NCBI GenBank assembly: GCA_024451685.1
Contig: JAMXCW010000015.1
Span: 1 to 55,986, forward strand
DNA: 55,986 nt
Origin: Candidatus Bathyanammoxibius amoris
GTDB lineage: Bacteria > Planctomycetota > Brocadiia > Brocadiales > Bathyanammoxibiaceae
Direction of reading: 5' to 3'
Shown here one piece after another: positions 1 through 55,986 of the stretch. The notes beneath the pieces are model-generated. The model was not told the origin of the DNA. It searched no databases and saw nothing but the letters and a program-made list of their open reading frames with translations. Numbering within the stretch: the stretch's first letter is position 1; each line of letters begins with the position of its first letter. The position numbers and the translations under genes were made by a program.

Positions 1-2205
1 TGCATCTCGCTCATACCCATCGTCTTAATCTCCACCCTGGGCTACATCCATGCGAGGAGGACGCTGAAGGAAGAGACACTGAACTGGCTGACGGCGGTTG
101 CGGAATCGAGAAAGGCCCAAGTCTTGGAGTTTATGGAGGTAAAGAGTAAACAGGCCGTAAATTTTGGCTCCGACGGGTTCATAAGGGATAAACTCGAGAC
201 AATCAATGGCAAGGGATTTCTTAATGACAAGGCGGTCATTGCCCTGAATAAACACCTTTCCTTGGAAAAGATGCCGCTGGACACCAATATTTTAGCGATA
301 GAAATTTTGGGCATGAACGGCACGACCGTAGCATCCACTAACGAATTGATGGTTGGGCGGGATGTGTCCGACGATGAAATATTTAAGCAGGGCATACATA
401 GGAAGTATAATGAGTCCTATATCAGTCAGCCCCACAACTCTCCCGTCCTCAAGATGAAGAGCATAGATGTTTCCATTCCTATTACGTCGAGGAGAGGCAC
501 TGATACAATAGGCGTCTTAGTCAATCACTATGATGCTTCCACTCTGAATGAGCTTACAGCCAGCCGTGCCGGGATGGGCGAGACTGGAGAGGTCGTGTTA
601 GTGCGGAGGGAAGGGGACAACATAGTATTCTTGAACTCCTTGCGCCATGCTCCCGATGCACCCTACAGCCTGTCCATACCTGTGGATTCCAGAGAGGCGA
701 AAGCTATGAGACTTGCGCTGGAGGGGGAGAGCGGGACGCTGATAGCCCCTGATTACAGGGACGTTACGGTACTGGCCGCATATCAAGACATCCCCTCCCT
801 GGGCTGGGGGCTTGTTGTGAAGATAGACGAGTCAGAGGCCTTTGCCCCGGTAAAAATGGTAGGCATCTTTGCGCTGATAGTAGGCCTGATAAGTGTCGCG
901 GCGGTTATCAGCGTGGCGTTCTTCTTTGCCGCTTCGACGTCAAGGCCCATCAGGAGATTGACTGATGTAACCCGGAGATTTGCGGGCGGTGACCTGAAAC
1001 ACAGGGCTGTGGTAAACCGTGGTGATGAGATAGGCGTTCTGGCCCGGAGTTTTAATGCAATGGCCGACACCATTGAGGGCGACATTAAAGAAATCAAGAA
1101 CGGCCACGACCACCTCAATATCATTTTAGCCAATATAGGGTGCCTGGTAAGGGTCATAGACCCTGAAACCCATAAGGTCTCTCTGCAAAACGACCCGTTT
1201 TGGGAGCTCTGTCCCGACGGACTCAAACACCCCTGTTACACCTTTTGGGGGAGAGAAAGCGAGTGCGAGCGCTGTGTCTGCCGTGAGGCCGTTAAGGATA
1301 ACGCCCATCGCCATAAGGAGGAGCTGACACCGGACGGGAAGATCTATGAGGTCCATGCCTTCCCCCTCCCTAATCCCGATGGCAGCGTAACAAGGGCTAT
1401 AGAGGTTATCAGGGACGTTACAGCCAGGAGGAAGATGGAGGCCGATCTTGAGGAAACGAGGATGCAGGTACTTCAGGCCCAGAAGATGTCAGCCATCGGA
1501 AGCCTCTCAAGCGGCGTGGCCCATTCTATAAACAATCCCCTCTCCGGGATAAACATGTTCTCCGACCTCCTCCTGAAGAAAACAGAGGAGATTAAAGACT
1601 CGGCCCTCCACAAGGAATTCAAGGACGGTCTCACGGAGATAAGAGAGGCCGCCAGACGCTGTAGCAATGTGACGAAAGACCTGCTGCGCATATCAAGGAT
1701 GCCGAAACCGGCGAAAGAACCCGTTTACATCAACGAAATCCTGCAACATACCCTTGGCGTGTTTGTGCCTCAATTAAAATTATTGAAGATAAAGCTCGTA
1801 GAAAAGTTATCTCCGACTATTCCCCATGTCCTGGGGAGTAGCAACCAGTTAGAGACGGTGTTTATGAACATCATATCAAATGGCGTAGACGCCATGCCGG
1901 AGGGCGGGACATTGACCATTAAAAGTCGATACGTCCCAAAGGAGGAAAAGGTCCAGGTAAGTATAACGGATACCGGCAGTGGGATTACTAAACAAGACTT
2001 GCAGTATGTAATGAACCCGTATTTCACCACCAAGCCCCCGGGGAAGGGGACCGGCATCGGGCTGTCCTCTGCCCAGTTAACGATACAGTCCCACCGGGGC
2101 ACGATAGAGATAGAGTCGGAAGTGGGCAAGGGTACAACGGTGAAAGTGACACTGCCTATCACCAAGCCGCCCCCCTCTGTACAGGGAGGCCCTGCGACAC
2201 TCTAA
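1..2205 (+). CDS. Sensor histidine kinase (Cache-HAMP-PAS-HisKA-HATPase), 5' truncated
   Basis: The frame is open from the first base, so the true N terminus, including the first membrane helix, lies outside the window; a hydrophobic stretch is visible at once. Counting from the first visible codon, a Cache-like extracytoplasmic sensor fills about residues 20-285, followed by a membrane helix (about 288-310), a HAMP linker and a PAS domain. The PAS carries several cysteines (pattern C..C then CERC), common in PAS domains of environmental kinases. The phospho-acceptor is His508 in GVAHSINNPL. The N box (NIISNGVDAM), DTGSGI, the GKGTGIGLS lid region and a final GKGTT complete a normal HATPase domain. 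It is probably a membrane sensor for a small ligand. The c-di-GMP response regulator downstream on the same strand is a plausible partner (inference). Confidence 0.93.
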   Translation, partial: CISLIPIVLISTLGYIHARRTLKEETLNWLTAVAESRKAQVLEFMEVKSKQAVNFGSDGFIRDKLETINGKGFLNDKAVIALNKHLSLEKMPLDTNILAIEILGMNGTTVASTNELMVGRDVSDDEIFKQGIHRKYNESYISQPHNSPVLKMKSIDVSIPITSRRGTDTIGVLVNHYDASTLNELTASRAGMGETGEVVLVRREGDNIVFLNSLRHAPDAPYSLSIPVDSREAKAMRLALEGESGTLIAPDYRDVTVLAAYQDIPSLGWGLVVKIDESEAFAPVKMVGIFALIVGLISVAAVISVAFFFAASTSRPIRRLTDVTRRFAGGDLKHRAVVNRGDEIGVLARSFNAMADTIEGDIKEIKNGHDHLNIILANIGCLVRVIDPETHKVSLQNDPFWELCPDGLKHPCYTFWGRESECERCVCREAVKDNAHRHKEELTPDGKIYEVHAFPLPNPDGSVTRAIEVIRDVTARRKMEADLEETRMQVLQAQKMSAIGSLSSGVAHSINNPLSGINMFSDLLLKKTEEIKDSALHKEFKDGLTEIREAARRCSNVTKDLLRISRMPKPAKEPVYINEILQHTLGVFVPQLKLLKIKLVEKLSPTIPHVLGSSNQLETVFMNIISNGVDAMPEGGTLTIKSRYVPKEEKVQVSITDTGSGITKQDLQYVMNPYFTTKPPGKGTGIGLSSAQLTIQSHRGTIEIESEVGKGTTVKVTLPITKPPPSVQGGPATL

Positions 2206-2613
2206 ATTTTTTTGCAGTGGCAGGGCTTTGCTCTGCTCAAATGTAGGGCCATGTGCGCCTCCGGCGCAGGTGGGGGTGAACAGACGGTCGATGAGCGTCA
2301 ACGAAGTAAACTTCGTTACAAAAGGGTCACAGGTTGGACTCGGAAGCCGCGCGGTAATTAGCTTGACGGACTTGAACTGAGGAGGTAAATTTAAGTTGTT
2401 GGGTACGTTGGCATTCTTCCAGGGTTTTTGGCGGCATGTCCTTATGAGAGTTCTGGAAAACGCACGAAACTGTCACTGCGAGGAACGGAAATGGCGAAGT
2501 CACGCCAGAGGCTGAAAAACCCGTCAGTTAGTTTGGAGGGGAGATCGCAATGATAATGCGCAACGTTACTTTGCAGTTTTCAGACATCTTTTTGTATATG
2601 GAGGTGCAGTTAT
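2206..2613. other. Intergenic region with palindromic repeat
   Basis: This 408-base spacer has no convincing gene. It holds a perfect inverted repeat at 2299-2317 (CAACGAAGTAAACTTCGTT) that recurs at 15214-15232. It also contains fragments of the dispersed CTGC(C)GCTACAAT-type repeat near 2217-2250. A GGAGG-type ribosome site at 2600-2604 belongs to the next gene. Confidence 0.6.
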
Positions 2614-4680
2614 ATGGTTGCTGAGAAGGTACTCATTATAGACGATGAGGAATCCATCCAGAAAGCCCTCTCACTTGTATTGAAGGGGGAGGGGTACAAT
2701 GTCAGCGTAAGCGGGACGGGCAACGGGGGCCTGGAGAAACTCGCCAATGAAAAATTCGACGCCGTCTTCCTCGATTATAAATTGCTGGACACTGACGGCC
2801 TGAATGTGGCCAAGACTATACGAAATACAGACTCACAGGTCGCCATAATCTTTATAACCGCATACTCTTCTATAGACACGGCCCTTACCGTAATGAAGCT
2901 GGGGGCCTTTGACTTTCTGGAGAAACCGCTTCAAAAGGATAACACCCTTGCCTCCCTGAGACGGGCCCTGCTGACCAAAAAGTTTCTTGAGAAGGGCAAA
3001 CATGCGTTGGAAAGGCCCAATATCCTTGTTGTGGACGACGAACACGTGGTACGTCTGGGACTGGAAGAGAGCCTAAAGGGTGCGGGCTATTACTGTAAGA
3101 GCTGCAGCAGCGGATACGAGGCCGTAAGGAAGGTTGAAGAGGAGTTATTTAATATCATCATAGTGGACCTTAAACTCGGGGATATGGAGGGTACCGAGCT
3201 TGTACGGAGGGTACGGGAACATTTCCCCGAGATGATGGCCATAGTTATGACGGGCATGCCCAGCATAGACAGTGCAGTCATGGCCATGAAGTCCGGCAGT
3301 TTTGATTATATAACAAAACCCTTGGATACCGAAGACGTAATCGGCAGGATAAAACTGGGGTGGGAGAAGTACAGGCAGGGCTTCCTGCTCAAACAGCTCC
3401 TCCACAACCTGCAGGCGGCAAACCTGGAGCTGGAAAAGGCAAACCAAAAGCTGAACGCACTCTCAGTAACGGACGGACTGACTTTACTGTACAACCACCG
3501 CTACATACTAGACACCCTGGAGATAGAGTACCAGAAGGCGCGGAGATTCCAAAAACCCCTGTCTTTGATTATGCTGGATCTAGACCACTTCAAGACGATA
3601 AACGACACATACGGTCATCAAGGTGGTGATAAAGTGCTTGTGAAGTTTGGCTCGTTCCTTAAGGAGCATCTGCGGACCATAGACATAGTGGGCAGATACG
3701 GCGGTGAGGAATTCTGTGCCATACTGCCAGAGACCGATACGGCCGGGGCCGTAGTAATCGCAGAAAAGCTGCGTCAGGCCGTCAGCGAAAGAACCTTTGT
3801 CCTGGATAATGAGATAAAAGTCCATGTCACTGCAAGTTTTGGTGTAAGCTGTATACAGGATGCGGGTGTTGACTGTGTTGATACCTTACTCGGTCATGCC
3901 GACAGCGCACTCTATGAGGCAAAATTGAGGGGCAGAAACCGGGTGGTCTGCTGGGCTGAGATCCACAAAAAGCCGGAAGCTCCCGCCAGTCAGGTCGCAA
4001 AAACAGCCGTCGCGGATTATGAACGCTATGCGTCAAGTACGGCAAAAGACCTGAAGAGCAGCTACGTACAATCCGTCAAGGCCCTAGTTAATGCCCTTGA
4101 AGCCAAGGACGGGTACACTGCCACACACTCATACCTGGTGTCCTACTATGCCGGCGCGGTCGCAAGACACCAGAAACTCTCTGATGAGGAGGTAGACGTC
4201 ATTGCTACGGCGGGTCTGCTGCATGACATTGGAAAGATAGGAATCCCGGACGGGTTATTGAAAAAAGAAGGTGCGCTTACTAAAGAGGAAACGGCCGTTG
4301 TAAGAAAACATCCAGAGGCGGGGGCAAAAATACTCGGCCCGATGGGCTTCCTGCAGAGGGAGCTGGAACTGATCCATTTCCATCAAGAACGGTGGGACGG
4401 CCTCGGTTATCCCTACGGGATTAAAGAAAATAATATTCCATTTGGGGCGAGACTGCTGGCCATATGCGATGCATTCGAGGCAATGACCTCTGAAAGGCCC
4501 TATCGAAAGAAGCCGCTTACTGCAAGGGAAGCCCTGGAAGAGATTGAGAGGATAGGCGGTAAGCAAATAGACCCAACCCTTGTGGCACCCTTCGTGAAAG
4601 GTATAAAGGAACTGCTGTCAAAAGAAAAGAAGATATATCTAAAAGACCTTAACAAGACTGTGCTCCTGCCGCAATTGTAG
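2614..4680 (+). CDS. REC-REC-GGDEF-HD-GYP response regulator (c-di-GMP synthesis and hydrolysis)
   Basis: The 688-residue protein has two receiver domains with phospho-acceptor aspartates at Asp54 and Asp185. A short helical linker and a GGDEF domain follow (GGEEF at 363-367). An RTID motif five residues before GGEEF is a canonical product-inhibition I-site. A C-terminal HD-GYP domain has HD at 537-538 and GYP at 598-600, with HQERWDGLGYP intact. Catalytic residues of both the diguanylate cyclase and the phosphodiesterase look complete, so it may switch between making and degrading cyclic di-GMP. No DNA-binding domain is present. The ATG follows an AGGAGG-like site with 9-base spacing. The kinase upstream probably feeds one or both receivers (inference). 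Confidence 0.95.
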   Translation: MVAEKVLIIDDEESIQKALSLVLKGEGYNVSVSGTGNGGLEKLANEKFDAVFLDYKLLDTDGLNVAKTIRNTDSQVAIIFITAYSSIDTALTVMKLGAFDFLEKPLQKDNTLASLRRALLTKKFLEKGKHALERPNILVVDDEHVVRLGLEESLKGAGYYCKSCSSGYEAVRKVEEELFNIIIVDLKLGDMEGTELVRRVREHFPEMMAIVMTGMPSIDSAVMAMKSGSFDYITKPLDTEDVIGRIKLGWEKYRQGFLLKQLLHNLQAANLELEKANQKLNALSVTDGLTLLYNHRYILDTLEIEYQKARRFQKPLSLIMLDLDHFKTINDTYGHQGGDKVLVKFGSFLKEHLRTIDIVGRYGGEEFCAILPETDTAGAVVIAEKLRQAVSERTFVLDNEIKVHVTASFGVSCIQDAGVDCVDTLLGHADSALYEAKLRGRNRVVCWAEIHKKPEAPASQVAKTAVADYERYASSTAKDLKSSYVQSVKALVNALEAKDGYTATHSYLVSYYAGAVARHQKLSDEEVDVIATAGLLHDIGKIGIPDGLLKKEGALTKEETAVVRKHPEAGAKILGPMGFLQRELELIHFHQERWDGLGYPYGIKENNIPFGARLLAICDAFEAMTSERPYRKKPLTAREALEEIERIGGKQIDPTLVAPFVKGIKELLSKEKKIYLKDLNKTVLLPQL

Positions 4681-5127
4681 GACACGTTGTAAGATAGTGA
4701 ATCCACTTTACCCCGTTATCCTTCTGCCCGCAATCCCCGCCCATTAAGAACGAGTAGCAATCCGTTCCATGTGTAAAATACCTCAACGCTAACGTGTAGG
4801 GTAGGGGCAGGCCCCTGTGCCTGCCCAAATGTCTGCCGTAGGGACAGGCCACGCAAGAGGCGGATAAAATCTGCTGCGACAGTCTTAAGCAGAGTAAACT
4901 CTGCCGCTACAATCTTGAGACTATGTAGTGGTCGAGCCTTCGGCCTCGAGGTCCTCAGCCCGAAGGCTTGCTCGACTTTATGGTCAATCTATGCAAGACA
5001 TTCCGGGGGAGGGTAAAAAGAGATTGTAGTTGAGACTGCGACTCAGTCGTATCTACTGGTATCTGCGGTTTACTATGTGTGTGTATTTCAGTTAACAATC
5101 GGGCCTCAGGGCCGGAACGCGGCGTAA
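4681..5127. other. Repeat-rich intergenic region
   Basis: The 447-base spacer between convergent genes has no gene. From 4797 it contains a run of palindromic repeats: a GGGGCAGGCCCCTGTGCCTGCCC-type element near 4806, a GCAGAGTAAACTCTGC hairpin followed by CGCTACAATCTT at 4889-4916, and the 46-base palindrome at 4931-4976. Related copies occur at 15.2, 15.8 and 44.5 kb. They could act as bidirectional transcription stops between the convergent genes (inference). Confidence 0.7.
4931..4976. repeat. 46-bp palindromic repeat, copy 1
   Basis: Long hairpin with arms GTCGAGCCTTCGGCC and GGCTTGCTCGAC. Its reverse complement matches 15836-15881 with two mismatches over 46 bases. The size, the palindromic form and the intergenic location are those of a REP/MITE-like repeat. 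Confidence 0.85.
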
Positions 5128-7110
5128 CTACTTGTCAACTGCGTCGTTGAGTTCCTTCAGAAGGCTTCCCAGGTCGGTGCTGTGGATGCTTACGGCAGTG
5201 CCTATGTTAACTGTACGTGCCAGTGTATTTAAGAGCATGGGGTTCCTTAGCTGTTTAAAGCCCCGGTTTACCAGGACGTCGAGCGTCTTCGGATGTTGTT
5301 TCACCAGCTGGTAAACGTTTGTTTCGGGAGTTACCACGGTAATTTTCTCTCCCGCATCTTGTTGAGTTTCCTTGACAGGTTTCTGGCCAACTGTCTTCCA
5401 GATGTTGTAGCCGAAGAGACACAGCGCGCCCCATTCCAAGAAGCCGCTTATGCCCATAGGGAGGTAGAGGGCGGTCATGTTGTAATCCGCAGCCAGCGGT
5501 TGACACGTAACGCGCAGGACGGTACCCGTGTTTATCAAGACAAAACTCCAGAACAGGGCCCTGTAGCTATAGAGCTGCACTCCTATGCTCATGGGAATCA
5601 TCTTGGAGGCGCAGCCCAATATCATCATGGTTATAAACCCTACGAATATGGCGTGCCGGTAGGCGCCAAACAGGGCGTACGGCACCGCTGCACCGGTGTA
5701 GAATTGGTGTAAATTGAAGTACAGCAGCGCGAGTTCCGCCACAATGAACCAGAACAGGGCGGCCTTTATGAACTTCCGAAAGTCCTTTCTCGGCACACCG
5801 GATTCTATTTCTCCTATGCGGTGCAGTCTGAGGTTATAAAAGAAGAGCAGGACCGCCAGCGACTCCAGAAACCCTGCCACAAGAGACGTTGTCTTGAAGA
5901 GGGGGTACGTTTCCATAAAGAGCAGACTCAGAACCCTGAGCAGGATTGAGGCGTTTAGCAGCAGGAATGCGTAGAGGTTTATGTCTTTTTTGGGTTCCTT
6001 TATACCCAGGAATATGGGTAGGGTCTTGGTCAGGATTCCCAGTATTACCATACAGGCGAAACCCATTATCTGCATATGTAGCATGGGCTGTTCTACCCGG
6101 GGCGGGATGGTATCCAGCCCGTTATAGGCCATGTATACCAGGGTCCCAGTGAAAATCAGTGCCTGTACCAAAAACCAGGCGTATCCCGCAAAGAAATATG
6201 CCTCGTAGACCTCAAACTTTCTGGTGGTATTGGAACGGTATGTCTTGACCATGAGATAGATAAAAAGGCATATTGCCAATAACTCCATAAGACTTCCGGC
6301 TATGGCCATGACCCAGAACGGTGTATAGTTTCCCATAAGTAGCAGATGCCTGGACACGAAGACCAGTACTATGCCGATTGTCATTGGTATAAGCGTTTTC
6401 CCGGCGATAAAGACGTTATACAGCGGCGTGCCCCAAAATCTGGGCAGCGCAAAGTAGGATATCCCCATGATAAAGAGTCCCACCCACCCGTAGACCTGTG
6501 TGTGGCCGTGAGCCTCCAGCATGGCCCTGGGCACCCCCGAAAGGGTGCCGCTCATGGCAAAATAGAACAGGAAGCCCGCACCGTACAAGCATCCTGTGGT
6601 TAGCGCAAACAGGATGGACACCTTCAAGAAGCCTATGTGGATGTCTTCCGGCCGGGGAACGGCGCCACCCTTCAAGGCGGTGGCATCTGAACCTTCCAGG
6701 GCCTCGTTAAGCTCGTCAACCAGCTTATCCGATGACAGGTGGAGACCCAGGGCGAAGAAAGACATCTTTTCGTCAGGCCAGTGCTCCTCTGCCAGTTCCA
6801 AGATTTTGTACGTGTTGAAGACGGCCCTCGTCTCGGGGTAACGGGTGGTGACCAGCCTGAAGCTCATGTTCTGGTGTATCTTTCTGCCGGGTGTAACTCC
6901 AGCGGCTTCAACGCCCGCGGCAGGGGATGCAATGGCGGCGTTCAGCTCCCGTAAGAACGCCTCCAGATCCGCTCCATCTTTAGCGGCTAGAGTCTCCAGG
7001 TCGCTGTCCAAATCCCTGAAAGGATAGAGGTGGAACTTGTGGAATACCTTTGCTGCGGCAGGATATTCCTTCAGTATGTCCAGTACCTTGCTGTTTTTTG
7101 CAGCCCTCAC
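5128..7110 (-). CDS. nnrS: NnrS-family heme-copper membrane protein with DUF1858-like domains at both ends
   Basis: The 660-residue protein starts at GTG with GAGGA nine bases upstream. Residues 1-60 and about 75-140 look like two DUF1858/ScdA_N-like helical domains. About 165-570 is the polytopic NnrS domain (roughly 12 helices) with the family signatures HGHTQVYGWVGLF and RHAIFVGFITMMILG followed by ASKMIP. Residues 590-655 form a third DUF1858-like domain (VYQLVKQHPKTLDVLVNRGF). NnrS proteins bind heme and copper and protect against nitrosative stress in denitrifiers; the precise reaction is uncertain. A typical NnrS is about 400 residues, so the flanking domains are an unusual fusion. It stands alone, convergent with the c-di-GMP regulator. 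Confidence 0.9.
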   Translation of the reverse strand: MRAAKNSKVLDILKEYPAAAKVFHKFHLYPFRDLDSDLETLAAKDGADLEAFLRELNAAIASPAAGVEAAGVTPGRKIHQNMSFRLVTTRYPETRAVFNTYKILELAEEHWPDEKMSFFALGLHLSSDKLVDELNEALEGSDATALKGGAVPRPEDIHIGFLKVSILFALTTGCLYGAGFLFYFAMSGTLSGVPRAMLEAHGHTQVYGWVGLFIMGISYFALPRFWGTPLYNVFIAGKTLIPMTIGIVLVFVSRHLLLMGNYTPFWVMAIAGSLMELLAICLFIYLMVKTYRSNTTRKFEVYEAYFFAGYAWFLVQALIFTGTLVYMAYNGLDTIPPRVEQPMLHMQIMGFACMVILGILTKTLPIFLGIKEPKKDINLYAFLLLNASILLRVLSLLFMETYPLFKTTSLVAGFLESLAVLLFFYNLRLHRIGEIESGVPRKDFRKFIKAALFWFIVAELALLYFNLHQFYTGAAVPYALFGAYRHAIFVGFITMMILGCASKMIPMSIGVQLYSYRALFWSFVLINTGTVLRVTCQPLAADYNMTALYLPMGISGFLEWGALCLFGYNIWKTVGQKPVKETQQDAGEKITVVTPETNVYQLVKQHPKTLDVLVNRGFKQLRNPMLLNTLARTVNIGTAVSIHSTDLGSLLKELNDAVDK

Positions 7111-7705
7111 GCTAGCAGTTCCTCAAGTTAAATTCTGCAGGAGAAGAAGTTAAATGTATAAATAGTAAGTGGAGGGTAAAAAAAATAATAGCACAGAGGA
7201 AGCAGGTAAGTCAATCAGTTATTTCCGCACAAAGGCTTTCGCCGGCGGCCTCGCTCCGCCTCAGGCGGATTGGGCGAGCCCTCAGAATGACAATTCTGGG
7301 GACTTTTTCAGAGGTCTCAATATGTTTATATAGTATTTTAAATACTATTTATATGCTGTGGCTTTTGCCCTGAAATGTTACATACTTTCAATATTTAAGT
7401 TCCTCATTTGAAGTGTCTCTGAAGAGAATGAAATGATGACCGGTCGCATGACACGAAAATATTTCGTTCCAATTTTGGCGTTGCGGTGTCATATGGAAAA
7501 TATTTGGTGTTCATTTTCAGATGCAGTTACGTAGAATGGCTTTGGATGCGGGGGGTTAATTAGCGTAAGGGCTGAGTGGACAATAGGATAAATGGCTCAC
7601 CAAAAAGATGCGTGTAAAAGTGATTATTTGGCACGCGAAATGCAGTTTTTACTGGATGACTGTTGCGAATTTAGAAATGTTTCTGGTGGAAGAAGGAGCC
7701 CTACA
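7111..7705. other. AT-rich intergenic region with inverted repeats
   Basis: This is the upstream region of nnrS (leftward) and of the small plus-strand genes. It contains a near-perfect palindrome at 7330-7348 (arms ATAGTATTT and AAATACTAT, one central base). ATGACAC and GTGTCAT half-sites lie about 35 bases apart near 7450-7494. A degraded CTCAGAATGACA-type repeat lies near 7250-7295. An open frame begins at 7592, but the well-placed ribosome site favours a start at 7706. No -35/-10 pair could be assigned with confidence. Confidence 0.5.
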
Positions 7706-7936
7706 ATGAAACGCACTATGAAATTTGACTATGGCTTAAGGGCGCGGTTCAGGTCGAGCAAAGGGGTTAGGGCCTGTCTGATGTGTGGCAGGGTGTTCAG
7801 GAGTGATGGGCCGCACAATCGCAGGTGCCCCCGTTGCAATTATCTGCTGGAGCACGCCCGGGAAGGCACATATTATGAGCCGAGGGTTTATTCGGCCATG
7901 GGCGCTCGGGGGGTTGAGGTATTGGACGTCACCTAG
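7706..7936 (+). CDS. Small zinc-ribbon protein of unknown function
   Basis: The 76-residue protein begins MKRTMKFDYG. This start is chosen because AAGGAG lies eight bases upstream; an in-frame ATG at 7592 has no good ribosome site. CLMCG followed about 15 residues later by CPRC is a typical four-cysteine zinc ribbon. The remainder is basic and may bind nucleic acid (inference). It is the first of three small plus-strand genes next to the left edge of the phage element and may belong to that element or to the host. Confidence 0.65.
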   Translation: MKRTMKFDYGLRARFRSSKGVRACLMCGRVFRSDGPHNRRCPRCNYLLEHAREGTYYEPRVYSAMGARGVEVLDVT

Positions 7937-8032
7937 ATATCGATTGGTGAGTCTGGTAAAATCCCTCGCGAAGGCGGTCCGTATCCAAATCGTTACACCT
8001 TGTATCATTTAAAAAGTGTGGAGGGGTGTAAA

Positions 8033-8188
8033 ATGTTCAAAAAGAACGTGAGGTCTTTTAACGAGACGGTATTATTGCAGCCCGGTAGAGACGTGAGGAG
8101 ACCGAAGGGGAGCCGAAAGGCGCTTAAGATAGCGGCCAGCGTTGGTGCCAGTGCCGGTACGGTCGTCCTCGCCTTCGTGAGGACCTAG
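8033..8188 (+). CDS. Small basic protein, unknown
   Basis: The 51-residue ORF starts MFKKNVRSFNETVLLQ, with GGAGGGG upstream of the ATG. The middle is strongly basic (RDVRRPKGSRKALK), and the last 20 residues are Ala/Gly/Val-rich and mildly hydrophobic (IAASVGASAGTVVLAFV). No family is recognised. The ribosome site and the array with the neighbouring small genes support it as real. Confidence 0.5.
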   Translation: MFKKNVRSFNETVLLQPGRDVRRPKGSRKALKIAASVGASAGTVVLAFVRT

Positions 8189-8253
8189 ATCATGGCCATA
8201 TTGACTATTTTGCGCCCTGGTCACACGGATGTGGATAGAAAAGGGGTGGTGTT

Positions 8254-8436
8254 GTGGGTACCAAGCTTATTGACAGTAAACGACGCTTTGCAGAAATAGA
8301 CGTATACCCCCTTACGTTTGAGCCTGAAATGGCGTGGGGGAAGTGCTTTGAGAAGGAAGAGGTGGATAAGGCAAAGGTTGGGGCCGCGTCGAGACGGCAG
8401 CGATATTTGCTCACCAAGAACAGGGGAGGCGGCTAG
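8254..8436 (+). CDS. Small hypothetical protein
   Basis: The 60-residue ORF starts at GTG (MGTKLIDSKRRFAEID) with AAGGGG seven bases upstream. It is basic and soluble, with no recognised motif. It is the third of the plus-strand array and the last gene before the structured non-coding stretch at the left end of the phage element. Confidence 0.5.
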   Translation: MGTKLIDSKRRFAEIDVYPLTFEPEMAWGKCFEKEEVDKAKVGAASRRQRYLLTKNRGGG

Positions 8437-8754
8437 GAGTTAAAAGCTGGTCCTCCATCTCCATTCCGGAGTGCATGAATTGGTTAGTTCCCGTAACTGC
8501 CTTTCACAGAGGATAATTTGACATCTGTGACCCCCAGCAGTTTCAGGTGACAAAATCCTCTGTGGAAAGGCATGACTGAATATCTGAGCCAGAGGATGCG
8601 TTTTTTACTGTCCCGTTGACATAGATAAGGCGGGACCACATTATACACTCCTGCCCCTGCCAGTATGTCGGTTAGCCCCCGTTGTTCCCTCCTCTTAACA
8701 GGGGAGGAAACGTCCTTTTGTGGGGTCATCCTCCGGGCCCCACATCCGTTATGC
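8437..8754. other. Structured non-coding stretch between host-side small genes and phage element
   Basis: No credible gene is visible. Several hairpins follow one another: the long stem at 8499-8571, GTCCCG/CGGGAC at 8610-8636, a CCTC(C)/GGGAGG stem near 8687-8706, and GTGGGG/CCCCAC near 8719-8744. It lies between the plus-strand array and the 3' end of the leftward phage operon, so some stems may end transcription from either side, but none has a clean T-run. Confidence 0.5.
8499..8571. repeat. Long inverted repeat / hairpin
   Basis: Arms 8499-8520 (starting GCCTTTCACAGAGGAT) and 8551-8571 (ending ATCCTCTGTGGAAAGGC) pair over about 20 bases with one single-base insertion and one small internal mismatch. 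The 30-base loop can pair further (CATCTG with CAGGTG). No T-run follows, so it is not an ordinary terminator. Confidence 0.7.
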
Positions 8755-9867
8755 CTAACCAGCGAAATAATGAACTATAACGCTAATCCCCTCGGCCTGT
8801 TCCTGGGAGTCGGCGGCCAGGATCTTTAGTCCGAGCCTGTCGCCGGGTCCGTAGTCTATGGACTGAATGGCCGTTGACCCGGAGAGGGTGTCCTGGGTGA
8901 GTGTGGCTGTGCGGCCCTGGGCGGAACCGTTCTTCATCAGGTCTATTTCCACATTACTCCCCCTGGGTGCGCTCCGCGCATGTATTGTAATCCTATCTAT
9001 TGTAACGTCTTCACCAAACAGGAAGCCGTCGAAAAATACCTCCCCCTGGCTGGGCGCCCCTTCATGGTACACCGTCAGATACCGGTGTTCTACTTTAGGG
9101 GCCTGGAGGAATATCCTGACGTCCCTCACGTCACCGGGGGCAATGTTATCGATTGTCCCGGCGGCGGCCGAGCCGTCATCGTGGACGGTAACGACGCAGA
9201 CGGGCATCTCGCCACCGGGGAAGGCGGGAGGCTGGACGGAGTCAGGCGTGTCGCCGGGACTCCCCTCGTAGCTGTTCAGTCTCGCGGAGGCGTCCACCGT
9301 AAATAGGACCTTGTTATAATATCCCGCCGTCATCGCAGCGACCTCAAACTCACCTGCCGTCCCCAGTCTTATGTTATTATTGCCCAGGAAGGTCGCCTCG
9401 GTGTTGCCCAGCATAAAGGCCCCACCGGCTATCGTGATAGACCGGTTCGGCGTATCCTGCGCCGACGCCCTCAGGCGGTGGGTAACGTCTCTGGCATAAG
9501 TAAGCTCGCGTGTAATCTTGTTTATATCCGTGGCGTCTATGAGTGAGCCCATGCCAAAATACTGCGGGTTTACCACCTCCCCGGCGTCCGAGCTGTGGAA
9601 GTGGACATAACCCATCACCCAGTCCACGTAGAACTCCCCGGACTGGGCGGGTAGCGACGTTACCTCTGTGTACCCGGAGATGTTTACGCCCGATTCCCTG
9701 TCCGGCACCTCGTCCAGCCTCACCCTGTATGGAGAGCTCGTGAGGATGATATGGAATTCCGTCGTGATGTACTGGAGGCTCTCCCTGCGGTTCACCTCCG
9801 TTGTAAACGTAGCGGTCTCCACAGAGGCCCTTACGTCCAGTCTTACGTTCTCTAATGAATCAGGCAT
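8755..9867 (-). CDS. Phage virion-associated protein, unknown (possible tail tip or adsorption protein)
   Basis: The 370-residue protein has a strong ribosome site (GGAGGTGAC before the ATG). It is predominantly beta-sheet in character, rich in Thr, Ser and Gly. The last 100 residues resemble a beta-sandwich: GEVFFDGFLFGEDVTIDRI, later LGLKILAADSQEQAEG. It is the final gene of the leftward phage operon, a position often used for tail tip or receptor-binding proteins. No family was recognised, so the role is inferred only from place and composition. Confidence 0.7.
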   Translation of the reverse strand: MPDSLENVRLDVRASVETATFTTEVNRRESLQYITTEFHIILTSSPYRVRLDEVPDRESGVNISGYTEVTSLPAQSGEFYVDWVMGYVHFHSSDAGEVVNPQYFGMGSLIDATDINKITRELTYARDVTHRLRASAQDTPNRSITIAGGAFMLGNTEATFLGNNNIRLGTAGEFEVAAMTAGYYNKVLFTVDASARLNSYEGSPGDTPDSVQPPAFPGGEMPVCVVTVHDDGSAAAGTIDNIAPGDVRDVRIFLQAPKVEHRYLTVYHEGAPSQGEVFFDGFLFGEDVTIDRITIHARSAPRGSNVEIDLMKNGSAQGRTATLTQDTLSGSTAIQSIDYGPGDRLGLKILAADSQEQAEGISVIVHYFAG

Positions 9868-9994
9868 GGTTTGTCACCTCCATCTCATCTCTCAGTCTTA
9901 TTTGGAGACCTTTTGATAAACTATTATTATGGAGCCCAGTCCGCTTCAGGCGAAAAGTCCGCCAGAGGCGGCCTCATGCCGGTCAAGAAACTCT

Positions 9995-10855
9995 TTAGCT
10001 CATGATGTGAAGCTTGACCAGTACCGTTTCAGATTTTTTGCCGCTAAACTCTCCGGAGATTGCCCGGCCGAAGGGGGTCGAACCGTAGAGCACGCTGCGC
10101 AAAAACTTCAGCCTGAGCGCGACAAAGACCAGGCCCATGGACGCGGCGGAACCGGGTACGGACAGTCTGAAATCAAGCGTCTTTTTACTGTTGGCGCGCA
10201 CGGGCCCGACGCTGAACTCCGTCCCCGTTGTAAGTGGTGTGTAAGCGGACTGACCGGTGAGTCTTACCTCCAGGTATCCGTTATCCACCATCTCCTTTCC
10301 GAGACGGTTATCGTTACCCAGCGGAAATGCCGATATTCTCACATCATCCGCGGCTTCAGCCGCCTGAAGCCTGGCGAACCACAGGTCAAGACTGAAGGTT
10401 CTCTCGGTGTCCTTCCGGTACCAGTTCACGGGTATTGTCAGCAACTCGTGGTCTGTCTTGCCGCTGCGGTAGAGTTCAAGCCTCTCCTCTCCCAGGCGTC
10501 TCCCGGAAGGCGCAAACGCCGTGGTGAAACTGAGCCGCAGGGGGCTGCGGGCCTTTACGTCCGTATTGAAAAGCCAGCCCTGGGGGAACTCCGTTTCAAA
10601 GTTAAAATCAAATATTGCAGCGGCTGCGGCGTTGCTCCTTAGCATCCACCCGTCGGCCACGCCCGTCGCAAAGGCGAACTCGTAGGCACTTCCGGCCTTT
10701 ACGTCAGACCAGAAACCCAGCAGTGACGTCTCCGGCAGTCTTGCACCTGTCTCCGTCTCAAGCGACCACTCCGGGGCCAGCCCGGTGGAAAACAAAAATT
10801 GCCACGCACTGCCCGCCCTTGTCTCGGTCCTTAGTCTTTCTTCTGCGATAAACAT
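9995..10855 (-). CDS. Phage structural protein with four internal repeats, unknown
   Basis: In this 286-residue protein, the N-terminal 110 residues contain about four copies of a 25-30 residue unit. The cores are SAWQFLFSTGLAPEWSLETE, SAYEFAFATGVADGWML, AIFDFNFETEFPQGWLF and SPLRLSFTTAFAPS. The C-terminal half is beta-rich (LELYRSGKTDHELLTIPVNW onward). The first 25 bases overlap the end of the phosphatase gene upstream, indicating coupled translation. The repeated unit suggests a fibrous or oligomeric virion part (inference). Confidence 0.65.
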   Translation of the reverse strand: MFIAEERLRTETRAGSAWQFLFSTGLAPEWSLETETGARLPETSLLGFWSDVKAGSAYEFAFATGVADGWMLRSNAAAAAIFDFNFETEFPQGWLFNTDVKARSPLRLSFTTAFAPSGRRLGEERLELYRSGKTDHELLTIPVNWYRKDTERTFSLDLWFARLQAAEAADDVRISAFPLGNDNRLGKEMVDNGYLEVRLTGQSAYTPLTTGTEFSVGPVRANSKKTLDFRLSVPGSAASMGLVFVALRLKFLRSVLYGSTPFGRAISGEFSGKKSETVLVKLHIMS

Positions 10856-11223
10856 TTAACAATCGACTCCACTATCAACGGGTGAGGTCTCGTTATGCCG
10901 CGTTTCGACCTTATCAGCGCCACGGCCTCATCAATTTCCATTCCCCCGGAGGTCAGGTAGGCGGTAACCGCCCCCGCGCTCCGGGATATGCCCGCGTCGC
11001 AGGCCACACAAACGCACTCCCCCCTATCCAACCAGCCAGAGATCGTATCAACAACAAACCCCACGGTCTCACACGTCCAGGGAACGCAGTCGTCAATCTC
11101 TACGTGCACGTGCTCCCGGGTTATGCCGTTAAGACTTATCAGCAGTACCTTGTACTCGTCCTCAGGGAGTTCCTCGGCAACGTAACGGTCTGTAATGTAC
11201 AGGTTGTCTATTATCTCGTTCAT
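10831..11223 (-). CDS. Dual-specificity / tyrosine-type protein phosphatase
   Basis: The 130-residue protein contains the CX5R loop as Cys75-DAGIS-Arg81, followed by SAG, matching the cysteine phosphatase signature. The histidine usually before the catalytic cysteine is alanine here (VACDAGISRS). Domain length and the N-terminal start (EIIDNLYITDRYVAEELP) match minimal dual-specificity phosphatases. The usual general-acid Asp would lie around the DDCVPW segment. It sits inside the late structural operon, which is unusual for a phage. Substrates could be host phosphoproteins or phosphorylated glycans; neither is shown by the sequence. Confidence 0.82.
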   Translation of the reverse strand: MNEIIDNLYITDRYVAEELPEDEYKVLLISLNGITREHVHVEIDDCVPWTCETVGFVVDTISGWLDRGECVCVACDAGISRSAGAVTAYLTSGGMEIDEAVALIRSKRGITRPHPLIVESIVKCLSQKKD

Positions 11224-11237
11224 TGTTGGCTTGAGTC

Positions 11238-12734
11238 CTATGCAGTCTCCAGAATCCGCTCATACACAAGACCCGGTTTTCCGGCCAGGTCCCATGCCTC
11301 TATCTCGACGTCTACGGTTTCTTCGTAGCCCCAGCTGCCCGAGGGAGGTTTTACCTCTATATTGTAGCTGCGGCGGGTGCCCGTGAAGGAGAAGCCGGGG
11401 CTACCGTGCTGGTAGACGTCCCCATTAATCTTGACCTTCACCGTGCTTATATCGATACCTACGGTGTCACTCCTCACCGTAAACCTTAGCGGGTTATTGA
11501 GGGGGACGTTTGTCTCTTCATCGGTGGGAGACGGGTATCGCGTTACATATGGAACCGGGTCAACCGGCGCGGTAACCCTGGGCGGGGTATTGGCCAGGGC
11601 TGTTACCTTTTCCGGGTCGCCCAGCCCTTTTGCGGTAATACCCAGTCGTGCCCGCTGCGTTTCTATGCTGTCCGCGGCCACGGGCCAGGGCGGTGCCGCA
11701 AGAAGCGCATTAACCAGCCCGTGACCGTATATCTTCCGGTTAATCTCGTCACCGAGACCTTCACTTCTCAGAATGGTTGCCGTGTCGGCCAGTCTTTGTC
11801 TGACCTCCCCGGGGCGATAAACAATACCGCCCGCAACCACAAGCGCTGCCACACCGGCCACGTATGCCGCACTGATTGAAGTTCCCAGACCAATCCCCAT
11901 ACTGTTCGTTCCCTTTGTTGAACCGATACCTACTTTAAGCTCTGAACCGTACGTTATCCTGCCGCCGCCCTGGGCGACCAGCTCAGTGTTGCCGTCTCTT
12001 GCGTGATAGATACGCCAGGTCCGCATGATCTGCACCCATATATCCCAGAAGCTTTTGTAGTGGTCGGGCCTGTCACTGAGGTTTATGTTTCCCACACCTA
12101 TCACCTTCTCGTGTCTTGCCGGAAAGAGTGCCATAGAGATGCTGCCCGGAAAGTCGTTATTTATACCTGTGTATGCCGCATATGTGCCACCCACCGGCGC
12201 TACCAGGATGATGCCGGCCCGGTATGCCCTGTCAAGGGCCTCGCTCAAAGCATAATTGAAATTATTTGATCCGAAGCCCAGGTAGATGACCTCCAGCCCG
12301 TTCTCTATGGCCCAGTTCACGGCGGCCACCGCACGGTCCCATGTCAAAACCCCATCGTCGTCTGATATCCTCAGGTCGTACAGGTGGGCTTCGGGGGCCA
12401 CGCCGTTTATGCCCAGGTCCAGCGGTCCGCCGGGTTGGGAGGCGATAAATGCCCTGCTGCCGTCGGCGGCGATAATACCGGCCTGAAACGTCCCATGGCC
12501 GTAGCCGTCCGTGCCGTCGGGGGCCTGTTTTCTGACAAAGTCCCAGCCGCCTTTAATGCGCTCTCTGAAGGCCACGTGGTTTGAGATACCGGAGTCCACC
12601 AGGCCGACCCGCACACCCGTGCCTTTATTGTACAGGTGGACCAGGTCCGCCCCTATCCTCTCGAGCGCCTTCCTGCTCAAAAGCGAGGTCTTTTCGTCTT
12701 CATACTGTGACGCAAAACCCTGAAGTCTTAACAT
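11238..12734 (-). CDS. Subtilisin-like serine protease (S8) with C-terminal Ig-like domain
   Basis: The 498-residue protein has a complete catalytic triad: Asp47 (VGLVDSGI), His80 (DGYGHGTF) and Ser286 (GLGTSISAAYVAG). An oxyanion Asn lies near 157. There is no signal peptide and only a short region before the catalytic domain, so it is probably assembled into the virion or kept in the cell. Residues about 390-498 form an Ig-like module that closely matches the C-terminal module of the kelch protein upstream (PYVTRYPSP, then DLAGKPGL). Placed among tail genes, it may cleave a virion protein or a surface target (inference). Confidence 0.9.
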   Translation of the reverse strand: MLRLQGFASQYEDEKTSLLSRKALERIGADLVHLYNKGTGVRVGLVDSGISNHVAFRERIKGGWDFVRKQAPDGTDGYGHGTFQAGIIAADGSRAFIASQPGGPLDLGINGVAPEAHLYDLRISDDDGVLTWDRAVAAVNWAIENGLEVIYLGFGSNNFNYALSEALDRAYRAGIILVAPVGGTYAAYTGINNDFPGSISMALFPARHEKVIGVGNINLSDRPDHYKSFWDIWVQIMRTWRIYHARDGNTELVAQGGGRITYGSELKVGIGSTKGTNSMGIGLGTSISAAYVAGVAALVVAGGIVYRPGEVRQRLADTATILRSEGLGDEINRKIYGHGLVNALLAAPPWPVAADSIETQRARLGITAKGLGDPEKVTALANTPPRVTAPVDPVPYVTRYPSPTDEETNVPLNNPLRFTVRSDTVGIDISTVKVKINGDVYQHGSPGFSFTGTRRSYNIEVKPPSGSWGYEETVDVEIEAWDLAGKPGLVYERILETA

Positions 12735-12812
12735 AATTCCTTCCTCAAAGATGTAACGCCTATGCCGTCCCGCAGCGCAAGCGCTGAGGCACCTTGAATC
12801 ACGCCTGCCGGA

Positions 12813-14285
12813 TTACCCCTGGTTCAGTCCCGGATTTCCGGCCAGGTCGGTGGCAAACGCCTTGACGCTGACACTGCGATTGTACTCAAAGTCCGTGGTG
12901 GGGTCTATGGTAATGACATACTCCCCGGGTGTCCCGGAGTAGCTAAAACCGGCGTCCCCCTTCTCATACCTGACGCTGTCTACCTCTACCCACACGCTGT
13001 CTATGTCCACACCCCAGCCGTCGTCCCTGATGGTAAGCGTAACGTTCGTGTTGACCGGAACCCCAGTCAGTCCCGGCGCCGGTGTTGGGTAGTTGAATAC
13101 ATAAGGTCCCTGTGTGTCCTGTGTCTTGAGTTCACACCTGAGTCCCTCAAACCCCAGGTTGGAGGTGGTGACCTCTGCCCTCAAACTCTCAAGTGCCTGG
13201 GCATAGCCTTCAAGCTGGGCCTTAAGGTCTTCATGGCTCCATGCGTTTCCGCTAACTTCAGTCTTCAGGTCCTCAAGGGCCGTATAGGCCTGTGCCCGGG
13301 CGTCGGCCATAAGGTCATCCAGAGACCAGCCCAGCGCGTTAAGCTCCGCCTTGAGGTACTCAAGCCCGGTGGGGTATTCTGCGTCAAGGAATGACTCCAA
13401 ATCCTCCAGGGCGTCATATACTGCCGGGTCAGCGGCGGTGTATTCGTAGTTATTACTGTAGCTGTCATAGGGCGTGTAACCACCAAAGACATAGCCTTTG
13501 TAGCTGCCGATGGTAACTGCGGACATTTGTGACCTTTTACCGGGCATATCTGCCCTGGTAGTCCACGCATTGGCACTTTGGTCATACTCCTCCGTTGTCT
13601 TTATAGCCGTGTTCAGGGTGGCATGATCCCCTCCGGCGATATAGCCTTTACCGTTTACGGCGGCACCACCGGGAGCAGTCGTGGCCTCACCCTTGCTGGT
13701 CTTTGTAGCCCAACTGTTACCGCTTTGAGAGTATTCATAATTATCAGCATAGTTAGTGCCACCAGTCCTGCCCGCTACAGCATAATATTTATCAGAATCC
13801 AAAGTAAAACCACCTGGGTGACTACGGGAATTTGGGGGCAGTGCCTTACTTGCCCAAGAGTCTCCACTCTGCGAATATTCCTCATGCGCAGAGCCTTTCC
13901 TGCCGTACATCTTATCACTCCCGATGGTGCATAGCACATCACCGACACCGCTGCCTCCCGTAGACCAGTTGGATGAACCGGTTCTGGTAGACCACGAGTT
14001 GCTGCTCTGGGAATACTCGTAGTTTGAAATGTTGTTCATCGCGCCGGTGACATATAGTTTGTCGCTGCCTATAGAAGTGGAACCGGGCAAGGTGGCCATG
14101 CTTGCGGGCATAGATGTCTTTGCGGTCCATGAATTACCGCTCTGGGAATATTCTTTGTGATGGTCATTCCCTCCACCGGATATAGCACCGCCGCTTATGT
14201 AGCCTTTATCTGTGCCAATGGAGGCGCCCCCGTGCTGGTATCGGGCCTCTGGAAGCGCCGTCTTGGTCGTCCATGTATCAGCCAT
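12813..14285 (-). CDS. Kelch-repeat adhesin-like phage protein with helical linker and Ig-like C terminus
   Basis: The 490-residue protein has about six kelch-type repeats of 45-50 residues up to residue 280. They are marked by recurring YSQSGNSWTAKT-like strands and followed by GGA/GGG turns. A helical region of short repeats (LEDLESFLD, LKAELNALGWSLDDL, LKTEVSGNAWSHEDL) spans about 285-390. The last 100 residues are the same Ig-like module as in the adjacent subtilase. AGGAG seven bases before the ATG supports the start. A propeller on a stalk fits a receptor-binding or virion-decorating role (inference). Confidence 0.8.
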   Translation of the reverse strand: MADTWTTKTALPEARYQHGGASIGTDKGYISGGAISGGGNDHHKEYSQSGNSWTAKTSMPASMATLPGSTSIGSDKLYVTGAMNNISNYEYSQSSNSWSTRTGSSNWSTGGSGVGDVLCTIGSDKMYGRKGSAHEEYSQSGDSWASKALPPNSRSHPGGFTLDSDKYYAVAGRTGGTNYADNYEYSQSGNSWATKTSKGEATTAPGGAAVNGKGYIAGGDHATLNTAIKTTEEYDQSANAWTTRADMPGKRSQMSAVTIGSYKGYVFGGYTPYDSYSNNYEYTAADPAVYDALEDLESFLDAEYPTGLEYLKAELNALGWSLDDLMADARAQAYTALEDLKTEVSGNAWSHEDLKAQLEGYAQALESLRAEVTTSNLGFEGLRCELKTQDTQGPYVFNYPTPAPGLTGVPVNTNVTLTIRDDGWGVDIDSVWVEVDSVRYEKGDAGFSYSGTPGEYVITIDPTTDFEYNRSVSVKAFATDLAGNPGLNQG

Positions 14286-14338
14286 TGTTATCTCCTGTCC
14301 GTCAGGCCGGTGTAATAGTTAACGTATAAGAACCCCTG

Positions 14339-15013
14339 TTAGTGCCCACCTACTGCCCCTTCCCTGTTGTCTTCAAGCTGTTTTACCCTCTCCTGCAGTG
14401 ATTCAATAAGCCTTTCCTTTTCGGCCTCCGGTATCTGCGGCAGGTTTTCGCCCCGGTTGCCCTGTACGAACCTGCGCAGGAATTCACCCTGCCAGTACTC
14501 CGGCTCTGCCTGCTCGTAGTTGCCGGGGAATTTTCTCTGCGGGGCAAGCCGGTCCATCTCCTCCTTGAATTGCGTTATCTCCCGCATAGTTTCACCAATG
14601 GCCTTCTTTATGTTAAGAAGCCCCCACTCCTTCATGGACACCTCAAGCCTCGACGTCTCGATAGAGAGCTCAAGCCGTTCACGCTCGAACTGGTCGCTAA
14701 CCACGTTCTCAAGCTTGTAGTCGCGTTCCCTGACGTTCACCTCCTCGGTCTTTATCTCAAGCTCAGTCTTCCGGTACTGATAGTGCATGTCGAGCAGGCT
14801 GTGGTAACGGGTGTTTATCTCCGTGAGACATTGCCTGTGGGCACGGTCGGCCGAGCTTTTCTCAAACTGCCCTATGATGAAATTCTTTATCTGGTACCGG
14901 GAATGACCGAGGGGGAGGGTTTTGAAGAATTGTTCTACCTCTTCCAGCAACTTCCGGTTCCGTCCCTTAACCAGAAACAACGGGTCAACGTCTTTGGTTA
15001 GTACATTCTTCAT
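14339..15013 (-). CDS. Coiled-coil phage protein, unknown
   Basis: The 224-residue, highly charged protein is mostly helical with long coiled-coil stretches around residues 75-150 (YRKTELEIKTEEVNVRERDY) and 200-215. No membrane segment or family motif is seen. An AGAGGGAAG site precedes the ATG. It lies upstream of the kelch gene and could be a tail-fibre assembly factor or virion protein; the sequence does not decide. Confidence 0.6.
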   Translation of the reverse strand: MKNVLTKDVDPLFLVKGRNRKLLEEVEQFFKTLPLGHSRYQIKNFIIGQFEKSSADRAHRQCLTEINTRYHSLLDMHYQYRKTELEIKTEEVNVRERDYKLENVVSDQFERERLELSIETSRLEVSMKEWGLLNIKKAIGETMREITQFKEEMDRLAPQRKFPGNYEQAEPEYWQGEFLRRFVQGNRGENLPQIPEAEKERLIESLQERVKQLEDNREGAVGGH

Positions 15014-15185
15014 TATCTTCCCTCTACAAGGTTAAGCTGTAGCGTAGTCCGCTCACACCAAACACGGCGGCAGATTTTTACCCTGAGGCGGACTGTATTT
15101 CGCACGATCCGCCGGTTTGTTTGGAGGGCGTATTTGCCTGAGGCGCGACCTTCGGCATGACTTGCTCGAATTATGATGAATTTGT

Positions 15186-15232
15186 GCAGAGCAAGCTCTG
15201 CCGCTACAATCTTCAACGAAGTAAACTTCGTT
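15186..15232. repeat. Dispersed palindromic repeats inside phage element
   Basis: Two adjacent hairpins. GCAGAGCAAGCTCTGC followed by CGCTACAATCTT (15186-15213) matches 4889-4916. CAACGAAGTAAACTTCGTT (15214-15232) matches 2299-2317 exactly. The spacer between the genes at 15013 and 15286 is otherwise empty. Confidence 0.85.
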
Positions 15233-15285
15233 GTCTACCGTTTCATTTTCAGGCGCGATGGGTATTGTCTCTGTACGTGAAGGTT

Positions 15286-15741
15286 TCAATCCGTTTCTAC
15301 GCCCTTCCTCCAGCCCCAGGTCTCTGAGCCGAGGTACTCCTGGCCGCGTTTATGGACACGGACGCTTACGTCTCCAGCCTGGACGGGGCCGTCGTCGGAC
15401 TTCTGGAAAGCGGTGAGCCTGTAGACCACCACATCGCCTTCCTTTTCCCCTTCCGCGGCCGCCTTGCCGGGCCGGCCGTTCCCGCCGGCACCCATCAGGT
15501 AGACATCCGTAACGTGGGGCCTGCCGCCTATGTGCTGCACGCACTCCACCATGTGGTTATACTCCCGGTAGCCCCGCAGCACTATCATGTCACCGTAGGG
15601 GTTTGTGTACGAGAGCTTCTTTATGGGCTTATCCGGCAGGTCGTTCCAGCCGGTATCCACCGAGCCCAGGGGCCTGCCCTCGGCCACCTCACCGTCCTCA
15701 AAGGTGACAACAAATCGCATCAACTCCGCCTTTGGTGTCAT
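15286..15741 (-). CDS. Hypothetical phage protein
   Basis: The 151-residue protein has an N terminus (MRFVVTFEDGEVAEGRPLGS) and a central segment suggesting a small beta-rich fold. A glycine-rich loop lies near residues 84-92 (MGAGGNGRPG). An alternative start eight codons in (MRFVV) is possible. No family is recognised. It is flanked on both sides by host-type palindromic repeats, so it may be transcribed separately from the surrounding virion genes. Confidence 0.5.
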   Translation of the reverse strand: MTPKAELMRFVVTFEDGEVAEGRPLGSVDTGWNDLPDKPIKKLSYTNPYGDMIVLRGYREYNHMVECVQHIGGRPHVTDVYLMGAGGNGRPGKAAAEGEKEGDVVVYRLTAFQKSDDGPVQAGDVSVRVHKRGQEYLGSETWGWRKGVETD

Positions 15742-15761
15742 TTCTCATCTGTCTCCTATAT

Positions 15762-15893
15762 ATTGTAGTGGCAAAGCAGGGGCAGGTCTTGCGCCTGCCC
15801 TGTTTGGGCGACCACAAGAGTCGCCCCTTCGAATAGTCGAGCAAGCCTTCGGGCTGAGGTCTTCGAGGCCGAAGGCTCGACTACTACTTATAT
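15762..15893. repeat. Palindromic repeat cluster, includes 46-bp palindrome copy 2
   Basis: Begins ATTGTAGTGGCAAAGCAGG, then a GGGGCAGG/CCTGCCC hairpin and a GGGCGACC/GTCGCCCC hairpin. It ends with the 46-base palindrome at 15836-15881, the inverted copy of 4931-4976 with two mismatches. It fills the whole spacer between two phage genes. Confidence 0.85.
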
Positions 15894-15901
15894 TGCCTTG
15901 T

Positions 15902-16558
15902 TTATGAATAAGAGAACCTCAGGGTACATACCGGGTTATCGGAGAACGGGCTTGCCGACGCGGGCACCCTTACGGCCAGATTAAAATACAGGTCGGCACC
16001 GCCCCCGGGGACGTTGGCAGAGGAAAGTTCCAGACGGTTGTCAGAGCCTGAACCTGCCACCCTGACGGCCCCAGCGGCCCAGTCGCTTGAACCCGGACTT
16101 GAGTACGTGGTGCCGGAGCCATAGATGTAGGAGCTGCCCGCCGTACCTGAACCCAGCACCTGGGAGTTAAAGCTGTTATGGTTGTCGTCGTTCCAGAACT
16201 CAAGAAACGCCTTCGACTGCGTTTGGCCGGCTATGTGGATGCAGAAGACGTATCTGTTGTCGCCGCCCTGCTGCAGGCCCTGGTTGGTGCCCGCGAGGGG
16301 TACCTGGTCGACTATGGAGCCGTCGTCTATAAAGGTCTTGTCTATCTCGACGGAGCCGGAGTCAGGTATGATGATTGTGTCACGCGTGCCGGTGGGGTCA
16401 CCGTCATTGGCGGCCGAGCCGGTCCATAACAGCGTAAACGCGGACGCTCCGGTACCCGTGGTAATGGGATTAAAGTTACTGTCCGACCCCGAACCGGCTG
16501 TCTTTGCCACGTTGCTTGTGGTGTGGTTATAGAACCAGTAAACGTCAGGTTTTGCCAT
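15902..16558 (-). CDS. Phage surface/structural protein, unknown
   Basis: The 218-residue protein is rich in Gly, Ser, Asp and Asn (TAGSGSDSNFNPITTGTG; GSGTAGSSYIYGSGTTYSS). This is a beta-rich composition typical of tail appendages and decoration proteins. There is no signal peptide or membrane helix. A TGGAGGA site precedes the ATG. It is the first leftward gene after the convergently read methyltransferase/radical SAM boundary, so its transcription must enter from its own or a read-through promoter. Confidence 0.6.
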   Translation of the reverse strand: MAKPDVYWFYNHTTSNVAKTAGSGSDSNFNPITTGTGASAFTLLWTGSAANDGDPTGTRDTIIIPDSGSVEIDKTFIDDGSIVDQVPLAGTNQGLQQGGDNRYVFCIHIAGQTQSKAFLEFWNDDNHNSFNSQVLGSGTAGSSYIYGSGTTYSSPGSSDWAAGAVRVAGSGSDNRLELSSANVPGGGADLYFNLAVRVPASASPFSDNPVCTLRFSYS

Positions 16559-16580
16559 CGGAAAAATCCTCCAAATATGT

Positions 16581-16610
16581 TTGAATCGTGTCTATCAAAA
16601 GTCCTATAAT
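16581..16610 (+). promoter_or_regulatory. Sigma70-type promoter for radical SAM gene, apparently leaderless
   Basis: TTGAAT (16581-16586), 18 bases, then a perfect TATAAT (16605-16610). The next ATG (16619) lies only eight bases beyond the -10, and there is no ribosome site between, so the mRNA would begin at or next to the start codon. Confidence 0.65.
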
Positions 16611-16618
16611 CGCGGTTA

Positions 16619-17524
16619 ATGGTTACCGAAAGGGAACGAAAGGGAAAATTCATAGAGTATTTTACCAAGACCCCATCCGGCATATGCTGCCCGCACTTCT
16701 GGTATCTGAAATGGGCAAACGGATGCCCGTACAAATGTGAATATTGCTACCTGCAGTACACCTTTCGCTACCTGCCTGAACCCGTCATCTTCACCAACCT
16801 CGATACCGCCATGCTGAAGGAGGTCAAGGCCTGGCTTATTCAACAGACCGAGCCTCGTATACTGGTCACGGGCGAGCTGGCCGATTCCCTTGTCTACGAC
16901 AAGAAAGTGGGCCTGACCAAGCTTTTAATACCCGTCTTCCAGGATTCAGGCCTCAATCCCTGGGGCCATCGCCTGTACTTCCTTACGAAATCAACGTGCA
17001 TTGATAACATCCTCAGTTTCAGGCCTTCGCGCAGCGTAATAACTGCCTTCTCCGTAAATTCCATACCCGCGTGGGAGGCCTATGAGCACGGCACGCCTTC
17101 CCCGAAAGAGCGGCTTGCCGCGGCTGACACGCTGAGCCGGGCGGGCTGGCCCGTCAGGATACGCCTCGACCCGATGGTGCCCATCCCCGACTGGGAAGAA
17201 TCGTATGTAGAAATCGCTGAGGAGATATGCTCCATCAAGACCCTTGAGAATGTTACACTGGGCTCTCTTAGATACTTCCCGGGCCTGAAAAGGTTCGCGA
17301 GACCAGGACACGGAAGCGATATATTCTCCTTCGGCAAGGACCATAATGACCCCGATAGGCGGCGGAGAGTTCCTGCCGAGACACGCCTGCGCATGTACCG
17401 CAGGGTCGTTGAAGCCCTCAAAGAGCGAAGACCGGATATCCCAATAGGTCTCTGCAAGGAAGCGGAATCCATATTCCCCGGCCTCCCGCTGCCGCTGCCC
17501 CAGAAGGACTGCGCCTGCATCTAG
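16619..17524 (+). CDS. Radical SAM protein, spore photoproduct lyase (SplB)-like
   Basis: The 301-residue protein carries the radical SAM cluster motif at Cys36, Cys40 and Cys43 (GCPYKCEYCYLQ), with the family-typical Tyr-Leu after it. The segments that follow (ILVTGELADSL, LYFLTKST, ITAFSVNS, RIRLDPMVPIPDW) match the SPL/DNA-repair radical SAM group. That family reverses a UV thymine lesion in spores; many relatives in non-spore-formers are unassigned. The C terminus ends in CACI, so a cysteine hydrogen donor is possible but not identified. It is the only plus-strand gene in the phage operon, has its own promoter and overlaps the convergent methyltransferase stop by four bases. Confidence 0.8.
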   Translation: MVTERERKGKFIEYFTKTPSGICCPHFWYLKWANGCPYKCEYCYLQYTFRYLPEPVIFTNLDTAMLKEVKAWLIQQTEPRILVTGELADSLVYDKKVGLTKLLIPVFQDSGLNPWGHRLYFLTKSTCIDNILSFRPSRSVITAFSVNSIPAWEAYEHGTPSPKERLAAADTLSRAGWPVRIRLDPMVPIPDWEESYVEIAEEICSIKTLENVTLGSLRYFPGLKRFARPGHGSDIFSFGKDHNDPDRRRRVPAETRLRMYRRVVEALKERRPDIPIGLCKEAESIFPGLPLPLPQKDCACI

Positions 17525-18231
17525 TCAATCCTGTAAGAGGCGTAGTACGCCGTGCCCCCTGAATTCCTCTCGCCGTTTATCTTCTCCGCCTCAAATCCGT
17601 GCATCTGGGAGACTATTCTGATGAACTCGTCAACAATCTCGTCGTAACGCTCATACATCTCGTCTGTTATACTGACCGTCTCATCCTTACCCTGCAGGTA
17701 GTGCTGGTAGAGATTAATTTGTCCCCTAATCCTGAAGGTGGTTAACGCTCCGTCAGTAAGGGCCAGGACGAAGCCGTCTTCCCTGTCTTGAATCTTCTCA
17801 AAAAAACTCTGGATGAGCCTGGCGGGTGAACCCCAGTGGTCGAAATCTATGAAGGTAAAATCCATATGATTCTGAAGTTCATTATCCAGGAAATCCTGAT
17901 TGTCTCCCACGAAGACGTTTTCAGCCCCCACAAGTTCCTTAAGCCCCTCTGCCTTCTCTTCGTCCTTCTCTACGACGAAGACCTTGCTGAATAAGTCTTT
18001 ATAGAACCCGGTGAGCTGTCCCGTTCCGGCAAATAGTTCCAGTGCTTTGGATTTTTCCGCCTCTTGAGCGGCATCCATTCTCAGTCTGAGCTTGTCTGCG
18101 TCCAGGGCATCACCCGATGCCTGGTCCGCGGATATAGTCAATTCCTCTTCGATTTCGTTGTAGGTCTCCAGGACCTTGTCTTTTAGGTCCTCCACACGCG
18201 CAAGAACACTGTCCAATAGATTTTCGGTCAT
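17521..18231 (-). CDS. SAM-dependent methyltransferase, possibly RNA-type
   Basis: In this 236-residue protein, residues 1-60 are a charged helical region. Motif I is ALELFAGTGQLTGFY, with the acidic end of strand two at FVVEKDEE. The catalytic-region motif FIDFDHWGSPARL resembles the DxDPFG-type motif of some tRNA guanine methyltransferases, but the assignment to RNA, DNA or protein substrates is open. It starts at an ATG overlapping the upstream methyltransferase by four bases, with GGAGG seven bases before it, so the two are translationally coupled. Confidence 0.7.
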   Translation of the reverse strand: MTENLLDSVLARVEDLKDKVLETYNEIEEELTISADQASGDALDADKLRLRMDAAQEAEKSKALELFAGTGQLTGFYKDLFSKVFVVEKDEEKAEGLKELVGAENVFVGDNQDFLDNELQNHMDFTFIDFDHWGSPARLIQSFFEKIQDREDGFVLALTDGALTTFRIRGQINLYQHYLQGKDETVSITDEMYERYDEIVDEFIRIVSQMHGFEAEKINGERNSGGTAYYASYRID

Positions 18232-18668
18232 TTTCTCACCTCCGGTTTCTCAAGCACCACAGTCATGTCGTCCTGTCCTACCACCTGGTCTATCAGTCTG
18301 AAGGGCCTTATGTTCAGTCCGTCATACACCCAGGGGTGTTCGGTAAAGTAGATAAAACTGTCCTTGTTAAAATACCTCACATGAGTTGGGTCGCGGAAGG
18401 CACCCGTGCCAGCCTCTACAATGGGTACAACCGCCGTCAGACGGCCCCCGGTTTTTAAAACCCGGTGCACCTCGTTCATCACGAAGATGAGGTTCCGGCA
18501 GTGCTCCAGGAAATGAGAGGCCCTAATCTCATCCACGGAGCTATCGTCAAATGGAAGTCCGTGGCTGTCAACGTCCCTCACGACGTCCACATCGGGATAT
18601 CGGTGTACGTCTATCCCGATGTAGTCATCTTTCTTGTTGGAACCACAGCCAAGGTCCAGTCTCCTCAC
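18228..18668 (-). CDS. Class I methyltransferase (Methyltransf_11-like)
   Basis: The 146-residue protein has motif I at its very N terminus (RRLDLGCGSNKKDDYIGID), then a motif II acidic residue, ASHFLEHC and EVHRVLKTGGRL. This matches short surface-polysaccharide and small-molecule methyltransferases. It starts at GTG overlapping the stop of the lipoprotein-like gene (GTGA), so it is coupled. With rfbA, rfbB and the glycosyltransferases in the same element, a role in glycan modification is likely but inferred. Confidence 0.75.
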   Translation of the reverse strand: MRRLDLGCGSNKKDDYIGIDVHRYPDVDVVRDVDSHGLPFDDSSVDEIRASHFLEHCRNLIFVMNEVHRVLKTGGRLTAVVPIVEAGTGAFRDPTHVRYFNKDSFIYFTEHPWVYDGLNIRPFRLIDQVVGQDDMTVVLEKPEVRK

Positions 18669-19282
18669 GAGACCTTTCCCTTCACCATGTCATGGATTCT
18701 GGCACTGGTACCTGAGGCAAGCGACCTGTCCTTTATGAGCTGCTTGAGCAGCCTGCCAGCCTCGGTATTGTCGTTCGAAAAGTTCTCGATGCTTTCTATG
18801 AGGGTGTTTGCCGCCCCTTGCAGCTCCGTTTTGTCCCTGCCGGCGACGGTCAACATCTTTCTGGCCCTCATCAGACGGCCCCAGCCTAGACCGGAGGCCA
18901 CCATACTGCCCAGCAGGGTTATACCTCCCCCGACCAACGGGGCAAGAGGGAACACGGGTGCCGTCTTCTCTATGGCCTTGCCGACAAATTGTGAGGTGTA
19001 CGCGACCTTCTCACCCAGAGAGGGCTGGTACGGGTTGTAAACCTCCGGCGTGGATACCTTGTCCATTGCCTTTTTGGTTAGATTGTCTACCACTGCCAGA
19101 TGTTTGTCCGTCTTGGCGGTAGCTGTTGCGGTCAGGGCCTTTTCATGGATTCGCTCCACGGCCTTGGAGCCGCCGCCACCGCCGGTTAAAGGTCCAAACA
19201 CAGGAGGCAAGAGGGTTGAACATCCGGTCCCCGAAAAAAGTAACAAAAAGACGATTGTCAAGACTACTCCTTGCTTAACCAT
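18665..19282 (-). CDS. Exported, possibly lipid-anchored phage protein
   Basis: The 205-residue protein has an N-terminal hydrophobic segment (VVLTIVFLLLFSGTGC) followed by STLLPP, suggesting a lipoprotein signal although the residue three before the cysteine is Gly, a weak lipobox. A Gly/Pro loop, a helical region and a second hydrophobic stretch near 115-135 (PLAPLVGGGITLLGSMVASG) follow. GGAGGAAG precedes the ATG. It could be a lysis-linked outer-membrane protein (spanin-like) or a superinfection-exclusion protein; neither is established. Confidence 0.6.
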   Translation of the reverse strand: MVKQGVVLTIVFLLLFSGTGCSTLLPPVFGPLTGGGGGSKAVERIHEKALTATATAKTDKHLAVVDNLTKKAMDKVSTPEVYNPYQPSLGEKVAYTSQFVGKAIEKTAPVFPLAPLVGGGITLLGSMVASGLGWGRLMRARKMLTVAGRDKTELQGAANTLIESIENFSNDNTEAGRLLKQLIKDRSLASGTSARIHDMVKGKVS

Positions 19283-19533
19283 TCTAGATACTTCCTCCTA
19301 CAGTTTGCTGAACAAGAGGGATGAAATACATTTCTTCTCTCCTGAATTTCCCCCGGGTTAATGAGATAAATCTTTTTATTCAAGTCGCTGCTGCATATGA
19401 TGCATCTCTCTCTATCGGGCAGGAATCGATACAAGATGCCTGACAGGGTGGTGGCCTCGGCAATTTCTTCCCGGGCGCGGTTCCCAAAGTTAAGCCCCTG
19501 TCTCGTCCTCCTCTGATGTGTGGCAACAATCAT
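19264..19533 (-). CDS. Small cysteine-rich protein (zinc-binding?)
   Basis: The 89-residue protein has paired cysteines CIIC and, about 25 residues later, HPSCSANC before a basic end (RRKYLEWL), suggesting a single zinc site. A GGGGGGAG ribosome site precedes the ATG. It overlaps the lipoprotein-like gene by 19 bases. No family recognised. Confidence 0.6.
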   Translation of the reverse strand: MIVATHQRRTRQGLNFGNRAREEIAEATTLSGILYRFLPDRERCIICSSDLNKKIYLINPGEIQERRNVFHPSCSANCRRKYLEWLSKE

Positions 19534-19568
19534 TTCTCTCCCCCCTCGCTCATGTGCGTTGCGTTTGT

Positions 19569-20513
19569 CTATACGGCTATACAGTCGTTGCGTCTGAACC
19601 AGCCGACCGTTTGTTTTATGCCCTCATCAAAAGTGGTCTCGGGCCGCCATCCAAGCCCTCGCACTCTGGTGGAATCTATGGCGTATCTCCTGTCGTGTCC
19701 CAACCTGTCCTGCACGTGCGTGATGAGTCCTCTTGACGCGCCCAACTCGTCTAAGAGCTTCTCTGCCACCGCCAGGTTCTTCCTTTCGGCGCCACTCCCC
19801 ACGTTGTAGACCTCGCCGCAGGAGCCTTTATCCATAATGAGCGCGACGGCAGCGGCAAAATCCGTTACGTATATCCACTCCCTGGTCTGCAAGCCGTGGC
19901 CGTAGAGGGGCACGGGTCTGCCAGAGATGGCATTAGTTATGACCTTGGGGATGAACTTCTCCGGGTACTGAGAAGGCCCGTAGTTGTTACATCCTCGAAC
20001 CGTAACCACGGGTACGCCGTGCGTTACAAGATAGGAATATGCCAGGTGTTCCTGGGCGGCCTTTGAGGCTGAATACGGGTTTCTGGGCCTGAGCGGGTCC
20101 GTCTCCTTCTTTGATCCTTCCAGACATTCACCGTAGACCTCATCGGTTGAGACGAGCACAAACCGCCTTACACCATGCCTCCTCGCGGCTTCGAGGACAG
20201 AGTGAGTACCCATGACGTTTGTCTCGAGAAATCTACCGGCCTCCATGATGCTCCTGTCTACGTGGGTCTCGGCGGCAAGGTGAACGATGTTTTCCGGGCG
20301 GGACTCATCCATTACGTGCTCCACCAGTCCCCGGTTGCAAACGTCGCCCCTGTAGAACCTGAAACCCGGCCGGGCCATACACCCTTTCAAGTTCTCAAGA
20401 CTCCCCGCGTAAGTGAGCTTATCGAGGACCGAGACCTGCGTACCCATCTCGAGAAAGAGCCTTGTAAGGTGACTCCCGATAAAACCCGCTCCACCTGTTA
20501 TCAACGTGGACAT
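19569..20513 (-). CDS. rfbB: dTDP-glucose 4,6-dehydratase
   Basis: The 314-residue short-chain dehydrogenase/reductase has an N-terminal NAD-binding TGGAGFIGSHL. LAAETHVDRSI, STDEVYG and the catalytic YSASK (Tyr/Lys) are all characteristic of RmlB/RfbB. It converts dTDP-glucose to dTDP-4-keto-6-deoxyglucose in the cytoplasm. Its partner rfbA lies upstream in the same orientation. The epimerase (rmlC) and reductase (rmlD) needed for rhamnose are absent from the window, so the final sugar is unknown. A conserved terminator element and about 225 bases of non-coding sequence lie between rfbA and this gene. Confidence 0.93.
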   Translation of the reverse strand: MSTLITGGAGFIGSHLTRLFLEMGTQVSVLDKLTYAGSLENLKGCMARPGFRFYRGDVCNRGLVEHVMDESRPENIVHLAAETHVDRSIMEAGRFLETNVMGTHSVLEAARRHGVRRFVLVSTDEVYGECLEGSKKETDPLRPRNPYSASKAAQEHLAYSYLVTHGVPVVTVRGCNNYGPSQYPEKFIPKVITNAISGRPVPLYGHGLQTREWIYVTDFAAAVALIMDKGSCGEVYNVGSGAERKNLAVAEKLLDELGASRGLITHVQDRLGHDRRYAIDSTRVRGLGWRPETTFDEGIKQTVGWFRRNDCIAV

Positions 20514-20738
20514 GATGCTTACCCGATAGTGTTTAAAAAAGAACTCTCCAAAAAGTATTTCAGGGGGCCACAGGGCCCGGAATCGCCTGTTGCGAGTTCC
20601 ACCAGAGACCGGTTTGTCACGCCAAAGGTGAAAGGCCGCCAGCTTGTGTGGAAGGCGGCTCTGCCTTTGGCACGACCTCTGTCATGACCCTGCGGCGCCC
20701 ATAGAACACAGAACCGGAAAAGAACAAGGCACTGAAAC

Positions 20739-20832
20739 AAAAAAAGGCCCGAGGGATATCGTTCCTAGAGAAAAATTCCCTCGGACCTCTTGACATCCCC
20801 CGGTCTGAGGCCGGGAGATTCTTCGGTTACCG
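20739..20832 (-). terminator. Conserved motif plus intrinsic terminator, copy 1
   Basis: Read leftward: CGGTAACCGAAG (20832-20821), a CTCCCGG/CCGGGGG hairpin, then a strong stem (20787-20777 with 20756-20746) ending in seven T and GTTT. The same order of motif, small hairpin, terminator and T-run occurs at 23848-23935 and 35004-35082. It lies between rfbA and rfbB. The remaining 20514-20738 stretch has no credible gene, only decayed repeat sequence. Confidence 0.8.
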
Positions 20833-20868
20833 ACTTACTGGACTGTATTAATGGTCCGGCGGCTTAAC

Positions 20869-21705
20869 TCATGCTAAACATGCCTCCTGCACCTGTTCGC
20901 TCTCACCTGTGCTGGTGGGGTCGCAGCAAACACCTTCCCCGGCCGCCACCAATCTTGTAGCCATGGCCAGATTCAGCGGAGAACTTCCCGCGTCTATCCA
21001 CCAGCCGTCCAGAATGCTGTACTCAAGTTCACCCGCCCTCAGGTATGCGTTGTTCACGTCGGTTATCTCAAGTTCGCCGCGTTCTGAGGGTTTCAGACCC
21101 CTGATGACGTCGAAGACGTCGCTGTCGTACATATAAAACCCGGTGACGGCAAACTCGGAAGGCGGGGTCCGGGGCTTTTCGATTATCTCGACCAGCCTAC
21201 CCATCGGTCCATGAGCTGCGATCATGCCTGGCGTATGCGGGCCGAATCTCGCCACCCCGAAATTTTGCGGACTTTTAACCTGCGCAAGGAGAAGACGCGC
21301 GCTGTGCTCCTGTTCGAGGAACGCCGTGACGTGGCAACTCAGGTCCTTCTGGAATATATTGTCCCCAAGTATGACCGCTATAGACCCGCCGTCTGCGAAG
21401 TCTTCTGCCAGCGCCAGCGCTTCGGCAATTCCACCCTCGCCTTCCTGATAGGTGTAGTGAAGCCTCTTGAGGCCAAAGTCCCTGCCATTCCTAAGCAGTC
21501 CGAGGAAATCACCCGCCCTGCAACCGCCCGTTACCACCATAATGTCCCGTATCCCTGCGTCTATCAGGGTCTTCAGGGGGTAATGTATCATGGGCCTGTC
21601 GTAGACCGGCAGCAGGTGCTTATTCGTTACCTTTGTCAGCGGACCCAGCCGTGTCCCAAGCCCGCCCGCCAACACTACGCCTTTCATGTCTTTTGTCGTC
21701 TCCAT
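20869..21705 (-). CDS. rfbA: Glucose-1-phosphate thymidylyltransferase
   Basis: The protein is about 278 residues. The nucleotide-binding signature GVVLAGGLGTRLGPLTKVTN, the sugar-binding GDNIFQ and the late EITDVNN and WIDAGS are all intact. It makes dTDP-glucose from glucose-1-phosphate and dTTP. The start at 21705 is chosen because GCAGGG lies just upstream and the preceding gene stops two bases before it (TGATATG). A start six codons later (MKGVV) is also possible. With rfbB it supplies an activated deoxysugar, probably for glycan modification tied to the phage element. Confidence 0.93.
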   Translation of the reverse strand: METTKDMKGVVLAGGLGTRLGPLTKVTNKHLLPVYDRPMIHYPLKTLIDAGIRDIMVVTGGCRAGDFLGLLRNGRDFGLKRLHYTYQEGEGGIAEALALAEDFADGGSIAVILGDNIFQKDLSCHVTAFLEQEHSARLLLAQVKSPQNFGVARFGPHTPGMIAAHGPMGRLVEIIEKPRTPPSEFAVTGFYMYDSDVFDVIRGLKPSERGELEITDVNNAYLRAGELEYSILDGWWIDAGSSPLNLAMATRLVAAGEGVCCDPTSTGESEQVQEACLA

Positions 21706-21706
21706 A

Positions 21707-21958
21707 TCAGCCCTGCTTTTCATTGGATGCGCGTGATCCCTGTCCGTTCCTGCTGTTGAAGTAGTATCCGAAGGCTACGCCGCCCAGTGCCTCAATCACG
21801 CCGAGGGAGGCATGAAACCTGTCCTTGTCGATGTCGTATACGATATTGGCTATGAGCAGGACGCACAGCGTGCCTATCAGCGTGAGCGTTATCAGCGCCC
21901 TTATCGACCCCTCCGGCAGCCAGAGGGGTTTGTCGTGTTGGAACCAGCCGTTAGTCAT
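21707..21958 (-). CDS. Small membrane protein, possible holin-like
   Basis: The 83-residue protein starts MTNGWFQHDKPLWLPEGSIR. It has one clear membrane helix (ALITLTLIGTLCVLLIANIVY) and a weaker hydrophobic stretch (SLGVIEALGGVAFGYYF), then a charged tail. Small two-helix proteins with an LPEGSxRA start occur in many phages and are sometimes called holins, but that is family resemblance from memory. No endolysin is visible in the element. Confidence 0.6.
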   Translation of the reverse strand: MTNGWFQHDKPLWLPEGSIRALITLTLIGTLCVLLIANIVYDIDKDRFHASLGVIEALGGVAFGYYFNSRNGQGSRASNEKQG

Positions 21959-21974
21959 TTTAGATACCCTCGCC

Positions 21975-22418
21975 CTAATCCATACCGTCTTTTATTTGTT
22001 GCCGAAGCACGGCAATATCTATTGAGAATCTGTCCGCCAGCACTTTTAAAAGCGCCTTTATGACAGGGGCCTTAAGCTGGCTTTCTTTTTTCTCTTCTCT
22101 CTTTGCGGCACTCTTACTGAGGCTGATAGTAATGGGATTGCCTTTTGTACCTTCCCAAGCCCCTCTGTAGTCTCTTGAAGGTAACTGAGAAGAATCTATA
22201 TCGTCATAAGGTCTACCCTCTACCCTTGCTGTTTTAGCGGCTTTGGCACATACCCGGTCCATAAACGCCTGCTCATTCTCGCCTTCTTTCCGAGCGTTTG
22301 GCGCGGGGTAAACCACAATAACGGATTTATCTGCCTTGTAATAAACCCTGACCTTACCCGCCTCGGCAGAATCAACAAGCAACATAAAACAGAGAAAGAA
22401 GACACCTATGTATCTCAT
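21975..22418 (-). CDS. Exported phage protein with LPSRDYRGAW-type motif
   Basis: The 147-residue protein has a good signal peptide (MRYIGVFFLCFMLLVDSAEA). The middle holds YDDIDSSQLPSRDYRGAW, a motif widespread in small phage and plasmid proteins near tail-fibre genes, then a Lys/Glu-rich helical end. AGGAGACC precedes the ATG. It starts two bases after the fibre gene upstream stops, so the two are an operon pair and may assemble together. Confidence 0.6.
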   Translation of the reverse strand: MRYIGVFFLCFMLLVDSAEAGKVRVYYKADKSVIVVYPAPNARKEGENEQAFMDRVCAKAAKTARVEGRPYDDIDSSQLPSRDYRGAWEGTKGNPITISLSKSAAKREEKKESQLKAPVIKALLKVLADRFSIDIAVLRQQIKDGMD

Positions 22419-22420
22419 TA

Positions 22421-23791
22421 TTATTGGTCTCCTATTGCAATGACCCCTACTACGTCCATGTCTGTAGCCGTACCGGCATCGTTGAAAGTCCTAATCTGTA
22501 CTGAACCAACGGCCCAATCACTCAATGTGGCTGAAGCAATCGCGGCAGACGCTCCCGAAAGACCTGCGATCGCCGCAACGCCGTAGTGTGCATTTGCGAA
22601 ATTAGTGTCCCAGTTAACGGTGACAATACCCGTTCCGTTGTCAGTAACAGAACTCACATTATATGAGTCAAGGATGGCGGCCGTGCCCGTATCGTCGAAT
22701 TTAACCCATCCCTTTATCACCGCATCGGCGGCTGGGAGTCTTGAGTCGTTCCCTTCACAGGCAGTATTCGCCGAAGTTCCATAGGGAAGTTGAGAGCCTG
22801 TTAGCTTGGAAGAACCGTCAAGCCCCGCGTAGCCGCTGGCGGCATCCTTGTTGGCCGTAGCCTCGACCGTAGAGTCGTGGGCTCCGGACCCGTGCGTCGT
22901 GGGCGTCCGGGAGTCGGTCATTCGTGAGTCGGAATCCGTTACGTATTTATTCGTGCCTGACGGCGTACCGGACGTGCCGGCCAGGGCCGCCTTCTCGTCG
23001 GAGGCGGGGTCGTTGGCGTTTGAATGGGTGGCGTAGTTGAGATTGAGCTTGCTCTCTACAATGGCGGCGGTACCGGAGACCTCGGTGTCTGTTACTGTAC
23101 CGTCCGTTATTTCTGAGGAGTCTATCCCCATGCCGAACGGATTATATTTGTTTGTCGTGCCCTCGCTTAAATCATCAGTGGTCTTCGTCCCAAACCGGGT
23201 ATCAAATCGCGTGTCCGTGTGGTAGAGATTAGTTGAACCCTCTGAGAGGTCGTCGGTGGTCTTACCGCTGAATTTAACCGTGTCTTCGAGGGATACATTT
23301 GCCTCATTGGTGGGTGACTCGGTAACTATAAAATCGGAGGCGTCAAAATCGAGTGTTGCGGTGTTCGCGACCTTCTGTGTGTCACCCTCTTCCGTAACAG
23401 GGTTGCCGCCTAAATCCTGGTACGAAGTGCCGTCGTGTGAGACCTGGACCTTGCCGCCCTGAGCGTTCCACCTGAGACCCGGCAGGTTTGACCCGCCTTT
23501 GTCAAACTTGTAGTATTTATCGGTGTCGTTGGCGTCACCGATGGTGAAGGTGTTGTCAAGACTGCCGGAGCTTGCGAGATATTCAGAGCCTTGCATGCCG
23601 TCGAGCAGGTCGGCGTCAAGGCCGGAGCCCGTGCCCTGATTTGCCTTTGTGACTGCGGTGAAGTCTATTACGTCCCCTGTGTCCAGCCTGTATTTCACGG
23701 GGGCCCACACATAATCAAACGTACACAGGACTAAAGCCATTGCAAGGGTCAGACAACAGGCAATGGGCCATATCTTACCAGCGCCTCTCAT
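22421..23791 (-). CDS. Tail-fibre-like repeat protein with N-terminal signal or anchor
   Basis: The 456-residue protein carries repeats typical of phage tail fibres: KTTDDLSEGSTNLYHTDTRF and KTTDDLSEGTTNKY. An LDADLLDGMQGSEY segment and a Thr/Ser/Asp-rich stalk (VTDSDSRMTDSRTPTTHG) are present, with a beta-rich C-terminal domain. Residues 8-30 are hydrophobic (IWPIACCLTLAMALVLC) with a basic start, like a signal peptide or membrane anchor, which fibres normally lack. GGGAGGTAAC precedes the ATG, and a conserved terminator element lies 57 bases upstream. Confidence 0.8.
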   Translation of the reverse strand: MRGAGKIWPIACCLTLAMALVLCTFDYVWAPVKYRLDTGDVIDFTAVTKANQGTGSGLDADLLDGMQGSEYLASSGSLDNTFTIGDANDTDKYYKFDKGGSNLPGLRWNAQGGKVQVSHDGTSYQDLGGNPVTEEGDTQKVANTATLDFDASDFIVTESPTNEANVSLEDTVKFSGKTTDDLSEGSTNLYHTDTRFDTRFGTKTTDDLSEGTTNKYNPFGMGIDSSEITDGTVTDTEVSGTAAIVESKLNLNYATHSNANDPASDEKAALAGTSGTPSGTNKYVTDSDSRMTDSRTPTTHGSGAHDSTVEATANKDAASGYAGLDGSSKLTGSQLPYGTSANTACEGNDSRLPAADAVIKGWVKFDDTGTAAILDSYNVSSVTDNGTGIVTVNWDTNFANAHYGVAAIAGLSGASAAIASATLSDWAVGSVQIRTFNDAGTATDMDVVGVIAIGDQ

Positions 23792-23847
23792 GTTACCTCC
23801 CGCCGATTATTCAAATGTGGAATTGTGATCACGTCAAAAGTGCAAAC

Positions 23848-23935
23848 AAAAAAAGCCCGAGGGCCTTCATTTCTGAAATCCCTTCGGGCCTAAGGATATC
23901 CCCCGGTCTATTGCCGGGGAATTCTTCAGTTACCG
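23848..23935 (-). terminator. Conserved motif plus intrinsic terminator, copy 2
   Basis: Read leftward: CGGTAACTGAAG (23935-23924), a CCCCGG/CCGGGG hairpin, then the stem GCCCGAAGG/CCCTCGGGC and seven T followed by GTTT. The single C-to-T change against copies 1 and 3 keeps the possible CGG/CUG pairing around UAA. It lies between the small gene at 23955 and the fibre gene. Confidence 0.8.
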
Positions 23936-23954
23936 TTTATTTTATGACTACCTT

Positions 23955-24149
23955 TTATTTAATCGTTGACGCCTCGGTCAGGAAATGTTCCGGCATCATA
24001 CCCTGTCGCTTTACAGTGAGCCTGTACACCTTTCCGGACGGCACCTCTATCGACGCCACGGTGACACCCTCCCTCGTGACGTCCAGTTTACAAGGGCCGC
24101 TCAGGTTGACTACCGTCTCATCCCATCCAGGGTCCAGATTAATCTCCAT
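23955..24149 (-). CDS. Small hypothetical phage protein
   Basis: The 64-residue protein begins MEINLDPGWDETVVNLSG. An upstream in-frame GTG (24176) is less likely because GGAGG lies ten bases before this ATG. It is beta-rich (CKLDVTREGVTVASIEVPSGKVY) with no cysteine pair or membrane helix. Size and composition would suit a small virion or assembly protein; no family recognised. Confidence 0.5.
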   Translation of the reverse strand: MEINLDPGWDETVVNLSGPCKLDVTREGVTVASIEVPSGKVYRLTVKRQGMMPEHFLTEASTIK

Positions 24150-24221
24150 CCTGCTCAGGCCTCCTTTCCTGGTCACTGCAGAAGCGGTGCCTGTGGTTAA
24201 ACACAGCGCTTTCTTCTAATC

Positions 24222-24986
24222 TTAAGGATAGCACTCTACCCCTTTTTTCTCAACCATCTTCCTCTCCGTATCAATGTTTCTCACCGTGTCCTGATATTTC
24301 TCAACACCGTCGAAGTGTACGCTCATGCCGGTGATCTTCCTCCCAACTGCCAGATATTCCGGCACATGCGCAACCTTCTTGTCGGCGGCAAGGACCCGTT
24401 TCAAGAAACCCCAGTCTCCGCACTTCATGTAACGCGTGTCGTCATCCCACTTTATGTTGTCTCTGAACATGTTACGGTGCATCATCGCAGAATGGTCTAT
24501 GTAGTTCCGGATGTTCTCGACCCAGTATCTCAGCCCCGGTGTCCACTCGTGCGACAGGTCCCAAATCGCCTCCAGGTAATCTTTATCTCTGGAAACCCTG
24601 AAGACCTTCATATAGTGATAGGCCAGGAATACGTCAGGACGGCTCTCAAGGAATTCCGCCAGAGTCCGGTTTCGCTGCGGATGATAAAGGTCGTCGTCGG
24701 TTGCGTAAGTAATGTACTTCCCTTTACAGAGCGGAAGGGCCTTATTTATCAGCTTTACATAGCGCACCTCGCTAAGCCTCTGTCCGTCTGTGGGATTCTC
24801 CCGGATTATCTGGAAATCGTCGAAATCCTGCCTGAATTGCCCGGCCACCTCAAGGGTCCCGTCTGTGGAGCCGTCATCGCATAGGACGAGCTGAGTGGTG
24901 CCGGGGTAATCCTGCTCGGCCAGCGTCTGAAGCGAATCCCTCAGGAACTCACAGCGGTTGTACGTGGTTAATATTATGCTTATCAT
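24222..24986 (-). CDS. Family 2 glycosyltransferase
   Basis: The protein is about 254 residues from MISIILTTYN, a typical GT-A family 2 N terminus. CDDGSTDGTLEVA binds the nucleotide, and the TDDDLY acidic cluster is the metal-binding DxD equivalent. A stretch of longer frame upstream lacks family similarity, so the internal ATG is chosen, although no strong ribosome site precedes it. It likely transfers a sugar to a surface glycan or virion component together with the dTDP-sugar genes and the second glycosyltransferase. There is no membrane helix, so it acts in the cytoplasm. Confidence 0.85.
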   Translation of the reverse strand: MISIILTTYNRCEFLRDSLQTLAEQDYPGTTQLVLCDDGSTDGTLEVAGQFRQDFDDFQIIRENPTDGQRLSEVRYVKLINKALPLCKGKYITYATDDDLYHPQRNRTLAEFLESRPDVFLAYHYMKVFRVSRDKDYLEAIWDLSHEWTPGLRYWVENIRNYIDHSAMMHRNMFRDNIKWDDDTRYMKCGDWGFLKRVLAADKKVAHVPEYLAVGRKITGMSVHFDGVEKYQDTVRNIDTERKMVEKKGVECYP

Positions 24987-25006
24987 GTTGAATGTATGGC
25001 GTTTTC

Positions 25007-25258
25007 CTACGTCGTTCCTCTTAAATAGTGCACCAGCATGGTAACAAAGGCGGAGCCGAAGAAGGCCGACAGGCCGGCCAGGAGCTTCCACTGCGACTTC
25101 AGTCTGACAAGGTCGTTGTGGTCCCTCAGAAAGATGGTAAACTTGTCCTCAAAGCCGCCGACACGCTCATCCAGTCGCGCCACTTCTTCCGACAATCTAA
25201 CCGTCTGCTCGGCCATGCGCCGCATCTCCTCCAACATCCGTGCGTCACACACCTTCAT
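25007..25258 (-). CDS. Coiled-coil protein with C-terminal membrane helix (XhlA-like)
   Basis: In this 83-residue protein, a coiled coil (LSEEVARLDERVGGFEDKF) is followed by one C-terminal membrane segment (LLAGLSAFFGSAFVTMLVHYL). This layout matches XhlA-type phage lysis accessory proteins. Its start overlaps the glycosyltransferase stop by four bases (ATGA). No partner endolysin is seen. Confidence 0.65.
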   Translation of the reverse strand: MKVCDARMLEEMRRMAEQTVRLSEEVARLDERVGGFEDKFTIFLRDHNDLVRLKSQWKLLAGLSAFFGSAFVTMLVHYLRGTT

Positions 25259-26253
25259 CGTGCCAGTACCTCCCCGTAAGCGGTTGACCAGCGGTCAACA
25301 CCCTTCTCTATGTCATAGTTTTCCCTGACATAACCATACGCGGCCTCTCCCAGTTGAGTCCTCTCTTCCGGGCACTCTATCAGACGGCTAATCGTCTCGA
25401 CCCACTGGTCGTCTTCTGCGGTTATGCCGGCCAGTCCATTGCATAATGCCTTGCCGTACTCGCCGTAGTTGCTTGCGACTATCGGTATCTTCATGGCCGC
25501 GTACTGCAGCAGTCTCAGGTTAGACCGTGACCTGGCGAACTCGGTCTTATAGAGCGGCGCTATCCCGACGTCAAACCTGAACGACGCCATCCAGAAGTGA
25601 AATTCTTCTATCGGCATGAAGGGCTGCAGAAATACCCGCGTGTTCTCCCTCTCGTAAAGCCCCTTCGGGCAGGCGCCGTACATGATGAGGACGACCTCCG
25701 GGTATTTCTGCAAAACACTCTCCAGGGCCTGCTCCACCAGACCCAGGTCCTGGACATGATAATGGCCGCCGGCCCAGCCGACGGAGAGCTGTTTCCTTGC
25801 GGAGAAGTTCATGCGCTCGATGTCGGCAAAATCTATCTGGTTCGGCAGTACGTAGACGGGGGTGTCCACCAGTTCCCTGACGGTCTCGGCGATGGCGTCG
25901 GTGGAGGTCGTTATTGCGTCCACACTGCGCGTAATCCGCAGGGCGCTCAACGTCTCAGCCTGGAGTCCCTTCCTCACGTACTCCACACTGTCGGGATATT
26001 TAAATATATTGTCATCCAGTTCGTATACCACCTTCTTGCCCTCAAGCTTGCAGTATCTGACTACGTGACATATCAGGTCGCCGACCACCCTCTGGACAAC
26101 AACGAGGTCGGCCCAGTCTACGTACTCCTTCGCGATGCCAGAGACCACCCGGGTCTCCGCCAGGCCTCTCTTGCGGAGGTGGCGGGCAGGGAGTGTACAC
26201 CTGTAATAGGTGCAGGCGTTTGCAAGCGGTGAGACATAAAGTATCTTCATCAT
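25255..26253 (-). CDS. Glycosyltransferase (GT-B, group 1-like)
   Basis: The protein is about 332 residues from MMKILYVSPLANACTYYR. A 37-codon upstream extension overlaps the previous gene and is rejected in favour of the ATGA overlap with its stop. The Rossmann-like N-terminal half has VVYELDDNIFKYP. VGWAGGHYHVQDL begins the donor-binding half, with EEFHFWMASFRFDVGIAPL and an E-rich region before NLRLLQYAAMKIPIVASNYG, all typical of GT-B enzymes. It probably acts on the same glycan as the family 2 enzyme. Confidence 0.85.
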   Translation of the reverse strand: MMKILYVSPLANACTYYRCTLPARHLRKRGLAETRVVSGIAKEYVDWADLVVVQRVVGDLICHVVRYCKLEGKKVVYELDDNIFKYPDSVEYVRKGLQAETLSALRITRSVDAITTSTDAIAETVRELVDTPVYVLPNQIDFADIERMNFSARKQLSVGWAGGHYHVQDLGLVEQALESVLQKYPEVVLIMYGACPKGLYERENTRVFLQPFMPIEEFHFWMASFRFDVGIAPLYKTEFARSRSNLRLLQYAAMKIPIVASNYGEYGKALCNGLAGITAEDDQWVETISRLIECPEERTQLGEAAYGYVRENYDIEKGVDRWSTAYGEVLAR

Positions 26254-26783
26254 ATAAGGGCATGCTCCATAAGAAGGTCTACGTAGAGCTGCGTCTGTCT
26301 TTCCACGGAAGGCAGTGTGCGCGCAAAGCCGTCGCCCATACCCGGCGTCCACTCGAAGGACCATACCTCCTCAACCCAGGGGGGGATGCCCACCCACATG
26401 GCGGCTATACTGGCGATAAAGAGTTGTCTCATGAAAAGCCCCGGTACCATGCCCAGGGCAATGCTTGAGGCGTAGACGGCCTCAAGGTTTACTTTGGGCC
26501 TTGGTACGCCCTGCTTTTCCATCCAGGTCAGGGTATAGTGGGCCGCGAAGCCTGATGGGTCGTTAATATTACTGTAAGAGACCGTTGATTTTATGGGTAC
26601 CCAGTTGCCCGGGTCGCTCGAGAGTCTGAGCGGCGTCAGGTGTGCGTACATGCTCCAGTTGTCCGCCTCCTGCTGAAGCCACTCCACGTCCATCTGCTGT
26701 TCCTTTATGGAGAACAGCCTCCCGTCCAGGTAGACCGGGTTCCGGTGGTTTATCTGCAGCCGTGATTCATCTAACAGTGCCAT
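26250..26783 (-). CDS. Hypothetical phage protein
   Basis: The 177-residue protein has no signal peptide. A moderately hydrophobic stretch lies around residues 105-130 (IALGMVPGLFMRQLFIASIAA), and Trp-rich segments are present (WVPIKSTVSYS, PPWVEEVWSFEW). It is translationally coupled to the glycosyltransferase by an ATGA overlap, so it may be a membrane-associated partner or simply the last structural gene. No family recognised. Confidence 0.55.
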   Translation of the reverse strand: MALLDESRLQINHRNPVYLDGRLFSIKEQQMDVEWLQQEADNWSMYAHLTPLRLSSDPGNWVPIKSTVSYSNINDPSGFAAHYTLTWMEKQGVPRPKVNLEAVYASSIALGMVPGLFMRQLFIASIAAMWVGIPPWVEEVWSFEWTPGMGDGFARTLPSVERQTQLYVDLLMEHALI

Positions 26784-26836
26784 TTCTCACCCAGGAAAAA
26801 AATCAAATTTATCATAGCTTTCTTTTACTTATTTTG

Positions 26837-27922
26837 TCACTTCTTCTTCCCCAGTGAAACCACCGAGGTTTGCGCTACCAGCTCTGCCTGCCGGGAGTAG
26901 GCGAAGTTCAGGGTTGACTCCTGCACCCAGCCTATACCGTCGGCAGACGTCCATGTGGTATTGATGCCGTACCTGTTGATATATGCCCTGTACCCGCCTG
27001 CGGCCCTCTCGATGTATATCTCAGCGGGCTGCGGATTGATTTCCTTGAGCCGGTCACTCAGGCCCGTAAGCTGTGAGTCCATGCCGGAAGACACCGTGTG
27101 TTCAGATATTCTGGGCAGGTAGTTTACCGGCAGCCCGGCGATGGGTGTCTTATTATAATGGTCCTTGGGGTCGATTCTCAGGTCTTCTCCCACGGTGCGG
27201 CTAAACGCCCAGTTTTTCAGGTCGGCGGACACGTACTCATTTATGATGGCCCTGTTGTTCTCATACGCCCTTCTGAAACTGGAAGACCTCATCACCCTCT
27301 CCTCCGTAAGCATCCTGTATCCGGCTGAGACTGAGGGGGCCTCCTGATATACCCAGCACCTGATTACGTGGTTGTAATCACTTGCGGGGTTATTGTCCTT
27401 CGGTACCCCGGCAACCTTGCTGACGGTGCCCCTGAAATGTTTACCGTCCGTCAGCGAGCCTGAATAGAAGTGGAAGCGGTTAGAAAACCAGGCCGTCTGG
27501 CCAAGGATGAAGAAATTGTCGGCACGCACAAGATACTCTTCAATCATCGGTATATCCGTGGACATTTTCAGCTTGTTACCGAGTATCCTGTCCACCAAGG
27601 CGTCGAGATCATCAGGGTACTCATCCTTAAGAACGGGCCATATCTTCTTGTACCTGACCCAGCCGGTGGCCGGGCTGTTGCCCTCCTCTGCGTAGAAGAT
27701 GACGCCCCTTAAATAAAGGTAGGCCAGTCGTCTTCCGGTCTTCATCTGCCGCCGGGGGCTGAAGAGGCGGGGGGGTGAGTATCTTGGCTCGGGTATTACC
27801 CTTTCTGCCGATAATACTCCTCCCGGGCCTATGACCCGGTCCCCCGTCCTCTTCGCTTCAAAGGCCAGGCTGTACCTGCCGGCCTCGTCTTTATAGACAA
27901 ACTCTCTGCGTGTGCTGGACAT
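26837..27922 (-). CDS. Hypothetical phage structural protein
   Basis: The 361-residue soluble protein is rich in aromatic and basic residues (RRQMKTGRRLAYLYLRGV; FHFYSGSLTDGKHFRGTV) and ends in a Lys-rich tail. It follows the small tail gene at 27924 by one base, so it is part of the late operon, between the hub-like protein and the glycosyltransferases. A tail or baseplate role is inferred from position only. Confidence 0.55.
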   Translation of the reverse strand: MSSTRREFVYKDEAGRYSLAFEAKRTGDRVIGPGGVLSAERVIPEPRYSPPRLFSPRRQMKTGRRLAYLYLRGVIFYAEEGNSPATGWVRYKKIWPVLKDEYPDDLDALVDRILGNKLKMSTDIPMIEEYLVRADNFFILGQTAWFSNRFHFYSGSLTDGKHFRGTVSKVAGVPKDNNPASDYNHVIRCWVYQEAPSVSAGYRMLTEERVMRSSSFRRAYENNRAIINEYVSADLKNWAFSRTVGEDLRIDPKDHYNKTPIAGLPVNYLPRISEHTVSSGMDSQLTGLSDRLKEINPQPAEIYIERAAGGYRAYINRYGINTTWTSADGIGWVQESTLNFAYSRQAELVAQTSVVSLGKKK

Positions 27923-27923
27923 G

Positions 27924-28307
27924 TTAGACGGGGTAGCTCCTCGGCTTTCCGGCCACTGCTACCACACCAAAGGTAAAGCTGGGCGATGTGCCGCCGATAG
28001 TGGCCGTTGCCCTGACATACCTGCGGAAACCGGTTACACTGAGTTCCTCCGAACCGGTATCGGTCTTTTGCGTAAAGGTAGCGCCTGAGATATCCGAGAA
28101 GCTGGAGTTATCGTCCGAGTCCTGCAACTTGACGTCAAGTGTAGGTGACGTCCCCGCGGCCGCGCCGACGTCAAGGAAGCATACCAGCTCCCTGGGATTA
28201 CCGTAGTCAGTGCCATGTGTGTCAATGGCGGTGCCGTTGCCGCTGGAAGTCCGGGCCAGCGGTGAAAAAAGACCGGCAACCTTTACCTCTCCCATCAGAT
28301 CTCTCAT
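27924..28307 (-). CDS. Small phage virion protein (tail or head decoration type)
   Basis: The 127-residue protein has AAGGAGG nine bases before the ATG. The middle and end (TLDVKLQDSDDNSSFSDISG; RRYVRATATIGGTSPSFTFG) match a widespread family of small beta-rich phage proteins found next to tail and head genes. I recall these as unnamed conserved virion proteins and could not search. It probably forms oligomers on the virion. Confidence 0.65.
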   Translation of the reverse strand: MRDLMGEVKVAGLFSPLARTSSGNGTAIDTHGTDYGNPRELVCFLDVGAAAGTSPTLDVKLQDSDDNSSFSDISGATFTQKTDTGSEELSVTGFRRYVRATATIGGTSPSFTFGVVAVAGKPRSYPV

Positions 28308-28323
28308 CCAAGATTCCTCCTTA

Positions 28324-28548
28324 TTATGTTATCTGTCCTAGATACAATATTTCATCCGGGTTGTCGCCCAGACTTATTACAATCCCCACGTTATTGCTGT
28401 CAAAACGGTTCCTCATTGCAGTGGAGAGCATCAGGCCGCGTGAACCCACGGTTCCACTGATACCGTAGGCCAGCGTTACGTCTTTGCGTCGTTCCGCGTC
28501 CTGAGGCCTCTCTATTCCAATGCCCGTGAGTTGCTGGTGTCGTGTCAC
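28324..28548 (-). CDS. Small hypothetical phage protein
   Basis: The 74-residue protein overlaps the hub-like gene stop by four bases, so translation is coupled. The C-terminal half (NNVGIVISLGDNPDEILYLG) is beta-rich. No recognised family; likely a tail accessory protein. Confidence 0.5.
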   Translation of the reverse strand: MTRHQQLTGIGIERPQDAERRKDVTLAYGISGTVGSRGLMLSTAMRNRFDSNNVGIVISLGDNPDEILYLGQIT

Positions 28549-30524
28549 TGTAACCGCCCCCTTACTACAAGTGTGGTGACTGCCTTTCCGCTTGTTACGT
28601 CCTTCTGTATCTCGTACCCCACCACTACGGGCTTGAAATCCGGGTCGAGTGCAGGGATGGGAATCTGCTCCGAGCCGTCCAGGTTTGACATTGACTCCAT
28701 GTCTATTTGCAGGCCCACATGCACGTTAAGTTCCCCCATTACCTGATACGTCCTCAACACCTCGTCCTTGCCGTACCTCTTTTCCAGAAACGGCAATATG
28801 TTTTCCAGTGACTCCCAGCTTGGTGTGTTGATGGACAATTCCCTGGAGGGCGTATCCATGACCGCAGTCGCATCGGACGCGCTGCCCCTTGAGGCGGCTC
28901 CCCTTTCTGCGTAGGTCTGCATCTTACGCAACTGCACAGGCGAACCCTGGACCGCCCCGGCCTGGACTATCTGTGTCGCAACGTCCGTATCGTACCTGCC
29001 GTCGGGACCGAGGCTTGACAGTACCCTGCGCATGCCGTAAGAATCTTTGCTTATCTGGGTGTAGGAAATGGACTCTTCTCTGGTAATCTTCCTTCCAAGT
29101 ATACCCCAGGGCGAGATGTCGTCTTTAGCCATGGATTTAAGTTCTTTGTGGGTGACGCCATCATCGGTATAGACTACGGCTTCCGTGGTGGTGACTTGGG
29201 CTGCAAGCTCACCTTCACGGGTGTACCAGTAATCGGTGCGGGTTTCTTCCAAATTTTCAAAGAGGCCGAATACCACCTGTCCGTATTGCGGAAAGAAAAC
29301 CATCTGGTCCAGTGAAGTAATCCGGCCGGGAATGGCATAGAACCTGCGTCCTACAACGTTGCCGTACTCACGTGGTGCGGCAAAGCTCCAGTGTGTATTC
29401 TCATAGATGAAAGCCGCTTTCTCCCTGGAGAAAAGGACACGGTTCGGTCCCGATAGCGTATAACGATACTTATATGTGGAGCGTGTCTCACCTAGAGTAA
29501 AGGAGGCATTGCCGAATATGTCCTTACCCTTAAGTATCGAGACCTCCTCTTCGGAGTAGCCGTTTACAATGAATGTGTCGACGTCATACGTAAGACCATA
29601 AGGGTTTGGACCCCATATTGTGATGGCTTTTGAAGTCGCGTAAACGCGTTTTCCGGGTGTACTGACACTGTAAGGTGTACCTGTGGAATCGGCCTGTGTT
29701 AGGAAGTATTCCCTTTCGATACCATAGGCATAGTTCCCTATCCAGCGGTCTCCAATCCTGTCGAGTACCCACTGGTACGGTTCTGATGTAATCGGTCCCT
29801 TGAACCTCTCGGGCCTGAAGCGACCGACGTTGCCGCGCAGCCTTATCTGGGAGGGTTTCTCTTTCCTGATTACCTCCTCCCTGACCATCCGGACACCGCT
29901 TAGCTCCAGCACGTTTTCTGCGTCAAGGGCATACTCAGCGGCACCGCCTTCGGTGATGAAGACATGACCAGCTACACTATAGATAAAAGGCTCCATCGGG
30001 CTTACGAGTGTCTTGACCGCTGAGAGAATGGGAGTACCGGGTTCCACGGTAAACTGTTTTACCCAGTAGGCGGGCAGGCTGGAGTGCACGACGGTACCGG
30101 CCATCTGTCCCAGCGTCTCTATAATCTGATTGGAATTCCAGCCACGTTCACCGAACTCGTCACCGATAAGTATCCAGGGACGATATTCTATCTGTGCCTC
30201 ACTCCCAGCATAATCCTTTCGAAAGTCGTCATACTGCGTTTGAGAGAGGGTGAAGAATATCTGCTTCTTCTTGGGTGATTTCCTGCCCTCAAGCTGCATG
30301 GGTGAGAGCAGGCTGAGGCTCTGAGACCAGCCGTCAGTGCCCAGTTCTTTGCTTATCCCTTCGACCACGAATTCCCGTTGCTCTCCCGCTACGTCGAACT
30401 GTATGGTGTCGCCGGGCTGATAACCCCCTGAAAAACTGTCCAGTTCCACTGTAGCCGTCTCTGAGAGTGCATCAAGCCCGTGGCTTACTTTAATCTTTTG
30501 CAGGTTTTCAGTGATGCTTACCAT
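28545..30524 (-). CDS. Large tail protein, probable hub/baseplate component
   Basis: This 659-residue protein is the longest product of the phage element. The first 100 residues (VSHGLDALSETATVELDSFS, YQPGDTIQFDV) look like the beta-barrel start of tail hub proteins. The remainder is beta-rich with many aromatic residues and ends in a compact domain (PVVVGYEIQKDVTSGKAVTT). It directly follows the tail-tube gene with a four-base gap. The place where a tape-measure gene normally lies is empty. It has no long coiled coil or hydrophobic stretches, so it is not itself a tape measure. The hub assignment is by position and N-terminal style. Confidence 0.6.
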   Translation of the reverse strand: MVSITENLQKIKVSHGLDALSETATVELDSFSGGYQPGDTIQFDVAGEQREFVVEGISKELGTDGWSQSLSLLSPMQLEGRKSPKKKQIFFTLSQTQYDDFRKDYAGSEAQIEYRPWILIGDEFGERGWNSNQIIETLGQMAGTVVHSSLPAYWVKQFTVEPGTPILSAVKTLVSPMEPFIYSVAGHVFITEGGAAEYALDAENVLELSGVRMVREEVIRKEKPSQIRLRGNVGRFRPERFKGPITSEPYQWVLDRIGDRWIGNYAYGIEREYFLTQADSTGTPYSVSTPGKRVYATSKAITIWGPNPYGLTYDVDTFIVNGYSEEEVSILKGKDIFGNASFTLGETRSTYKYRYTLSGPNRVLFSREKAAFIYENTHWSFAAPREYGNVVGRRFYAIPGRITSLDQMVFFPQYGQVVFGLFENLEETRTDYWYTREGELAAQVTTTEAVVYTDDGVTHKELKSMAKDDISPWGILGRKITREESISYTQISKDSYGMRRVLSSLGPDGRYDTDVATQIVQAGAVQGSPVQLRKMQTYAERGAASRGSASDATAVMDTPSRELSINTPSWESLENILPFLEKRYGKDEVLRTYQVMGELNVHVGLQIDMESMSNLDGSEQIPIPALDPDFKPVVVGYEIQKDVTSGKAVTTLVVRGRLQ

Positions 30525-30528
30525 GATT

Positions 30529-31476
30529 TCAAATTGCCGGCTGATTGTTGATTAAGGTTATCTTTATGTCCGTCGCCTCGGTAGTGTCCTTCAAGGCTGC
30601 GAAGTGGAGTCCACTCACGAGAGGACCCGAGTTTTTGACCTCAGGCACGGGGGCGCTGACGTTAAAAACTATCCTGGGCAATAAAATCTCCATAGAGAAA
30701 CTACCCTGCACCGCGGTAATCTTCAGGGAAGAGGTGCTGAGGTCATTGAACCTGTTGTAATAACTGAAATCCTCAAACTCCAGCGTCAAAGTGCCTGATA
30801 CGTACCTGAGACCTTCGCTGATGGAGTATCTCTCCCTCTGGCCCAGAACAAAACCGTTCCTGTCAAGCTGGTTTGCGATGACAAGCTTGGCGTTAAGTAC
30901 GTTGTTCAGTACGCCGGCACCGTCCTGTATGCTGACCTGATATGAAATGGGCGCACCCTCGCCTTCTAACAGGGAGGAAGCAACCGAGCCGGTAGCCGTG
31001 TCTGCGGTCTTTGAGAGTATATCAAGCAGGCCCGTAACCGGGCCACCGTCACCGGGGAAATTGAGTAGCAGTGTGTCTATCCTGCACCCTTTAAACAACA
31101 GGAAACTCCCGACGTCGTTAAAACCCTTTTCTATGGAGAGGCCGGGAGGGAGACTGCTGCCACCCGTGATGACGTGTGTATAGGGTGCGCCACCACCGCT
31201 GGTACTGGCGTTTCCGAGGCTGTGCTTGAGAAGTGTGCCAATGGAATCAAGCTCTATGTCAAGTGCAACCTTGCCGCCTGTGTCGATGTGGCCAGACCCG
31301 GCACCCGTAGACATCCTCTCCGAACCGTCTTTAACCTGCATAAAGGCGCTGCCCCTGACACCAAGCCCCTCGGCGGTAAAGGGTATCAGCCTCATCTGGG
31401 GGCTTGGAGGGGTTACCCCGAATGTGGTTTCTTCTACATAGGAAAGCCTGGTACTATTTCCTCTGGACTGTGGCAT
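30529..31476 (-). CDS. Major tail tube protein (Phage_tube-like)
   Basis: The 315-residue protein opens with NSTRLSYVEETTFGVTPP, the typical start of the phage tail tube family, followed by a beta-rich body and an Ig-like second half (LTLEFEDFSYYNRFNDLS). It lies between the neck gene and the hub-like gene, as expected for a siphovirus tail tube. The ribosome site is weak. Confidence 0.78.
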   Translation of the reverse strand: MPQSRGNSTRLSYVEETTFGVTPPSPQMRLIPFTAEGLGVRGSAFMQVKDGSERMSTGAGSGHIDTGGKVALDIELDSIGTLLKHSLGNASTSGGGAPYTHVITGGSSLPPGLSIEKGFNDVGSFLLFKGCRIDTLLLNFPGDGGPVTGLLDILSKTADTATGSVASSLLEGEGAPISYQVSIQDGAGVLNNVLNAKLVIANQLDRNGFVLGQRERYSISEGLRYVSGTLTLEFEDFSYYNRFNDLSTSSLKITAVQGSFSMEILLPRIVFNVSAPVPEVKNSGPLVSGLHFAALKDTTEATDIKITLINNQPAI

Positions 31477-31486
31477 CGGTGTCTAC

Positions 31487-31960
31487 TTAATACGCCCCTA
31501 CGGATGGTCTTTCCAGGGCCGTGAGTACGACCCTTGCAGTCTTTACAAATGCGTCTGCACGTGCGGATTCTTCGGGATACTCATGGCTAAGTATCGCCGA
31601 ATCTATTACATTGCCGCTCAGGGTGGGGTCGGTGCTCACCAGTCTCTCCACCGCCTCCACATAGCGCCATAGCTTCTTTTGCAGGATGTCTGTATCGACA
31701 CTTACCGTTCTGTCGGTAATCTCCACTGAGATCCTGTGTTTCAATTCCCGCCTGCTGGAGAGGATATTACCTGTCGATGTTTCCAGGCCGACCACCGTTA
31801 TGTTTGGATACGACGGGTCCTGGTGCTCTCTTTCAACGAAGTATCCCTGTATGTCATCGAGGGTAATTCCGTCGTTCCTTTCGGTATCGATGGTGTCTAG
31901 CTTTCCCGGCATATTAGTTTGTAAAAAGGTCTTCACCTGGTCTACGACGTCTTCAATCAT
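31487..31960 (-). CDS. Neck / tail-terminator-type phage protein
   Basis: The protein is about 157 residues from MIEDVVDQVKTFLQTNM, chosen over an upstream ATG because GGAGG lies ten bases before it. The alpha/beta composition (ISVEITDRTVSVDTDILQKK) and the position between connector and tail tube match tail-completion or tail-terminator proteins. The 233 bases upstream (31961-32193) hold no gene I can support. Confidence 0.6.
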   Translation of the reverse strand: MIEDVVDQVKTFLQTNMPGKLDTIDTERNDGITLDDIQGYFVEREHQDPSYPNITVVGLETSTGNILSSRRELKHRISVEITDRTVSVDTDILQKKLWRYVEAVERLVSTDPTLSGNVIDSAILSHEYPEESARADAFVKTARVVLTALERPSVGAY

Positions 31961-32193
31961 TTGCAAGAAACCTCCATATTCCCGTGCCACATGATTAACG
32001 GCAGTGCGCAATAGTCATTACGCAAAAAACGCAAAAACTTGTTCGGACGGAGGCAAACCCCGTCGCTTCGTCACTCGTGCGGGTACCGTCTACCTTAGAC
32101 CTAAAATCCGCTATATTGGGGGCGGCCGGGTGGATGTCCGCACGGACTCTATAAGCAAATGTCTAGGAAATCCCTGTTCACCCAACTGAACCA

Positions 32194-32715
32194 CTAGAAC
32201 CTGTATCTCTTATAGAGATCCAGGACTACCTTTATCTCATCGGGCAGATGCGATATGTACGAAACACCGGCTTTAGAACTTATACCCAGCCTGTTCCTGC
32301 CCCGGTCGTAATATTTCATGGCCACCAGCTCGATGGCAGCCTGGTCGAGGTCCTTCGGAATGCTGGCATAACCGGCTGTGTACTGAAGCCGCACGTTCTT
32401 CTTTCCTCTGGAAAATGTCCCGGAGTTTAGCTTCAAGAGTCCAAGCTGGCCGTAAAGTGTGTATGCCGATGCATCCTTCTCGATGCTATCGACCTCCAGC
32501 AAGGTGACAGTGGAGATTGGATACTGATTGGTCAATATCCCCTCTGTCCCATCACCGTCGTAGTACTCGTCGTAGGTGCCCTCTGTAAAGGTGCGCCCAC
32601 AGTAGGAGTGGATCAGGTCAGTGGCCCAATCCACCAGCCTGCTTATGAGCGCATCGTCAGAGCTGCCCGCGACGCCAAGGTAATCCTTCACGTTTGTCAC
32701 CGTAGTAAGAGACAT
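32194..32715 (-). CDS. Head-tail connector (HK97 gp6-like)
   Basis: The 173-residue protein has an N terminus (TVTNVKDYLGV, then DDALISRLVDWATDLIHSYCGR) that is the classic helical start of gp6-type connector proteins. It is followed by a beta section and a helical end (AAIELVAMKYYDRGRNRLG). Located just after the capsid gene, it would form the ring joining portal and tail. Confidence 0.8.
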   Translation of the reverse strand: MSLTTVTNVKDYLGVAGSSDDALISRLVDWATDLIHSYCGRTFTEGTYDEYYDGDGTEGILTNQYPISTVTLLEVDSIEKDASAYTLYGQLGLLKLNSGTFSRGKKNVRLQYTAGYASIPKDLDQAAIELVAMKYYDRGRNRLGISSKAGVSYISHLPDEIKVVLDLYKRYRF

Positions 32716-32729
32716 TGTCTTTTACCTGT

Positions 32730-32849
32730 CTATGTCCTGGCGGTACTGGTTTTCTTGCCCGTGGCGTGTCTGGACGTATTCCGGCATGCCGCCTTCCGGG
32801 TGGTCTTCTTTAAATGGACCATCTTGTCTTTGTAGTCCTTGATAGTCAT
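32730..32849 (-). CDS. Very small basic protein (39 aa)
   Basis: It begins MTIKDYKDKMVHLKK and is Lys/Arg/Thr-rich throughout, with a single cysteine. A GGAGGG ribosome site lies eight bases before the ATG. Its start overlaps by one base the stop of a 10-codon ORF (MPCYSVGGKM, 32849-32881) that also has an AGGAG site. It sits between capsid and connector genes. The ribosome sites make it likely to be translated; its basic nature suggests nucleic-acid contact (inference). The rest of 32850-33048 has no gene. Confidence 0.5.
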   Translation of the reverse strand: MTIKDYKDKMVHLKKTTRKAACRNTSRHATGKKTSTART

Positions 32850-33048
32850 CACATTTTCCCTCCAACTGAATAGCAGGGCATTTTTACACTCCTGCCCTTA
32901 AAAACCCTTAATTTCTGGTGAGGCCGAGTGGTGCCGGCAGTCACGTCTGAGGAGGGCAACTCTGCACCAGAGGTAAAACACCTCTCTTGCAGGGGGGAAA
33001 CAACAACGTTCCGTGACCCCGGCACTCTGGGCCCTTGCGGCCGCTGTA

Positions 33049-34209
33049 CTACGGCCTTACGCCTGTGACCTTGCAGAAGACCTCGGGGGTCCTCAGGATG
33101 AAGTCCAGCCTGGATATGGTCCTTATCCACGACTGATAGTACTCAAAGGCCGTGCCCGACTGGTCTACGGCGAACTCCATGCCCAGCCGCTCGCCTATAA
33201 TGGCCTCGTCGAACTGGCCGCAGAGTATGTAGGAACAGTCACTTGAACTGCCGACAGTCAGGTTTGTCGGTATCTGGGTGGTGAGATGCACCGGTATACC
33301 CATCAGGCTGTCCGGCTCCTTCAGGCTGGGCGAGACGTTGTAGATGTACTGCCCGTTAGAGTCCTTTATTTTCCTCAGGGTGTTTTTGGTCCTGGGATGC
33401 ATCAACCATGCGGATGCGGCGCCGTTGTTGAGTTCTACCTTGTAGAGCGCATCGTATATATCGTCAAAATCCGGCGTTCCACCGTTTGCGCCCAGAGTTA
33501 CCTCGTTCACGTTGCTGGTGTTCATGATGCCCAGTGGTTGATTGGATGTCCCATCGCCCGCGATGAAGGCGATATCCTCGGCAAGGGCCAGCACTTTGGC
33601 AATGTCCCTGCGTACGGCCGCCTCTGCGGCGCCGGAGGAGTCCTGCAGCAACTGGTTTGACACCTTAACCATCGCCGCCAGTACCTTTGCCACCAATTGC
33701 GACTGCGCGACGGTCTGGTCACTGGACGTTATCTGCGCATTCTCACCTATCCAGTATGCCATGGCGCCACCGGAAATCTTTGGTATGTTGAGGGTGTCGG
33801 TAGCCATCGGATAAACGGTAGCGCCCGCCCTCCTGATAACCGCCTGGGCCGTTATGCGGTCCTTAACCTCACTGACGTGCTCTTCCGGTACAAGAAAGCC
33901 GCCTGCCGAACCGGTCCCTTCGCCCAGTGCCTTCCTCTCATAGCGCGCCCCCGTCCAGTCCTTTGTTGACATTGCCTTGAAGAGGCGGCCAAAGCTGAAC
34001 CTGCTCGGTTCACCACTCCCTGCCCACTTCGAGGGGAATTCCAGCTTCCTTGGGCTCCTGACCATTTTATGTACGGCGTCATTCAGCCTGTTCTTCACCA
34101 TACCCTCTATCCTGTCGGCCAGGGACTCCTTGTGTTTTTCAAGTTCGCCGGGCATGCCCTTCAGCATCTTCTCAAGGACATTTACCCTCTGTGTGACTTC
34201 CTTATTCAT
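33049..34209 (-). CDS. HK97-fold major capsid protein
   Basis: In this 386-residue protein, the first 100 residues are a charged helical delta/scaffold region (VNVLEKMLKGMPGELEKHKE) expected to be removed by the prohead protease. The mature fold then follows the HK97 pattern: GTGSAGGFLVPEEH, AQAVIRRAGATVYPM, FIAGDGTSNQPLGIMN, WLMHPRTKNTLRKIKD, PDSLMGIPVHLTTQIP. AAGGAGG precedes the ATG. It is the shell protein of the element's capsid. Confidence 0.94.
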   Translation of the reverse strand: MNKEVTQRVNVLEKMLKGMPGELEKHKESLADRIEGMVKNRLNDAVHKMVRSPRKLEFPSKWAGSGEPSRFSFGRLFKAMSTKDWTGARYERKALGEGTGSAGGFLVPEEHVSEVKDRITAQAVIRRAGATVYPMATDTLNIPKISGGAMAYWIGENAQITSSDQTVAQSQLVAKVLAAMVKVSNQLLQDSSGAAEAAVRRDIAKVLALAEDIAFIAGDGTSNQPLGIMNTSNVNEVTLGANGGTPDFDDIYDALYKVELNNGAASAWLMHPRTKNTLRKIKDSNGQYIYNVSPSLKEPDSLMGIPVHLTTQIPTNLTVGSSSDCSYILCGQFDEAIIGERLGMEFAVDQSGTAFEYYQSWIRTISRLDFILRTPEVFCKVTGVRP

Positions 34210-34290
34210 CCAAATTCCTCCTTTGCGGTAATTACGTTCGGTTACAATTGCAGATTCTGCACTAATGCGGCCAAAGGGTACGACTGCTCC

Positions 34291-34962
34291 TTATCTGGAG
34301 CCGGACGAGCATACGCTGGACCCAATGGATTTCTCTATAATACTGACTACTTCGTATGAAGAGATCAGGGGTCTCGCCGTGAGATCCTCAACCTCCTTCA
34401 GCATGGAATCAAGTTTGTCTACCAGCGCCTGGTCGGATGCCGTCCGGTCGACATTATTTCTGAGCGACTTCATCTCCCTCTGGCTGATGAGACCGCTCCT
34501 CCTGGCCTCCGCAAGGGCCTTCGGATTTGTCGGGATGGGCACTGCAGATATCTCAACCAGCTCCTGTTGCTTGAAACGCCGTCCCCTCGTTGCGCCGGCG
34601 ATTTCCTCCCAGTCCTTGGGTATAAACCCCACCGAGAAGCTTCTAAGAAAGCCGCCGCGATAGAGCTTATAAATGGTATCCGCAAACGGGTACTCGGCGC
34701 GGGTGGCAAACTGGAGCCTGAACATCAGCTGTCCGTTGCCGATGCGGGTCTCAAGGACCTTAGCGATGGGCGGGCTGTCGTATTTGTGGGCAAAAAGCAC
34801 CACCGGGTTCTTTCTGAAATTTTCCAGTTCCCAGCCGGTGGTACTCATTACGTCGCCGTCGCGGTCGGCCTCCTCCGTAGAGGCCACGGCCCAGAAACTC
34901 CTTGAGGCGTCGTCCTCTTCCTTTAACACGACCCCATACGTCTTGTAGATAGTGGTTGGCAT
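34291..34962 (-). CDS. Prohead protease (peptidase S78, HK97 family)
   Basis: The protein is about 223 residues from MPTTIYKTYGVVLKEED, chosen because GGGAGAG precedes this ATG; upstream in-frame ATGs at 34980 and 34995 are alternatives. The family's His (VVLFAHKYDSPPIA) and Ser (GGFLRSFSVGF) are present, together with ASTEEADRDGDVM near the N terminus. It would cleave the capsid delta domain during maturation. A conserved terminator element ends about 40 bases upstream. Confidence 0.9.
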   Translation of the reverse strand: MPTTIYKTYGVVLKEEDDASRSFWAVASTEEADRDGDVMSTTGWELENFRKNPVVLFAHKYDSPPIAKVLETRIGNGQLMFRLQFATRAEYPFADTIYKLYRGGFLRSFSVGFIPKDWEEIAGATRGRRFKQQELVEISAVPIPTNPKALAEARRSGLISQREMKSLRNNVDRTASDQALVDKLDSMLKEVEDLTARPLISSYEVVSIIEKSIGSSVCSSGSR

Positions 34963-35003
34963 GTCTCTCCCTTTTCTCATCTCTCGCTTTAACAACCGGA
35001 AAC

Positions 35004-35082
35004 AAAAAAGGCCCGGGAGAGTTTTTTTTGCTCAAAACTCCCCCGGGCCTCATGGTTTCTTAAAAAGAACCTTCGGTTACCG
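35004..35082 (-). terminator. Conserved motif plus intrinsic terminator, copy 3
   Basis: Read leftward: CGGTAACCGAAG (35082-35071), an imperfect GGTTCTT/AAGAAACC hairpin, then a very strong GGCCCGGG-type stem (35049-35034 with 35025-35010) and six T followed by GTTT. It separates the 63-residue ORF from the prohead protease, inside a head operon that must be read through. Confidence 0.82.
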
Positions 35083-35135
35083 GATTTTTTATTTCGTGCG
35101 GCGTCCGTTCATCACTCCGGACGTGTTCCTAGTAT

Positions 35136-35327
35136 CTAATGGTCTATCTTCTCCTGCTCCTCAATAGACGTTTTTATGTTTCTTATGATGCCGTCTACCA
35201 GCACCAGTTCCAAATTGACCGTGCCGTAAAAACCCTCGCGCATCACGCCGTCAATCACCCGGCCGGCCTTTACGCGGAACCGGTCAACCGCCTTTTTATT
35301 AATTGGTTTTTCCTTCGTAACCATCAT
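35136..35327 (-). CDS. Small basic phage protein (63 aa), leaderless
   Basis: Begins MMVTKEKPINKKAVDRFRVK, with a beta-rich middle (VINGV-like segment FYGTVNLELVLVDGIIRNI) and an acidic end. It has no ribosome site: the ATG lies six bases after the -10 of promoter A, so the mRNA would be leaderless. It is followed by terminator copy 3, making a short self-contained transcription unit. Promoter-proximal and basic, it could be a regulator; that is inference. Confidence 0.6.
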   Translation of the reverse strand: MMVTKEKPINKKAVDRFRVKAGRVIDGVMREGFYGTVNLELVLVDGIIRNIKTSIEEQEKIDH

Positions 35328-35333
35328 AACTTG

Positions 35334-35384
35334 AATTTACCACACTTTGTAAACTTGTCAATGGCAGGAATCAACAGTAATCAA
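35334..35384 (-). promoter_or_regulatory. Phage promoter A with phased TTGA repeats
   Basis: Read leftward: TTGA (35384-35381), six bases, TTGA (35374-35371), nine bases, -35 TTGACA (35361-35356), 16 bases, -10 TAAATT (35339-35334). Spacing is identical to promoters B and C. TGTGG directly precedes the -10 in all three. Confidence 0.8.
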
Positions 35385-35393
35385 CACAGGCAC

Positions 35394-35417
35394 AAGGCTA
35401 ATCTAGCTTTTAGCCTT
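35394..35417 (-). terminator. Hairpin at end of AT-rich cassette
   Basis: A perfect 8-base stem (AAGGCTAA/TTAGCCTT) with an 8-base loop. It includes the stop codon of the retropepsin-like gene. No T-run follows, so it may be an RNA-stabilising or Rho-type end rather than a standard intrinsic terminator. Confidence 0.5.
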
Positions 35418-35805
35418 CCTCTATTTCAATAATGCCTTGTTTCCCTCTTAAAGTGACGGTCCAATTGTTTATCAAGTCTCTCCCTATGCACGCGTGCTCC
35501 GCATCTGTTACTATTACTCTGTGAACCTTCTTGTCAAACGGGGACACGGATACTTTTGCTGAGTAAACATCTTCGAATCTTATTGCGGTCGCTTCTTTAT
35601 AACCAGCCACGAGCATTTTATCTACCTTTACGAGTCCCAATTCTGTTACAATTTTTTGGGGAACTACACTGATAGACGCTCCTGAATCAACAATTGCAGG
35701 TAGTGTTCTTGATGAAGATTGTGTGCTATCAGGAATAGAAACAGTACAGTCAATCACTGGTGCAGACGGAAGAAAAGAGGGATTGTAAGGTATACTTAAG
35801 CTCAT
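35410..35805 (-). CDS. Retropepsin-like aspartic protease
   Basis: The 131-residue protein has the active-site motif AIVDSGASISVV (Asp-Ser-Gly), preceded by a beta hairpin region. A late IGRDLINNWTVTL matches the GRDLL-type second motif of bacterial retroviral-like aspartic proteases. Such enzymes work as homodimers, each chain giving one Asp. It is the last gene of the AT-rich cassette, three bases after the DUF5678-like gene stops. From memory, small retropepsin-like and DUF5678 genes are often adjacent in bacteria and archaea, with no established role. Confidence 0.8.
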   Translation of the reverse strand: MSLSIPYNPSFLPSAPVIDCTVSIPDSTQSSSRTLPAIVDSGASISVVPQKIVTELGLVKVDKMLVAGYKEATAIRFEDVYSAKVSVSPFDKKVHRVIVTDAEHACIGRDLINNWTVTLRGKQGIIEIEEG

Positions 35806-35808
35806 CTC

Positions 35809-36483
35809 TTACTTACGCAAGAACGGTGTGGGTATATGAGCAACTTCTGGTTCCCTGGTTACCTTTGGCATGTATATAGAACGGTAGCCATATTTTTTGT
35901 ATACTCTCTCCGCTAATCCAGAGAAATCTTCATCGAAATCAACAACCTCATTGTCTACAATAGCAATAAATTTATTCTTGTAATCTTTGACAAGTCTTTC
36001 TTTATTTGCGTTAAAGAACTTCACTGCCTCTTCAAATTCTTCACTGTCAGAACGTTCTACCACCTCTTCATGTTCACCGAAATCTTCTAATGTGTTCCAT
36101 GGGTCTGTTTCTATTGCCGGTTCACATGCTAGCACAAAATTGCCTCCAAAAGCAACCTTCCACTCCTTTTGCCTACGTAACCATTCATCAGTTTTCCCAG
36201 TAGATTGTGGTCCTAGTACATCAACCCAAGAGATTGTTATTTGTTCGTTTGTTGGTGTGTATTCGCCAGAAAATAAGTCAACAGAATCAATAACAATTTG
36301 GAAGCTTCCCAACACATCCGCAAGACTTTTCACAGTTCCAGTGTTCCATTGTAACGGTTCTGTTCGCAATATAGGATCTTGCCCTCTAGCTACCATTACG
36401 GCGTTATTTCTAGCGGAGTATATTGGGACTAGTGGCGCTGCTTGTCTTCTAATTTGAGTATCCGCAAGAGCCGGTAATGTCAT
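35809..36483 (-). CDS. DUF5678-like protein with N-terminal extension
   Basis: The 224-residue protein has a C-terminal 70 residues (VKDYKNKFIAIVDNEVVDFD, then KYGYRSIYMPKV) resembling the short DUF5678 domain that often accompanies aspartic proteases. The N-terminal 150 residues are unusual for that domain. They contain a mixed alpha/beta segment (LADVLGSFQIVIDSVDLFSG) and an acidic stretch (EEVVERSDSEEFEEAVKFF). AAGGGAT precedes the ATG, and there is a three-base gap to each neighbour. It could be a substrate or regulator of the adjacent protease (inference). Confidence 0.65.
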   Translation of the reverse strand: MTLPALADTQIRRQAAPLVPIYSARNNAVMVARGQDPILRTEPLQWNTGTVKSLADVLGSFQIVIDSVDLFSGEYTPTNEQITISWVDVLGPQSTGKTDEWLRRQKEWKVAFGGNFVLACEPAIETDPWNTLEDFGEHEEVVERSDSEEFEEAVKFFNANKERLVKDYKNKFIAIVDNEVVDFDEDFSGLAERVYKKYGYRSIYMPKVTREPEVAHIPTPFLRK

Positions 36484-36486
36484 CGT

Positions 36487-37131
36487 TTATCCCTTTTCTA
36501 ATAAAGTCTTTAATACACTTTTAGAGCGGCGTATTTTCTCATCAACTTCGGCAACTCTGCGCTTTACATGTTCAACGTTTCCAACATCGCAATGGTAGTT
36601 AAATCTGCCTATCACTTCCTTAACAACAACATTATTATCAATTATACTAGGAATTGGGTCAATAGTTAATTTTACTGCAAAATCGCCGTCCTTATAGCGA
36701 ATAATGCTCCCGGGGAAAACTGCACCTCTTACTAAATCATTGAATGCTTTTGTTTCGGATTCGGGAAGAAACTTTTGCTTTATTAGACCAGTCAGGTCTT
36801 CTTCTCCAGGCTTCTTGATGTTCCACGAAGAGTTTAATCCCACAGCATTATATGGCGTATGAGGCAGTTTATTAACATATTCAATCACAATCTGCTTTAG
36901 TGTTCCAAGATTACTTTCATTAACTACTTTTAGTCCTACCTCCAATTTGTTCTCATCCACGGTTAGCAAGAAATTTTGCGATTCAAATAGTGAGAAAAGA
37001 GGCGTATTAATAAAATTTGTAGCTTGTTCTGCAATAATGTTTTTGTCACGCAACCAATCTTTTGAAGCGATTGAAGGGTTGTAGTTCTGTGCCAAGACAA
37101 CAATATTAGCGCTATTTAATAGTACATTCAT
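36487..37131 (-). CDS. Unknown protein, first gene of AT-rich cassette
   Basis: The 214-residue soluble protein begins NVLLNSANIVVLAQNYNPSI, with an alpha/beta body (NFLLTVDENKLEVGLKVVNE) and a charged helical end. It is not recognised with confidence. The overall layout recalls TIGR04255-type or sensor-like proteins, but no diagnostic motif is visible. Codon use is AT-rich, unlike the flanking portal and protease genes, a mark of transfer. GAGGTG precedes the ATG, and a promoter lies just upstream. Confidence 0.6.
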   Translation of the reverse strand: MNVLLNSANIVVLAQNYNPSIASKDWLRDKNIIAEQATNFINTPLFSLFESQNFLLTVDENKLEVGLKVVNESNLGTLKQIVIEYVNKLPHTPYNAVGLNSSWNIKKPGEEDLTGLIKQKFLPESETKAFNDLVRGAVFPGSIIRYKDGDFAVKLTIDPIPSIIDNNVVVKEVIGRFNYHCDVGNVEHVKRRVAEVDEKIRRSKSVLKTLLEKG

Positions 37132-37158
37132 GTGGCACCTCGCATATTAAATGCAACC

Positions 37159-37187
37159 ATACTACATAAGTAATTGCATCAATTCAA
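37159..37187 (-). promoter_or_regulatory. Promoter of AT-rich cassette
   Basis: TTGAAT (37187-37182), 17 bases, TAGTAT (37164-37159), leading to the ATG at 37131. It lacks the TTGA repeats of the phage promoters, so the cassette appears independently expressed. The 223-base spacer to the portal gene is otherwise AT-rich and empty. Confidence 0.6.
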
Positions 37188-37354
37188 CTGGAATCCTCTA
37201 AGGCCTTTTAACAAAAATACTTAAATTAAGGAATGATTAAATAGTTTTATTATATTACTCTGCTTATGTAGCTTCAAAACTATTCCTGTGCAAAAAAAGG
37301 ACTATTCTGTTTGTTGGATTCGTGGCCGGATGAGCGTAGGTGACACGTTTTTTT

Positions 37355-38569
37355 CTATTTGGAATCATTTTCTCGACTCTGTGAATCTCCCCACTCCACG
37401 GGGGACATGTTCCATAGCTTCTTGCGGGCCTCGTTGACGGTCCAGACGTCGCTGCCCACAAGTTTAGTTGCTATGTCGCTCTTGTCAAGCTCGTTGTCCC
37501 TGAGCGCTTCAACGCCTGAGAGATCGAACTCTCCGAATATGCCCACGCCGAAGCGTGGCGCGAGGAACGTGTTCACACACTCCTCTATTTTTCTGAGGCG
37601 CGGGATGACGCCTTTTGTCCAAAAAATCCTGTCCTGTGTCTCAGAGTTGGCATAGTTCGCATGTTCCAGAATCCCGACCTCTATGGGCGGCACCTTGTAG
37701 ACGGCCAGTATCTCCTCGCGCGACAACCTACGCTGCTCGATAAACTCCATGTCCTTCTGCCCCAAGCTGATTGACTGCCACTGAAGACCCTTTTCGAGCA
37801 GGATCACGCGGTGCGAGCGTTCGGCGCCGGAGTATGCCTGGTCAAATTCGGCCCGTAGACGCCACATAGCGGCATCGTTTAGTTCAGCCTGTGTACTTAT
37901 CACCCCTGAGGGCCGCGCCCCCTGTTTGAAAAACTTTTGGTTGTACATAACGGCATAGAAGTCGGCCAGAAGTCCCTGCCGCACCGCCGCAAGCGGTGAC
38001 ATTCCCCACAATTCGTTGAGCGGGTTAAAGTACTTTAGGTGTATCATCTCGTCCCGGCCATAGCCCACACTCTTTTCGCCCACGCTGAAGAGATAACCGT
38101 CTACCAACTCTTCCTTGTTGGGTATGATGCGCATCCTGTCGGGCCTGAGGGGCCATATCTCACCCGGATGCCCGTCGCTGTTATTCTTCTCAAGCGCCCA
38201 GAAGCAGTTGCCCGTGAGCTCCATGTACACCATCGAGGCCTCCCAGAAATCGTAGCGTGTCATCCGCGGGTTAACGCCCCAGAACAGTTTTACAAGCGGG
38301 TGGGTCTGCGGAAGTCTCTCACGGCCCGACGACGTGTCTTTATAGAACACGAACGGCACGCTTGCCACTGTCTGCGCAATCGCCTTCACACAGGCGAAGA
38401 CCCAGACGCTTGAGTACTCCGCGTCGCCGTATATTTCCATATATTGTTTGGAACGCCAGTCAACGGGGGTTGCATAACCGTCGCCCCAGGGAGAAAGTGA
38501 CAGCGAGAGTGGCAACGACCGGTTTGATTTCCTCTGTATGAAGGACATGATTTTGTTCATTACACTCAT
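37355..38569 (-). CDS. HK97-type portal protein
   Basis: The 404-residue protein contains the family run YSSVWVFACVKAIAQTVASV, PFVFYK, HPLVKLFWGVNPRMT, WPLRPDRMRI, EMIHLKYFNPLNELWGMSP and ARPSGVIS. These make a complete HK97 portal. It forms the dodecameric ring for DNA packaging. The start ATGAGTGTAATGAAC overlaps the stop of a 19-codon leader ORF. In HK97-like phages the protease follows directly, whereas here an AT-rich cassette and a small ORF intervene. Confidence 0.93.
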   Translation of the reverse strand: MSVMNKIMSFIQRKSNRSLPLSLSLSPWGDGYATPVDWRSKQYMEIYGDAEYSSVWVFACVKAIAQTVASVPFVFYKDTSSGRERLPQTHPLVKLFWGVNPRMTRYDFWEASMVYMELTGNCFWALEKNNSDGHPGEIWPLRPDRMRIIPNKEELVDGYLFSVGEKSVGYGRDEMIHLKYFNPLNELWGMSPLAAVRQGLLADFYAVMYNQKFFKQGARPSGVISTQAELNDAAMWRLRAEFDQAYSGAERSHRVILLEKGLQWQSISLGQKDMEFIEQRRLSREEILAVYKVPPIEVGILEHANYANSETQDRIFWTKGVIPRLRKIEECVNTFLAPRFGVGIFGEFDLSGVEALRDNELDKSDIATKLVGSDVWTVNEARKKLWNMSPVEWGDSQSRENDSK

Positions 38570-38625
38570 TCTCTTGACCTCATGTTGTTGGGTGTAGACG
38601 GTATGGCATCCGCTTCGACATTCAT
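38566..38625 (-). CDS. Short leader ORF (19 aa) coupled to portal gene
   Basis: Encodes MNVEADAIPSTPNNMRSRE and ends in ATGA overlapping the portal start. Its ATG lies seven bases after the -10 of promoter B, so it would be leaderless or nearly so, while the portal ATG itself has no strong ribosome site. It may serve to load ribosomes for the portal (inference). Confidence 0.4.
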   Translation of the reverse strand: MNVEADAIPSTPNNMRSRE

Positions 38626-38632
38626 TATCCTG

Positions 38633-38683
38633 AATTTACCACAAGTCTGAAATTTGTAAATGGCAGGATTCAACACACCTCAA
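38633..38683 (-). promoter_or_regulatory. Phage promoter B with phased TTGA repeats
   Basis: Read leftward: TTGA (38683-38680), six bases, TTGA (38673-38670), nine bases, -35 TTTACA (38660-38655), 16 bases, -10 TAAATT (38638-38633). It lies just past the terminase stop and drives the portal unit. Confidence 0.8.
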
Positions 38684-38688
38684 CATGG

Positions 38689-40194
38689 TCAAATAAACCT
38701 TATCCTCGGTGTGGAGTGGTGGCGGAGCTGGCGGACGGCCATCTCCAGGGCGTCGGGGCCGTCGTCGTGGGAACCCCGGGGGAATTCTATCAGCTGCTCT
38801 ATAAGCAGCTTCAGGTCACGATTAAATAAAATAGTCCCGTTTTCTATCAGCGCAGATAGGCTCGCTATGCGGGCGGTCTTGTCGCTAAAATTCTTAACCC
38901 CGCGGATGGGGATAAATAATTTCTCGCGCCTGGAAATGTCTTCAAGCATGTCTTTGAGCACTACCTGAAAGACGTTGGTCTCCACGGCAAGACAGAGAAA
39001 ATGTGACTTTTTTTTACTGGCTTCCTCTCCGTCCGAATGCCCCGACCATCTCTGAAAATTCCTGACAGCGGCATCGGCGATGGCCGCGGGCCTGCGTCTT
39101 TTTATATCAGCCTCAAGCACGTATATCTTTCCGCCAACCTGACCCACCGTGACCATGGCGCTGTAGTCGCCCGAAGAGGAAGAGCCCAGTGCGGGGTCAA
39201 TCGCCGTCGCTATCAAGAGTTCCTGATTATATAAATCCTCAGGCTTGTAGTAGCTAATCCACTCCTCACGAATCAACTGTTCCTCCGGACTTATCGGGTT
39301 ATTCTGGTATTCGCACTCAAACGCGATGGATCCAATTCCTTCTTTACCACCATCACCTTGTTTTATTTTTTTCAACCTTTCGGCGTCATAGTAGCCGGAC
39401 CACAGCGCCGCACCATCCGTACCCAGCGCACGGTATCTTTTGCCCTGCCATTTCTTGAGAAGTTTTGAGAGGAGGCTGTCGTAATGGAGTATCGTGCCCA
39501 CAACGATTATGTCGCCTTCGGGTCCCGGCAGGTTCAGCACCGAACGGTTGAACCATGACTCAAGCTTCCGTCTCTGCTCGGCGCTCAGCACGCCCTCGTC
39601 GTCCTCGAGGTCGTCGCATATTACAAGGTCGGGTCGCGACTCAAAGCTCCTCATTCCGCGGAGGCTTGAGCCGACCCCTTTGGCAACCACCCTCACACCG
39701 TTGGAGCATAGAATATCGGTGGATGTCCACTTCTCTCTGCCCACCAGCTCTCCGAAGTCCATCCTGATAAGCCCGTTTTCCTTCAGCTCGCGTATTATCG
39801 CCCCCAGGAAACCCTCCGATATGGTGCTTGAGGATGAGATGATTACTATGAAACGTTTCCTTCCGGTGCAGATGGCCCACAGCGGATAGACGAGGCCCAT
39901 CAGTACGCTCTTGCCGTGTCCCCTGGGTGCCGCAACGGCCTCACGCTTGTTCTCAGTGCTGGAGGCCATGAGGTCATAAAGCTCGGCATGGAACGGCGCG
40001 GGAGAGGCCGTCAGATAGTGCCTGAGATACCGCCCGGCAAAGGCTGCGGGGCTGTCCCAGGCATCAAGCTCCGCAAGAAGCTCTTTGCACAGAAGTAATC
40101 TCTTCTCTAAGTGAGGTAACCTCCTGTATGAGGGCAGACCTGAGCGCCCGGCGTTCAACCTCCGCAAGTGCCGAGAAATACACGTCTCCAGCAT
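38689..40194 (-). CDS. Terminase large subunit
   Basis: The protein is about 501 residues from MLETCISRHLRR, with AAGGAA upstream. An ATPase Walker A (AAPRGHGKSVL, residues 88-98) and Walker B with the catalytic acid (LVICDDLEDDEGV) are followed by a motif III-like VVGTILHYDSL. The C-terminal RNase H-type nuclease has acidic residues in ATAIDPALG, DYSAMVTVG and DDGPDALE. It packages DNA by powering translocation and cutting concatemers. The N terminus overlaps the small subunit gene by 131 bases, more than usual, so a later non-ATG start is possible. Confidence 0.92.
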   Translation of the reverse strand: MLETCISRHLRRLNAGRSGLPSYRRLPHLEKRLLLCKELLAELDAWDSPAAFAGRYLRHYLTASPAPFHAELYDLMASSTENKREAVAAPRGHGKSVLMGLVYPLWAICTGRKRFIVIISSSSTISEGFLGAIIRELKENGLIRMDFGELVGREKWTSTDILCSNGVRVVAKGVGSSLRGMRSFESRPDLVICDDLEDDEGVLSAEQRRKLESWFNRSVLNLPGPEGDIIVVGTILHYDSLLSKLLKKWQGKRYRALGTDGAALWSGYYDAERLKKIKQGDGGKEGIGSIAFECEYQNNPISPEEQLIREEWISYYKPEDLYNQELLIATAIDPALGSSSSGDYSAMVTVGQVGGKIYVLEADIKRRRPAAIADAAVRNFQRWSGHSDGEEASKKKSHFLCLAVETNVFQVVLKDMLEDISRREKLFIPIRGVKNFSDKTARIASLSALIENGTILFNRDLKLLIEQLIEFPRGSHDDGPDALEMAVRQLRHHSTPRIRFI

Positions 40195-40372
40195 CGCTTT
40201 TCCTTTCCTCCCGGTACGCAATCAATAGCTTAAGGGCCTGCGGATCGCCTTCCCCGGCCTTACCGGCAATGGCCTTAAGACCCTGTTCTATCTCGAGGTC
40301 TATGTTCAGACCCGAAGCCGCACGTACCGGTATTCTCTTTTTTGTTCTCTTTTTCTGTTTGGATTTCGGCAT
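40064..40372 (-). CDS. Probable small terminase subunit
   Basis: The protein is about 102 residues from MPKSKQKKRTKKRIPVRAAS. A longer upstream frame lacks credible content. It has a basic N terminus for DNA contact, then helices (LEIEQGLKAIAGKAGEGDPQ) and a coiled coil (LIQEVTSLREEITSVQ), fitting small terminase architecture. It is the first full gene after promoter C and lies immediately upstream of the large subunit. Confidence 0.6.
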   Translation of the reverse strand: MPKSKQKKRTKKRIPVRAASGLNIDLEIEQGLKAIAGKAGEGDPQALKLLIAYREERKSDAGDVYFSALAEVERRALRSALIQEVTSLREEITSVQRASCGA

Positions 40373-40490
40373 GTAAGCCCTGGAAAACTGTATCGGCAGG
40401 CAGTCTGGTGGAAAGGCAAAAACGCTGAAAAACCCTCGGCCGCAAGCATGCGGGCCTCGGGCATTCACCTGTCCGTTAATAAAGGAAAAA

Positions 40491-40583
40491 GGAAGGCGGG
40501 GTGTACGGTTTGAAACCGCGCGTCATCGGCCTTTGTTTTATTTAGCCTTCCCATATACGGGAAACACACCCCCGGTGCCTTCC
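40491..40583 (-). promoter_or_regulatory. Attenuator-like leader hairpin upstream of terminase genes
   Basis: In the leftward transcript, GGAAGGC-ACC-GGGGGTGT (40583-40566) pairs with ACACCCCGCCTTCC (40504-40491), which is followed by TTTTTCCTTT. Two inner hairpins (TTCCCGTATATGGGAA at 40563-40548 and CGGTTTCAAACCG at 40518-40506) sit in the loop. A 15-codon ORF (40538-40585, MEGTGGVFPVYGKAK) runs through the left arm, so translation could disrupt the stem. Confidence 0.6.
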
Positions 40584-40599
40584 ATGACTTCTTGTAAGA

Positions 40600-40650
40600 A
40601 GCTTACCACATAACCCGCATATGTCAATGTCCGGACTCAACCAGACTCAA
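40600..40650 (-). promoter_or_regulatory. Phage promoter C with phased TTGA repeats
   Basis: Read leftward: TTGA (40650-40647), six bases, TTGA (40640-40637), nine bases, -35 TTGACA (40627-40622), 16 bases, -10 TAAGCT (40605-40600). It drives the terminase unit and marks the right end of the phage element. Confidence 0.82.
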
Positions 40651-40665
40651 CCTGGCTCCACGTCG

Positions 40666-40693
40666 TTGACACAACCGGACAATACAGTATACT
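40666..40693 (+). promoter_or_regulatory. Sigma70 promoter for exported protein gene
   Basis: TTGACA (40666-40671), 16 bases, TATACT (40688-40693), divergent from phage promoter C and only 15 bases from its repeats. A repressor or activator at the TTGA sites could affect both. Confidence 0.75.
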
Positions 40694-40764
40694 CTAAATA
40701 TTGTACTGACAATTTCAGGACCGTTTCCATAAGAGGCGCTTTTAATTGTGAAAGGTTTTTCCAG

Positions 40765-41529
40765 ATGAGCAGAGCTTTATTTATTGTGTCTTTACTGATC
40801 TTTGCATTATGTGTACCTGTTGCAATGGGACAGGAAATAGCTGGCGAAAAAGAGAAAGCCAGTAACGAAGCCGATTCCCACGAGGGAGGAAAGAAGGCCG
40901 CAGAAAAATCAACCGGCGCCAGCCGGGATTTCCTTAAGCTTGCCGAACCCGCCACTAAAAAGAAGAAGAAAGGGGACAGTGCCAGGCCCTACGGGAGTTA
41001 CTGGACGGCCCTCTATGGGGGCAGAACAGAGGCGGGGGCTGGAATCGATGAGGAGACGGGTGAGCCTGAGGAACCCGCCTTCAGCCCGTATTACGCAAAA
41101 CCCTCAAAACCTCGCAAAACCACAAGACCGAGGGTATCGGGTGACCTGAAGCTAACGCCACTGACACCGCCGCCGCTCTCGGAATTTGCAGAGGTGGATT
41201 TCGCAAGGTTTGCCTCCGGCGCGTTTGCGTCTGAATACGCAGACAAGTTCGTGAAACTTAAGTGTGAATTTGCAAGCCTGGCCCCTCAAGGAATGAGGCT
41301 GAAAGAATTTCCGGCGCCGGAGTACGTCAATTTTATGGTAAAGGGCGTCGGCACCACCATGTACGGTCTCACGGTAGCCATGCCCAGCGCCAAGGCGCGC
41401 AAGCTCTTCGGGCTTGAATCACATAAAGAGATATTCCTCTACGGCCGCGCAGTCCGCCTCGGCATGAGCCGGCTCACGGTGCTTGTTGAAAAGGTGGACA
41501 TAACGCAACCAGGAACCCCGGTGAAATAG
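40765..41529 (+). CDS. Exported protein of unknown function
   Basis: The protein is about 254 residues from MSRALFIVSLLIFALCVPVAMG, a clear signal peptide. The upstream in-frame extension covers the promoter and is rejected; AAAGG precedes this ATG. After cleavage comes a Lys/Glu-rich linker, KKKKKG, a Pro-rich segment (KPSKPRKTTRPR) and a compact C-terminal alpha/beta domain (FASEYADKFVKLKCEFASLA) that may be OB-like. It is periplasmic or envelope-associated, probably a host gene. No family recognised. Confidence 0.7.
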   Translation: MSRALFIVSLLIFALCVPVAMGQEIAGEKEKASNEADSHEGGKKAAEKSTGASRDFLKLAEPATKKKKKGDSARPYGSYWTALYGGRTEAGAGIDEETGEPEEPAFSPYYAKPSKPRKTTRPRVSGDLKLTPLTPPPLSEFAEVDFARFASGAFASEYADKFVKLKCEFASLAPQGMRLKEFPAPEYVNFMVKGVGTTMYGLTVAMPSAKARKLFGLESHKEIFLYGRAVRLGMSRLTVLVEKVDITQPGTPVK

Positions 41530-41672
41530 TAATAAGTACGCCGGGTACACCCTGCGGGCCGTGCCAAAGGCAGCCGCCTGAGGCGCCCTTGAAAGGATTC
41601 ACCGATGGCGAACTTTCAGCCTCTAGCCAACTTTCAGTCTCCGGCATGACTCTGCCACTACAGCGTCAATGA

Positions 41673-42650
41673 TTATTTCTGCCCCGTGATTAAAGCGGAG
41701 TCTTTGTCAAGCCGTACCACCTTGGGCCTCTTGAAGCCGGCCTTCTGGAGCCATCCCTTCATCTCCTCCTCGTCGTAGGATGAACCCTCGCATGTGCCAA
41801 GCAGCATATTGAGACTGAAAAGCACCGGGAAGAGGGGGCCTGTACCCGTACCGTCCAGCAGAAATTCGTGTATTATCACCGTGCCCCCCGGTTGAAGGGC
41901 GGTATGGCATTTCTTCAGTATACCGACGTTTGTAGCCGGGGCGTAGATATGGACGAGGTTCGAGACGAAAACCACGTCATAGGCCTCACTGCCAAACTCT
42001 GCTTCCAGACAGTCCCCCACCCTGGTATGCACCCTTTCCTCAAGCCCCGCCTCCTTTATGCAGCGCCGGGCTATCTGGATGTTGTCCTCCAGGTCGAACA
42101 CCGTGGTGGTAAGTCCGGGATGCAACCTGGCAAACTCGATGGAATACGCACCGGGACCGCCGCCTAAATCCAGCAGGTGCTTGAAGCGTTTCAGCCCGAA
42201 TTTCCTGGCAATCAACCGGGCCTTCATAATGCCGCTGTTGTGCATGGAGGCCATGAAGTCCTCCAGGCGCGCGGGGTCGGTTCCGATGTCCTCCACCACC
42301 GATTTGCCCGTGCGCACGGCCTCCTGCAGCCTTGCCCACCTGTCCCAGAGGTTGTGCATGTGGTGGATGCGGGCGCCCTGATAGAGCGGCTTATCCCGCA
42401 CGAGATATTCATTTGCCCAGGATGTGTTTTCATATCTCCTTTGTGTCTTCCTCAGGAGTCCGAGGGAGACTAGGGCGTCAAGGAGCATCTCCGTCGCCCT
42501 CGCGTCCGTCTTGAGCTCCTGGGCGGTCTCAATGGACGACCTTGCACATTTACCAAGCAGGTCGAATATCCCAAGTTCTACCCCGGCAAAGATTACCTGT
42601 GACTTCCAGTAGGCCCAGCTCAATTCTTCCATGCGATCTAGTTCCTTCAT
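41673..42650 (-). CDS. O-methyltransferase (COMT/CrtF/BchU-like)
   Basis: In this 325-residue protein, residues 1-110 are the helical dimerisation domain (WKSQVIFAGVELGIFDLLG), typical of plant-type and carotenoid/bacteriochlorophyll methyltransferases. LLDLGGGPGAYSIEFAR is motif I, followed by TTTVFDLED, VVFVSNLVHIY and QPGGTVIIHEFLL. It begins directly after the radical SAM stop (TAGATG), so the two are coupled and likely act in one pathway, perhaps on a lipid, quinone or isoprenoid. No other pathway genes are nearby. Confidence 0.87.
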   Translation of the reverse strand: MKELDRMEELSWAYWKSQVIFAGVELGIFDLLGKCARSSIETAQELKTDARATEMLLDALVSLGLLRKTQRRYENTSWANEYLVRDKPLYQGARIHHMHNLWDRWARLQEAVRTGKSVVEDIGTDPARLEDFMASMHNSGIMKARLIARKFGLKRFKHLLDLGGGPGAYSIEFARLHPGLTTTVFDLEDNIQIARRCIKEAGLEERVHTRVGDCLEAEFGSEAYDVVFVSNLVHIYAPATNVGILKKCHTALQPGGTVIIHEFLLDGTGTGPLFPVLFSLNMLLGTCEGSSYDEEEMKGWLQKAGFKRPKVVRLDKDSALITGQK

Positions 42651-44255
42651 CTAAGTCCTCATTCCCGTATTCTCGTACAGTGAGTTCTTTACGGCACGCA
42701 AGGTCTCATCATGGATGCGCCGGGCCATTTGTTTCAAATCTTCCATGGTTTCATCGTTATCACCGTGTTCAAACCGCGAGAGCACATCGTCATAAGCGCT
42801 GATAAGCAACTCGTTCACCCCGGCGAGCATACCGTCTTCTCTGGTTACATTGCAGACGTCGGCGTCGTCAGGTTGCAGCATGTCCAGAACCCCCCGGCAG
42901 AGGCTGACTGCGGCCTCTGAGAATGCAGCAACCTTTGGGTCACTGAACTCGCAAAAGGCCTCGTAGCCGGTAAGGGGTTCCGCCGTTGTCTGCGGCAGTT
43001 CGATTACGCGCTGGAAATCGGGAGTGCCCCGAAAAAACGTCTGCCCATGGTGCAGGATGTGGGCGGTTACTGCGGGCGTACGCAACAGTTCAAGTTTTCT
43101 GAGAAACTCGAAATTCTCTCTGACGTCAGCCAGGGTGGAACCGGGATGAAACATTATAAAACCCAGTGTGGGTTCAATACCAAGGCGCCGGAGGGTCTTT
43201 ACGGCCCCCTCGTTCGCACCTATAGAAACGCCCTTTTTGAACCGGTTGAGGACGTGCTGGCAGCCGCTCTCTATACCAAGAAAGACCTCCCTGAGTCCGG
43301 CATCTACCAGCCGTGACAGGCTCTGTTCCTCTACGTCATTGGCGCGGCATTCAATGCCGAATCTTATTTTCAGACTGTCCTTAATTATGAGGCCGGCCAG
43401 TTGAGAGGCCCGTTGCTTGCCATCTCTGCCCGGACCGAAGAAGTTTGCATCGGCGAAGTAGAAATCCCGTATGCCCCGGTCTCTGTACAACGTCTTTATC
43501 TCCTGGAAAACATTTTCGGCACTTCTACCCCGCCATGATGCGGATGTGTTATTAGTGTAGAAGGGATTGATATAGCAGAACGTGCAGTGGCCGTAGCAGC
43601 CGCGGCTGCCCAGCACGTAGGTGGTGATACCTCGTTTTTCATGCGGCCACATGTCACTCCGGTCAGGGAACGGGAGGCCGTCCAGTTCTGTGTTCAGGAC
43701 ACGCGGCCTATTTTTTATAATCCGGCGTTCCCCGGTGGCGGCGTCAATCCGCGCGAATGCCAATCCTTCTATCTGACCCAAAGTTTCAGGGGCGGGGTCA
43801 TCCAGGAGGGATTTAGACAGCTCTAGCAATGTAAACTCAGCTTCGCCGATGGCGACGGAGTCTATAAAAGGGAATTGCTTAAGAATGTTATCGTATGAAA
43901 ACGTTGGGTAGAAGCCGTACAGGCTTATGTGTGTCCGGGGGCACAGGACGCGCAGGCGTGAGAGCATGTCGAAGACGCCGGCGGTCTTGTCCCAAACATA
44001 CACCATATGAACCGCGAGGAGTTTCGGCGGCTTTGTTTTGATTTCGTCCAGGGTCTGCTGCATGGACCAGCGCATGAGATTTGCGTTGATGATTTCCGCG
44101 GGCATCTTGTGTGATTTGAGCACGGCGGAGATGTAGGGTGTCAGGAGATTTGCGGACAGCGGGGCGTTAACCACGTCCTGATGCCTCTCCGGGTCATCCG
44201 GCCGCGGGTGTTCAAGCAGGATGATGGACGATACTTCTTGGGTGTTTGATTTCAT
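42651..44255 (-). CDS. B12-binding-type radical SAM protein
   Basis: The 534-residue protein has an N-terminal cobalamin-binding-like Rossmann domain (to about 170), lacking the classical DxHxxG His motif. The radical SAM motif follows as GSRGCYGHCTFCYI (CxxxCxxC), then FYFADANFFGPGRDG, ECRANDV and LGIESGCQHVLNRFKKG, all typical of this group. Such enzymes perform C-methylations, ring changes and rearrangements in lipid, bacteriochlorophyll and antibiotic pathways. It is the first gene of a two-gene operon with the O-methyltransferase and has a good promoter upstream. Confidence 0.88.
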   Translation of the reverse strand: MKSNTQEVSSIILLEHPRPDDPERHQDVVNAPLSANLLTPYISAVLKSHKMPAEIINANLMRWSMQQTLDEIKTKPPKLLAVHMVYVWDKTAGVFDMLSRLRVLCPRTHISLYGFYPTFSYDNILKQFPFIDSVAIGEAEFTLLELSKSLLDDPAPETLGQIEGLAFARIDAATGERRIIKNRPRVLNTELDGLPFPDRSDMWPHEKRGITTYVLGSRGCYGHCTFCYINPFYTNNTSASWRGRSAENVFQEIKTLYRDRGIRDFYFADANFFGPGRDGKQRASQLAGLIIKDSLKIRFGIECRANDVEEQSLSRLVDAGLREVFLGIESGCQHVLNRFKKGVSIGANEGAVKTLRRLGIEPTLGFIMFHPGSTLADVRENFEFLRKLELLRTPAVTAHILHHGQTFFRGTPDFQRVIELPQTTAEPLTGYEAFCEFSDPKVAAFSEAAVSLCRGVLDMLQPDDADVCNVTREDGMLAGVNELLISAYDDVLSRFEHGDNDETMEDLKQMARRIHDETLRAVKNSLYENTGMRT

Positions 44256-44580
44256 AGTCCTGAGCGTTCCCGGGTTCTTTACGTGGTATTAAACACAGGT
44301 GCTTAAGCGCTGTCAATTTATTTCAGGTCGTGGGTGAGATAATGAGACCCTTCGCCAGTTCCTTCGCCCTGCTCAAGGCTTCGGCTCAGGGTGACAAGGG
44401 TTATACAAAATGCCATTCTGAGTGGAGTGTAGTCACGTTGTAGGCGGATTCACCTCTGCCGCTACAATACGATGGCAGGTACTGGAGTCTGCCCCGAAAA
44501 TACAAGCAAAGCAGGCTTTGCCACTACAATTATATCGGGATGATGTATGACAATCGAAGGTTTTGAAGTACCTGGTTATT
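44256..44580. other. Intergenic region with promoter and palindromic repeats
   Basis: Holds the promoter at 44288-44316, a CTTCGCCCTGCTCAAGGC-type repeat near 44355-44395, and CTGCCGCTACAATA/GCAAAGCAGGCTTTGCCACTACAAT elements near 44454-44530 related to those at 4.9 and 15.2 kb. No gene. Confidence 0.65.
44288..44316 (-). promoter_or_regulatory. Sigma70 promoter of radical SAM / methyltransferase operon
   Basis: TTGACA (44316-44311), 17 bases, TTTAAT (44293-44288), about 30 bases before the ATG. Confidence 0.75.
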
Positions 44581-45909
44581 CTACAACGCCGCGGCTACGC
44601 TTCTCTTCCGGCTTTTTTCGAGATACGGCTGGTAATATTCCTTAACCGTCTTGAGGGAGCAGAGCTTGCCGCACATGGTGCAGGTGTCGCCTTCCATGGG
44701 AGGGCGGCTCTTGCGAATCTCCCTGGCCCTCTTCTCGGATATCGCGGTCGTGTACTGAGTCTCCCAGTCCAAGTCCCTGCGCGCGACTGCCATCTTGAGG
44801 TCCGCGTTCTTTACCTTGTCCTTGAGCTTGACCATGTCGCCCACGTGGACGGCCACCCTTGCGGCCATGACCCCCTCCCTGACGTCGGCAACGTTGGGCA
44901 GGGCGAGGTGTTCGGGCGGAGTGACGTAACAGATGAAGTCGGCGCCGTACATGGACGAAAGCGCGGCGCCTATAGCCGACGAGATGTGGTCATAACCCGG
45001 TGCAACGTCGGTAGTTATCGGTCCCAGCATGTAGAAGGGGGCGTTATTGCTCAACCTCTTCTGTAATATAACGTTGGCCTCTATCTCGTCGATGGGTATA
45101 TGGCCCGGGCCTTCGACGATGCACTGGACGCCCTTTGACTGGGCGTATTCGGCTATCTCCGAGTTGATAATCAGTTCCTGTATCTGCGCCCTGTCGGTTG
45201 AGTCGTGGACGGCCCCGGCCCTGAGGCCGTTGCCCAGGCTGAGGATGACGTCGTGCCGCTTCATTATGTCTATAAGGCGGTCTATCTGTTCGTAGAGGGG
45301 GTTTTCCTTCTGATTGTGTTCAATCCAGGCGGTGAGGAACGAACCGCCGCGGCTGACCAGACCGCCGAAGCGGTAACCCTGTTTCTTGAGCCTCTCCAGC
45401 ACAAGGCGGTTTACACCGCAGTGGATGGCCATAAAACCGATGCCCTCTTCGGCCTGCTGCTCGATTATATCGAACAGGGCCTCAGGGTCCATCTTCTCCA
45501 CCGCGCCCCTGTCCCTGATAGCCTCGATGGCTGCCTGGTACAGAGGAACTGTGCCGACCGTCAGCTCTACAGCATCAAGCACCCTGCGCCTAATTTCTCT
45601 CAGGTCGCCTCCGGTGGATAGCTCCATCAGTGTGTCTGCGCCATATTCCTCGGCGGTGCGGGCCTTCTCCACCTCCATGTCAATGTCCACAATGTCTGGC
45701 GAGGTGCCGATGCTGGCGTTTACCTTGGTCCTTAGCCCCATGCCTATGCCCACCACCCGCGATTTCCTGTGTGGGTTGCCGTAGAGGACTGTCTGGCCTC
45801 TGGCTATTCCTTCTCGTATAAACTCAGGGCAGACGTCGTCGTAACAGGCGGCCTCTTCCATCTGAGGCGTAATCTCGCCCTCTCTGGCCCGCTCTAATTG
45901 GGTCTTCAT
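44581..45909 (-). CDS. thiC: Phosphomethylpyrimidine synthase ThiC
   Basis: The 442-residue protein makes HMP-phosphate from AIR for thiamine. VNASIGTSPDIVDIDMEVEK, ADTLMELSTGGDL, HCGVNRLVLERL, SRGGSF, VEGPGHIPID, LGPITTDVAPGYDHI and the C-terminal cluster motif CTMCGKLC are all intact. It is the last gene of a three-gene operon and has no TPP riboswitch in the 56-base gap upstream, unusual for thiC. Regulation, if by TPP, would have to act further upstream. Confidence 0.96.
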   Translation of the reverse strand: MKTQLERAREGEITPQMEEAACYDDVCPEFIREGIARGQTVLYGNPHRKSRVVGIGMGLRTKVNASIGTSPDIVDIDMEVEKARTAEEYGADTLMELSTGGDLREIRRRVLDAVELTVGTVPLYQAAIEAIRDRGAVEKMDPEALFDIIEQQAEEGIGFMAIHCGVNRLVLERLKKQGYRFGGLVSRGGSFLTAWIEHNQKENPLYEQIDRLIDIMKRHDVILSLGNGLRAGAVHDSTDRAQIQELIINSEIAEYAQSKGVQCIVEGPGHIPIDEIEANVILQKRLSNNAPFYMLGPITTDVAPGYDHISSAIGAALSSMYGADFICYVTPPEHLALPNVADVREGVMAARVAVHVGDMVKLKDKVKNADLKMAVARRDLDWETQYTTAISEKRAREIRKSRPPMEGDTCTMCGKLCSLKTVKEYYQPYLEKSRKRSVAAAL

Positions 45910-45965
45910 TAGTTTGTCCTAGCTATAAACGGCTGTGACCGTCTCGTTGATTAATGTTTAAAGGT

Positions 45966-46505
45966 TCAGGCGGGCACTACCCTTTGGGAGCTTTCCCATA
46001 TCCCGTGCAGGTTGCATCTCTCCAGGACCTTCAGCGTTGTTTCCTTTTGTGTAAGAAGGGGAACCGTTACGATAGCCGAGGGGCTTCGGGGGCTGAATTC
46101 GGTCCTTGACACTAACACGTTATCGGCGTGGACCTCTATCCACTGTATCCAATGGTTTGGACTCATGCCATGAATGATGTTGCCCACCTGCGCGGTGAGG
46201 TAGAAGGGCTGATTTATCTTTACGTAGGAGGGAATGCTTATGACCGGGGCGTGTTTCTTCTCCAGAGTGGTCATGTTGTCCGGGTCGGACACGCGGTTTA
46301 TGCATGCGAAGAGGTCGGTTTTTGTCCCATGCGCCCCCTTGCCGTGGCGTGCAGCACATCTGGGACACGGGGACCCGCCGGCCGCAATTCTCGATTTGCA
46401 CATTTCACACGGCTCATCCGCCAGCACATCCTTCAACAACACAACCGGTCCCAGGAGGGCTAAACCTGTGCCCGTTAGAAACTCCCGCCTCCCCATGGTC
46501 CGCAT
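45966..46505 (-). CDS. Exported superoxide reductase (desulfoferrodoxin-like), probable Tat substrate
   Basis: The 179-residue protein has a Tat-style N terminus (MGRREFLTGTGLALLGPVVLL). Two cysteine pairs (CEMC, CPRC) suggest a rubredoxin-like or zinc site. The SOR domain has KKHAPVISIP, NIIHGMSPNHWIQWIEVH and RCNLHGIWE, giving the His4Cys iron site. It reduces superoxide to peroxide, here probably in the periplasm. GAGGAGGG precedes the ATG. It lies between a nuclease-like gene and thiC. Confidence 0.85.
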   Translation of the reverse strand: MRTMGRREFLTGTGLALLGPVVLLKDVLADEPCEMCKSRIAAGGSPCPRCAARHGKGAHGTKTDLFACINRVSDPDNMTTLEKKHAPVISIPSYVKINQPFYLTAQVGNIIHGMSPNHWIQWIEVHADNVLVSRTEFSPRSPSAIVTVPLLTQKETTLKVLERCNLHGIWESSQRVVPA

Positions 46506-46543
46506 ACGTCCCTCCTCTTGCGATACTTACGTAAAACAAAAGC

Positions 46544-47323
46544 TTATTTGAACGTTATCTTCTTTACTTCCTTCTTTTGGATAATTACCAGCCCGTGAAA
46601 CATCCTCCGGACGAGTAGGAAGTCTTCTGATTCACTTATCAACTCACCCTTTATCAGGGGCGAATTCTTGGACTTCAGCCTTATAAGCGCTTGCTTCTTG
46701 GGGGCCTTCTTCTCACCGAAGGTTATTTCCCAGAAGTCCAGCGGTTTGCTCCTGTTGGGAAACACCTTATTCAGGAATTCGGGACTGTAGGAAAAGGCGG
46801 GGTCGATTTCCGTGTTTTGCGAGAATTTCCCTTCAAGCAGCTCATCTATGTCAACGTTTCCCTTATAGACTCTGGCCAGGATGTTTCCGTGTATGTCACG
46901 ATTTCTGAGTCCGAACTCAAGCCTCACCTCTTTGCCCTCAAGTAACCCCCGAACGTATCTGTATGCCTCTTCCCCGTCCTCTTCGGTCAATTCTACCCCT
47001 AACATCCGGACCTGATCCCCGTTTTCAAGCAGGATAGTATTGGCGCTTATTACCTTGGCCACCTTGTGGAGGGTCTTGGGTTTCCTGTTGAGAATATAGA
47101 CGTCGGCATCGAAGACATCGGCCAACGGTTTAGTTAGTCCTGCGCGTCCTGCCTGTTCTGCGGCATCCACAGGTGTTTCGGCATACCCTCCAGGCGTCCC
47201 CTCCAGACCAGCGAGGATCCGATCTACGTCCTCCTGGGCATTGACATTGGCCGTAGCGGCACACAAGAGGGCCATAAAAACAAGTATCCTTGAATAAAAG
47301 ACTAACATGGCATAAATCCCCAT
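46544..47323 (-). CDS. Exported protein with SNase-like (thermonuclease) domain
   Basis: The protein is about 259 residues from MGIYAMLVFYSRILVFMALL. It has a signal peptide ending near NVNAQE, and AAGGGTGG lies nine bases upstream; a start five codons later is also possible. Residues about 95-165 resemble a staphylococcal-nuclease fold (ISANTILLENGDQVRMLGVE, GLRNRDIHGNILARVYKG), but the usual catalytic Arg/Glu set is only partly recognisable. The C-terminal third is a separate basic beta-rich domain. A strong promoter lies upstream. It is the first gene of the operon with superoxide reductase and thiC. Confidence 0.65.
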   Translation of the reverse strand: MGIYAMLVFYSRILVFMALLCAATANVNAQEDVDRILAGLEGTPGGYAETPVDAAEQAGRAGLTKPLADVFDADVYILNRKPKTLHKVAKVISANTILLENGDQVRMLGVELTEEDGEEAYRYVRGLLEGKEVRLEFGLRNRDIHGNILARVYKGNVDIDELLEGKFSQNTEIDPAFSYSPEFLNKVFPNRSKPLDFWEITFGEKKAPKKQALIRLKSKNSPLIKGELISESEDFLLVRRMFHGLVIIQKKEVKKITFK

Positions 47324-47353
47324 AAAGGATTGCCACCCTTTCTGGTCACGCAC

Positions 47354-47382
47354 ATATTAAAAGAAAGCCACTGTTTTGTCAA
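47354..47382 (-). promoter_or_regulatory. Sigma70 promoter for nuclease-SOR-thiC operon
   Basis: TTGACA (47382-47377), 17 bases, TAATAT (47359-47354), upstream of the start at 47323. Confidence 0.78.
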
Positions 47383-47505
47383 CACCGGGGATTAAGCAGG
47401 CCGGGGACGAGGGACAGTAAGACATCTTCCGTATTCCCGGCAGAATAGCCATGAACACCCGTGACCTTTTGGCAATGCTACCGGGATTCAGGTGAAATAA
47501 GATTG

Positions 47506-47534
47506 TTGACATCCCAAACAGGCCTTGATACGAT
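47506..47534 (+). promoter_or_regulatory. Sigma70 promoter for polyprenyl synthase
   Basis: TTGACA (47506-47511), 17 bases, TACGAT (47529-47534), about 47 bases before the ATG. Confidence 0.65.
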
Positions 47535-47581
47535 ATCCGCCTTTCCAGCTTGCGGTATGACAACCACTTAAGGAAGGTATA

Positions 47582-48553
47582 ATGGACTTTGCAGCGGCTC
47601 TGAAGCCTGTCAACTCATCAATGATAGAGGTCGAGCAACGCCTTTTCACCGACCTTGCCGCCGACAATAGAGAGGTCGGCGAGATAATCCTGCACGTAAG
47701 CAGATTTAAGGGCAAGAGGTTCAGGCCAGCCGTTCTTCTCCTCAGCGGTAAGGTCTGTGGGAAGATAGCCCCACAGCATCTGGACCTTGCGGTTGTTGCA
47801 GAACTGATACATATAGCCACCCTGATTCATGATGACGTAATCGACGAAGCTACGATGAGGAGACACGTCGAAACCGTGGACGCGAAATGGGGCAGAGAGA
47901 TATCCATATTGCTGGGTGATTATATCTGGTCGAGGGGTTTTACCATACTGGCCTCTATGGATTCACAGATGGCCACCTATATAATGTCACAAACGGTGAA
48001 CATCATGTGTGAAGGCGAGCTGGTTCAGCTTATAAGGCGCTACGACCTGAGCCTTACGGAAGAGGAGTATCTGGACATAATAGAGCGTAAGACCGCCCGC
48101 CTCTTTGCCACATGCTGCCGTCTTGGAGCCATGTTTGCCGGCGCGAATCGCGGTATGCAAGAGACGCTGGCCAGCTACGGCCTCAAAATAGGTATGGCGT
48201 TCCAGATAGTGGACGACTGCCTTGACATAGTCGGAAATGAGGACGAGATGGGCAAGTCGCTTTCTACCGACCTGCAAAAGGGGAAGCTTACATTGCCCAT
48301 TATACGCCTGGCTGGAAACCTCCCGGAGACCAGAAGAGAGAGCACGTGCAGCTGGATATTCCAGAATTTTAACGACCAGAACCGCAGTACGGTACTGGAA
48401 CTCTTTACGGAACACGACGCTGTCGAGTACTCCATCAACAAGGCCAACCAGTATGTCCGTGAAGCCAAGGACGTGATCTCTTCCCTCGCGGAGTCAGAGG
48501 GCAAAATGGCCCTGCTGGAGCTGGCTGACGCGGTGGTCAGCAGAACAAAATAA
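47582..48553 (+). CDS. ispB: Polyprenyl diphosphate synthase (octaprenyl/heptaprenyl type)
   Basis: The 323-residue trans-prenyltransferase has both aspartate-rich motifs: LIHDDVIDEATMRR and QIVDDCLDIVG. GKRFRPAVLLLSG and the KGKLTLPII segment are present. It adds IPP units to make the side chain of a respiratory quinone. The residue pattern before the first DDxxD (small and bulky mix) suggests a C35-C45 product, but length cannot be fixed from sequence. AAGGAAGG precedes the ATG. It is monocistronic and divergent from the nuclease operon. Confidence 0.92.
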   Translation: MDFAAALKPVNSSMIEVEQRLFTDLAADNREVGEIILHVSRFKGKRFRPAVLLLSGKVCGKIAPQHLDLAVVAELIHIATLIHDDVIDEATMRRHVETVDAKWGREISILLGDYIWSRGFTILASMDSQMATYIMSQTVNIMCEGELVQLIRRYDLSLTEEEYLDIIERKTARLFATCCRLGAMFAGANRGMQETLASYGLKIGMAFQIVDDCLDIVGNEDEMGKSLSTDLQKGKLTLPIIRLAGNLPETRRESTCSWIFQNFNDQNRSTVLELFTEHDAVEYSINKANQYVREAKDVISSLAESEGKMALLELADAVVSRTK

Positions 48554-48598
48554 AGATCCCGAGGGGTCGAAACGCTTTCTAAGTGTGTTCGCCGTGCC

Positions 48599-49132
48599 TT
48601 AATGCGCTTCCTTTTGTGTAATCCCCCGGACTACCCAGAATATCCCGCAGATGGTCTTGGCGTCTGCTATCTCGCCCGTTTTGATCTTGTCTATGGCCTG
48701 ACCCAGTTTCATCTTCACGACCTCTATACCTTCTTCAGGCTTGTACCCCGGCGCAGTCAGCTCTGTAGCCCTGTAGATGTGCATCAGTTCGTCCATAACA
48801 CCGGGAGAGGTATAGAACTGTCCCAGTTTCTCCATCTTTCCGGCATTCAAGCCGGCCTCCTCTCTCAATTCTCTCACCGCGCATTGCTCCGGACTCTCAC
48901 CCTTCTCAATGATCCCGGCAGGTATCTCATACAGTTCGGAACGGATGGCATAGCGGAATTGCTTGACCAAAAAAACGTCTCCCTCCTCCGTTACGGGTAC
49001 GACAGCTACGGCGCCGGGATGAGATACAACCTCGCGAAAAGTGTGCCTGCCGTCAGGGAGTTCCACCTCGTCCCTGTATAGACGCAGTCTCCTTCCGTCA
49101 TATATCATTTTACTCTGGAGAGTCTTTTCCAC
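48599..49132 (-). CDS. Nudix hydrolase, ADP-ribose pyrophosphatase-like
   Basis: The protein is about 177 residues from the GTG at 49132, chosen because AGGAGG lies eight bases upstream; a longer frame would overlap the upstream gene. The Nudix box GIIEKGESPEQCAVRELREE plus AGL is complete. The surrounding residues (EIPAG before, FYTSPGVMDE after) match the ADP-ribose/NUDT5 group. It is the last gene of the sulfur-relay operon, where its link to the pathway is unclear, perhaps removing ADP-ribose or a nucleotide by-product. Confidence 0.9.
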   Translation of the reverse strand: MEKTLQSKMIYDGRRLRLYRDEVELPDGRHTFREVVSHPGAVAVVPVTEEGDVFLVKQFRYAIRSELYEIPAGIIEKGESPEQCAVRELREEAGLNAGKMEKLGQFYTSPGVMDELMHIYRATELTAPGYKPEEGIEVVKMKLGQAIDKIKTGEIADAKTICGIFWVVRGITQKEAH

Positions 49133-49146
49133 TTCGTTTCCTCCTT

Positions 49147-50061
49147 TCATGCCGAAGAGAACGGTATATCCAGCCCGCAACAGGTCTCCGCAAAGACCGT
49201 CTCAAGACCTTTGCCGTGGGCGTAAGCCGCTGCGCCATCCGCCGGAAAAGCGATACCGTCAAGTCCCGCGTCGATGGCCAAACGGTCGACCGTCTGCTTG
49301 TACCTGCCCATGGGGCGGGCGCAGCCCAGAATAATGCGGGTGGAAGGCATTTTCGAGCGCGCCCGCTGGAAAAAACTACCCACCGCTTCAACCGGTGGCG
49401 GCGTGACATCCGCCATCGCCGTACCCAGGAGCGGCGTTAATATTACAATTACCAGCGCCTTCAGCTCGTACCTCGAAGTAAACTCCAGGGCTTTGTCCTC
49501 GCCCTTGAAAAGGCCGCGATGAAGCCCGAGGACTATATGTGGCATTACCGGTATTTCTCGCCGGGACAGTGCACGCAGAGAGGCCTCATAATCTTCAACT
49601 CCGGCCTCGAGATGATAAACTTCCCTTATGGTCTCATTACTGCCGATTATGTCTATGAGCACGGCGTCTACGGAAGACCGTCTGAGGCCCTCGGCCTGAG
49701 CCTCGTCCACAAGCCCGGAGTGGACAAATACCCTTAGACCCAGCCCCTTCTTAAGTTCACCCATCACGTCAAAGAACTCCTCAAGGGGAACGCGCCCGTG
49801 GACGTCGCAGCCGCCTGAGATAAGCACTCCCGTTGTGCCCGTTGAGGCGGCGCTGCGGCACGTCTCAAGGAGCTTCTCTGGCGTGGCCGCGGCCCTCATA
49901 TGTCCCAGGAGCTGTCCGCCGCAGTGTTCGCAGTCAAGCGCACACTTTTTTCCGGTGATACTTACCGGCAGGAAGTTATTGGGGTTCGCCTGCCTGAATT
50001 CTTCAGTCTCGTAGCGTTTAAGCCCCGGCGCGTAGAAGACGATTTGACCTGGTTTGCGCAT
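49147..50061 (-). CDS. Radical SAM protein next to lipoyl carrier (LipS-like candidate)
   Basis: The 304-residue protein has the cluster motif GKKCALDCEHCGG (CxxxCxxC). It has the family barrel segments VLISGGCDVHGRVP, VFVHSGLVDEAQAEGL, AVLIDIIGSNETI and MPHIVLGLHRG, and a late FAETCCGLDIP cysteine pair. It starts two bases after the lipoyl carrier stops. The recently described LipS1/LipS2 pair of radical SAM lipoyl synthases occurs with LbpA carriers in sHdr clusters. This gene could be such an enzyme or a relative, but only one is present. The function is inferred from context. Confidence 0.75.
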   Translation of the reverse strand: MRKPGQIVFYAPGLKRYETEEFRQANPNNFLPVSITGKKCALDCEHCGGQLLGHMRAAATPEKLLETCRSAASTGTTGVLISGGCDVHGRVPLEEFFDVMGELKKGLGLRVFVHSGLVDEAQAEGLRRSSVDAVLIDIIGSNETIREVYHLEAGVEDYEASLRALSRREIPVMPHIVLGLHRGLFKGEDKALEFTSRYELKALVIVILTPLLGTAMADVTPPPVEAVGSFFQRARSKMPSTRIILGCARPMGRYKQTVDRLAIDAGLDGIAFPADGAAAYAHGKGLETVFAETCCGLDIPFSSA

Positions 50062-50063
50062 TT

Positions 50064-50522
50064 TTACTTCTGTTCTTCTTCACCAAAGAGCCCTTTTTCG
50101 GTATAATCCTTATATTCCTGCTCCAGCCATGACTGTACGTCTGACGCACCCTGTACCAGGTCTTTCCTGTCTTCTTCCAGATTGTCGGGCTCTATTACCA
50201 CGAACCAGCCCTTGCCATAGGGGTCTGTGTTTACAAGGCGCGGGTCATCAAGAACCTCCCGGTTTACCTCTACAATCTTCCCGGCCACGGGCGCCTTCAG
50301 GGGGCCGATGTATTTGCCGGCCTCAAGCGAGCCGAAAGAACGCCCCTTGTTGACCGACCTGCCCGCGGGAAGTATTTTGACGTACGCCACCGTGCCCGCG
50401 GCCTTCTGGCCGAACTGGTCTAAACCCACGCGCACCTTCCCCTCCTCTACTCTCGCCCACAGGTGGTCTTTGCGGTCGTAAAGGTATTCGTCCGGGAGAA
50501 ATATGTCTTCAAACCTGGCCAT
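50064..50522 (-). CDS. Lipoyl carrier protein (GcvH/LbpA-like)
   Basis: In this 152-residue protein, residues 18-115 are the lipoyl domain (HLWARVEEGKVRVGLDQFG, GTVAYVKILPAG, NTDPYGKGW). The expected lipoylated Lys70 lies in GSLEAGKYIG. No glycine-cleavage P or T protein is in the window, and the partner genes are HdrD-like, TusA and DsrE-like. This favours an LbpA-type role in sulfur transfer over glycine cleavage (inference). It ends with a 35-residue acidic helical tail. Confidence 0.85.
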   Translation of the reverse strand: MARFEDIFLPDEYLYDRKDHLWARVEEGKVRVGLDQFGQKAAGTVAYVKILPAGRSVNKGRSFGSLEAGKYIGPLKAPVAGKIVEVNREVLDDPRLVNTDPYGKGWFVVIEPDNLEEDRKDLVQGASDVQSWLEQEYKDYTEKGLFGEEEQK

Positions 50523-50542
50523 TGCATGTACCTCGATACTTA

Positions 50543-52534
50543 TTAGAGGGACTTGAGAAGTAGCTCGGTTATGTCCATCACCTGCATCTTGCCTCCCAGG
50601 TGTTTCCTTGCGCCCTGAAACATGCGTTTACACTGCGGGCAGGCTACTACCAGCACATCGGCGCCTGTCTCCACAAACTTTTGATACGTCTTGTAAGATA
50701 TTTCAGAGGCCAGGGTAGGGTCCGCTGCCTCAAGGACACCACCGCCGCCACAACAGATACTGTTCGACCTGTTGTCACCTATCTCACGGAAATCAATGCC
50801 GGGAATTGCCCTCAAAACTTCCCTCGGAGATTCATACACGCCGGAGTTTCTCCCCAGGTCGCAGGGGTCATGATAGGTTACCTTTAAATCCTTCTTGCGA
50901 AGCTTGAGGCTGCCCTCTACCAGGAGTTCCTTAAGGAACTGGGTTGAGTGTTTGAGGGTTATGCCATTAAGGAAGGGAGAATATTCAACGTTCCAGGTCA
51001 TGTAGCATGAGGGACAATTGAAAACCACCGTGTCCGCTCCAATCTCCGTCAATTTCTCAATATTACGTTCCCTGAGCCCTTCCATCTGAGCTTTCATGCC
51101 CGCGGCCTTCAGCGGGAAGCCGCAACATATCTCTTCAGGACCCAGTATGGTAAAATCCACCCCGGCCTTCACAAGCAGGGCGGCAAATGCCTGCGGTATG
51201 TCCTGAGCCAGCGGTGAAAAGCTCGACACGCAGCCCACGTAGTACAGGACCTTTGCCCTGGATTTCCGCAGCCCTTCGTGAGGCGGCTCTTCCTCTAAAA
51301 AATCCACCCACAGCGCCCGCTCTACGTTCGGGTAGTTGAAGATGTTACCCTCGGCGGCAACACCGTCTTTTATGTGTCCGAACCCCTTGGGGAATTCGCC
51401 TGTGCCCGTGGCGTACTCCTCTCTTATCGAGTACCACATGTTCTGGAGGTCTATCTTGGAAGGGCAGACCTCGGTGCAGTAACCGCACAGGGTACAGCGG
51501 AAAGCCGCCTCGGAAAGGGTGAATAAATCCTGCCTGGAGAATTTCTTGCCGCCAAGAAGTCTTGAGGCCCACGCGGGGCCATATTTGTAGAGCAGGTGGT
51601 CCCTCATTTCTTTGAGCTTTACCACGGGCGCAATCGGGTCCATGTCGCGTCCCTTGTAGGTCTCGCAGACCCTGAGGCACTCCCCGCACCGGGTGCAGCC
51701 GGAGAATTCAATGAGCTGTTTGACGGTGAAGTTTTTTGGGGTTTTCCCGCTCGTATCAATGGAAACAAAGGAGTCCTTGTGGTCGAGCGAGTTTATCAGC
51801 ATTGTAAGGGGAGTGGTCAGCAGGTGAAAGGCCCTGGAAAAGGGGATATACGAGAAAAATGTCAGTGAGACCAGCGCGTGGAACCACCATATATATAAAT
51901 ATGAGCCATCCCGTCCCTCGACCAGAGGTGCCATAACAGATGCCATGCCGGCGCCGACAAACGACGCCCTGGATTCCACGTCGCTCGATAACAGACGGAG
52001 CCCCTCCACGGCATACCCGCTCACCAGCGATACGAGAAGCAGCGTGACCAGTACCTTGTCCTCCAGGAACGTCTTAAGGTAGGGCAGCTTTAACACGTAA
52101 CGCCTGTGCAGGGCCAGGAGAAGACCCACAAGCAGGAGCAGTCCGGCGGCGTCATTCACAAAGGCAAACCAGGGCCTGTCCTTCTCAATACTCAAAAGAC
52201 CCCAATCGGTGAACTGGTCGCCCAGACTCCCTACAAAAAACAGTATGCAAAAGCCCAGGGCCAGGGGGAAGTGCATGGGCCATCGTGTCGGGTCTCTGCC
52301 CAGGAGGGTCTTTTCAAGCAAGATGTCACGGGAGAAAAGACGAAGAATCCCTTTGCTGAAAATTGCCCTGTATAATGCCCCGGCCAGAAAGGAGAGTTTC
52401 TCCGTAAAACTGCCCTCTCTGGTCCTGCTAAGTGCGCCCCTGAGCCAGAAACTCAGGTGGGCAAGAATACCCGCGGCAAATATTGTCGTGAACAGGATCT
52501 CTGCGGCAAGAAACAGGCGTGGATATTGCTCCAA
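50543..52534 (-). CDS. Membrane HdrD-like iron-sulfur oxidoreductase
   Basis: The 663-residue protein has about five membrane helices in residues 1-270, NarI-like, with histidines (AGILAHLSFWL, WPMHFPLALGF, WWFHALVSLTFFSYIPFSR) that could bind heme b. Two 4Fe-4S motifs follow: GCTRCGECLRVCE and CTLCGYCTEVCP. Two CCG domains complete it: VGCVSSFSPLA with EEICCGFPLKA and NCPSCY; DPCDLGR with SICCGGGG and CPQCKR. CCG domains bind the noncubane cluster of heterodisulfide reductases. It probably exchanges electrons between the quinone pool and a disulfide or persulfide carrier. Confidence 0.9.
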   Translation of the reverse strand: MEQYPRLFLAAEILFTTIFAAGILAHLSFWLRGALSRTREGSFTEKLSFLAGALYRAIFSKGILRLFSRDILLEKTLLGRDPTRWPMHFPLALGFCILFFVGSLGDQFTDWGLLSIEKDRPWFAFVNDAAGLLLLVGLLLALHRRYVLKLPYLKTFLEDKVLVTLLLVSLVSGYAVEGLRLLSSDVESRASFVGAGMASVMAPLVEGRDGSYLYIWWFHALVSLTFFSYIPFSRAFHLLTTPLTMLINSLDHKDSFVSIDTSGKTPKNFTVKQLIEFSGCTRCGECLRVCETYKGRDMDPIAPVVKLKEMRDHLLYKYGPAWASRLLGGKKFSRQDLFTLSEAAFRCTLCGYCTEVCPSKIDLQNMWYSIREEYATGTGEFPKGFGHIKDGVAAEGNIFNYPNVERALWVDFLEEEPPHEGLRKSRAKVLYYVGCVSSFSPLAQDIPQAFAALLVKAGVDFTILGPEEICCGFPLKAAGMKAQMEGLRERNIEKLTEIGADTVVFNCPSCYMTWNVEYSPFLNGITLKHSTQFLKELLVEGSLKLRKKDLKVTYHDPCDLGRNSGVYESPREVLRAIPGIDFREIGDNRSNSICCGGGGVLEAADPTLASEISYKTYQKFVETGADVLVVACPQCKRMFQGARKHLGGKMQVMDITELLLKSL

Positions 52535-52592
52535 TGTATATACCTCTTAAGCACGCAAATCTTTACTATAGATGCAGGACAGAAAAATGCGG

Positions 52593-52844
52593 TTAGTCTG
52601 CCTTTTCTATAAGAATCTTCCAGAGGTCGTCAGCCTCCTGGAGGACTTCTATGGGATAGCCCTTTTTCTGGCAGAAGTTGGGGATAGTGTTCTTGGCAGC
52701 CGGTTCGTAGTCGCACATGACCTCCAGAACCTGTCCTTTTGAGAGGCCTTTCAGGGAGTCCCTGGTTTCTATGAGCGTGTAGGGACATATTTTTCCGCGG
52801 ATATCAACCGATTGTTCAGGCTGTTTTTCTCGTAAGGAAGACAT
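52593..52844 (-). CDS. tusA: TusA-family sulfur carrier, copy 1
   Basis: The 83-residue protein has the persulfide-carrying Cys20 in GKICPYTLIETRDSL, the typical CPxx motif, and a normal small alpha/beta TusA body (VLEVMCDYEPAAKNTIPNF). It lies between the DsrH-like and HdrD-like genes. It would pass sulfane sulfur between DsrE-type proteins and a downstream acceptor. Confidence 0.92.
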   Translation of the reverse strand: MSSLREKQPEQSVDIRGKICPYTLIETRDSLKGLSKGQVLEVMCDYEPAAKNTIPNFCQKKGYPIEVLQEADDLWKILIEKAD

Positions 52845-52865
52845 TGCTTCTAACGTACCTTCCGG

Positions 52866-53135
52866 CTAGGCAAAATTTATAACCTTGTTATGGACTATCA
52901 GCTCCACAAGCTGGTCGTAATCTATGAAGTCAACGTCCTCATGGAAACGGTCTTCCAGTCCCCTCTTTAGAACGTCGTCCTTCAGCACGTGAACCTTAAC
53001 CTTCGACCCCACAAAACGCCGGGCGTCAAGGTATATGCCGTCCTGTATGAGGACTACCTGCGCGTCTGCGTCCAGCTTTGCAATCTTCAGGCCGTTCTCT
53101 CCGTAAGGCTTGTTTATCAGGTACAGGTTAGCCAT
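52866..53135 (-). CDS. DsrH/TusB-like protein
   Basis: The 89-residue protein has the short DsrH layout (LYLINKPYGENGLKIAKL, AQVVLIQDGIYL, VKVHVLKDDVLKRG) and no cysteine. In DsrEFH/TusBCD complexes this subunit is structural. It follows the DsrF-like gene by 11 bases. Confidence 0.82.
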   Translation of the reverse strand: MANLYLINKPYGENGLKIAKLDADAQVVLIQDGIYLDARRFVGSKVKVHVLKDDVLKRGLEDRFHEDVDFIDYDQLVELIVHNKVINFA

Positions 53136-53146
53136 CTGGATGTCTC

Positions 53147-53500
53147 CTAGAAATCCATAACGAAATCGGCTGTCCGGATGAGCTTCAGAATCTCTTTTCG
53201 AGGAACTATTTCAAACTCGGTGCCAACGTCCCTCTCTTTTATACGACGCTCTTTCAGGGACTCTCTTTCCACTAACAGCTTGGCCCCTTCCTGTTTCTGG
53301 AGGGACGTTATATATCTTTCCGTGTCTTTTCTGTTCACGCCGTGCAGGGTAAAGTATACGCCGTCGCCCAGGTAGGCCACGGTGGCGACATTTTCGTCAA
53401 TACCGCTTGTAATACCCACGGCCGCCCTCAAGCCCTCTGTGTAAAAGACATTACCGAAGGGAGCCTGGTTTATCGTTATGAGTACCGTTCTCTGTGCCAC
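53147..53500 (-). CDS. DsrF/TusC-like protein
   Basis: The 117-residue protein is alpha/beta like DsrE/F. The start TVLITINQAPFGNVFYTEGL and ATVAYLGDGVYFTLHG match DsrF/TusC. There is no cysteine, so it is probably a structural subunit. It lies between DsrE- and DsrH-like genes, giving the same three-subunit order as TusDCB. Confidence 0.82.
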   Translation of the reverse strand: MAQRTVLITINQAPFGNVFYTEGLRAAVGITSGIDENVATVAYLGDGVYFTLHGVNRKDTERYITSLQKQEGAKLLVERESLKERRIKERDVGTEFEIVPRKEILKLIRTADFVMDF

Positions 53501-53510
53501 AGAAAGTCCC

Positions 53511-53864
53511 CTATAGTGTGATGAGGCTGTCTACCTCGCTGACCATTTCCGCAAAGTCGGGCAGCCCGCCCACCACCACGCCTTCGATATAGTCCTTCCC
53601 CTTCTCCAGGCCGCGCGCGTTGACGCATACGCCGCATGCCACAATAGTCGCCCCCTTCCGCACCAGCTCCTCAAAGCGGTCCTTGGGCACTACATCCATG
53701 TCGGGAAAGGTCTGCAGCTTTATGGGGTTGTACACGCCGTCAAGGTAGAGGAACATCTTTATCTCATGACCCTTATCAAGGGCGCTGCTGGCAATATTGC
53801 AGGCCGTCTCCCAGTTCTCAAACTGGTAAGGACCAAGGGTAAGCAGCATGCCTATTTTTGCCAT
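53511..53864 (-). CDS. DsrE/TusD-like sulfurtransferase subunit
   Basis: The 117-residue protein has IGMLLTLGPYQFENWETACN and FLYLDGVYN, then the active-site segment TIVACGVCVNARGL with Cys77 and Cys80. One of these would carry the persulfide. It is the only cysteine-bearing member of the E-F-H trio, as in known complexes. Confidence 0.87.
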   Translation of the reverse strand: MAKIGMLLTLGPYQFENWETACNIASSALDKGHEIKMFLYLDGVYNPIKLQTFPDMDVVPKDRFEELVRKGATIVACGVCVNARGLEKGKDYIEGVVVGGLPDFAEMVSEVDSLITL

Positions 53865-53882
53865 GTTAAAAAATACCCCCCG

Positions 53883-54686
53883 CTAGAAATGTACCTGACA
53901 GAACTCCTGGTAATCAATGAGCTCCTTAATGGTCGGATTCTCGCCGCAGACCGGACACTTCGGGTTCTTGCGGATACGTACCTTGCTGAACTCCATGGTT
54001 AACGCGTTGTAGAGCAGGAGCTGTCCTTTCAGGAGTGTCCCCTTGCCCAGGAGGAGTTTTATTATCTCCGTGGCCTGAATGGAGCCCACCACGCCGGGTA
54101 AGACCCCAAGGACCCCCGCTTCCTGACAGGAGGGCACAAGCTCGGCCGGCGGAGGCATTTCAAACAAACATCTGTAGCACGCCGTCTCGCCCGGAATTAT
54201 CGTGGTCACCTGGCCTTCAAACTTAAAAATAGAGCCGTGGGAAAGAGGCTTACCCGACAGCACGCACGCGTCGTTGACAAGATATCTTGTGGGAAAATTA
54301 TCGGAACCGTCAAGTATGACGTCGTAGTCTTTTATGATGTCCATTATGTTTTCTGAGGTCAGCCGCTGCATGTACGGGACTACTTCTACGTCGGGATTAA
54401 GGGCCTCAAGCGTCGCCTTCGCTGAGAGCGCCTTGGGAAAACCTATGTCCTTTGACGAATGCAGTATCTGGCGCTGCAGGTTGGAGTGGTCCACGTCATC
54501 GTCGTCGACTATACCGAGCTTTCCGACACCGGCTGCGGCAAGGTAAAAGCCCGCGGGTGAGCCCAGTCCTCCGGCGCCGACCAGGAATACCTTAGAATCA
54601 AGGAGCTTCTTTTGTCCGCGACCCCCTATCTCATTCAGTATGATATGCCTTGAATAACGCTTTATTTGTTCTTCCGAGAACTCCAT
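53883..54686 (-). CDS. MoeB/ThiF/HesA-family adenylyltransferase
   Basis: The 267-residue E1-like enzyme has FLVGAGGLGSPAGFYLAAAG for ATP, VDHSNLQRQILH and ILDGSDNFPTRYLVNDACV. PSCQEAGVLGVLPGVVGSIQ and zinc-binding CYRC and CPVC pairs complete it. These proteins adenylate the C terminus of a small ubiquitin-like sulfur carrier (ThiS/MoaD). No such carrier gene is nearby, so its partner is unknown. Placed between the two TusA genes and DsrE, it may instead use TusA or act in thiamine/molybdopterin synthesis. thiC is 8 kb away. Confidence 0.92.
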   Translation of the reverse strand: MEFSEEQIKRYSRHIILNEIGGRGQKKLLDSKVFLVGAGGLGSPAGFYLAAAGVGKLGIVDDDDVDHSNLQRQILHSSKDIGFPKALSAKATLEALNPDVEVVPYMQRLTSENIMDIIKDYDVILDGSDNFPTRYLVNDACVLSGKPLSHGSIFKFEGQVTTIIPGETACYRCLFEMPPPAELVPSCQEAGVLGVLPGVVGSIQATEIIKLLLGKGTLLKGQLLLYNALTMEFSKVRIRKNPKCPVCGENPTIKELIDYQEFCQVHF

Positions 54687-54690
54687 GCCC

Positions 54691-54960
54691 TTAATCTGTC
54701 TCCTTTTTAAATACCATCTTCCAGCTACTCTCGCCTATCTTTTCGACGGCCAGGACCTTTTGTCCTTCATTCTCCATGCTCTTCGGAACGTTCTCCACCG
54801 CGGGTTCATGGTCTACCTCTACTTCAAGGATTTCCCCAACCCTCATTTCCTCAAGCGCTAGCTTTGACTTCACGAATGTATACGGGCAAACTTCGCCCTT
54901 CAGGTCTATCTTGCGATGCGGGGTTACGTCGCTGGCGCCTTTGGCCTCACTTGCCACCAT
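54691..54960 (-). CDS. TusA-family sulfur carrier, copy 2
   Basis: The 89-residue protein has Cys25 in GEVCPYTFVKSKLALEEM, sharing the CPYT form with copy 1, then VEVDHEPAVENVPKSMENEG. It heads the ten-gene operon, directly behind a strong promoter, and may be a dedicated donor or acceptor within it. A four-base gap separates it from the MoeB-like gene. Confidence 0.88.
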   Translation of the reverse strand: MVASEAKGASDVTPHRKIDLKGEVCPYTFVKSKLALEEMRVGEILEVEVDHEPAVENVPKSMENEGQKVLAVEKIGESSWKMVFKKETD

Positions 54961-55010
54961 TATACTCCCAAGCCGGCTGAACGGCGTGTTGGCAAACTGG
55001 ACAAAACGGA

Positions 55011-55038
55011 ATTATAGCATAAAATGGTATCCTTTCAA
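55011..55038 (-). promoter_or_regulatory. Sigma70 promoter of sulfur-relay operon
   Basis: TTGAAA (55038-55033), 16 bases, perfect TATAAT (55016-55011). About 50 bases lie between it and the first ATG. Confidence 0.8.
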
Positions 55039-55062
55039 TCACTTTTTGAATGCAAAAAGAGG

Positions 55063-55090
55063 TTGACAGTATCTGCGTTGTTGTTAGAAT
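55063..55090 (+). promoter_or_regulatory. Sigma70 promoter for bifunctional nuclease gene
   Basis: TTGACA (55063-55068), 16 bases, TAGAAT (55085-55090), divergent from the sulfur-operon promoter. Confidence 0.72.
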
Positions 55091-55146
55091 TGCTTGTATT
55101 AGCGTATTTTAGGAGAATTTTGACGGGTCCTCAAGGGGTAAGAGTC

Positions 55147-55554
55147 ATGGTCAGGATGGAACTAGTGAGGATAGTGATTTCTGAGACCAGCGACCATCAG
55201 ATTATAGTTCTGAAGGAATCCCATGGCCAGCGGAGCTTCCCTATCGTCATTGGACTTCATGAGGCCTGGGCGATAGACCGTGCCGTGAAAGGGATACCGA
55301 CGCCGAGGCCGCTCACGCACGACCTGCTCAACAGCATAATGGAGGGGCTGGGAGCGGGCCTTTCACAGATAATCATAAGCGACCTGAGAAACAACACCTT
55401 CTACGCCAAGCTGATGGTCAGGGGAAACGATGACGGGGTAGTTGAGATTGATTCCCGCCCCAGCGACGCCATTGCCCTGGCGATGCAGAGAAAGACGCCG
55501 ATATTTGTTGAAGAAAAGGTCCTTGAAGAGGTCTGCAAGTGGAACAGTCCCTAA
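55147..55554 (+). CDS. Bifunctional nuclease (BFN, DUF151) domain protein
   Basis: The protein is about 135 residues from MVRMELVRIVISETSDHQ, chosen because AAGGGG lies upstream and the longer frame runs through the promoter. The BFN signatures are present: FPIVIGLHEAWAIDRAVKG, RPLTHDLLNSIMEGLGAGL and EIDSRPSDAIALAMQRKTPIF. The family is implicated in DNA/RNA cleavage and stress response, but bacterial roles are unclear. tRNA-Ser begins directly behind its stop. Confidence 0.9.
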   Translation: MVRMELVRIVISETSDHQIIVLKESHGQRSFPIVIGLHEAWAIDRAVKGIPTPRPLTHDLLNSIMEGLGAGLSQIIISDLRNNTFYAKLMVRGNDDGVVEIDSRPSDAIALAMQRKTPIFVEEKVLEEVCKWNSP

Positions 55555-55643
55555 GGAGGGATGGCCGAGTGGACTAAGGCGGCAGTCTTGAAAACTGCTG
55601 TGCGCTCTGCGCACCGTGGGTTCGAATCCTACTCCCTCCGCCA
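55555..55643 (+). tRNA. tRNA-Ser (anticodon UGA)
   Basis: The acceptor arms GGAGGGA and TCCCTCC pair fully. The anticodon stem-loop CAGTCTTGAAAACTG gives anticodon TGA. A long variable arm (GTGCGC/GCGCAC), as required for serine, and GGTTCGAATCC in the T arm are present. CCA is encoded. Confidence 0.96.
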
Positions 55644-55829
55644 TTTTGCCTGTCTTGCCGGGAACAACGTTTTTTGCCACACCTCCACAAACACGCCCCA
55701 GCAGCACTTTTACTCGCAGGCAAGCTGACGGTCGACAACGGAGACATCCCAAGGACCCTGTATTACCGTCATTCTAATTCGTATAAACGCGCGGAGGCTG
55801 ACGTCACGCCAAATGGGTGAAAATAATAG

Positions 55830-55986
55830 ATGAAGATAGGGATAATAGGTCTTGCAAACTCGGGCAAAAGCACCATCTTTAACGCCCTTACCGGACAGAA
55901 CGTCCCTGCCACCGCTTATCCCACGGCAGAGGGTAAACCCCATATCGGGATGGTAAAGGTCCCGGACGAACGGATAAAGAAACTGA
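55830..55986 (+). CDS. ychF: YchF/Obg-type GTPase, 3' truncated
   Basis: The first 52 residues are visible before the window ends: MKIGIIGLANSGKSTIFNAL with a P loop (GLANSGKST). A segment ending GMVKVPDERIKKL matches the YchF pattern before the switch region. YchF proteins are universal ribosome-associated ATPases/GTPases. No strong ribosome site precedes the ATG (AAAATAATAG). Confidence 0.85.
   Translation, partial: MKIGIIGLANSGKSTIFNALTGQNVPATAYPTAEGKPHIGMVKVPDERIKKL

Follow-up and report, generated by a model that had tools for sequence, protein, structure and literature searches.

In the 55,986-nucleotide stretch of Candidatus Bathyanammoxibius amoris DNA analysed here (contig JAMXCW010000015.1, positions 1 to 55,986; hereafter the window), a foreign insertion of ~2.0 kb, at about 35386-37380, carries three co-directional minus-strand genes, A, B and C, beside a phage portal gene. 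We consider the chances evenly balanced that this cassette is a horizontally acquired, tripartite conflict module resembling toxin-antitoxin (TA) systems and lodged in a portal-adjacent defence/TA hotspot. The features concerned are:

35386..37380, no strand: the insertion, with the portal gene on one side and the 63-aa ORF/protease on the other, delimited by the homology break against G394 and by GC and GC3
36487..37131, minus strand: gene A, 214 aa, of an uncharacterised family that heads A-B-C operons
35809..36483, minus strand: gene B, 224 aa, with a unique N-terminal region, a C-terminal DUF5678 domain and a flexible tail
35881..35994, minus strand: the DUF5678 domain of B (PF18929, 5.4e-7)
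35410..35805, minus strand: gene C, 131 aa, a retropepsin-like aspartic protease
37132..37354, minus strand: the cassette leader, AT-rich (0.34)
35394..35417, no strand: a perfect 8-bp hairpin overlapping the stop codon of C, at the downstream edge of the insertion
35334..35361, minus strand: a 28-bp phage promoter-like element, TTGACA-16-TAAATT, in the segment where G394 homology resumes
35136..35327, minus strand: a conserved phage ORF of 63 aa, outside the cassette and also present at the G394 empty site
35008..35051, minus strand: a strong terminator, past the 63-aa ORF and before the prohead protease
37355-38569: the HK97-type portal gene, flanking the cassette
34962-34291: the S78-type prohead protease gene, flanking the cassette

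The GC content of the cassette is 0.393, while any stretch of equal length elsewhere in the window has at least 0.478, and its GC3 is 0.32-0.34 against 0.65-0.72 in four phage genes (portal, terminase, capsid and protease). G394, a genome of the same family whose portal is 86% identical, has the empty site, i.e., portal, 40 bp, the 63-aa ORF and protease; homology between the window and G394 ends at 37381 and picks up again at 35385. As portal, small ORF and protease are contiguous in G394, this empty site proves that the cassette is inserted DNA. The initial annotation had described three tightly spaced genes of lower GC than their neighbours, two of them DUF5678-like and retropepsin-like, which interrupt the portal-protease order in the form of a moron cassette; all of this was borne out, the moron-like character with strong support from the empty site, the GC3 shift and the hotspot described below, and the A-B and B-C gaps were 3 nt each, with both domains above their Pfam cut-offs. 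The cassette thus shows the layout looked for in type II toxin-antitoxin loci, namely small, closely spaced, co-directional genes in a mobile or variable locus.

The transcription signals proposed in the initial annotation fared less well. The scan returned no promoter at 37159-37187; 5' of A its best sigma-70-like match was TTGAAG-17-TATAAT at 37277-37249 in the leader, which also holds an inverted repeat (ATGCAA/TTGCAT) at 37151-37179. Promoter-like matches in the AT-rich cassette region numbered 13 versus 5.1 in shuffled sequences, an excess expected of AT-rich DNA. The hairpin said to close the cassette at 35394-35417 is real, but it is not a canonical terminator for the operon, since the terminator scan calls it on the plus strand only; a strong terminator lies at 35051-35008. 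The 28-bp promoter-like element recurs upstream of the portal, at 38633-38660 (two matches, 0 expected), so that one copy stands downstream of each hotspot slot, and from this repetition we conclude that the phage genes probably keep their own transcription start beyond the cassette.

The same head genes are found in most genomes of the family and in one further member of the order, with portals 66–86% identical, and the slots adjoining the portal differ in content in each relative. The slot of G394, located precisely between the terminase and portal genes, contains MNT and HepT along with a type III methylase and a ResIII subunit; in front of the portal, G182 and G138 carry NTPases that are NACHT-like by weak matches (2.2e-4 and 4.7e-3); G396 has a low-GC three-gene cassette directly after the portal, its last gene a HicA-like toxin, and the same trio occurs in G138 upstream of the protease (HicA 0.0011, below cut-off); and in G206 the portal is followed by an SDH-type protease and preceded by an HTH and ImmA/IrrE-like pair. 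Because the slots of relatives hold RM with MNT/HepT, NACHT-like, HicA or other genes, the two portal-adjacent slots, judged by gene content, behave as a defence/TA hotspot. P2 prophages likewise have a portal-adjacent hotspot of variable accessory defence genes (PMC9519451); unlike it, the present one belongs to a Planctomycetota element with HK97-type head genes, and its slots lie between terminase, portal and protease. The HicA cassette of G396 is bounded by 158-bp direct repeats (95.6%) of the portal 3' end (L128 4165-4322 and 5914-6071), and portal 3' fragments are present in G206 and G182 too (L127, L102), hinting that cassettes may arrive through recombination at the portal end.

Gene C matched Pfam RVP at 7.1e-7 (29.9 bits, cut-off 20.7) and has the active-site motif AIVDSGAS at D40 and a downstream hydrophobic-hydrophobic-Gly motif in the form CIGRDLIN; a profile of its relatives matched HTLV-1 protease (1.1e-6) and DDI1 (1.9e-6). 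It fell below the NCBIfam cut-off of TIGR03698 clan_AA_DTGF (22 bits against 57.35), and in PADLOC gave weak matches only, with E-values of 0.008 or worse, to the candidate systems PDC-M08B/M52B. As a query C found two loci among the genome contigs and no relatives in the plasmid records or viral contigs. A retropepsin elsewhere (L152 1382-1987) carries a C-terminal SEC-C-like motif (CPCGSGKKYKKCC). Retropepsins with the D-[ST]-G motif are known from bacteria, e.g., RimB (PMC11957791) and APRc (PMC4140852), and few roles are known for them; unlike these, C is paired with a DUF5678 protein, lies on an inserted cassette and has no RimK or RimA neighbour.

Gene B matched PF18929 at 29.8 bits (gathering score 23.2), a family for which our literature search found no described function. 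No homologs to its N-terminal region were detected. Structure prediction for the C-terminal 78 residues, using three sequences, gave a helix-helix-hairpin-helix arrangement (mean pLDDT 80) followed by a tail with pLDDT below 50 that is disordered yet conserved (VTREPE..IPTP); Foldseek found no significant fold match to this model in the PDB. PADLOC has no model for B, and B and DUF5678 queries found no relatives in plasmid records or viral contigs. A weak PDB profile match (7e-4) to a ribosome hibernation factor fell in poorly aligned N-terminal columns and was rejected.

A PF18929 search of 199 Planctomycetota genomes returned 20 loci. In 14 of them a retropepsin-like gene comes next, its start lying -10 to +4 nt relative to the end of the DUF5678 gene, and in two more (L017, L027) the domains are fused in one polypeptide, giving 16/20; of ten divergent retropepsins scanned, eight have Pfam support, in some cases at scores under the curated cut-off, while the calls at L023 and L032 are by motif only (D-T-G, L-G). 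An order-level search added 17 loci that had been left out of profile building, 14 of which show the same pairing (L136 fused). Thus DUF5678 directly precedes or is fused to a retropepsin at 30 of 37 Planctomycetota loci, an adjacency expected by chance in ~0.5% of cases if one assumes, by our own estimate, as many as 20 retropepsins per 4500 genes. On this evidence of gene order, DUF5678 is a dedicated partner of retropepsins in Planctomycetota. Most of the pairs lack A, and phage genes were not seen beside them. At some loci a DUF3467 protein (L012/L028) or a weak COMM-domain protein (L009/L018) precedes the pair, showing that the trio is variable in its first gene too, and at L021 1495-2103 (minus strand) and L031 831-1451 DUF5678 ends proteins resembling response-regulator receiver domains.

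Such a partnership might also reflect regulated processing, with DUF5678 as substrate or activator and the retropepsin cutting B, or just the tail of B, and so freeing a signal that A or other first genes read. The receiver-like regions joined to DUF5678 fit signalling, the first genes vary (A, DUF3467, weak COMM-like), the conserved flexible tail would be open to a protease, and bacterial retropepsins already known, such as RimB, are regulators (PMC11957791); however, conflict accords better with the position in a defence/TA hotspot and with HEPN/PIN proteins as alternative effectors, and we regard processing as rather unlikely. Less probable still is direct superinfection exclusion, in which the protease would cleave a protein of an incoming phage without TA logic, A and B serving as adaptors that choose the target: the phage location and the separate transcription unit suit it, but most DUF5678-retropepsin pairs are without A and were not seen beside phage genes.

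The proposed TA-like module draws further on gene A. The family shares the motifs N-P-S-I ... L-P-H-T-P-Y-x-A-x-G-x-N and has no relative among the profiles of Pfam, NCBIfam, PADLOC, PHROGs and the PDB, apart from isolated weak matches of single members to unrelated models; AlphaFold gave an unusable model for A alone (pLDDT 35). Comparison with SecB yielded an hhalign probability of 0.1% (24 A proteins against a SecB set of five rows, one out of frame, so small that distant homology may have gone unnoticed). We do not claim kinship with the gene that opens the HicA cassette (L117, L128), although its position is suggestive, as the E-value was 0.12. With A itself as the query we found no match in genome contigs, phage records or viral contigs; genes of the A family occur in 17 of 392 genomes of the phylum and in six of 62 of the order. 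Where contigs permit, the operon order is A, then B, then an effector. The third gene encodes a HEPN protein at L054 (2.3e-5), at L059, L060, L064 and L067, which BLAST ties to L054 (pair E-values among the HEPN third genes mostly 1e-26 to 2e-3), and, by motif, at L153 and L154; a PIN protein at L056 (9.4e-10); an MBL-fold protein at L062 (0.006) and, by motif, at L063, L155 and L156; and a protein we call 'QSCDL' (motif TQ[ST]CDL) at L057, L065 and L070, for which Pfam has no family in the two scanned (L057, L065). Second genes are HEAT-repeat proteins at L058, L066 and L068. The B proteins of A modules are mostly unrelated except within one effector class (L060-L064, 7.5e-16), and from this confinement it appears that B tends to change together with C, A remaining constant. 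At L155, at L156 and at L077, where it stands between the R and S genes of a type I system, the A module adjoins RM genes; at L064 it adjoins phage-like genes. The initial annotation would take it as a refutation if the three genes never occurred together elsewhere, which is half the case: the exact triple of A, DUF5678 and retropepsin was seen in this window only, but B with C recurs as described above and A recurs with other B-C pairs. Its suggestion of a defence, toxin-type or exclusion system is upheld at the level of context, i.e., by RM, HepT/MNT, NACHT-like and HicA genes in the slots of relatives and by the HEPN/PIN or RM loci with A modules.

The A homologs on plasmids of cyanobacteria mostly stand before genes for giant Ig/CARDB or cytotoxin-like proteins, not TA pairs, and some also have peptidase-domain ABC transporters beside them. 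This would suit A as an export chaperone, the cassette encoding a secreted effector or its processing protease; but the cassette adjoins neither a transporter nor a large secreted protein, B and C are small, and the A modules of Planctomycetota hold cytoplasmic-type HEPN/PIN effectors, leaving this explanation quite improbable. That C is an alternative head-maturation protease, as its place between portal and prohead protease might suggest, is barely credible and already contradicted, given the native S78/HK97-type prohead protease, the foreign GC3 and the absence of the cassette from the sister element of G394.

Under the TA-like reading, C would be the effector, a retropepsin acting as a predicted dimer and toxic once free, and the DUF5678 domain of B would be cognate to it, most likely inhibiting or gating the protease (or serving as an adaptor), with a flexible tail at the C-terminus that could lodge in or against the enzyme. 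A would act as a sensor or chaperone-like holder of B, constant while B and C are exchanged, so that a phage product or stress taking away A or B would release C, which would then cleave proteins of the host or the phage and so abort the infection. Other B domains may do for HEPN or PIN what DUF5678 would then do for retropepsins. Against this reading stand the fact that the exact triple was seen in the window only, the lack of detectable SecB similarity and of a usable model for A, the giant secreted proteins mostly beside A on cyanobacterial plasmids, the lack of a PDB fold match for DUF5678, and PADLOC, which has no model for A or B and gives weak matches only for C.

In TAC systems the capsid protein of a phage draws the chaperone away, whereupon degradation of the antitoxin sets the toxin free (PMC11618068). 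Like these (e.g., CmdTAC; PMC11618068, PMC9519451), the present modules have three genes, one constant and the others varying with the effector, in a mobile or hotspot setting; the cassette is not claimed as TAC, as A is not detectably SecB, and it differs also in its order of A, middle protein and effector, and in its predicted protease effector. With MNT-HepT, HEPN and VapBC-type TA systems it shares the HEPN or PIN third genes of A-family operons elsewhere and the MNT/HepT in the hotspot of relatives, whereas its own predicted effector is an aspartic protease and gene A is additional. Retropepsins, TA modules and phage hotspots are each already known, but the literature we searched seems to contain no description of the DUF5678 partnership or of an A-B-C family whose effectors can be exchanged, and in it we found no work linking a retropepsin to toxin-antitoxin. 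Somewhat short of an even chance, we tentatively propose a new modular class of tripartite conflict systems where A is constant, B has two parts and the effector can be exchanged (HEPN, PIN, MBL-fold, 'QSCDL', retropepsin), and in which DUF5678 would be a retropepsin antitoxin or inhibitor and an HIV-protease-like enzyme a bacterial toxin or abortive-infection effector. If true, this would add an HIV-type protease to the effectors of bacterial immunity. A fixed DUF5678 partner and a retropepsin in the place of HEPN/PIN offer a testable idea for many genes annotated as 'aspartyl protease', and two uncharacterised families, A and DUF5678, are given a genomic role.

The shared head genes, for portal, protease and capsid, lie at 28544-40221 in the window and at L101, L103, L114-L119, L127 and L128 in the relatives. 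In G206 the portal and the protease/capsid genes are ~22 kb apart and in opposite orientation, and in G138 they are on different contigs. This split arrangement, together with the presence of the head genes in most genomes of the family, suggests that the element is long resident or domesticated (GTA-like) and not a prophage of recent arrival.
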